From: a virus
Length of the DNA: 30,864 nt
Virus record (IMG/VR): IMGVR_UViG_3300030106_000356
Location: 2,705-33,568 of that record
Direction: 5' to 3' (one strand)
Shown here: positions 1 to 30,864 of the stretch, in pieces
Layout: each line of letters opens with the position of its first letter
How positions within the stretch are numbered: the first letter of the stretch is position 1
Made by a program: the position numbers and the translations under genes
The notes under the pieces: generated by a model
Seen by the model: the letters and a program-made list of their open reading frames with translations, nothing else
What the model was told of the DNA's origin: nothing
Databases searched by the model: none

Positions 1-48
1 TCTAAATGGCAAAATATAGGTATTACACAAAACTTAACACAAAGCTAA
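1..48 (+). CDS. 3' end of an upstream gene (partial)
   Basis: Frame 1 is open from the first base and stops at TAA 46-48, giving the last 15 residues, SKWQNIGITQNLTQS. The next gene starts 3 nt later, which is the same tight spacing seen along the whole left arm, so this is probably the end of a real + strand gene. Its position before the tail-fibre block suggests a tail or virion gene, but 15 residues do not allow a functional call. Confidence 0.55.
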   Translation, partial: SKWQNIGITQNLTQS

Positions 49-51
49 TAT

Positions 52-1491
52 ATGGAAACTCTGCAAAGAACAGCTAATCGTGGAAGTGTATCTACTGGAC
101 CTTATGAGATTGATAACTCTTTAAAGTTTGAATCTGATAATAGTGAATATATTGCAAGAACACCTAGTTCTGCAGGAAATAGAAAAACTTGGACTTTAAG
201 TTTTTGGATTAAAAGAACAGAATTAGCTGATGGTAGTAATTCAAATAGAGTTTTTGAAGCATGGGATGGTAGCACAGGAACTTCAGGTTTATTTACATCA
301 ACAGATACTTTTATTTTAGATTTAAACGCAGGTTCTAACTATTTTACTTCAACTCAAGTTTTTCGTGATACAGCTGCGTGGTATCACTTTGTAATCAGAG
401 TTGATACAACATCAGGAACAGCATCAGAAAGAGCAAGAGTGTATGTTAATGGTTCAGAATTAGCAGGTTCTTGGAACTCTAATATTGGACAAAATACAGA
501 TTTAACTTGGAATCAAGATGTTGCTCATAACTTTGCAAGATTTCACAACAATGATGGTTTTGTAAATGCTTACTATGCAGAAATAATTAATGTAGATGGA
601 ACTTCACTAGCACCAACAGCTTTTGGAGAAGTTGATTCTGATAGTGGTATTTGGATTCCTAAAAACGCTAGTGTTACTTATGGAACAAATGGTTTTAAAT
701 TAGAGTTTAAAAGTTCAGGTAGTTTAGGAGCAGATACAAGTGGAAACAGTAACACTTGGACTTTAAACAACATAACAGCAGCCGACCAAGCTACTGACAC
801 ACCAACTAATAATTTTTGCACAGGAAATAATTTAGTAAGATTTACTAATCCCGGAAGTCAAGTTATTACAGAGGGTGGAACTCGTATGACCAAGGGTGCT
901 AATGGTTGGGAAACTATATCAGGAACAATTTATGTAACTCGTGGCAAATGGTATTGTGAGGTTCAATCCATACTTAATTCAGCAACAACTGCTCATTGCA
1001 GTGTTATGCCTGATGATAGCCCTATAATTAGTGCAGGTGGAGCAATATCTAATTATCCCGGCTCACAGTCAGGAGATGGTGGTATAGGTTATTATGCTAA
1101 CAATGGTAATAAATATCTTGATGGTGGTAATTCTTCGTATGGAGATGATTGGAAAAGTGGAACAGGTCTTGGCGATATTATGGGTATAGCTTTAGATATG
1201 GACAATGGAAAAGTTTATTTTGCAAAAGCTAATGTTTGGCAGAACTCTGGTGACCCCACCAGTGGTGCTACTGGAACTGGTGCAATAGATTTACCATATC
1301 CAACGAAGGCATATACTATGGCAGCTGCTATATATGCAAACAACAATTCTATTGCAATAAATTATGGGGGTTATACTTATACAACAATTTCAAGTGGTGC
1401 AAGTGATGCTAATGGACATGGTACATTCGAGTATGCACCACCTAGTGGATATTTTGCTCTATGCACAAAAAATTTAGCGGAGTTTGGATAA
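52..1491 (+). CDS. Tail fibre / receptor-binding protein with LamG-like and SPRY-like domains
   Basis: 479 aa. Residues about 23-215 read as a LamG/concanavalin-like jelly roll: SLKFESDNSEYIAR, then WTLSFWIKR, then WYHFVIRVD with RVYVNGSEL. Residues about 265-460 look like a SPRY domain (GKWYCEV, then GDIMGIALDMDNGKVYFAKA, then a closing strand around INYGGYTYT). The end, PPSGYFALCTKNLAE, is a C-terminal pattern I associate with marine phage fibre proteins. Both folds bind glycans or proteins, so a virion adhesin that contacts the host surface is the likely role. It follows the upstream gene by 3 nt without a clear Shine-Dalgarno, and its TAA shares one base with the next ATG (TAATG). Domain calls are by eye; the fibre role is inferred from domains and neighbours. 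Confidence 0.75.
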   Translation: METLQRTANRGSVSTGPYEIDNSLKFESDNSEYIARTPSSAGNRKTWTLSFWIKRTELADGSNSNRVFEAWDGSTGTSGLFTSTDTFILDLNAGSNYFTSTQVFRDTAAWYHFVIRVDTTSGTASERARVYVNGSELAGSWNSNIGQNTDLTWNQDVAHNFARFHNNDGFVNAYYAEIINVDGTSLAPTAFGEVDSDSGIWIPKNASVTYGTNGFKLEFKSSGSLGADTSGNSNTWTLNNITAADQATDTPTNNFCTGNNLVRFTNPGSQVITEGGTRMTKGANGWETISGTIYVTRGKWYCEVQSILNSATTAHCSVMPDDSPIISAGGAISNYPGSQSGDGGIGYYANNGNKYLDGGNSSYGDDWKSGTGLGDIMGIALDMDNGKVYFAKANVWQNSGDPTSGATGTGAIDLPYPTKAYTMAAAIYANNNSIAINYGGYTYTTISSGASDANGHGTFEYAPPSGYFALCTKNLAEFG

Positions 1492-2639
1492 TGGCTTATA
1501 CAACAATAGACGACCCTTCAGCATTTTTTCAGATTCTTACTTATACAGGAAATGGTTCTCACCCAAGAAATTTAACTAATACAGGTAACAGTGATTTAAA
1601 ACCTGATTTTATATGGATTAAAAATAGAACTGATAATGGTACAAATCATGTAACTTGTAATTCAAGTCTTGGATTTGATGCTCCAACAGGACAAGGTTTA
1701 TCAGGTGGACCTTATGGTGGACAATTATCAATTGATTCAAGTGGAATTGCAAGCACACCAGCAGCAACTTATGGTTATGTATCTGCACATCTTACAGATG
1801 GTTTTACAGTAGCAGCAGGCGGAACTAACGGAGATACTTGTAACGCTAATAATAAAGAGTTTATAGCTTATCAATGGAAATGTAATGGTGGTACTAAAGC
1901 CAACAATACCGATGGTAATATTACAGCTTCTGTGCAAGTTAATTCAACTGCAGGGTTTAGTATTGGAATGTATGAAGGAGATGGTAGCGGTTCTGCAACT
2001 ATAGGTCATGGACTAGGAGCAATACCTGATTTATTTGTTGTAAAAGGTCGTTCATCAAACGGGGGGGCTGCTCAATATTGGACTGTTGGTGCACCAAATA
2101 TTTTTGGTAATGGTACAAGTAATCATGTTTTTTTAGATAATCAAAATGCTATGGCAAGTAATACCACAATTTGGAGAAATGAAAATTTTACTTCATCTAT
2201 TGTTCCCATGGGTGGTCATGCAGCTATAAATTATAGTGGTGGGGATTATATTTTTTATGCATTTAAAAATGTTCAAGGTTTTTCAAAAATAGGAAAATAC
2301 AAAGGTAACGACCAAGACCCTAATGGTACATTTGTTTATACAGGATTTAAACCCGCTTTTGTATGGATAAAAAATTACGACTCTGCCCTATATCATTGGC
2401 AGCTATATGATACTGCAAGAAGTCCAACTAATGATGACCACGGAGATTTATTCACTGCAGACACAACAGATGCAGAATCAACAGGTGGTAATTCAACCGC
2501 AATAGATTTATTAAGTAATGGTTTTAAATGTAGAGGTGGTTATGACGGTTTTAATGGTGCAAATACACAACAGATTTATATAGCATTTGCAGAAAATCCA
2601 TTTGTAACATCAACAGGAATCCCAACAACAGCGAGGTAA
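1491..2639 (+). CDS. Tail fibre protein with three tandem WIKN-type repeats
   Basis: 382 aa from the ATG at 1491, which shares its A with the TAA of the previous gene. An upstream in-frame ATG at 1461 would force a 31-nt overlap and is less likely. Three diverged modules are visible. Module 1 runs about residues 17-130 (YTGNG, PDFIWIKNR, FIAYQWK). Module 2 runs 161-259 (YEGDG, PDLFVVKGR, YIFYAFK). Module 3 runs 270-371 (YKGND, PAFVWIKN, YIAFAENPF). This repeat type is common in marine phage fibre or tip proteins. Together with the LamG/SPRY protein before it, it probably makes up the host-recognition apparatus. A run of seven G (2061-2067) lies within module 2. The gene ends 2 nt before the next ATG. 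Confidence 0.7.
   Translation: MAYTTIDDPSAFFQILTYTGNGSHPRNLTNTGNSDLKPDFIWIKNRTDNGTNHVTCNSSLGFDAPTGQGLSGGPYGGQLSIDSSGIASTPAATYGYVSAHLTDGFTVAAGGTNGDTCNANNKEFIAYQWKCNGGTKANNTDGNITASVQVNSTAGFSIGMYEGDGSGSATIGHGLGAIPDLFVVKGRSSNGGAAQYWTVGAPNIFGNGTSNHVFLDNQNAMASNTTIWRNENFTSSIVPMGGHAAINYSGGDYIFYAFKNVQGFSKIGKYKGNDQDPNGTFVYTGFKPAFVWIKNYDSALYHWQLYDTARSPTNDDHGDLFTADTTDAESTGGNSTAIDLLSNGFKCRGGYDGFNGANTQQIYIAFAENPFVTSTGIPTTAR
2061..2067 (+). repeat. G7 homopolymer inside tail-fibre gene
   Basis: Seven consecutive G in a strongly AT-rich coding region, read as part of AAC-GGG-GGG-GCT (N-G-G-A). A gain or loss of one G would truncate the fibre protein after its second module begins. It is a possible slippage site. 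Confidence 0.8.
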
Positions 2640-2641
2640 TT

Positions 2642-3256
2642 ATGTGGGCTTTAGTAGAATCAGGTAGTGTAAGTAAAATATTTACAAGACCTACACAATT
2701 AACAATAGGAGATATTAAATATCCCCTTAATATTTTTGAGCTTTGGTCAGAGTCAGAACTTAAAGCTATAGGTATTTATATAGTAGTAATTGATAATACA
2801 AATTTAAAAGATTCAAAATATTATATAAATACTAATCAATCTTTTAACTTTGCAAGTGATACAGTAACTGCAAGTTATGGTACAGCTACAGCTAAACCTT
2901 TAAATGATGTACTCTTTACAGCTCAAGACGAAACCGATGGTCTTGGTACAGAAGGTGAAGTTAAACAATATGGTTTAAAACCACAATACAAAACTGTTAT
3001 AAACTCTCAAGCTAGTGGTATTTTATCAGATACTGATTGGATGGTTATAAGAGAAGCTGATGGTGGTACAGCTATGCCAAGTAATATTAAAACTTGGAGA
3101 GCTAGTGTGCGTACAAAAGCTAATGCTATGTGCACACAAATAGACAATGCAGCAGACGTTGATGCTTTGGCAGCTTTGTATGCTTACACTAATACTGGAA
3201 CTGAAGAAAATCCAGTATATACAAGACCTCTTGGTGAGTTTCCAGAACTAAGCTAA
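2642..3256 (+). CDS. Tail-fibre-associated protein of unknown function
   Basis: 204 aa. The N-terminal half (MWALVESGSVSKIF, IGDIKYPLNIF, LWSESELKAIGIY) resembles small proteins that follow fibre genes in marine phages. The C-terminal part has a helical stretch (IKTWRASVRTKANAMCTQID, then DVDALAALYAY) of the type seen in fibre-assembly or chaperone-like proteins. It starts 2 nt after the three-repeat fibre gene and its stop overlaps the next ATG (TAATG), so the tail genes appear translationally coupled. No catalytic motif, signal peptide or membrane segment is visible. A chaperone or accessory role in fibre assembly is an inference from position. Confidence 0.6.
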   Translation: MWALVESGSVSKIFTRPTQLTIGDIKYPLNIFELWSESELKAIGIYIVVIDNTNLKDSKYYINTNQSFNFASDTVTASYGTATAKPLNDVLFTAQDETDGLGTEGEVKQYGLKPQYKTVINSQASGILSDTDWMVIREADGGTAMPSNIKTWRASVRTKANAMCTQIDNAADVDALAALYAYTNTGTEENPVYTRPLGEFPELS

Positions 3257-3498
3257 TGGAAGTATCACCTTACATAGTTTGGAATGTTCTTATAACTTTG
3301 GTACTTGCTCCTATCTGGTTTCAGATTAGACAAAACGCAGCAGAGTTAAAAAGACAAGACATACTTTTAAATAAGACACGTGAAGAGATAGCAAAAGAGT
3401 ATGTCACTAAAAATGAGTTAAAAGATGATATGAATGCTATCATGGATAGGATAGATAAAATAGGTGAAAAGCTTGACAAACTGTTTGAAGTTAAGTAA
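3256..3498 (+). CDS. Small membrane-anchored coiled-coil protein
   Basis: 80 aa. Residues about 5-23 form one hydrophobic segment (SPYIVWNVLITLVLAPIWF). The rest is a charged helix with heptad character (ELKRQDILLNKTREE, then MDRIDKIGEKLDKLF). The layout of N-terminal membrane span plus coiled coil resembles small phage membrane proteins such as i-spanin-like or holin-associated proteins. The gene lies between the fibre block and the internal-protein block, not in the lysis cluster, so a lysis role is uncertain. A similar architecture recurs in the 122-aa protein at 17583-17951. Function not recognised. Confidence 0.6.
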   Translation: MEVSPYIVWNVLITLVLAPIWFQIRQNAAELKRQDILLNKTREEIAKEYVTKNELKDDMNAIMDRIDKIGEKLDKLFEVK

Positions 3499-3520
3499 AA
3501 TAGGTATATAGGATTTAATA

Positions 3521-5599
3521 ATGTCAAATAAAAGAAAAGATAGAAAAAGAAGTTCATCACAAAGAATCGACTATACTCAAGGTGGTAGAGTTTCTAAACA
3601 AATTGGTGGTGTTCCTCAGATAGAAGAATTAGAAAGACTTCGTAGAGAACAAGAACGTCAAAATACTAGAGATACTTTAATTGATAGACCTGATGTGAAT
3701 GGTGGAGGTATGAAACCTACAGCACCTGTCTTTCCTGTAACCGGTGGACCAGTCGTTAATGTTCCTCCGCTTCAAACTAAACCAGCTACAGAACCAACAC
3801 CTGCACAAACTCGTTCACCTGAAATGGTAGATGCTAAAACTAGAGCAGAACAATTAGCTGCTGGAGACACAACAGGTGTTCCTCAAGTTCAAGCACCTAA
3901 ACAAGTAGAAGTAGGAGACTTAGGTGTAGCTAGAGAAGTAGCACCTAGAGAAGATTTAGTAGCTGAAACTGCTGATATGCCAACAGCTCCAGAAGCTGTA
4001 ACTGCAGAAGCTGCCCCACCAGTAGCTGCTCCTGAACCACTTACTGCTGCACAAATAGAAGCAGCTCAAATTACAGAAGCTCCTGAAGTTGATGTAGCTG
4101 AAGGTGAAGTAAGAGATGAAGCATTAGCAGAAGCTGCAGAAGTAGAACGTGTAGCTCCTATTGAAGCTGCTGAAGTAGAGATTATTCCCGGTGCATTAAC
4201 TGAAAGGGTTGTAGGAACTATAAGTCCTAATGCTATAGCAGAAGCTGCTCAAGTAGCAGGTACAACTCTAGCACGAGTTACAAGGGCTAAGAAACAGTTA
4301 GCTAACGCTGGTGTTAGTGCTGAAGATATAGCTACATTAGGTAATGATCCTGAAGACCTAGAAGCTAGGTTAATGGATTTAACAGAAGCTGAACGTGGAG
4401 TTATTGCTGGTTTACCTGAAGAAGCCTTAGTATCTAATCAGTTAGACAGTTTATTAAGTGGTATTGAAGAAGGTGAAATCCCTGTTTGGGCTAGACCTGC
4501 TGTAGCTAGTGTAGAACAACTCTTAGCACAACGTGGTATGGAAGCTTCAACAGTTGGTAGAGATGCTTTGCTCAATGCTATTATTCAATCTGCTGTTCCT
4601 TTAGCACAAGCTAACGCACAAGCAATACAACAAAGTGTAGGACAACAGAAAGCTATTGAAGCTCAAGTTGAAATACAAGATGCACAGTTTAGACAACAAA
4701 CAGCACTTGATAACGCTGGTAAAGTTTTTCAATTAGACATGGCTCAGTTTAGTGCTGACCAACAAATAGCATTATCTAATAGTAAATTTTTACAAACTGT
4801 AGGTTTAACTGAAGCTAGTAATCGACAACAAGCTACAATTCAAAATGCTGTATTAATGTCTCAAGCTAATTTAGCTGAAGCAGATTTTAATCAACAAGCT
4901 CAAATAAATAATGCTAAAGCTTTTTTACAGACTGATTTAACAAATCTTAATAACGAACAACAATCAAATATATTAACAGCTCAACAAGCTCAACAAACCT
5001 TATTAAGTAATCAAGCAGCTCAAAATGCTGCGAGACAATTTAATGCTGCTAGTGAAAATCAAACACAGCAGTTTATGACTAGTTTAGCTAATCAGGTGGA
5101 GCAGTTTAATACACAACAAATTAATGCTATGTCTCAATTTAATACACAACAAATTAACGCTAGACAAGCTTTAGAGTTTCAAGTAGAAGCAGATTTAGAA
5201 AAAGCTAATGCTGCTATGGTAAATAACATTAATCAATTTAATGCTCAAGTTGAATTTGATAGAAGTAAATTTAATGTAGCTAATGCACAAGCTATTGAAC
5301 AATCTAATTTAGCATGGCGAAGACAAGCTAATACTATCAATACTGCTGCTGCTAATCAAGTAGCTATGCAAAATGCACAAAATGCATTTAACATGTCATC
5401 ACAAGCTCAGTCATTTTTATGGCAAGAACTTAGAGATCAAGCTAACTATACTTGGCAATCTGCTGAAAATGAAGAAAACAGAAAGGCTCAACTATATGCT
5501 CAAGCACTTGCAAACGAAGGTGCTTCCGCAAAAGACTGGTCTGCAAATGTTAGTAGTATTAGTAATTTAATTAAAAGTTTATTTGGTAGTAAAGGTTAA
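3521..5599 (+). CDS. Large Ala/Glu/Gln-rich probable internal virion protein
   Basis: 692 aa in three zones. Residues about 1-60 are basic and hydrophilic. Residues about 60-225 are a proline/alanine/glutamate-rich, probably disordered stretch with many EAAEV- and APE-type units. Residues about 225-350 look like an ordered helical domain. Residues about 355-610 are a long Gln/Asn/Ala-rich helix-forming region with recurring F-N-x-Q units (QFNTQQINAMSQFNTQQINA), followed by a mixed C-terminus. No enzyme motif is visible. Its size, its place between fibres and lysozyme, and the neighbouring large helical proteins point to an internal or ejection protein (functional analogues of T7 gp14-16). This is inference; a tail needle or tape-like role is an alternative. 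A 22-nt gap before the start holds AGGATTT. Confidence 0.6.
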   Translation: MSNKRKDRKRSSSQRIDYTQGGRVSKQIGGVPQIEELERLRREQERQNTRDTLIDRPDVNGGGMKPTAPVFPVTGGPVVNVPPLQTKPATEPTPAQTRSPEMVDAKTRAEQLAAGDTTGVPQVQAPKQVEVGDLGVAREVAPREDLVAETADMPTAPEAVTAEAAPPVAAPEPLTAAQIEAAQITEAPEVDVAEGEVRDEALAEAAEVERVAPIEAAEVEIIPGALTERVVGTISPNAIAEAAQVAGTTLARVTRAKKQLANAGVSAEDIATLGNDPEDLEARLMDLTEAERGVIAGLPEEALVSNQLDSLLSGIEEGEIPVWARPAVASVEQLLAQRGMEASTVGRDALLNAIIQSAVPLAQANAQAIQQSVGQQKAIEAQVEIQDAQFRQQTALDNAGKVFQLDMAQFSADQQIALSNSKFLQTVGLTEASNRQQATIQNAVLMSQANLAEADFNQQAQINNAKAFLQTDLTNLNNEQQSNILTAQQAQQTLLSNQAAQNAARQFNAASENQTQQFMTSLANQVEQFNTQQINAMSQFNTQQINARQALEFQVEADLEKANAAMVNNINQFNAQVEFDRSKFNVANAQAIEQSNLAWRRQANTINTAAANQVAMQNAQNAFNMSSQAQSFLWQELRDQANYTWQSAENEENRKAQLYAQALANEGASAKDWSANVSSISNLIKSLFGSKG

Positions 5600-5610
5600 C
5601 GGAGAATATT

Positions 5611-6537
5611 ATGGGTTTTAATCCTTTTAAAAGTTTGAAAAAAATTGTAAAAAAAGTAGGTAGAGGTATAAAAAAAATAGGTCGAGGTCTTAAAAAAATT
5701 ATGACTAAGATAGCTAAACCTTTTGCTAAACTTGGACCACTAGGTACAATTGCTTTAGGTATGTTAATGCCTTGGGCTGCAGGTGCTATTTGGACTGGAA
5801 TGACGGGCACTTCTTTAACTCTTGCTAATTTTGGTGCACAAGCTGCAACGAATATTGCAAGTGATAGTTTATTTAAAAAAGCAATTGGTTATGTAATGAA
5901 AGGAATACATTGGGGAGCTACTAAAGTTAAAACTGCTTATCAATTTGTATCTGATAAGATTTCTTCAGGTATAGATACATTAACAAATAAAGCTAAAGAA
6001 GTTTTTGGGATGGATGCTGATGCAGGAGATTTAATTAAAGATGCAGTAGAAAATGCTCCAGAAATAGAAGTAACTGTAGACCCAACTACAATGTCTCCTG
6101 AACAAATAACTCAACAAGCTAAAGATAGTGCTAAAGAACTCTTTGATAAAATAGATAAAGAAACACAAGTAGGTAAAGTTTCTGAAGAGGTAATAAAACA
6201 AAAAACTACAGAAAAAGGATTTTTTGGTCAAGCAGTTGATAAAGCTAAAGAAAGTGTCTTAGGCTCTATCGGTACAAATATTGAAGAAGCACTTAGTCCT
6301 CAAGAAGCTAATATGGGTTCTGGAATGATGTATCCTTCTTATGATTTTTTAGGAGATAATCAATCTTTTACTAAGTATAATCAAAATGATTTAATCTTAC
6401 AAAATAAAGGATTTACATTTGGAGGACCAGCTTATGATGCAAATATAACAACATCCTCTTATGGTCAAGATGAATATTATAATTGGTTTAATACATATAA
6501 ATCAAATATGCAAAATTTTTTAGCAGGTTCTAACTAA
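5611..6537 (+). CDS. Probable membrane-active internal/ejection protein with cationic amphipathic N-terminus
   Basis: 308 aa, preceded by a good ribosome site (CGGAG, 5600-5604). Residues 1-42 are a lysine/arginine-rich amphipathic stretch built from repeats such as GRGIKKIGRGLKKI. Residues about 43-75 are hydrophobic and glycine-rich (LGPLGTIALGMLMPWAAGAI). A helical middle and a Gly/Tyr/Asn-rich C-terminus follow. The N-terminus resembles membrane-perturbing peptides, which fits a small ejection protein that crosses or opens the cell envelope during DNA entry. That role is inferred; only the physical character is seen. The stop overlaps the next ATG (TAATG). Confidence 0.6.
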   Translation: MGFNPFKSLKKIVKKVGRGIKKIGRGLKKIMTKIAKPFAKLGPLGTIALGMLMPWAAGAIWTGMTGTSLTLANFGAQAATNIASDSLFKKAIGYVMKGIHWGATKVKTAYQFVSDKISSGIDTLTNKAKEVFGMDADAGDLIKDAVENAPEIEVTVDPTTMSPEQITQQAKDSAKELFDKIDKETQVGKVSEEVIKQKTTEKGFFGQAVDKAKESVLGSIGTNIEEALSPQEANMGSGMMYPSYDFLGDNQSFTKYNQNDLILQNKGFTFGGPAYDANITTSSYGQDEYYNWFNTYKSNMQNFLAGSN

Positions 6538-7130
6538 TGGAAGAAAATTACACAGATTACGATCAAGAAGGATTAAAGTTTTTGTCTACTAATGGTAGAC
6601 CTATACCGGGAGAGTCATTGACTAATTCTCCGGATACTCCTTATCCTTGGGAACAACCAACACAATTTACAGAATTGCAACCAGCAATAGATGCTTTGTT
6701 TATAGAGCTTACAGAACCTGAAGCTTATCATTCAATTATTAATTTAGTAGAAAATAAAGTTCCTATTGGAGATATTACTCAAGTAATACTCACAGATGCG
6801 TTTCAAAAAGGAATGTGGAACCCAGATTTGTTAATGCTTCTTATTGAACCAACCATGTATATGATAATGGCACTGGCTGAAAAAGCAGGTATTATGGATG
6901 CAGTTGTATATCAAGGAGAAGAAGAAGATGAAGAAGAAACTGAAGATCAATTAAGTAGCATAGATAAAGCTATTAATATTGCACAAGATAAAGTTGTGCC
7001 AAAGGCTAAAGCAGGTGTTCTTCCTAAAGATATAGAAACAAAACTAGCTGATTTTACTCCACCAAAACAACCAAGTTTATTAGAAAAACCAGACATACAA
7101 AGAAATAGTTTATTAGATAAAGAGGAATAA
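6537..7130 (+). CDS. Probable internal virion protein, function unknown
   Basis: 197 aa. The N-terminus is acidic and proline-containing (PDTPYPWEQPTQF). Residues about 60-125 are predicted helical, with a hydrophobic stretch (LLMLLIEPTMYMIMALAEKAG) that could pack against a membrane or another protein. Residues 130-145 are an acidic run (EEEDEEETED), followed by a Lys/Pro-rich tail. The gene overlaps its upstream neighbour by one base and ends 1 nt before the next ATG, and its last codons (AAAGAGGAATAA) supply the ribosome site for that gene. I do not recognise a family; the call rests on position inside the internal-protein block. Confidence 0.5.
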   Translation: MEENYTDYDQEGLKFLSTNGRPIPGESLTNSPDTPYPWEQPTQFTELQPAIDALFIELTEPEAYHSIINLVENKVPIGDITQVILTDAFQKGMWNPDLLMLLIEPTMYMIMALAEKAGIMDAVVYQGEEEDEEETEDQLSSIDKAINIAQDKVVPKAKAGVLPKDIETKLADFTPPKQPSLLEKPDIQRNSLLDKEE

Positions 7131-7131
7131 T

Positions 7132-8538
7132 ATGGGAATTGAAGCACTAGGTGAATCTCTATTAGCATCAGCTAAAAAGAAAAGTAAAAAACAAGAACGA
7201 AGAGCTAAAGTATTTACAGGTTTGATGCTAGGTATTCAAGCAGGAAATCACATACTTAGAAAACGTGCTGAAAAAAGAGCAAAAGAATTTTGGTCAGGTA
7301 ACCAAGGTTTACTAGATGCTAGAGCTGCACAGTTTGATAAAGGAGTTATGTTTTGGAAAGAGCATGGTGACATGGCTAAAACCTATGGTATAACTGGAGT
7401 TGACGATTGGGAAGATGCTAAACGACAAGAGCTTTATAAAGTTTATAGAAATAGAGAATTAGCTGGTGGAACTATAAAAGATATAGATGCGTTTAAACAG
7501 TCTGTTAATCCTAAAATTGAAGATGATCTTAATGCGTATCGTGAAAAATTTGAATTATACAAAGATTTTAGAAACATTGGTAGAACTGAAAAAGAACTTA
7601 CATCTTCTAAAACTAAATTTATTAAACCTTTAAAAGATAAATTAGATAAGGCTGCTAAAACTATAGAAAGTGAAAGTAGCGTTGGCGGTTATTTATTAAA
7701 TGGTTTAGGTTTTGGTGATAGACAAAGAGTTATATTAGAGCAACAACAAATTTTAGGTTCGTCTGCTCTTCTTCCTAAAGGATATGATGTGTCAGATATA
7801 CAAAAAGATATTGAAGAAAACAATAAATTTATAGAAGAATTGTCAGATATTAATAGTAAAGTTGTTTATCAACCTATGACAAAAGAAGAACGTATTAAAG
7901 TATTAGGAACAACATCAACAAGTTCTGAAGCAGTATCTAGTCAAAAGTCAAGTTTATTAACTGCTTTAAGCACTGACCCTAGCATAAGAGCTAAAAGCAC
8001 TCTGACTGAATATAAGTTTAAGTTACCTGCTGGTACAGATGCTAGAATAAATCCATTCACAAAAGGTAGTGACGTAAACATACGACAAGCCTATGAAATG
8101 ATTCAGGCAGGTCAGGGTCAAGAATCAGCTACAAATTTTGTATCTTCAATTCTTACTTATTCAAAAAGAGCAAAAGCAGATTTTGAAAAAACAAATGTTG
8201 GTGGTGACGTTAAAGCACCAGAATACTATTTAGAAATAGGTATCAAAAAAGCTATTGAGAATAATTTTAAGGTTAATGGAGAAACTCCTGAAAAAGAACT
8301 AACCTACGACCCTAATAGAGTAGTAACACTAGAGTTTAAAGATAGTAATAATAATATAATACCTGCTCCAGATATAAAGTTAGGAGCTTTAGAAGATAGA
8401 TTCAATTCATCTAAAACAAAAGAAGAAGCTAAACAAATATTAGACGCTGTTAAAAATTCTAACCTACCAATTTTATCTCCAGTATTTGTAGATATGTTAG
8501 AAGATATGTACAATCAAAAATTCTCACAAGACAATTAA
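7132..8538 (+). CDS. Probable internal virion protein, helical, function unknown
   Basis: 468 aa. The first 55 residues are strongly basic with one short hydrophobic patch (KKKSKKQERRAK, then VFTGLMLGIQAGNHI), which again suggests membrane or DNA contact. Most of the remainder is charged and helical (repeated Lys/Glu/Asp, e.g. KFIKPLKDKLDKAAKTIESE), with a mixed C-terminal domain. Four consecutive genes with basic or amphipathic N-termini and long helical bodies make this look like an ejection-protein cluster. There is a GAGGAA ribosome site within the end of the upstream gene. No enzyme motif is visible. Confidence 0.5.
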   Translation: MGIEALGESLLASAKKKSKKQERRAKVFTGLMLGIQAGNHILRKRAEKRAKEFWSGNQGLLDARAAQFDKGVMFWKEHGDMAKTYGITGVDDWEDAKRQELYKVYRNRELAGGTIKDIDAFKQSVNPKIEDDLNAYREKFELYKDFRNIGRTEKELTSSKTKFIKPLKDKLDKAAKTIESESSVGGYLLNGLGFGDRQRVILEQQQILGSSALLPKGYDVSDIQKDIEENNKFIEELSDINSKVVYQPMTKEERIKVLGTTSTSSEAVSSQKSSLLTALSTDPSIRAKSTLTEYKFKLPAGTDARINPFTKGSDVNIRQAYEMIQAGQGQESATNFVSSILTYSKRAKADFEKTNVGGDVKAPEYYLEIGIKKAIENNFKVNGETPEKELTYDPNRVVTLEFKDSNNNIIPAPDIKLGALEDRFNSSKTKEEAKQILDAVKNSNLPILSPVFVDMLEDMYNQKFSQDN

Positions 8539-8547
8539 TTAAAAGCT

Positions 8548-11500
8548 ATGGCTATAAATCAAGATGATTTTTTTACATCTCTTGCAGATGATTTAACTCG
8601 TTTAAGCTCTACTCCTGTAGAAGAAACAGAGGAAGAACGTAAAAAACGAGAAGAAAAAGAAAGGCTAGAGTTAATGCAAAAAACTTTGCAACAAGACACC
8701 GAAGCAGTAGAGCCTAAAAAAGAAGAAGAGATTAAAATACCTGCTAGTAAAACTGAAGAAAACTTTTATAATAATTTAAAAAATGACTTAACAGAATTAA
8801 GTGAAGAAGATGTTGATTATACTTCTTTAGATGGTATTAGTACAACAAGACGAATACAGTACGGTGCTGCTCAAGAACCTACTATAGCAGGAAGCACTTA
8901 TAGACTTTTAAAAGCTGGAGTACAGGCTACGTTTTCAGATGAAACATTTAAAGAGTCTGCTCAAAGAATTGAAAAAGATAGACAGGAAAAAATACTAGAA
9001 GAGTTTCCAGAGTTTAGAGGTAAAAAAGAAGACTTAACTGTTCTAAGTGGTCGTATGGGTGTTGCAATTGCTGACCCAGTTACTTTTTTTATTCCTTGGG
9101 TAAAAATTGCTAAAGCAGGAAGACTTGCTCAAGTATCTGCAGGTGCAGCAGTAGCTGGAACAGACGTAGCATTAAGAGAAAAAGCTTTGTATGGTGAAGT
9201 TAGTGCTGGTAATGTAGGGTTAGGAGTTTTACTTGGAGGAGGGAGTACTCAATTAGGTAATGTTATTGCTAGTCGTATAGGTATTAATAAACAAACAGAT
9301 AAACTTGTAACTGTAGATAAAGATGGTAAAGTTATTAGAACTACTTTAAAAAATACAGACCCTGTATTTGTTGGACCACTACCAGAAACAACTCAGAAAG
9401 CTTTACAAGAAGTTAGTGAAGAAGCCTTTACTGTTTCTCAACCTTTTATTACAAGCTTCCAAGATAATCTTAGTACATTAGGAGTTAAGTTTCAGGAACG
9501 AGATTTAATTATTTCTGAAATAAATAGAATTAAGAAAAGAAGAGATACTAAATTATTTCAAGAGTTGAAGGACCCATCTATTAAACCAAGTCTTCCGGGT
9601 TTTACAACTACTAAAACTATCAAAGAACAAAAACTTATTAATGAAATAAGAAGTTTAAATGATTATGAAAAACAACTTATTAAGTTACAAGAAGAAATAA
9701 ATAACATTAACTTAGTTAAACAGCCTGAAAATATAGCAGTAATAGGATTACATTCTTTAAAGAAAGCTTACGATGCTGGACAATTAAAGGGAGAGTTTGG
9801 CGAAAACTTAGCTAGAGCTATGGTACATGAGTTGGTTCGACCTTTGGGAGGGGCTACAGCCGGTGGGTTGGTTGGATTAGCAGTTAGTGAGGGTGAAACA
9901 GATACAGCTTTTTATAGTGGTATGATTGCAGGAGCAGTGTTTGGTAAATTTAGTAAAGGTTTAGAACGGTCTGAATTTAAAGTTTCTGAATCAATTAAAA
10001 ACGCTGTCTTAGAAGAATCTGAAAAAATATTTAAAAGGTCTTTTAGGTCTAAAATAAAACCTTTAATTTCTGGTACACACTCTGCTAAATTACAGGCAGA
10101 AATGCCAGTCTTACAAAAGTTTGGTAAAGATATGTTAGCGACTAGAACTGTATCTGCTGATGTGGGTGATGTTTTAGGAGAATCTGTAGAAGAGTTAACT
10201 TTAAAATCTCAAGACCATTATAGAAAAGCTTTATTTGATATTACTCAAGATTTTGATGACGATACAGTTTTAGCTGCAGGTAGGATAGTACAACAACACA
10301 ACATGCCTACAACTTCTAAACACTCGTTTTTAGAAAAAGGAGATTTAGAAAACTCAGAAGCAGTAACTATTGCTACTAAACTTTTAAGTTTAAATAAATC
10401 TTTTAAAGAGTATGTAAGTAAAACAGGTGTTTTATTTAAAGAAGAAGATGCATATGGAATGACTCAGCTTTTAGATAGAGAAGTGGTTGAGATTATCGGA
10501 AGAAAAGAGGCAGAAGATATCTTAGTAGGAGCTTTTAGAATACAAAATAAAAATCAAAAATTAATTGATGATGAAGTAGAATTGTTAAGTAATGAGGCAC
10601 TGGTAGAAAGGGCACGTTTATATCTTAACAACTCTGATAATGTTCGTAGAAATGAAATAGTAACTGCTCAAGGTCTTGAAGATAATATGTTTAGAATGGT
10701 TAAACAAAATGGTAAAGCCATGAAAGATAACGAAACTATTATTCAATCTGCTAGATTTTTTGACAATGAAAGAGTTTTATTTGACCAAGAAGCAAGAGCT
10801 TATGCTAAAAAATTATTTGTCCAAGACCCTGAGTATACAAACTTAAGATTGTTTGAAAACACTATTCCGGTTACAGAGTTTGCAAGAAGGTTTGGAGCTA
10901 AAGGACAAGGTTTAAAAGATGTAATACAAGATATTAGAGATTACTACTCTAAGTTTGGAGATATAGAAACTAATGCAAGTTTACAAAAATTAATTAAAGA
11001 AGATATAAAAGCTGTTTCTGATACTGTTAATGCAATGTTTAAAGTTCACGGTATGTCTCAACTTGGTTCTTCAAACGAAACATATAGAACTATAGTACTT
11101 GCTCTTCAAACTATACTATCAACAACTAAACTTTTAAAAGTAGCTTTACCTTCATTGGGTGATTTAGTTCAAGTAATGCAAAACGGAAGTTACAAATCAG
11201 CTTACAACTCTTTTAAATTACAAATGAGAGAGCAAGGTTCAAAAGCACTAAAACCTTCATCTGCGTTAGCACTAAGAACTGCACGAGATGAAACAGGAAA
11301 AATATTTAAAGAACCTATATTTGGTAGAAAGTTTAACAATAGAAGATACAACGGAGCTTTAGAGAAAGAACTTAGTGATTTTAGTTTAATGGCTACAACC
11401 GGGACACAAAAATGGTTAGTTAACAAACAACAAAGATTTTTTGAAATAGTTCAATTAGGTAGAATTACAAGATATGCAAGAGAATTTGCTTTTGATGCTG

Positions 11501-12441
11501 GGGCTTTTAGAGCTTTTGATTTAGGGGAAATGGCAGCTAAAGGCAAATTAAAAAGAGCTAGAGTTAGAGAGCTTAGTTCGCTAGGTTTAACCGTAGACAA
11601 CGCTAAGTATCTAGGTAAATTTAAAAATATGGATGAAGCCTATAGTGATAAAATGGGTAAAGTTTTGATTGAAAGAGCTGGTCGTAGGGCTGCTGATCGA
11701 GATGCTTTAATTCCCCAAGTAGGTAATAGAAGATTATTTTCCCAATCTAATAATCCAACCGTTAAATTTTTAGGAAGTTTTTTATCATGGGCACAAGCTA
11801 AAACAACTCAAACAAACTCATTGATTAGAAGAGTTGAAGATGGAGATGCTAAGTTAGCTTTGATGATTTTAGGAAGTATGCCTATATATGCAAGTATAAG
11901 ACAACTCCAAATTGAGATGAATCCTAATAAAGAGTTTAGAGAAGATATGGGTGAACCACTAGCAAGTAAAGAAAACTTTTTAAAATTTTTAGGCGACAGT
12001 GCCATGTTTTCTGGACAACTATTACCTTTTTGGTTAGATAAAATAATAAGTAATTATAAATATAATAAAGATGACAGTATAGAAACATTATATCCAGTTA
12101 TCGGAATGATGCAAGATTTTGTTAGTGCAGGTTATGGTTTTGCTGAAGGTAAGCCTAGGACATCGTTATTAAAACTTTTGGAAACAACTTTTCCCGGAGC
12201 AAAAGAAGTAACTCGGAGAGAGGTGGTTGGTGAAACTTTAGGTTTTGATGCTAGTCTTATGGAATCTGCTAAAGTTGCAGAGAAAGGAATTACTCCAGTA
12301 CCTACATTTTCAAAAGGAGGATTAGTAGGTGAAGAAACTATTGAAGGTCCTGAAGTACCTTTTACACAGGACAATGCTGCTGATAGAATCAACCCCATCA
12401 CAGGATTACCATACAATCAACCTCTTATCAGGTATCAATAA
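8548..12441 (+). CDS. Giant internal/ejection protein (1297 aa)
   Basis: This is the largest protein here, comparable in size to T7 gp16. The N-terminal ~100 residues are highly charged and carry one 13-residue motif twice (FFTSLADDLTRLS at 8-20 and FYNNLKNDLTELS at 73-85). Glycine/alanine-rich hydrophobic patches lie near residues 170-245 and 428-470 (e.g. LGGATAGGLVGLAVSEG). Long charged helices fill the middle. The C-terminal third has a conserved-looking part (LGSFLSWAQAKTTQTNSL, LLPFWLDKII) and ends in a GGLVGEE...PFTQDNAADRINP tail. This resembles large marine podophage internal proteins that enter the host with the genome. I do not see a lytic transglycosylase motif, unlike T7 gp16. 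There is no Shine-Dalgarno in the 9-nt gap before the ATG. The end role is inferred. Confidence 0.65.
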   Translation: MAINQDDFFTSLADDLTRLSSTPVEETEEERKKREEKERLELMQKTLQQDTEAVEPKKEEEIKIPASKTEENFYNNLKNDLTELSEEDVDYTSLDGISTTRRIQYGAAQEPTIAGSTYRLLKAGVQATFSDETFKESAQRIEKDRQEKILEEFPEFRGKKEDLTVLSGRMGVAIADPVTFFIPWVKIAKAGRLAQVSAGAAVAGTDVALREKALYGEVSAGNVGLGVLLGGGSTQLGNVIASRIGINKQTDKLVTVDKDGKVIRTTLKNTDPVFVGPLPETTQKALQEVSEEAFTVSQPFITSFQDNLSTLGVKFQERDLIISEINRIKKRRDTKLFQELKDPSIKPSLPGFTTTKTIKEQKLINEIRSLNDYEKQLIKLQEEINNINLVKQPENIAVIGLHSLKKAYDAGQLKGEFGENLARAMVHELVRPLGGATAGGLVGLAVSEGETDTAFYSGMIAGAVFGKFSKGLERSEFKVSESIKNAVLEESEKIFKRSFRSKIKPLISGTHSAKLQAEMPVLQKFGKDMLATRTVSADVGDVLGESVEELTLKSQDHYRKALFDITQDFDDDTVLAAGRIVQQHNMPTTSKHSFLEKGDLENSEAVTIATKLLSLNKSFKEYVSKTGVLFKEEDAYGMTQLLDREVVEIIGRKEAEDILVGAFRIQNKNQKLIDDEVELLSNEALVERARLYLNNSDNVRRNEIVTAQGLEDNMFRMVKQNGKAMKDNETIIQSARFFDNERVLFDQEARAYAKKLFVQDPEYTNLRLFENTIPVTEFARRFGAKGQGLKDVIQDIRDYYSKFGDIETNASLQKLIKEDIKAVSDTVNAMFKVHGMSQLGSSNETYRTIVLALQTILSTTKLLKVALPSLGDLVQVMQNGSYKSAYNSFKLQMREQGSKALKPSSALALRTARDETGKIFKEPIFGRKFNNRRYNGALEKELSDFSLMATTGTQKWLVNKQQRFFEIVQLGRITRYAREFAFDAGAFRAFDLGEMAAKGKLKRARVRELSSLGLTVDNAKYLGKFKNMDEAYSDKMGKVLIERAGRRAADRDALIPQVGNRRLFSQSNNPTVKFLGSFLSWAQAKTTQTNSLIRRVEDGDAKLALMILGSMPIYASIRQLQIEMNPNKEFREDMGEPLASKENFLKFLGDSAMFSGQLLPFWLDKIISNYKYNKDDSIETLYPVIGMMQDFVSAGYGFAEGKPRTSLLKLLETTFPGAKEVTRREVVGETLGFDASLMESAKVAEKGITPVPTFSKGGLVGEETIEGPEVPFTQDNAADRINPITGLPYNQPLIRYQ

Positions 12442-12442
12442 T

Positions 12443-12892
12443 ATGAATATAGACTTATGTAAAGCAGAAATTAAAAGGCACGAGGGCGAAGTCTTAGAGA
12501 TTTATATGGATAGTTTAGGATATAAGACTCTAGGAGTTGGTCATCTATGTCAACCTAATGACAAAGAATATAATTGGAAAGTCGGCACACCAGTATCTCA
12601 AGAGGTAGTAGATGCTTATTACGAAAGAGATTTTCACAAACACTATTATGAAGCTGTAAATGTTTTTGGAGATGAAAAAGCTTTTAATAACTTACCGGAC
12701 GATATACAACGTGTTTTAGTAAATATGGCTTTTAATCTAGGTGGTACAAGACTTTCAAAGTTTCGTAATATGTTACAAGCTTGTAGAAACCATGACTGGC
12801 AAGAAATGGCTAGACAAATGCAAGATAGTAGGTGGTTTGGTCAAGTAGGTAGACGTAGTATTGAGTTACAACAAGTTGTTCTTTCACAATAA
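12443..12892 (+). CDS. T4-type lysozyme (endolysin, GH24)
   Basis: 149 aa from the ATG at 12443, which lies 1 nt after the previous stop; a longer in-frame reading starting at 12329 would overlap the giant protein. The T4 lysozyme catalytic triad is intact with correct spacing: E14 (RHEGEV), D23 (YMDSLGY) and T29 (KTLGVGHL), equivalent to T4 E11, D20 and T26. The C-terminal DSRWFGQVGRRSIEL matches the SRW...R helix of the family. No signal peptide is present, so it should cleave the MurNAc-GlcNAc bond of peptidoglycan after release through the holin encoded just downstream. Length is normal for the family (T4 lysozyme has 164 aa). The stop overlaps the next ATG. Confidence 0.93.
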   Translation: MNIDLCKAEIKRHEGEVLEIYMDSLGYKTLGVGHLCQPNDKEYNWKVGTPVSQEVVDAYYERDFHKHYYEAVNVFGDEKAFNNLPDDIQRVLVNMAFNLGGTRLSKFRNMLQACRNHDWQEMARQMQDSRWFGQVGRRSIELQQVVLSQ

Positions 12893-13128
12893 TGTTACTT
12901 TACACAGAGAAACAATTAGACAAAGCTTATCGTATAGATTGTAAAGCTCGTACAATTTGTAACGAGCCTTGGATAAAGCGAGAAGACTTTAGACCATTGT
13001 ATGAAGACCTTATAGAGTCTTACATGGTTGCATACAACGAAGATGATATACTTGGTAAAGATGTACCAGAGTATTTATTAGATTCTATAAACAATTTACT
13101 TGAAACAACTTTAACATTGGATAAATAA
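12892..13128 (+). CDS. Small hypothetical protein in lysis cluster
   Basis: 78 aa, soluble and helical, moderately acidic (EKQLDKAYRIDCKARTICNE, LYEDLIESYMVAYNEDD). It is coupled to the lysozyme gene by a TAATG overlap and sits 1 nt upstream of the holin gene, so it is expressed with them. No motif, membrane span or signal peptide. It may be a lysis regulator or simply co-transcribed; nothing in the sequence decides this. Confidence 0.55.
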   Translation: MLLYTEKQLDKAYRIDCKARTICNEPWIKREDFRPLYEDLIESYMVAYNEDDILGKDVPEYLLDSINNLLETTLTLDK

Positions 13129-13129
13129 T

Positions 13130-13561
13130 ATGTTCCCTTTTGAAATTATAACAATGCTAGGTTCTACTTTAATTAGTAGTTTATTAAGTCTATGGTCTCA
13201 ACGTATTAAGGCTAAACAAGACGAGCAAAAAATGTTGCTGCAAAGAGCTGAGTTTCAACAACAAGCTGTCGATGCTGCAAGAAATGTAGACAATGTAGGT
13301 TTTCAATGGACAAGACGTATCATTGCGTTATCATCTATATTTGCTATAATTATATTTCCAAAATTAGTAGCAGTATATTATCCAGATGTAGGTGTAACAG
13401 TAGGATATACTGTGTTTAATCCGGGCTTTTTATTCTTCACAGAGGGTAGAGAAGTATTTGAATGGATAACTTTTCAAGGCTTAGTAATAACACAGTTAGA
13501 TACAAACCTTGTATCAGCAATTATAGGTATGTACTTTGGTGGTAGCCTAGTTAAAAAATAA
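13130..13561 (+). CDS. Holin, 3TM-type (GTA-holin-like)
   Basis: 143 aa. The N-terminus has a hydrophobic segment (MFPFEIITMLGSTLISSLLSLW), then a charged coiled-coil linker (QRIKAKQDEQKMLLQRAEFQ). A second segment follows WTRRIIALSSIFAIIIFPKLVAV, and a third is near the end (LVSAIIGMYFGGSLVKK). This order, with the WTRR...I element, fits the GTA-type 3TM holin family. Such proteins open the inner membrane so that the lysozyme encoded upstream can reach the cell wall. The gene begins 1 nt after its upstream neighbour. Membrane topology is my reading; the family call is from pattern recognition. Confidence 0.72.
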   Translation: MFPFEIITMLGSTLISSLLSLWSQRIKAKQDEQKMLLQRAEFQQQAVDAARNVDNVGFQWTRRIIALSSIFAIIIFPKLVAVYYPDVGVTVGYTVFNPGFLFFTEGREVFEWITFQGLVITQLDTNLVSAIIGMYFGGSLVKK

Positions 13562-13572
13562 AAGGAAGAAAG

Positions 13573-13953
13573 ATGAATAACATGGGTATGGGTGGCTTTA
13601 GTGGAGATATGGATAGAAATGAGGTCGAAATTGATCTTGCAAAATTCATGGCTTTATTACAAGAAAAGTCAGAATTAAAAGATAGGATAAGAGAGTTAGA
13701 AGATGAAAAGAATGATAACCCTTATCAAAAACTTATATTTATTGCACAGGCTGTAGATAGTTGGAGAATAATACCTAGAGCTTTTTTAAGTATTTACATG
13801 TATCTTTTATACTATGTTACGTTTTGGTTTATGGATTTACAAGACCCAACAATGCAACAATCAGGACTTATATCAGTAGTAGTTGGTGCTGGTGCTGCAT
13901 GGTTTGGATTATATACTAACAGTTCGAAAAAACCCGGAGGAGAAAAGAAATGA
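13573..13953 (+). CDS. Second membrane protein of lysis cluster (coiled coil plus two membrane spans)
   Basis: 126 aa, preceded by AAGGAAGAAAG, a good ribosome site. The first 50 residues are soluble, with a coiled coil (LQEKSELKDRIRELEDEKN). Two hydrophobic segments follow, at about 71-90 (RAFLSIYMYLLYYVTFWFM) and 97-116 (SGLISVVVGAGAAWFGLY), with a short lysine-rich tail. The order of cytoplasmic coiled coil then two spans resembles holin partners or antiholins. It directly follows the holin and overlaps the next gene by 4 nt (ATGA). Function is inferred from position and topology only. Confidence 0.6.
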   Translation: MNNMGMGGFSGDMDRNEVEIDLAKFMALLQEKSELKDRIRELEDEKNDNPYQKLIFIAQAVDSWRIIPRAFLSIYMYLLYYVTFWFMDLQDPTMQQSGLISVVVGAGAAWFGLYTNSSKKPGGEKK

Positions 13954-15029
13954 CAATTAAGTCATTAATTAAACATTTATATTTACCAGTAACTGTATTA
14001 GCTTTAATAGGTATTTCTTATAGTCTAAGTGCAGAACCAACAGGAGATTGTACGTCTGGAACGCAGTATTGTGAAGACAATGGTTTAACTACCATTAATA
14101 CAACTGTTACTACAAACACAAATACTAATAATAATACAAACAATAATACTAATACTAATACTAACACGAATAATAATACAAATGTAAACACTTCAACTAA
14201 TAACAATACAAATGTTAATACATCTAATAATACAAATGTAAATACTTCGACATCTTCTAGCACGTCAAATAATAACAATACTAATACAAATGTAAATACT
14301 TCAACTTCTACATCTACATCTACTGTAAATTCTACAGTAAATCAAAATGTAAATAATACAAATAATTCTATTAGTAATAATACCAACACCAATAACAATA
14401 CTAACATAAATCAATCGACCTCGGATTCTACTGTTACTACGGATAATACTAATACTAACAATAACAACACCACGTCTGATAATACTAATAGAAATATTAA
14501 TGAGTCTAACTCTACCCAAACAATTAATCAGAATGTCAAGAGCAAAGCACCTCCTGCTTCTGCTATTGCCCCATCTATAATGTCTTATTCACAAGACTTA
14601 TGTACTGTAGGTCGTTCTGGTGCGTTTCAAGGGCAAGTATTTGGGTTCTCTACAGGAGCAACTGTGACTGACGAGAACTGTGAACGCTTAAAACTTTCCA
14701 AGTATCTCTATGATACCGGTATGAAAGTGGCTTCAGTATCTATACTTTGTCAAGACCCAAGAGTATTTAAAGCTATGGAAATGGCTGGTACTCCTTGCCC
14801 TTACCAAGGTAAAATAGGTAAAGAAGCAACAATGGCATGGGCTGCTAATGCTTCAAGAAGACCTGATGCAAAAGACCAAGAGAAACTTTTTATAAAACAA
14901 TGTACAAACGATAGAAATCCTAACAGAGATAAAATTAATAGAGATGTTGTTGGTGCAGTAAAAGTTATTTATACAAGAAAAACTAAAACCAAAGGTCAAT
15001 GCAGAAAAGAATTTTATGCTACGCAGTAG
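13950..15029 (+). CDS. Secreted Asn/Thr-repeat protein with Cys-containing C-terminal domain
   Basis: 359 aa. A signal peptide is clear: MTIKSLIKH, a hydrophobic core (YLPVTVLALIGISYS), then a likely cleavage at LSA-EP. Residues about 45-195 are almost purely Asn, Thr and Ser, with a recurring NTNVNTS unit and many NTNTN alternations. Residues about 200-359 form a separate domain with six cysteines (DLCTVG, DENCERL, ILCQDP, TPCPYQ, KQCTND, GQCRKE), which fits disulfide formation outside the cytoplasm. No catalytic motif. It overlaps the upstream membrane gene by 4 nt and the next secreted gene by 31 nt, so the two secreted proteins are probably made together. It could be an envelope-modifying, exclusion or virion-surface protein; the sequence does not say which. 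Confidence 0.65.
   Translation: MTIKSLIKHLYLPVTVLALIGISYSLSAEPTGDCTSGTQYCEDNGLTTINTTVTTNTNTNNNTNNNTNTNTNTNNNTNVNTSTNNNTNVNTSNNTNVNTSTSSSTSNNNNTNTNVNTSTSTSTSTVNSTVNQNVNNTNNSISNNTNTNNNTNINQSTSDSTVTTDNTNTNNNNTTSDNTNRNINESNSTQTINQNVKSKAPPASAIAPSIMSYSQDLCTVGRSGAFQGQVFGFSTGATVTDENCERLKLSKYLYDTGMKVASVSILCQDPRVFKAMEMAGTPCPYQGKIGKEATMAWAANASRRPDAKDQEKLFIKQCTNDRNPNRDKINRDVVGAVKVIYTRKTKTKGQCRKEFYATQ
14100..14530 (+). repeat. Degenerate low-complexity repeat (AAT/ACA codons, NTNVNTS units)
   Basis: Within the secreted gene, a short AATACAAATGTAAATACTTC-like unit recurs several times (around 14175, 14208, 14230 and 14285) among AAT-ACT/ACA alternations. The unit is imperfect and in frame throughout. It probably grew by slippage or recombination, and its copy number may vary between related phages. 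Confidence 0.7.
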
Positions 15030-16966
15030 CGTGTCTGTTAAGTTTTAATGTCTTTAGTCAATACATACCTGAAGGCAACCAAGCTTTAATAGATTTAACT
15101 AACGAATCAAACACAACAAACTTAAATGCTGGAGACGACCAGTTATCGTCTGCTTTTAATTTAGATTTTACTTTCACTTTTTATGATAGTCAATTTACAT
15201 CTGCTCGTATGGCTACGAATGGGTGTCTTCACTTTGGGCTAGGTACAGGTAATGTAAACTATAATAATTACTGTGGTGATTATACACCTGACCCACTTCC
15301 ACAATACAACTACACACTTTTTCCTTTCTGGACTGACTTAATTAGAGACAATAACTCTAAAATGTTAGCAAAAAACTTTAATGATAAGACAGTCTTTGGT
15401 TGGTATGATATGCGTGAGTACAATCGTAGTGGCTCTGATAACAGTTTTGAGGTAATACTTTGGACCAACTCTACATTTGATTTTAGATATGGTGCATTAG
15501 ATATTATACAACACGATGTACTGATAGGTCAACAAAAAGATTCAGACACTTATTATCAATATTTGTTTTACGATGAATGTAATACCGGAACAACAAACTC
15601 ATCAAGCTGTGTAAGTGCTAATTGGAACGATTCTACATTTAATACTTTATTAGAAAATGGTGGTTCATTGTATGGTACAAGTGAAACTATTGACTGTAGT
15701 AATCCTCTAAACGATATAAGCTGTGCAGGATACTGGGATGCTTATGATGATTTACAGTGTGACTTAGACCCACAGTATGGTCCTTTCTGCCCCGGATATA
15801 GGCAAGAAATTGATGTTGGTTATTATCAAGAAGAAGAATACTTTGATTATGGATATGAAGAAGAACTATTTGACTATGGTTATGAAGAGTATGACATGTA
15901 TGACACTTTTGAAGAACCAATAATTTTTGAAGAGTATATTTTTGAACAGCAGTATGACACTTTTGAAGAACCTGAACTTATATTTGCCGAAGAAATAATA
16001 TTTGAACAGTTACAACCGTTAGAAGAATTTATAGAACCTCTACCATTTATACGTGAAGAAGAAATCTTTATACCTATTGAAGAGTTAATGATTGAAGAGT
16101 TTGTATTTCAAGAAACATTTATTGAAGAAGTGGAGGAGTGGTTTGAGGAAGAGACAATTGTGGAAGAAGAACTTGCGTATGCAGAGGAACAGGAGGAGGA
16201 ACTTATTGAAGAACTTGTTGAAGAAGAAGACGAAGTTATAGAAGAAGATATAGAAGAAGAACTTGTTGCTGAAGAAAAAGGTTCTAGTTTAACAAAAGAA
16301 AAATCGTTAGCTGTTGTTGCATCTACAATTAAAACAGCAAGAGAAAGTATCTATACGACAACAGGTGGTAACACATCGACTAATTCTAGCTCTAGCTTAT
16401 CTACATCTGGTTCAACATCAGCTAGTTCAACAGGAAGTATTAGTAATTCACCTAGTATATCTGACCAGTTTTCATCTTCAACTGCACAAACAAATCAGTT
16501 GTTAGATATGAGTACAACAGTCACAGCTACAACAACTTCAACAACCTCAGTAGATTCTAGTATGAGTTCTACTACAAGTACAACATTTAGTTCTAATACC
16601 AATACAAGTAATAGTCTTCAAAATCAAATTGATATATCTATTTCTAGTGGTGGAGATACGGATGCTGAACAGTTAGTAGAAAATATTATAGCACAAAACT
16701 TACAAGCTGCACAAGAAGATGTACAGGCTAAACAAGAAGAGACAGGACAGTATGGTTCAGAAAATACTATTATAGCTTACATGGGTTTTGTTCCTAACTT
16801 TAATAACTATAGATTAGTTACAGTACCTGACCAAGATGTATGGTATGAACCTACAATTTTATATGCGGATAATATGCTAACAGATAACATAGAGGGTTTT
16901 TATCAAATGGCAGGACAGAGTTTAAACACTATCACTGAAATAAAAAAATTACAACCACCACTATAA
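14999..16966 (+). CDS. Secreted protein with nidogen-like domain, Glu/Tyr-rich acidic repeats and Ser/Thr-rich stalk
   Basis: 655 aa. The ATG at 14999 lies 31 nt inside the upstream gene, with AAAGG just before it. The signal peptide is MQKRILCYAVACLLSFNVFS-Q. Residues about 40-200 resemble a nidogen (NIDO) domain: FTFTFYDSQF, RMATNGCLHFG, LFPFWTDLI, VFGWYDM, NSFEVILWTNSTFDFRYG. Residues about 275-440 are extremely acidic, with repeated EEPxxFEE and YGYEE units. Residues about 455-560 are a Ser/Thr-rich linker. The C-terminus (MGFVPNF, then YEPTILYADNMLTDNIEGFY) looks like a small domain recurrent in marine phage proteins. Extracellular location is well supported by signal peptide and composition; the role (adhesion, cation binding, exclusion, virion decoration) is open. 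Unusual for a phage. Confidence 0.65.
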   Translation: MQKRILCYAVACLLSFNVFSQYIPEGNQALIDLTNESNTTNLNAGDDQLSSAFNLDFTFTFYDSQFTSARMATNGCLHFGLGTGNVNYNNYCGDYTPDPLPQYNYTLFPFWTDLIRDNNSKMLAKNFNDKTVFGWYDMREYNRSGSDNSFEVILWTNSTFDFRYGALDIIQHDVLIGQQKDSDTYYQYLFYDECNTGTTNSSSCVSANWNDSTFNTLLENGGSLYGTSETIDCSNPLNDISCAGYWDAYDDLQCDLDPQYGPFCPGYRQEIDVGYYQEEEYFDYGYEEELFDYGYEEYDMYDTFEEPIIFEEYIFEQQYDTFEEPELIFAEEIIFEQLQPLEEFIEPLPFIREEEIFIPIEELMIEEFVFQETFIEEVEEWFEEETIVEEELAYAEEQEEELIEELVEEEDEVIEEDIEEELVAEEKGSSLTKEKSLAVVASTIKTARESIYTTTGGNTSTNSSSSLSTSGSTSASSTGSISNSPSISDQFSSSTAQTNQLLDMSTTVTATTTSTTSVDSSMSSTTSTTFSSNTNTSNSLQNQIDISISSGGDTDAEQLVENIIAQNLQAAQEDVQAKQEETGQYGSENTIIAYMGFVPNFNNYRLVTVPDQDVWYEPTILYADNMLTDNIEGFYQMAGQSLNTITEIKKLQPPL

Positions 16967-16967
16967 T

Positions 16968-17168
16968 ATGAAAATACCCCAACAACCAAGTTTATTATTA
17001 AACAAACCGAATGAAGCATCACCTGAAGAGTTTTTACATTGGCAAGAAACTGAACTAAACTGGTGGGCAGATAGACAATTAGCTATAGTAGCTCTTATGT
17101 CTGTTGTACAAGTTGTAGTTTTTGGTTTAATGTTATTAGTTTTTTATGTAAATTCAAAGGCATTCTAA
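16968..17168 (+). CDS. Small single-span membrane protein
   Basis: 66 aa. The N-terminal 38 residues are soluble with a tryptophan-rich helix (EEFLHWQETELNWWADRQ). Residues about 39-62 form one strong membrane span (LAIVALMSVVQVVVFGLMLL), with a short tail. It begins 1 nt after the secreted acidic protein and its TAA overlaps the ATG of the IscU gene (TAATG), so it is translationally coupled to IscU. It may be a lysis accessory or a membrane anchor for a partner; neither is shown. Confidence 0.6.
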   Translation: MKIPQQPSLLLNKPNEASPEEFLHWQETELNWWADRQLAIVALMSVVQVVVFGLMLLVFYVNSKAF

Positions 17169-17581
17169 TGGCATACTCAAATAAAGTTGTAGATAGATTT
17201 GAAGGAGTTTTAAATAACCCAGAAAAATATTCAGTGGGTAGATTTGATCCTAGAGATTTAGATGTGGGAACTGGTATGGTTGGTGCACCTGCATGTGGTG
17301 ATGTAATGAAGTTACAAATTAAATGTAAGTTGCAGGGCAACAGACATATCATTGATGATGTTAAGTTTAAAACTTATGGCTGTGGGTCAGCAATAGCATC
17401 AAGTACTATGTTTGTTGATATGTTAAAAGGAAAAACAATAGAAGAGGCTTGTCAAATAAAAGATAAAGACATAGCTGAAGCATTAGAGTTACCACCTATA
17501 AAATTACATTGTAGTGTGTTAGCAGAAGATAGTATAAAAAAAGCCATAAGTGATTGGCAAGATAAACAGAACGGAGAATAA
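17168..17581 (+). CDS. iscU: IscU-type iron-sulfur cluster assembly scaffold
   Basis: 137 aa, strikingly like bacterial IscU: MAYSNKVVDR, GMVGAPACGDVMKLQI, FKTYGCGSAIASS, DIAEALELPP and IKLHCSVLAEDSIK. The three cluster-binding cysteines (C43, C72, C115), the aspartate next to the first one (D45) and H114 before the last one are all present. So is the LPPIK loop, equivalent to LPPVK, which binds the HscA chaperone. IscU assembles Fe-S clusters with sulfur from IscS and passes them on through HscA/HscB. None of those partners is seen here, so it would have to use the host's. Compared with E. coli IscU there is an insertion of about 7 residues near positions 13-21. It sits in the late membrane/lysis cluster, coupled by TAATG to a membrane protein. 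An auxiliary metabolic gene taken from a bacterium is likely. Confidence 0.95.
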   Translation: MAYSNKVVDRFEGVLNNPEKYSVGRFDPRDLDVGTGMVGAPACGDVMKLQIKCKLQGNRHIIDDVKFKTYGCGSAIASSTMFVDMLKGKTIEEACQIKDKDIAEALELPPIKLHCSVLAEDSIKKAISDWQDKQNGE

Positions 17582-17582
17582 T

Positions 17583-17951
17583 ATGGATTGGTTACAAAAT
17601 AAAACAACACAGTTTATTGCATTGATGGGTATCATTGGAACTCTTGCAGGGTTTGGATATACTGGTGCAACCTATGTCAATAGGATAGAAAACTTAGAAA
17701 ACAAAGCTGAACAAGCTAAAGAAACTGATGATGGTTTAGGCGAAATTGAAAAAAGAATAGAAGCATTAGAAACTTCTGTGTCTTACATGAATAAGACAAT
17801 TGATGAGACTATTTTAATTAAGATTGATAATCAGTCTAACAAAGTCGAAGCTATCAAATCTGATATGTCAGGTATGAAAGCTGATATAGAAAGTGTTAAG
17901 ACTGATATCAAAATATTTAAAGAAGAAAATAAAAATCCTTTAGCAGGATAG
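17583..17951 (+). CDS. Membrane-anchored coiled-coil protein (possible i-spanin-like)
   Basis: 122 aa from the ATG at 17583, which has GGAG 6 nt upstream (17573-17576); an in-frame ATG at 17550 would overlap IscU by 32 nt. Residues about 8-32 are one membrane span (TQFIALMGIIGTLAGFGYTG). The rest is a long coiled coil (RIENLENKAEQAKE, IEKRIEALETSVSYM, MKADIESVKTDIKIFKEE). N-terminal span plus periplasmic-type coiled coil is the layout of inner-membrane spanins, but no lipoprotein partner is evident. It is the last + strand gene; its TAG abuts the stop of the convergent gene. Confidence 0.6.
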   Translation: MDWLQNKTTQFIALMGIIGTLAGFGYTGATYVNRIENLENKAEQAKETDDGLGEIEKRIEALETSVSYMNKTIDETILIKIDNQSNKVEAIKSDMSGMKADIESVKTDIKIFKEENKNPLAG

Positions 17952-18170
17952 TTACTTTAAAACATTTAACTCTCTTTGAAAAAAGTTATGTAGGTCTCCC
18001 ATTTTATGCTTACCATTCCGGAGGATAGTTTTGATAATGTCTCTCTCATCAAGAGGGAATATCTCATCAACCATATCCTCTGGTAGCATACTAAACTCTG
18101 TAACTATATCATTGTTACGTGTAAGAAGCACTTTAAAACTTACTAAGTTTGCTTCATTTTTATTAACCAT
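17952..18170 (-). CDS. Small hypothetical protein after nrdB
   Basis: 72 aa, soluble, mixed charge (MVNKNEANLVSFKVLLTR, then EDMVDEIFPLDERDIIKT, KMGDLHNFFQREL). It overlaps the end of nrdB by 8 nt and is the last gene of the leftward arm; its TAA (17954-17952) touches the opposing TAG at 17949-17951. No motif recognised. It may be a small regulator or accessory protein of the nucleotide genes, but nothing proves it. Confidence 0.55.
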   Translation of the reverse strand: MVNKNEANLVSFKVLLTRNNDIVTEFSMLPEDMVDEIFPLDERDIIKTILRNGKHKMGDLHNFFQRELNVLK

Positions 18171-19146
18171 TATTAGGCTCCAATTGTGAAAAAGTTATTT
18201 TATCTTGTCTACCTCTTAGCCCAGCCTTCATGTAAGAAGTTGCTCGACCCTCAAAAAAGTTCTGATGTTCTACCCCCATTACTTCGTCTAGCCATTCTAA
18301 AGGATTCTCACGTTGGTCAAAATTGGTCTTGAGACCAAGCTGTAATAATCTTCTATCAGCTATGTATCTATTGTAAGCGTACATATCTTTCTTGGTAAGA
18401 CCTTCAAGGTCTCCCATATCAAACACTAAGTCTAGGAACTTGTCTTCTAGTTCTACCATCTGTCTACAGATTTCATATATTTCTTTTTTGAAATCATCTG
18501 TCCATATCTCTATGTTCTCTTGGATAAACTCTCTGAATAATTTAGTCATAGCTTCAACGTGCATAGATTCATCACGTATAGAGTAAGTAACTATCTGTCC
18601 CATACCTTTCATTTTACCAAACCTTGGAAAGTTTAACAAGATTGCAAAGCTACTAAACAACTGTAGTCCTTCAGTAAAGGCTGAGTAAACTGCTAAAGTT
18701 TTAGCAATACTTTTTTTATCTTTCTTTACAGTCTTAATATTGTGAACATAATCATGTTTGTCTGACATTTCTTCATACTCTGCAAAAGCTTTGTACTCTA
18801 TCTCAGGCATACCAACTGTATCAAGTAGTAAACTATAGGCATGTTGATGTATTGACTCCATGTTTGCAAACGAACCCATCATCATACGTGCTTCAGGTTT
18901 TCTAAAGATACGCATGTATCTATCAACATACCCTGCACCAACATCTACATCAGACTGAGTAAACAGTCTAAAGATTTGAGTAAGTAAATTCTTCTCTTTA
19001 TCAGATAGCTCTTGCCAATCTTTTACATCTGTGTGTAATGGTACTGACTCTGGCATCCAATGCATTTGGTTTTGTAAGACATAGTAGTCAAACATCCAAG
19101 GATTGTCGAATGGTTTGTAATAATCTCTTGTATCTAATAAGCTCAT
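18163..19146 (-). CDS. nrdB: Class I ribonucleotide reductase small (beta) subunit
   Basis: 327 aa. All metal ligands of the diiron beta subunit are present: D66 (TQSD), E97 and H100 (NMESIHQHAY), E159 (AFTEG), E193 and H196 (RDESMH). A tyrosine (Y104) sits four residues after the first histidine, as for E. coli Y122, which carries the radical. The spacing D66 to E97 (31 residues) equals E. coli D84 to E115. The protein generates the radical that NrdA uses to reduce ribonucleotides, supplying dNTPs for phage replication. The start overlaps the stop of the 59-aa gene by 4 nt (ATGA). It is separated from nrdA by three small or accessory genes. Length is slightly under E. coli NrdB (about 375 aa), as is common in phages. 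Confidence 0.95.
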   Translation of the reverse strand: MSLLDTRDYYKPFDNPWMFDYYVLQNQMHWMPESVPLHTDVKDWQELSDKEKNLLTQIFRLFTQSDVDVGAGYVDRYMRIFRKPEARMMMGSFANMESIHQHAYSLLLDTVGMPEIEYKAFAEYEEMSDKHDYVHNIKTVKKDKKSIAKTLAVYSAFTEGLQLFSSFAILLNFPRFGKMKGMGQIVTYSIRDESMHVEAMTKLFREFIQENIEIWTDDFKKEIYEICRQMVELEDKFLDLVFDMGDLEGLTKKDMYAYNRYIADRRLLQLGLKTNFDQRENPLEWLDEVMGVEHQNFFEGRATSYMKAGLRGRQDKITFSQLEPNNG

Positions 19147-19322
19147 GTTTTTTCCTTGTTAAATTTTTTAACTAAATATTTTAAATTATTGATTACATAT
19201 CCTGCGTAATCATCCGTTTTTGAGAATATACTTTTAGATTCGTCACAATAATCTAACCACATTCTAATTGTAAATCCTGAAAATTCAGGTTTAAATATAT
19301 GTTGAAATTCTGATTGTTTCAT
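19143..19322 (-). CDS. 59-aa hypothetical protein between oxygenase and nrdB
   Basis: A short open frame of 59 codons fills the space between the oxygenase and nrdB. It starts with ATG at 19322, preceded by a good ribosome site (AGGAG, 19328-19332) that overlaps the oxygenase stop. It ends with TGA sharing ATGA with the nrdB start. The product begins MKQSEFQHIFKPEFSGF, contains RMWLDYCDESKS and ends in a basic helix (LKYLVKKFNKEKT). Signal, coupling and gap-filling make it a convincing gene. It is too short for a family call; glutaredoxin or thioredoxin motifs are absent. Confidence 0.75.
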   Translation of the reverse strand: MKQSEFQHIFKPEFSGFTIRMWLDYCDESKSIFSKTDDYAGYVINNLKYLVKKFNKEKT

Positions 19323-19329
19323 ATTACTC

Positions 19330-19908
19330 CTATCGAAATGGTTTTATATCTTGTATCCATGTAACTAAAGACCATCGTTCTCCTTTAGTAACTGGGGTTA
19401 TTTTATGTAACACATAACTGGGAAACATTGTCATATCCCCAACTTCCATATGTATTGGTCTGTCTGCTCCTTGTTTTAACACAAGGTCTCCACCTTCACA
19501 ATCATTTGATAACAATATAGATACAGATATTTTTCTATTTGCATAAATACCATTTCCGATATCTGTATGCCAATCATAATGATGTCCTTTTTTGTAATGT
19601 AGTAATTGTAAATTATCAAAGATTCCAGCTATATCAAAATTAAAATGACTAATGTTACATTCTTTAACAGCATCAAAAATTATTTCATACAGATAATTAT
19701 ATTCAGAGGAAGCTGGTATAGGATATACATCTACTTCTCGCACAGAGTTAACTTTTGTTGACTTATTAGTATTACTATGTACTTTACCTGTCCACTTTTC
19801 AATATCATTAGCTATACTTTTAATTTGTGTGCATTCTGTTTGTGTTAAAAAATTATTTACATTAACAAAAGGTGAGGGTTTTTTATTTACTGGTTTTTCT
19901 ATGTACAT
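19330..19908 (-). CDS. 2-oxoglutarate/Fe(II)-dependent oxygenase (prolyl-4-hydroxylase-like)
   Basis: 192 aa. The double-stranded beta-helix motif is complete: H114 and D116 (YDWHTD), distal H168 (PSYVLHKITP), and R178 (KGERWSLVTW) that would bind 2-oxoglutarate. Strands such as ISVSILLSND and GGDLVL surround it. The overall pattern matches the prolyl hydroxylase / PKHD-type family found in many marine phages. It would use O2, Fe(II) and 2-oxoglutarate to hydroxylate a protein or other substrate; the substrate is unknown. It lies between nrdA and nrdB, overlaps the Zn-ribbon gene by 10 nt and has AAAGGA before the start. Confident for fold and cofactor use, not for role. Confidence 0.88.
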   Translation of the reverse strand: MYIEKPVNKKPSPFVNVNNFLTQTECTQIKSIANDIEKWTGKVHSNTNKSTKVNSVREVDVYPIPASSEYNYLYEIIFDAVKECNISHFNFDIAGIFDNLQLLHYKKGHHYDWHTDIGNGIYANRKISVSILLSNDCEGGDLVLKQGADRPIHMEVGDMTMFPSYVLHKITPVTKGERWSLVTWIQDIKPFR

Positions 19909-20054
19909 TTTTTTTCCTTTGGTAAATATACCATAACGAATGAGTCACATTTAGGACAACTTAAATTAGTTTCTATCATATAATCTTCATCTTCCTCTTC
20001 AATATCATGGTCTCCACCCCATATTAATTTTGTTCCACAATGCCAACAATTCAT
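19899..20054 (-). CDS. Small zinc-ribbon protein
   Basis: 51 aa from ATG at 20054, preceded by GAGGGA (20058-20063) inside the end of nrdA; an upstream in-frame ATG at 20084 would overlap nrdA by 29 nt. Two CxxC knuckles (MNCWHCGTKLIWGGDHD and LSCPKCDSF) are separated by an acidic stretch, a zinc-ribbon pattern. I recall similar MNCWHC...WGGDHD proteins across marine phages. A DNA- or RNA-binding or protein-docking role is possible. It follows nrdA by 1 nt and overlaps the oxygenase start by 10 nt. Confidence 0.75.
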   Translation of the reverse strand: MNCWHCGTKLIWGGDHDIEEEDEDYMIETNLSCPKCDSFVMVYLPKEKKCT

Positions 20055-20055
20055 A

Positions 20056-21951
20056 TTATCCCTCACATGCGATACATTCAGCATCGTCTAATTTTATACG
20101 TTGTACTTTAATATTTACATTCTCTGCATTACGAGCAGCATTAGTTCTAAAGTAATATAAAGATTTAAGTTTGTTCATACCATACCAGTGTACATCATTA
20201 ACATATTGCATATACTCATCGTGTACTTCCTGTGGCTCAGTAGCTTTTGGAAGTGTAAAGAATAAATTGACTGACTGTGCTTGGCAAATAAACTCTTGTC
20301 GTTTAGATGCATGTTCAATAATCCATATCTGATCTATTTCATTAGCAGTTTTAAACACTTCTTTTTCTTCATCAGTTAGTATATCAAGGTGTTGAACAGA
20401 GCCTTCATTACCTGCTATATCTTTCCATACTGCATTTAATTCTTCTTTTTTTAATCCTTTATCTTTTAATACTTCTTCTAAGTATTTATTTTTTACTTGG
20501 AATGAGCCTGATAAAGTTTTGTGCGTATAAACATTAGCCCTATATGGCTCAATCGAAGGAGATGTTCCACCACATATGATACTAGAAGAAGCATTAGGTG
20601 CAACAGCGAGAAGATGAGCATTACGTTTGCCACTACCACTGATATCAGGTGACTCACCACGTTCATCAGCAAGTCGTTCAGTTGCTCTAACTGAATGTTT
20701 CTTAATGTGTTTAAACGCTTTGTAATTGAATCCCGTAGCAAATATACCTTCGAAAGGAATATTGTTTGCCTGTAAGTACGAATGAAAGCCCATTGCTCCG
20801 AGACCCAACGACCTTTCTCGGTAAGCTGAGTACGCAGATTTAGTAAAGCCTTCTTTACCGGGCTTGATATGTTTTTGAAATCTTTTAAAGTTTGCATTAT
20901 ACTCTCCTAAGTTATTTGTGTCAACAGCGTTATCAATATAATGTTGAAGAACGTTGTCAAGCATAGTAATTAAATCATCAATAAAGAGAGGATTTTCACT
21001 CCACTCATCAAAGTATTCTAAGTTTACTGAAGACAAACAACACACTGCTGTTCGTTCTTCGTTAGTAGGTAAAGTAATCTCAGAACAAAGATTGCTCTGT
21101 TTGATTTCTAATCCTAAATCTTTTTGTTCTTTAGATAACGCTTCGTTACATGTATCTATATTAATCATGTATGGCTCACCTGTTTCAGCTCTTGCGTTTA
21201 TTATTTGCCACCATAAATCTCTAGCATTAACAATCTTAGTAGGCTCATTAGTCTTAGGGTCAATCAATCTAAAGTCTGCATCTTCTTCAACAGCTTTTAA
21301 AAACTCATTGGTAATATTAATACCGTTATGAAGATTAAGATTCTTACGATTTATATCACCACCAGATTCTTTACGCATGTTAATAAACTCTTCAATCTCA
21401 GGATGAGATATGTCCATATATGCAGCGTAAGAGCCACGTCTAGTGGTACCTTGATTAAAGGCTAACATCTGTGAATCAACTACATGGATGAAAGGAATTG
21501 AACCAGTAGACTTACTACCGTGAGTAGTAGAAATACCGTTACTCCTAATATCTCCCCAATATCCACCAATACCTCCACCTGAACTAGCCAACCAAATATT
21601 CTCGTCATAATGATCTGATAAACCACTGCGACTATCAGGTACATAATTGAGAAAACAGCTAATAGGAAGACCACGACTTGTTCCCCCGTTACTAAGTATA
21701 GGAGTGCTAAACATGAACCAACAATTGGAACTGTAGTGATAAAGCCTCTGAGCCAATTCAAAATCCGTGTGCCCTTTGTAGGTCGCCCCGAAGACCGAGG
21801 CACGGGCAAATGCTTCTTGTGCATGTGTTTCATTCTCCCATAAATATCTGTCTTGTAATGTGTCAAGACTAAATTTGTCTAATAGTTTTTCATTACTATA
21901 ATTAATTTTAATACCTAAGTATTCTTTTATTCCTACTTTATCTTCAACCAT
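20056..21951 (-). CDS. nrdA: Class I ribonucleotide reductase large (alpha) subunit
   Basis: 631 aa from ATG at 21951, which has AAGGAA upstream; an in-frame ATG at 21978 would overlap the previous gene by 35 nt. The N-terminal ATP-cone regulatory domain of E. coli NrdA is missing. Catalytic elements are present: a cysteine in LPISCFL, the active-site N-x-C-x-E (SNLCSE), the partner cysteine in AVCCLSS, the radical-path tyrosine pair in LKSLYYFRT, and a C-terminal redox pair in ECIACEG. It reduces ribonucleoside diphosphates using the radical from NrdB and electrons from thioredoxin or glutaredoxin, probably from the host. The short N-terminus suggests loss of dATP activity control, as in many phage enzymes. 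Confidence 0.95.
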   Translation of the reverse strand: MVEDKVGIKEYLGIKINYSNEKLLDKFSLDTLQDRYLWENETHAQEAFARASVFGATYKGHTDFELAQRLYHYSSNCWFMFSTPILSNGGTSRGLPISCFLNYVPDSRSGLSDHYDENIWLASSGGGIGGYWGDIRSNGISTTHGSKSTGSIPFIHVVDSQMLAFNQGTTRRGSYAAYMDISHPEIEEFINMRKESGGDINRKNLNLHNGINITNEFLKAVEEDADFRLIDPKTNEPTKIVNARDLWWQIINARAETGEPYMINIDTCNEALSKEQKDLGLEIKQSNLCSEITLPTNEERTAVCCLSSVNLEYFDEWSENPLFIDDLITMLDNVLQHYIDNAVDTNNLGEYNANFKRFQKHIKPGKEGFTKSAYSAYRERSLGLGAMGFHSYLQANNIPFEGIFATGFNYKAFKHIKKHSVRATERLADERGESPDISGSGKRNAHLLAVAPNASSSIICGGTSPSIEPYRANVYTHKTLSGSFQVKNKYLEEVLKDKGLKKEELNAVWKDIAGNEGSVQHLDILTDEEKEVFKTANEIDQIWIIEHASKRQEFICQAQSVNLFFTLPKATEPQEVHDEYMQYVNDVHWYGMNKLKSLYYFRTNAARNAENVNIKVQRIKLDDAECIACEG

Positions 21952-22219
21952 TGTTAAATTCCTTATCATGTATATCAAGCATAATTATACCATAATGTAA
22001 TAATTTAAGCAAGTCTTTTTTATTTTTTCCATTTTTATTTCCATAACGTTTAGCATATTTTAAAATATTACCCATACAAAAACCTTCGCCATGTCCGGAA
22101 TCAATGATAACATCAGTGGCTTGATACTTGTCTGAAGCATAATGCTCACCATATGTCTCATCAATATATTCTTTTAATTCAATTATATTTCTTCGTTCTT
22201 GAAATTTATATTCAATCAT
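21944..22219 (-). CDS. DUF3310 / SaV-like small protein
   Basis: 91 aa. The core GFCMGNILKYAKRYGNKNGKN followed by KKDLLKLLHYGIIMLD matches the FCxGNxxKYxxRxGxK...DLxKxxxYL pattern of the DUF3310 (SaV-like) family, which also occurs in the T7 gp1.7 nucleotide kinase. Here the protein is short and stands alone, so kinase activity is not implied; a role in nucleotide metabolism fits its place just before nrdA. There is a GGAG ribosome site, an 8-nt overlap with the upstream gene and an 8-nt overlap with the nrdA start. Family call moderate. Confidence 0.6.
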   Translation of the reverse strand: MIEYKFQERRNIIELKEYIDETYGEHYASDKYQATDVIIDSGHGEGFCMGNILKYAKRYGNKNGKNKKDLLKLLHYGIIMLDIHDKEFNNG

Positions 22220-22460
22220 TTATAGTCTCCAACGTTATGTTAGGATTACGTTTTACTTTTTTGTAAAACCATTTTAAAGTATAAGCACTCATTCTAAATT
22301 GACCACCTGCAAAAATATGTGTTTGCGTAGGTAAGAACTCATCTAGGTTTTGTCTCTTGATTCTGTTGGGGTCTTCCCCATCAGGAACCATAGTTCTAAT
22401 CCATTCAATGAGCAAGTCTTCAGCTTTTCTTCTTAAGTTCTTTGATCTTTTACCACTCAT
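22212..22460 (-). CDS. Conserved small phage protein, function unknown
   Basis: 82 aa. A basic N-terminal helix (MSGKRSKNLRRKAEDLLIEW) is followed by DEFLPTQTHIFAGGQFRMSA and a basic C-terminal helix (YTLKWFYKKVKRNPN). I recall proteins of this shape (MSGKR...LRRKA..., THxxAG) next to nucleotide or exonuclease genes in marine phages, without known function. It overlaps the exonuclease gene upstream by 4 nt and the DUF3310 gene downstream by 8 nt. The positive charge suggests nucleic-acid contact; that is inference. Confidence 0.6.
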   Translation of the reverse strand: MSGKRSKNLRRKAEDLLIEWIRTMVPDGEDPNRIKRQNLDEFLPTQTHIFAGGQFRMSAYTLKWFYKKVKRNPNITLETIND

Positions 22461-23329
22461 GTTTGAGTTACCTCTATTACTTTAGGTGGTTTAGGAGTTT
22501 GAGTTAAGTATTTTAATCCATTCGAGTACTTAAATACTCTTAATCCCTTACCTTCATTGGCATCTTTATGACATTCAAACTTATGTCTACAATATACACA
22601 CTCTCTAGGTAGCTGCATATTACCAGACTTACCATCGGGAACTGGGTTGTAGCACAGATCAGGTGGTGTTGCTAACTTAACAGCTTTCTTTATGTCTGTT
22701 ATTTTTTTCTTTATGTTAGGCTTATCAAAATTATCTGGTCTGTATAAAGCTAACTCTCCTGACTCTTTATTAAGGGCTAAGAAACCTCCTTTGTTAGTAC
22801 CTTCGGCTGCTTCATATCCAGCAAGTTGAGCCATATACCCAAACAGATCATTCTCAGCTAGTGTACCATCTTTAAATTTCTTAAAAGCATAACCAGAAGC
22901 TGTCTTAATATCAACAACCTCACCATCAATAACACAGTCCATATGTCCTTTGATACCAGATACCTTTACTTCTTTTTGTTCGCTAGTAACTTTATGTCCA
23001 GATAGTTTAATAAGAAATAAAACTATCTCTTCAAGTAAATGTCCATACAAAAATTTAATAAACAAAGAAGGTGGCATCTTCTCAGCAGTGTCTTCCGACT
23101 TCATATCAAACCAAAGTTGACGTGACTTTCTACCTATGTTAGACATACGTAAAGTAGCTTTACCTCTTGGTTCAGGATGAGACCACTTGTAAAGTATATC
23201 TTTCATCGACTCACCGAACTGATCTATAGTCTCTGGGTCTAGGTCAATATGCTTACCATCAGCAAGTACACTTATCTTATTATATATATCTGAGACCAAT
23301 GTGTCAAGAGTTTTTTTAGATTTAGTCAT
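22457..23329 (-). CDS. RecB/Cas4-like PD-(D/E)XK exonuclease with cysteine cluster
   Basis: 290 aa. The nuclease motifs are in order: E100/E101 (GHLLEE), D131 (GHMDCVID), D140-x-K142 (VVDIKTAS) and the QxxxY element (Q168-Y172, AQLAGY). Near the C-terminus, C244, C247 and C253 (ECVYCRHKFEC) form the C-x2-C-x5-C pattern of Cas4/AddB-type Fe-S nucleases; C226 is nearby. The usual first cluster cysteine before the nuclease core is absent (SNIGRKSRQLWF). It probably degrades host DNA or processes recombination ends, the role T7 gives to gp6. Starts 2 nt after the GIY-YIG gene. Nuclease fold is solid; the Fe-S cluster is a possibility. Confidence 0.83.
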   Translation of the reverse strand: MTKSKKTLDTLVSDIYNKISVLADGKHIDLDPETIDQFGESMKDILYKWSHPEPRGKATLRMSNIGRKSRQLWFDMKSEDTAEKMPPSLFIKFLYGHLLEEIVLFLIKLSGHKVTSEQKEVKVSGIKGHMDCVIDGEVVDIKTASGYAFKKFKDGTLAENDLFGYMAQLAGYEAAEGTNKGGFLALNKESGELALYRPDNFDKPNIKKKITDIKKAVKLATPPDLCYNPVPDGKSGNMQLPRECVYCRHKFECHKDANEGKGLRVFKYSNGLKYLTQTPKPPKVIEVTQT

Positions 23330-23331
23330 GT

Positions 23332-23865
23332 TTAAACAATCTCCATGTTTTTTATTATATCTTTAGCTATTTTTAAGTCTAACTTAAACCATTCACCTTT
23401 ACGTGTTTTAGCTTTTTTTCCGCATAAAGTATGAGCTGTTATTTCCGCAGTACGTCTATCATTAAAATGTTTTTTAAACTTTAATTTAAAATCTCTTAAT
23501 GGACTAGACGTTTGATATCCATTACATCTATCATCAGAATCAATTGCCATGCCAATTTTTATCCATCCTTTCCAAGCAGGGTTAGTTATAATATATACTT
23601 CTCCTTCCGTAGATGTTTCGTAATTCTGTAAAGAACTAAACGCAGCATCATCAAAACTTTTATATCTTCCTGCTTTATATAATGGATGAGATTGTGGTAT
23701 GTATTTACTATTAACAAACATTCTTCTCTCATTTTTTCCTACATGAGAGGACACTCTACGTCTTCCATCTGCTTGACCTACGTACCACCACTCACCATCT
23801 TCAAATCTTTTATTTGCTACTTTAGTGTGTTTCACTCCAATTACTCCCTGCTTTGTATTCGCCAT
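23332..23865 (-). CDS. GIY-YIG nuclease-like protein (T5orf172/MUG113 type)
   Basis: 177 aa from ATG at 23865; a GTG at 23835 has AGGGAG at good spacing and would cut the overlap with the polymerase gene from 44 to 14 nt, so the start is uncertain. Residues about 88-165 form the domain: GEVYIITN, KIGMA, the arginine R113 (DDRCNGYQT), E141 (RRTAEITAH) and GEWFKL. The N-terminal half (WWYVGQADGRRRVSSHVG, MFVNSKYIPQSHPL) is basic and could bind DNA. It could be a free-standing homing-type endonuclease or a phage DNA-processing enzyme. Its insertion between polymerase and exonuclease genes would suit a mobile gene, but no proof is seen. Confidence 0.72.
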   Translation of the reverse strand: MANTKQGVIGVKHTKVANKRFEDGEWWYVGQADGRRRVSSHVGKNERRMFVNSKYIPQSHPLYKAGRYKSFDDAAFSSLQNYETSTEGEVYIITNPAWKGWIKIGMAIDSDDRCNGYQTSSPLRDFKLKFKKHFNDRRTAEITAHTLCGKKAKTRKGEWFKLDLKIAKDIIKNMEIV

Positions 23866-25552
23866 CTAACGGACAACGAAGATTAAAATTTTTACCTGCT
23901 TCTATAATACTTTTAACTGCCATCTCTCCTACAAAATCTGCTTGAGATTCTTTCACTTCTATCTGCCACTCATCGTGTATGTTAGCTACAAACTTATAAT
24001 TAATAGTATTAAGTTTTAATATACTATCTAAGTTTACTAAAGCTTTTTTCATAACGATTGCACCTGCTCCCTGCAATAAAGTATTTAAAGCAGCATGAGT
24101 ATTTCTTATATAAAGTTTTCTTCCGTCTAATCCTTTAAGGAATTTTTTTCCTGCTGCTCTCGTAACTCTATCTCTAAGAGATTTAAATGCAGGGTTATTA
24201 TTGAAGAAATATTCTCTAGCTCTCTGACCATCTTTCGTGTTTCCTTCAACCACCTTGCCAAGCTTTTGATCTCCTGCACCGTACATGAGGGCATAGATGA
24301 ATGTCTTTGCCTGATTTCTTGATTTAAGTTGTGCAGCTTTTTGATTAGCGGTGTGTATGTCTCCATCTAATATCTCCTTAATATAATCTTTATCATCCAT
24401 ATAGTGTGCTAACATTCTAAGTTCTAGACCACTAGCATCTACACCTAATAAAACATTGCCATCATCTACAATCCAACAAGACCTACATTCTTTTCCGTAA
24501 GGGCTATGGACTGAAGGAACTTGAGCCATGTTAGGATTTCTATGTGTCATTCGACCAGTGATAGCTCCATTAGGAATAACAAATCCGTGAACTCTGCCAT
24601 CTTCTTTGACAGCAGAAACCCAAGAGTCTACCTGTGCAATCCGTTTTTGTATTAACAAAAAATCTGCAATTAACTTAGCTTCACGTATATGTGTAACCTC
24701 CGATAAAGTTTTTTCGTCTACAATAGGTTGACCTGTTGGTGTAAATCTTTCAGGTTTCCATCCAAAATCAATTAAATATTCACCTATCTGTTTACGACTA
24801 CCAAGATTAAAGTCTTGTAAAGTCTGTCTCATAAACGGTTCGTAGTTGGAAGTGTTTAAACATCTTTCATATTCATCATCAGTAAGACCACGCTTAGATA
24901 GTTGACCATCTTTTTTTACATAAGGTTTAACTAATTTATCATCTACCCATTTAGGTTTAAAAGTATCGTGAACTTCATCTTCTATTTGTTGTTTCTTTTC
25001 TCTTAACTGTGCAAGTAAAAGTAAAGCAGATTCCATATTAAACTTGAATCCATTAACTTCTTGTTGCTTAATAATTTTAGCAACTGATTGTTCTAAATTA
25101 ATGCATTCTTTACTAAATCCTTTAGATTCATTTCTTAAATTTTTATATACTAAAGTATTTAAAGTTACATCACGAACACAATAGTCTAACATTTCACGAG
25201 AATAATTTAGATAGTCTTCAAATTCAATCTTAGCTAATCCTAATCTAAAGCCCCAACTTTCTAAACTATGTCCGCCATCTCTGTTAGGATTAAATAGTCT
25301 TGATAAAACAAGAGTATCAATAACTTCTTTACTACTTAGATCGACTCCACCAAACTTTTCTACCATAGGTATATCAAATCCTATAATGTTATGACCAATA
25401 AGTCTGTCTGCTGTAGTTAAAAACTTATATCCTTCTTCTAATTTATTAGGAGGAAATTTAAATATCTCTCCTGAATCAGGATTTTGAGCAACAATACACC
25501 AAACTTTTGTGGCTTGTAGATCATCTGTTTCAATATCAAATACTAAATCCAT
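23822..25552 (-). CDS. T7-like family A DNA polymerase with 3'-5' exonuclease domain
   Basis: 576 aa. The exonuclease domain opens with D6-x-E8 (FDIETDD). The polymerase domain has motif A (VDASGLELRM, D372), motif B (RNQAKTFIYALMYGAG, R412, K416, Y420, Y424) and motif C (NIHDEW, H526-D527-E528). Y420 aligns with T7 Y526 and E. coli F762. The end, LDGEYKAGSNWSETH, matches the T7-type C-terminus. It is shorter than T7 gp5 (704 aa), so the thioredoxin-binding insertion is probably missing. It replicates the phage genome with the helicase and ssDNA-binding proteins encoded upstream. Starts 2 nt after the primase-helicase gene; its end overlaps the GIY-YIG gene. Confidence 0.95.
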   Translation of the reverse strand: MDLVFDIETDDLQATKVWCIVAQNPDSGEIFKFPPNKLEEGYKFLTTADRLIGHNIIGFDIPMVEKFGGVDLSSKEVIDTLVLSRLFNPNRDGGHSLESWGFRLGLAKIEFEDYLNYSREMLDYCVRDVTLNTLVYKNLRNESKGFSKECINLEQSVAKIIKQQEVNGFKFNMESALLLLAQLREKKQQIEDEVHDTFKPKWVDDKLVKPYVKKDGQLSKRGLTDDEYERCLNTSNYEPFMRQTLQDFNLGSRKQIGEYLIDFGWKPERFTPTGQPIVDEKTLSEVTHIREAKLIADFLLIQKRIAQVDSWVSAVKEDGRVHGFVIPNGAITGRMTHRNPNMAQVPSVHSPYGKECRSCWIVDDGNVLLGVDASGLELRMLAHYMDDKDYIKEILDGDIHTANQKAAQLKSRNQAKTFIYALMYGAGDQKLGKVVEGNTKDGQRAREYFFNNNPAFKSLRDRVTRAAGKKFLKGLDGRKLYIRNTHAALNTLLQGAGAIVMKKALVNLDSILKLNTINYKFVANIHDEWQIEVKESQADFVGEMAVKSIIEAGKNFNLRCPLDGEYKAGSNWSETH

Positions 25553-25554
25553 AA

Positions 25555-27234
25555 TTAAAATGCCTCATCTGCTGACGGGTCGAACTCTATATCTTCATCT
25601 GTTAGTTCTGTTAATCTACCTGTTTCTCCATTGTAAATAACTCTAGCTGCCATGCCTACATCACCTGTGTACCTTGACTTAAGAACTCTAAGTCTTGTAG
25701 TTCTAGCTTCATCAAAGTCATCTGATTGTTGATTACGTTCTAATGCAATAACACAATCTGATAACTGACCGATACTATTCGACCCACGTAAATGAGATAA
25801 GCTTACCTCTATACCATTCTCATGTCCTTTGTTACCATCCACTCTACGTAAATGAGATACTAGAATAATACCTGCTCCTGTTTCTTCTACTAAACTTCTA
25901 AGTCTAGTCATAATAGAATCAATTGCTCGTCTCTCATCGCCTTCATGGACAGCACTGACTAGCATATGTAAGTGATCTACAACCACCCACTTACAGTCAC
26001 ATCCAATAATCATAAAGCGTAGCTTGGTAAAGATATCATCAATATCATTAGTCCCAAAGTGTGAATGAACCCATACTCTGTTTTTATTCTCTCCATCATA
26101 TAAGATATCAAACATCTTATCAAGTTCTTCTTTAGAAAACTTCTCACGTTCTTGGTCAATGTATAATCTAGCATTTGCTTCTATAGATAAGATACCATCA
26201 ATGGTACGTCTCCAGTCTTCTTCTAATGCAATGATACCTACATTGTCTGTAGTTTGTTTAACTAACCAATGTTCTAGTTCTCTAGTCACACTAGATTTAC
26301 CAAGTCCTGTACCACCGGTAAGAGTTACAAGTTCACCCTGTCGTAAGCCATACAGCTTCTTATTTAAGCCTTCATAGGGGTAGGGTATACTTTGTTTTTT
26401 CTCACGATTGTGGAACTTCTCACGCTGTTCTGTGACGTTTATTACACCTGAGGGTGTATAAACTTTACTAGCCCACCAAGCTTCAACAAAATCTTTGTGT
26501 CTATTGTCACGTAACATTTCGTTAGGGTCTTTGAACCCGTTGGGAAGTGTGAGTATCCTAGCCTTGCCGGGTTTAAACAACCTTGCAACTTTAACTGATG
26601 CATCCTTACCTGCCTTATCATTATCAAAGGCAACGATCACGTTTTCAAAGTCATCAAAGAACTCTAAACTTTCTTTAATGTCTCTTACTGCACCCTGTGC
26701 ACCACGCTTAATAGATACTACTGCCCACTTACTACCAAGTAGTTCGTAAGCTGCCATTGCATCGCACTCCCCTTCAGTTATAGTGACGTACTTGCCACCC
26801 TTAAATAACTGTTGACCAAACAATCCTGTTTCATTATAAGAACCATTGACAAAGAAATCTTTCTTTTCAACATTTCTAACTTTGGTAGCAGAAATCTCAT
26901 GTCCATTATAATATGGATACATGTGTTTAGTAACCTTACCTTGTAGGTTATGAACTACTTTTACACCATACTTTGTAGCTGTACCTTGAGAGATACGTCT
27001 GTCAGTTAGTGCAGAAAAAGTACCCGTATCTAAATTATCAGGTTGTTTAAACGTTGTTTGATTTGTTGTTGTTTGTTGTACCATATCTTTTCCTTTACAT
27101 GCTTGTTCATAGTTAGGCATAAATTCACCACAACTAAAACACTTTGCCGAGCCATCTGCATTTACTCCTACAGCATCGCTACTATTACAAAGTGGGCATG
27201 GTTGATGTAACTTATCCCAAGTTTTGTTTTCCAT
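25555..27234 (-). CDS. T7 gp4-like primase-helicase
   Basis: 559 aa from ATG at 27234, with GAGGG ahead; a GTG at 27246 in frame is less likely. N-terminal primase part: zinc knuckles C13-C16 and C32-C35 (CPLC, CFSC), a TOPRIM domain with E154 (TEGECD) and the DND motif at 204-206 (VAFDND). C-terminal DnaB/T7-type helicase part: Walker A at 307-314 (GGTGLGKS), Walker B aspartate near 420 (VVVDHLHML) and the H motif (ILVSHLRR). The acidic tail ends in phenylalanine (DPSADEAF), like T7 gp4, whose tail docks on the polymerase. It makes primers and unwinds the fork. Confidence 0.95.
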   Translation of the reverse strand: MENKTWDKLHQPCPLCNSSDAVGVNADGSAKCFSCGEFMPNYEQACKGKDMVQQTTTNQTTFKQPDNLDTGTFSALTDRRISQGTATKYGVKVVHNLQGKVTKHMYPYYNGHEISATKVRNVEKKDFFVNGSYNETGLFGQQLFKGGKYVTITEGECDAMAAYELLGSKWAVVSIKRGAQGAVRDIKESLEFFDDFENVIVAFDNDKAGKDASVKVARLFKPGKARILTLPNGFKDPNEMLRDNRHKDFVEAWWASKVYTPSGVINVTEQREKFHNREKKQSIPYPYEGLNKKLYGLRQGELVTLTGGTGLGKSSVTRELEHWLVKQTTDNVGIIALEEDWRRTIDGILSIEANARLYIDQEREKFSKEELDKMFDILYDGENKNRVWVHSHFGTNDIDDIFTKLRFMIIGCDCKWVVVDHLHMLVSAVHEGDERRAIDSIMTRLRSLVEETGAGIILVSHLRRVDGNKGHENGIEVSLSHLRGSNSIGQLSDCVIALERNQQSDDFDEARTTRLRVLKSRYTGDVGMAARVIYNGETGRLTELTDEDIEFDPSADEAF

Positions 27235-27255
27235 ATTAGCCCTCACTAATGGTTA

Positions 27256-27558
27256 TTATTTATCTGATTTTTTTACTACCTTTGATTCATCCTCAATAGT
27301 GTCTGGGTCATCGCCAACAAACTGCCCTTTTTCATTACGAGCAGATTCTGTTTCAACGATTGCCTCGTCTCTATCTTTGAGTAACTCTTCTAAGTTAGCT
27401 CGATGTGTACGACTTGCAAAGTCTAAAGCCTCTATGATAACTTGTAAGTTACCAACTTTCTGTACAATAACAGTAGCTTCTTGCTTTATCTTATCCTCAC
27501 TAATGTTGTTGACATCAAACGAGGTTGTACCATCATCATTATTAATAGTAATAATCAT
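27256..27558 (-). CDS. Small acidic protein between ssDNA-binding protein and primase-helicase
   Basis: 100 aa. The N-terminus is probably beta (MIITINNDDGTTSFDVN), the middle helical (KIKQEATVIVQKVGNLQVII, NLEELLKDRDEAIVETESAR), and the tail hydrophilic (DDPDTIEDESKVVKKSDK). Genes here are spaced 2 and 21 nt apart. It sits in the core of the replication block, so a replisome accessory role is plausible. I recognise no family. Confidence 0.6.
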   Translation of the reverse strand: MIITINNDDGTTSFDVNNISEDKIKQEATVIVQKVGNLQVIIEALDFASRTHRANLEELLKDRDEAIVETESARNEKGQFVGDDPDTIEDESKVVKKSDK

Positions 27559-27560
27559 AA

Positions 27561-27971
27561 TTAAAACTCCTCGTTATCTGCATCAGGTTCAGAATATTCT
27601 ACTAGCTTATTAACTTTAACAGCTATTAACTCACCGAATGTTCCGAACTTACTTGAGTAAGGTTTAAACTTAACCTTAACCTCAGAGCCATTACCAACTG
27701 ATACATCCATTGGATTTCCATCTGTATCTACTAACTTAGGTGCAGAATTTACTCTACCTGCAACCTCAACTTTTCTTCTAAAAGCAAATGCAGGTTCTTC
27801 AAATTTAGGATTTCCAAATTTATCCTTTACTTGAGATAGTCCTATACCCTCTAACCTGTCGGCTGTTTCTTGGTCTGTTAAGACTGTGATCTCATACTTA
27901 GGGTCATTAAAGTTTGCGTTAGGTGTGGTGACTTTAGCCCACATTGATTTACCTTCTATATACTCATACAT
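27561..27971 (-). CDS. ssDNA-binding protein (T7 gp2.5-like in layout)
   Basis: 136 aa. The body looks like an OB-type beta protein (MWAKVTTPNANFNDPKYEIT, AFAFRRKVEVAGRVNSAPKL, VKVKFKPYSSKFGTFGEL) and the tail is acidic with a terminal phenylalanine (EPDADNEEF), as in T7 gp2.5, where that tail contacts the polymerase and helicase. It is the first gene of the replication run, with a strong ribosome site (GGAGG, 27978-27982) and its own sigma70-like promoter at 28004-28032. Binding of single strands during replication and recombination is the expected role. The assignment rests on layout, tail and position rather than on a conserved motif. Confidence 0.72.
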   Translation of the reverse strand: MYEYIEGKSMWAKVTTPNANFNDPKYEITVLTDQETADRLEGIGLSQVKDKFGNPKFEEPAFAFRRKVEVAGRVNSAPKLVDTDGNPMDVSVGNGSEVKVKFKPYSSKFGTFGELIAVKVNKLVEYSEPDADNEEF

Positions 27972-28003
27972 AAGTTTCCTCCGTTGTTGTATTAAGTGTG
28001 TGC

Positions 28004-28032
28004 ATTATAACATACTTTAATAAAAAAGTAAA
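28004..28032 (-). promoter_or_regulatory. Sigma70-like promoter upstream of the ssDNA-binding gene
   Basis: On the - strand, TTTACT (28032-28027), a 17-nt spacer ending in ATGT, then TATAAT (28009-28004). The -35 matches 4 of 6 bases of TTGACA; the -10 is perfect and extended (TGT before it). Transcription would begin near 27997, about 26 nt before the ATG at 27971, with GGAGG in between. It should drive the replication genes. Confidence 0.75.
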
Positions 28033-28168
28033 GTAGTTTTTAAAATTATTTTTGATAGTGTTTAAACGGTGTCGGTTCTTATTGCACAAAGCACCGAAAA
28101 CTTGCTCGACTAGAGTCGAATACCACAGACTAAAGGAAGTTATATTTGAGGGCTGTCCAGTAGTATGC
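28033..28168 (-). other. Non-coding stretch with hairpins ahead of the replication promoter
   Basis: No convincing gene. On the - strand there is a short hairpin at 28120-28105 (TCGAC, loop TCTA, GTCGA). Two mutually exclusive pairings lie around 28097-28067: CGGTG with CACCG, or TCGGT with ACCGA. GTTTAAAC follows at 28060-28067. There is no U-run after a stem, so it is not a typical terminator, and I could not fold it as a tRNA. It may be a structured RNA, a processed leader or a protein-binding site. Confidence 0.4.
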
Positions 28169-28372
28169 TTAATCAAGAGTTCTTATCTCTCTTAATATCT
28201 CCTCCCAAAAAGTAAGAGGTGTTTTTTCCAATGTGATTTTAAAAGTATCATCTAACTTTTCAACAACGTGCCCAATATTTAAGTTGTTTAGTTTTAGATA
28301 CTCACCGAATCTTCTATACTCATCACGAGTTAGAATCTCAGTATCATATTGTTCTCTTTCTTTTAGATACAT
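28169..28372 (-). CDS. Small hypothetical early protein, probably leaderless
   Basis: 67 aa, charged and helical (MYLKEREQYDTEILTRDEYR, NIGHVVEKLDDTFKITLEK, FWEEILREIRTLD). The ATG at 28372 lies about 2 nt after the expected start point of a consensus promoter at 28381-28409, and no Shine-Dalgarno precedes it. There is no other in-frame ATG. Function not recognised. Confidence 0.65.
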   Translation of the reverse strand: MYLKEREQYDTEILTRDEYRRFGEYLKLNNLNIGHVVEKLDDTFKITLEKTPLTFWEEILREIRTLD

Positions 28373-28380
28373 AAGGCGAT

Positions 28381-28409
28381 ATTATAACATGGATACAAAC
28401 TCTTGTCAA
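28381..28409 (-). promoter_or_regulatory. Consensus sigma70 promoter
   Basis: On the - strand, TTGACA (28409-28404), exactly 17 nt, then TATAAT (28386-28381), with TGT just before the -10. Both hexamers are perfect. The start point is expected near 28374-28375, right before the ATG at 28372. It lies in the 46-bp gap between two early genes. Confidence 0.88.
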
Positions 28410-28418
28410 TACTTTAAT

Positions 28419-28625
28419 TTAAAAATATTTGTTTAACATCTTAAGTTTATCTTCGTAGTCTGCAATCTTACCAAGTTCTCCCTCAATACTTTCTAAGGTA
28501 TCAGGGTGTTCAGCAACACCTACAGGATTAGTAATTAATATCATAGCATTAGCAATGTGTCTATCTATTAAACCTTGAAAGTGATTTTGTAATCCTTTAA
28601 TAACAAACTCTTTATTTATATACAT
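28419..28625 (-). CDS. Small conserved marine-phage protein (MYINKEF type)
   Basis: 68 aa from ATG at 28625; an in-frame ATG at 28655 would overlap the upstream gene by 28 nt. GGAGG within the end of the upstream gene (28635-28639) serves as ribosome site at a somewhat long distance. The product MYINKEFVIKGLQNHFQGLI, then NPVGVAEHPDTLESIEGEL and a closing helix (IADYEDKLKMLNKYF), resembles a small protein I recall from many cyanophage and pelagiphage genomes. No function is known to me. Confidence 0.65.
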   Translation of the reverse strand: MYINKEFVIKGLQNHFQGLIDRHIANAMILITNPVGVAEHPDTLESIEGELGKIADYEDKLKMLNKYF

Positions 28626-28627
28626 TT

Positions 28628-29125
28628 TTAAGCAACCTCCTGTGTTGTCCACCAAGTAGGTTTAGCTCTATTGCGTTCCCATTTGGCATAGTGTTTTTCG
28701 TTAATGCAGTAATCACGATAAGCAATAATAGCATCCTCATTCTTATACTCCTCAGGCATAGCCTGTGCTAGTGGTGTCATGCTTGTATGTGTAATGTTGT
28801 CAGGCATCTTACTAAGTGGGTCTTCTAGCTTGACAACACTTGAATGTTTTCTACCATACCTGTATTCATACTCTAAGCCTAGTGCTAAGAAGTGTCGATA
28901 CAACCACGAATAGTTAGAACTAGATTCTCTTGCCCATATAGTGCAAGGATGATTCCAGTATGCACGTTTGTAAAGTCCTACACTATCTGCATACTCATCA
29001 CCATCTAGTTCTCGGTGTGCTGTGCATAACATCTGTGCTGTTTCAAGTGGCATCTTTACTAGCATCTTATCAGGCTGTGCTTCTGCTGATATGATAGGAC
29101 ACTCATCAAAATAAAATATGTTCAT
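28628..29125 (-). CDS. Conserved marine-phage protein, function unknown
   Basis: 165 aa. Features are MNIFYFDECP, then KMLVKMPLETAQMLCTAHRE, NHPCTIWARESSSNYSWLYR, LEYEYRYGRKHSS, and AQAMPEEYKNEDAIIAYRDY. I recall this family (ETAQML, NHPC, WAR, NYxWL, YRYGKxH) in cyanophages and other marine phages as an uncharacterised conserved protein. The concentration of conserved His, Cys, Trp, Tyr and Arg suggests an enzyme or nucleic-acid-binding fold, but I do not know the reaction. The start overlaps the TGA of the basic 49-aa gene (ATGA). Between early genes on the - strand. Confidence 0.7.
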   Translation of the reverse strand: MNIFYFDECPIISAEAQPDKMLVKMPLETAQMLCTAHRELDGDEYADSVGLYKRAYWNHPCTIWARESSSNYSWLYRHFLALGLEYEYRYGRKHSSVVKLEDPLSKMPDNITHTSMTPLAQAMPEEYKNEDAIIAYRDYCINEKHYAKWERNRAKPTWWTTQEVA

Positions 29126-29271
29126 TTACCTTGCCCTCTATATTTTTTGAAGTTGCTTTTCTTATTCTTGTTCATGGTAGAGAAAGCAACATTGCCTCTA
29201 CCTTGACTTGTCTTTTTACCTCTGCCTTGTGTTGCAGATACATGAGCAGATTTATTCCACGTTTTCGCCAT
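29122..29271 (-). CDS. Small basic protein (MAKTWNKS type)
   Basis: 49 aa, too short for most gene callers. It starts with ATG at 29271, overlaps its upstream neighbour by 20 nt and shares ATGA with the next gene. The product MAKTWNKSAHVSATQGRGKK continues TSQGRGNVAFSTMNKNKK and ends FKKYRGQGK. It is strongly basic, glycine-rich and without membrane span. I recall very similar short proteins in marine phages. Nucleic-acid binding is likely from charge; role unknown. Confidence 0.72.
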   Translation of the reverse strand: MAKTWNKSAHVSATQGRGKKTSQGRGNVAFSTMNKNKKSNFKKYRGQGK

Positions 29272-29464
29272 ATCTATTCTCCACTACTTTTGTTCTGCGT
29301 TTGTCTCTGTACTCTGTAACACTTCGACCATCTGCATAGTCAACAGTTTGTTGATACCATAACCCATCTTTATATCTAGTATCAATAGCTACAATTGATT
29401 TAGCTTTCTTTTCTAACTCAAGCTTTTGTCTTTGCTGTTCAACAGCTTCACTATGTTGTGTCAT
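29252..29464 (-). CDS. Small hypothetical early protein
   Basis: 70 aa. A coiled N-terminal helix (HSEAVEQQRQKLELEKKAKS) is followed by a beta-rich part (VAIDTRYKDGLWYQQTVDYA, RSVTEYRDKRRTKVVENR). It overlaps the genes on both sides (14 and 20 nt), as is typical for this arm. No function recognised. Confidence 0.58.
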   Translation of the reverse strand: MTQHSEAVEQQRQKLELEKKAKSIVAIDTRYKDGLWYQQTVDYADGRSVTEYRDKRRTKVVENRYGENVE

Positions 29465-29633
29465 TTTTATCCTCCTTTATTATCTCACCACAAACAAAAC
29501 ATTTTCTTGGTATGTCTAGTAATTTACAAGCCATCTCATCTTTCGGCATATCCCAACAGTATGTATGGGGATGAAACATTTCAGGTGGCAATGGAAATCC
29601 TATATGATTCTCAGGGTCAATGTCCTGTTTCAT
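29451..29633 (-). CDS. Small hypothetical early protein with a Cys pair
   Basis: 60 aa. It has a proline- and histidine-rich part (GFPLPPEMFHPHTYCWDMPK) and a single CxxC (RKCFVCGEIIKED), which could bind a metal with the histidines or with C26. It begins 7 nt after its upstream neighbour without a clear ribosome site and overlaps the next gene by 14 nt. Function unknown. Confidence 0.55.
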   Translation of the reverse strand: MKQDIDPENHIGFPLPPEMFHPHTYCWDMPKDEMACKLLDIPRKCFVCGEIIKEDKNDTT

Positions 29634-29640
29634 TTTATTA

Positions 29641-29886
29641 TTATACAGCCTTTGTAAAGTTACTAGAACTTATAATCTGTTTAAACGATACCCCTAATAG
29701 TTTATGGATTCTGTCCTCAAACAAACTAACGTGCCTAAGTATTTCTTCTTGTTCATTATGTGTAAAGTTTTCAAAGTCTTTATCCATATGAACATTAGGA
29801 TCATCAAACAATCTCATTAGGTAATCTGATACTTGATGTTTAGCATAAGTCTTAGCTGTTACTTTTTGATTTTGATATTGAATCAT
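29641..29886 (-). CDS. Small hypothetical early protein
   Basis: 81 aa from ATG at 29886, with GGAGGA just upstream; an in-frame ATG at 29910 lacks this. The product (MIQYQNQKVTAKTYAKHQVS, DYLMRLFDDPNVHMDKDFEN, HNEQEEILRHVSLFEDRIHK) is soluble and helical. It overlaps the preceding 51-aa frame by 35 nt. No family recognised. Confidence 0.6.
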   Translation of the reverse strand: MIQYQNQKVTAKTYAKHQVSDYLMRLFDDPNVHMDKDFENFTHNEQEEILRHVSLFEDRIHKLLGVSFKQIISSSNFTKAV

Positions 29887-30007
29887 ATTCTTCCTCCATT
29901 TTTTTAACATCCTTATCTACTAGATAATCAAACTCATTAGGTCTTGTACCCTTTAAGGGTTGATTATCATAATGATTATCTATTAGTTCTTTAATATAAT
30001 CTTTCAA
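29852..30007 (-). CDS. Candidate 51-aa early gene with TTG start
   Basis: An open frame of 51 codons starts at TTG 30007, with AGGAG 7 nt upstream, and ends at TAA 29854-29852. The product (first residue M) continues KDYIKELIDNHYDNQPLKGT, then RPNEFDYLVDKDVKKMEEEY and a Ser/Lys tail. It fills the gap between the early promoter at 30078-30106 and the next gene. The ribosome site and gap-filling support it; the TTG start and 35-nt overlap lower confidence. Confidence 0.5.
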   Translation of the reverse strand: MKDYIKELIDNHYDNQPLKGTRPNEFDYLVDKDVKKMEEEYDSISKSKSNS

Positions 30008-30077
30008 TTCTTTTCTCCTGTTATTTAAATAATAATTAATAAATATATTTTGTTATATGCTTTGTTAATTTTAATAC

Positions 30078-30106
30078 AGTATAACATACTTTTAATTAAA
30101 AAGCAA
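30078..30106 (-). promoter_or_regulatory. Sigma70-like promoter in early region
   Basis: On the - strand, TTGCTT (30106-30101), 17 nt ending in AGTATGT, then TATACT (30083-30078). The spacer end and extended -10 are nearly the same as in the promoter at 28004-28032. Transcription would begin near 30071, about 64 nt before the TTG gene. The rest of the 30008-30112 gap is AT-rich with no gene. Confidence 0.68.
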
Positions 30107-30112
30107 ATCATG

Positions 30113-30358
30113 TTACAAATAAAAATCAACAACGTCATCAATCGACACGTTGATAGCTTTTGAAATAAAGTCTTCAACGTAATCATAGACTCTATCCTCT
30201 GTTACTTCTTCAGGACTATCACCTGCTAACACATCTTCATAAATTATATTTACAAATTTCTCACGTTGATTGGTTGATAACCTTGCAAGGATTTCAAAGT
30301 CTCTTGCACATACCTCATCAACAATCTGATAAATGCTTGGCATATTAGCTATACTCAT
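30113..30358 (-). CDS. Small acidic hypothetical early protein
   Basis: 81 aa, acidic and helical (MSIANMPSIYQIVDEVCARD, STNQREKFVNIIYEDVLAGD, EDRVYDYVEDFISKAINVSI). It overlaps the upstream gene by 14 nt. Small acidic early proteins of phages often bind host enzymes, but nothing here shows a target. Confidence 0.6.
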   Translation of the reverse strand: MSIANMPSIYQIVDEVCARDFEILARLSTNQREKFVNIIYEDVLAGDSPEEVTEDRVYDYVEDFISKAINVSIDDVVDFYL

Positions 30359-30671
30359 TGTTAACCTCCTTTATTATTTGGTCAAGAGCCTCATCAAAAA
30401 AGATTGGTTCTTTACCTAATTGTTTTCTAATTACATAAGCAACAGCATCTCTGCCCTGCTCATCGTGAAGGTGTTTAAACAGTCCCTCACTTAATCCTGC
30501 ATCTCCCATTGCAATATAGATATCATCTCTTGTATCGCAATAAGTATTATACACTCTACTCATATCATACCTCCTCGTTTTAAAATTAGGTGCTAGTTTT
30601 ACAGGTCTAGCAACTGTGTCCTTCTTTACTCGGACAAATTTGTAGTTAGTGCATGGTGGTTTAGTTCTCAT
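30345..30671 (-). CDS. Small hypothetical early protein, start uncertain
   Basis: 108 aa from ATG at 30671, with AAGGAT ahead. The first 36 residues are basic (YKFVRVKKDTVARPVKLAPN). A second in-frame ATG at 30563 (MSRVYNTYCDTRDDIY) has a far better ribosome site (GAGGAGG, 30570-30576), so a 72-aa form may be the main or an additional product. The C-terminal part (GDAGLSEGLFKHLHDEQGRD, KEPIFFDEALDQIIKEVNNE) is soluble. No family recognised. Confidence 0.55.
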   Translation of the reverse strand: MRTKPPCTNYKFVRVKKDTVARPVKLAPNFKTRRYDMSRVYNTYCDTRDDIYIAMGDAGLSEGLFKHLHDEQGRDAVAYVIRKQLGKEPIFFDEALDQIIKEVNNEYS

Positions 30672-30775
30672 TTACTTTCATCCTTAACCTTGTCTCTTGT
30701 CTACTCTAATTTAATAGAGGGCAAGGATTTTACAAAGGCTCACTCCTAACTACAAAATCTATTTAACCATACGAA

Positions 30776-30819
30776 TGTTACAGTTGTGTTACAGTTATGT
30801 AACAATTGTGTAACAATTA
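30776..30819. repeat. Four tandem 11-bp repeats with dyad symmetry
   Basis: On the + strand: TGTTACAGTTG, TGTTACAGTTA, TGTAACAATTG, TGTAACAATTA. The 11-bp period is close to one helical turn. TGTTACA and TGTAACA are reverse complements, so units 1-2 mirror units 3-4 around 30797/30798. The surrounding gap 30672-30816 has no gene that I can support. An operator or iteron-like protein-binding site fits. Confidence 0.85.
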
Positions 30820-30842
30820 TACGTACTCCTCATAAGTTTCAA
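30816..30842 (-). promoter_or_regulatory. Weak promoter candidate beside the 11-bp repeats
   Basis: On the - strand, TTGAAA (30842-30837), only 15 nt, then TATAAT (30821-30816). The -10 is perfect, the spacer is short and no TG extension is present. Its expected start would fall inside the repeat array, so the repeats could act as operator. Confidence 0.35.
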
Positions 30843-30864
30843 CATCAGCCTTAATATTATTATC
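30817..30864 (-). CDS. 3' end of a gene entering from the right edge (partial)
   Basis: From the right edge a frame reads DNNIKADVETYEEYV and stops at TAA 30819-30817. The acidic, hydrophilic composition is protein-like. Another frame is also open for about 22 codons but gives an unlikely hydrophobic/basic mix. The stop lies inside the last 11-bp repeat. Confidence 0.4.
   Translation of the reverse strand, partial: DNNIKADVETYEEYV

Follow-up and report, generated by a model that had tools for sequence, protein, structure and literature searches.

A predicted Pho box at an early promoter of a marine phage and its counterpart ahead of SAR11 pst genes

Introduction

Which protein reads four TGTWACA heptamers spaced exactly 11 bp apart in a gene-free gap upstream of the early genes of a marine virus, and to what effect? 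The array lies in the window analyzed here, a stretch of 30,864 nucleotides corresponding to positions 2705–33568 of the 34,686-base IMG/VR record IMGVR_UViG_3300030106_000356. A sequence-only reading had described it as a helically phased site near an early promoter that could be bound cooperatively by a protein, and had suggested either a dimeric repressor or replication iterons. The general description held in our analysis, whereas the repressor and the iterons found no support.

The OmpR/PhoB family of response regulators as a whole binds tandem repeats of 10–11 bp, and SAR11 bacteria are the most abundant bacteria of the sea. The binding site of PhoB consists of two 11-bp direct repeats (PMC3978041). 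We consider it likely, with a probability of about 0.8, that the array represents a Pho box, at which host PhoB would bind and activate transcription. The coordinates of the array and of its neighboring features are given in Table 1.

Table 1 Features of the window around and downstream of the predicted Pho box.
Feature	Positions	Strand	Basis or remark
Pho-box-like operator made up of four TGTWACA units (period 11 bp)	30776..30815	minus	predicted from sequence
Spacer TTCGTATGG, 9 bp, last heptamer to -10; ends TGG (extended -10 type TGn)	30767..30775	minus	alignment with relatives
Inferred -10 element TTAAAT	30761..30766	minus	position from alignment with relatives
Conserved leader TTTTGTAGTTAGGAGTGAGCC...CTAACTACAAA at inferred transcript start	30639..30757	minus	conserved in relatives; candidate structured RNA
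First sizeable ORF downstream of promoter, 108 aa	30345..30671	minus	no family match
Remaining co-directional early/replication genes, small early ORFs included	18163..30358	minus	
Pyrimidine-dimer glycosylase-like gene	28628-29125	minus	
Gp2.5-like SSB	27561-27971	minus	
Primase-helicase (T7-type)	25555-27246	minus	
DNA polymerase (family A)	23822-25552	minus	
Cas4-type exonuclease	22457-23329	minus	
RNR large subunit	20056-21978	minus	
RNR small subunit	18163-19146	minus	

Results

Structure and conservation of the array

The heptamers occupy positions 30776–30782 and 30787–30793 (TGTTACA) as well as 30798–30804 and 30809–30815 (TGTAACA), all exact and at the 11-bp period previously noted. 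On the minus strand the array reads TGTTACA-caat-TGTTACA-taac-TGTAACA-caac-TGTAACA and thus consists, as does a Pho box, of 11-bp direct repeats with a 7-bp core of the TGTNA type and an AT-rich 4 bp. It is indeed intergenic, being located between two minus-strand ORFs, with the stop codon of the upstream ORF (30817–30819) one base away and the start of the next ORF at 30671. A mirror axis had been placed at 30797/30798. For the heptamers, the axis instead falls at 30795/30796; their symmetry is exact, whereas the 4-nt spacers are not mirrored. Because the core is nearly symmetric, with TGTAACA the reverse complement of TGTTACA, the dyad is incidental; the order of the W positions in other arrays is TTTA, TTTT, TAAA, or AAAA, and the dyad is not constant.

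The chance of four in-register heptamers, computed from a frequency of ~2.8e-4 per position, is ~2e-10 per window for one fixed spacing and ~4e-9 with 20 spacings allowed, or on the order of 1e-9 overall. The window as a whole contains 11 TGTWACA heptamers compared with 8.7 expected, and at least 11 were present in 28 of 100 shuffles; single copies, such as that at 30111, are therefore noise, as the sequence-only reading had supposed for that copy. A search of the rest of the 34,686-base record, which that reading had proposed, yielded no second array.

Loss of repeat number or spacing in close relatives had been named as evidence against a functional site. We collected relatives by means of an unrelated gene located 1.9–3.0 kb downstream of the array and found the four units and the period of 11 bp to be retained. 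Among 36 loci with enough flanking sequence, 10 contained a four-unit array at period 11, compared with no more than one at each of the other periods between 8 and 15. The conserved block comprises the array and the following 50 bp, whereas the preceding gene and the segment that follows vary among phages.

Predicted promoter beside the array

The array had been thought to overlap the -10 and start region of a candidate promoter. A consensus scan of positions 29900–30864 detected no sigma-70 promoter overlapping it, and the promoter that we infer is located 9 bp away on the minus strand, where the array is followed by TTCGTATGG-TTAAAT-aga-TTTTGTAGTTAGGAGTGAGCC. Scoring of -10 elements alone was ambiguous, in that offsets of 4, 9, and 14 gave similar values and other AT-rich hexamers nearby scored alike; the choice of offset 9 is based instead on alignment with relatives that possess a sigma-70-type promoter. 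At 9 bp past the last heptamer, relatives with an array carry TAGAAT, TAGGAT, TATGAT, TAAGGT, or TACAAT, at the position where the sigma-70-type relatives have TATAAT or TATATT. The same 9-bp spacing in host promoters is suggestive only, with pstC showing ties at offsets 2 and 9 and pstS a peak at 20 (= 9 + 11).

The leader that begins at the inferred transcript start (TTTTGTAG...) is also conserved in relatives without an array. Several of these relatives have an ordinary promoter in the same place ahead of it, such as TTGACA-18-TATAAT (L008) or TTGACA-17-TATATT (L044). When IMG/VR was scanned for the core of the leader, blind to the array, 99 stretches were recovered; together with the loci of earlier searches, these provided 72 distinct upstream regions. 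Arrays were present in 16 of these regions and sigma-70-like promoters in 13 (several of them TTGACA-18-TATAAT at the same place), with the remaining 43 showing no clear promoter. Seven or eight of the 16 arrays make use of TGTCACA, with the central C of the classical PhoB box; E. coli PhoB has a preference for TGTCA. Because the same leader is preceded in relatives by either an array with its putative -10 element 9 bp away or a plain sigma-70 promoter, the array appears to stand in for the -35 element, a placement also expected of a Pho box.

With regard to the leader itself, its core, GGAGTGAGCCTTTGTAAAA ... GGTTAAGGATAAAAGTAAATGAGnACTAnACCACCATGCAC, surrounds a variable hairpin and has a long closing stem, in which some compensatory changes were apparent (GTAGTTAG/CTAACTAC against GTGGCTAG/CTAGCCAC in L053, L058, and L062). 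The leader is a candidate for a new structured phage RNA, and a scan of positions 29000–30864 against Rfam gave no match at E values up to 1. The variable hairpins are common to otherwise different phages, resembling exchangeable cassettes, and in L412–L480 the leader is often preceded not by a promoter but by apparent short hairpin modules or genes (43 of the 72 upstream regions). Separately, an AT-rich stretch, TATAACATACTTT..AT.AAAAAG.AAA, is present at both 28003–28032 and 30077–30107 with 87% identity over 30 bp; it may be another recurring element of the early region, either promoter-like or regulatory.

The phage and its probable host

The closest isolates, on the basis of the polymerase (51%) and the primase (47%), are the Pelagibacter phages HTVC104P, HTVC103P, and HTVC115P. 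In the window, as in HTVC104P and HTVC115P, an early block and replication genes are combined with structural genes in the opposite orientation; these two isolates, the nearest by polymerase, both infect Pelagibacter HTCC7211. No tRNA was found in the window. The end of the window, searched against phage records for nearly identical sequence, gave no match, and comparison of the array consensus with isolate phages gave weak, unrelated matches only. Scanning of HTVC008M, HTVC104P, and HTVC115P revealed no array. The nearest isolates thus lacking the array, we predicted the host from relatedness and GC content only, and these point to SAR11, or a similar low-GC marine alphaproteobacterium, as the likely host.

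A search for a phage DNA-binding gene had also been proposed. No transcription factor was recognized among the early ORFs with Pfam or PHROGs, and no Trans_reg_C (OmpR/PhoB-type) domain was detected in nine phage records, comprising that of the window and eight others with arrays, which may be fragments.

Counterparts of the array in bacteria

In SAR11 upstream regions of pstS that were not selected on the pattern, three 11-bp units were found in all 26 distinct sequences, and no other period was apparent. The best three-unit match in these 26 regions had 3.4 mismatches at period 11, compared with 8.3 for shuffled sequences and 7.0–8.2 for other periods. The exact two-unit pattern had matches in 23 of 197 SAR11-family genomes; apart from the site in L288, the intergenic ones were located 18–24 bp before pstC (seven sites) or 60 bp before pstS (one). 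The L288 array lies between two ORFs facing each other, has no adjoining pst gene, and was set aside as evidence; a site present in nine SAR11 genomes (TGTAACAAAGCTGTAACA) and the set L346–L349 are inside coding ORFs and were not counted. The SAR11 boxes consist mostly of three imperfect units. The promoter-proximal pair of the phage array (30776–30793) has the same orientation as the pstC boxes, whereas the W positions of the two distal units are oriented oppositely.

PhoB (TIGR02154) scored over the cut-off in 117 and PstS was present in 118 of the 197 SAR11-family genomes, so that the putative host group both encodes PhoB and carries the motif before pst genes. Among 61 proteins tested that adjoin three-unit arrays in other bacteria, five were PHO4 transporters, four were PstS-type binding proteins, two were phosphate-selective porins, and two were OmpR-type regulators.

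A second phage lineage

A three-unit scan detected more than 120 viral stretches, with 66 loci belonging to a single T4-like cluster, for which the nearest isolate identified was HTVC008M. Each of 50 distinct arrays from these phages was flanked on one side only by a promoter, in most cases TTTACA-17-TATAAT. Distances from the -35 element were 14–15 bp in 31 arrays, 24–25 bp in 14, 35–36 bp in three, and 19 bp in two. The first three classes thus account for 48 of 50 arrays, whereas random stretches match 2% of the time. An activator contacting RNA polymerase from upstream would require distances that change by one helical turn, as these do. The genes downstream include those for a VWA/peptidase protein and its CobS-like ATPase partner, polynucleotide kinase, and small proteins of unknown function.

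One 120-kb record of this cluster contained at least four separate array sites (six matches, some overlapping), and the reversed control pattern gave none. Several separate sites are present within single T4-like records in L197 and L380–L395 (records G198–G205). The presence of multiple sites in one record suggests a phage Pho regulon, of which complete genomes could provide the full list.

Discussion

Among the alternatives to host PhoB, that which best survives is another host response regulator of the OmpR/PhoB family with the same 11-bp tandem geometry. Tandem repeats of 10–11 bp are characteristic of the family, and SAR11 genomes encode several regulators related to TIGR02154. We nevertheless regard this alternative as unlikely, given that the motif lies ahead of pstS in each of the 26 distinct SAR11 sequences and ahead of pstC in seven genomes and that it is found next to phosphate genes in other phyla. 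A regulator encoded by the phage itself, whether a repressor or an activator that binds cooperatively to control the early promoter, appears somewhat less probable still. Phage early promoters are often controlled in this manner, and most of the small early ORFs have no family match and may include a small DNA-binding protein. Against this possibility, the same site occurs in two unrelated phage lineages and matches host pst promoters, and no OmpR-type domain was present in the nine phage records; for a repressor in particular, the location of the T4-like arrays upstream of the -35 element fits activation rather than repression.

That the repeats are iterons, at which an initiator protein would open the DNA, we consider very improbable. 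Short, helically spaced repeats in a gene-free gap with replication genes downstream would suit an origin, but several dispersed arrays occur in one T4-like record, the T4-like arrays always lie beside promoters, plain sigma-70 promoters replace arrays in relatives, and no Rep-type initiator family was recognized among the ORFs tested. The dimeric repressor and the iterons suggested previously are thus both disfavored by an array that occupies the -35 position in place of the -35 element of constitutive promoters in relatives, that in other phages lies upstream of many promoters in a phased arrangement, and that matches the SAR11 pst repeats. A functionless chance repeat or slippage product, despite the simple, AT-rich heptamers, can be effectively dismissed in view of the expectation of ~4e-9, the conservation of the array while flanking genes change, the differing spacers that speak against simple duplication, the match to SAR11 pstS, the promoter placement in T4-like phages, and the sigma-70 swap in relatives.

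With the array read as a Pho box, its four in-phase units would be occupied side by side by phosphorylated PhoB on one face of the DNA. In the phage of the window, bound PhoB would do the work of the absent -35 element, drawing the sigma-70 RNA polymerase of the host to a weak extended -10 sequence, TGG-TTAAAT, at a distance of 9 bp; in the T4-like phages, it would act from a site farther upstream. The minus-strand transcript would comprise the conserved leader RNA followed by the early genes, and may extend into the replication genes that lie past them. The promoter would in this way be coupled to the phosphate status of the host, or to a state of phosphate stress that infection itself can cause. 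Binding by PhoB, activation rather than repression, and a SAR11-like host are each inferred from sequence comparison, and our confidence in the actual host and in the ecological reading is lower than that in the Pho box. Weighing against the Pho-box reading are the 43 of 72 leader upstream regions with neither an array nor a recognizable promoter, the similar scores of offsets 4, 9, and 14, the lack of arrays in the nearest isolates, the several OmpR-family regulators of SAR11, and the opposite W orientation of the two distal units.

A broader proposal, for which we see about even odds, is that control of core promoters by host PhoB arose independently in two unrelated groups of marine phages, probably phages of SAR11, and that many of these promoters serve genes with no recognized phosphate role. 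Related phages would then differ in whether the promoter at a shared start site is gated by PhoB or constitutive, with phosphate gating being a swappable niche trait in some of the most abundant viruses of the ocean. Should core genes of SAR11 phages be under host phosphate control, as shown for cyanophages, the infection program of these phages would follow directly from the phosphate state of seawater. The reading can be tested, as the box, the corresponding host boxes, and natural relatives lacking an array have all been identified.

Control of phage genes by host PhoB is already known in cyanophages. Host PhoB was shown by gel shift to bind promoters of cyanophage S-PM2d, including those of the DNA polymerase gene and uvsX, and the same study cautioned against relying on Pho boxes predicted in phage genomes, some predicted boxes having remained unbound, and called for tests in other virus-host pairs (PMC10976474). 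The literature that we searched, which covers only part of the field, contained no report of Pho boxes in pelagiphages. The cyanophage promoters resemble the present one in that core or metabolic phage genes come under the phosphate-starvation regulator of the host, as does, according to what is cited there, the pstS promoter of P-SSM2 (PMC10976474). They differ in belonging to another host phylum and in having weaker boxes with 8-bp PyTTAAPyPyT/A repeats, and their control was established by gel shift and transcriptomics (PMC10976474), whereas ours is deduced from comparative sequence analysis. For the pelagiphage HTVC027P, one report describes increased host pstABCS, phoB, and phoU transcripts on infection (PMC12753301), which likewise links pelagiphage infection to the SAR11 phosphate response but concerns induction of host genes rather than a phage Pho box. 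A close likeness is also seen to the boxes of SAR11 pstS and pstC promoters and to E. coli-type PhoB boxes, which share with the array 11-bp direct repeats, a TGTNA core, and a position upstream of the -10 element. Differences from the SAR11 boxes are the four perfect rather than mostly three imperfect units, the opposite W orientation of the two promoter-distal units, and the predicted control of phage genes without a recognized phosphate function. With its four perfect repeats, the array is a far clearer candidate Pho box than are the published phage examples with which it was compared.
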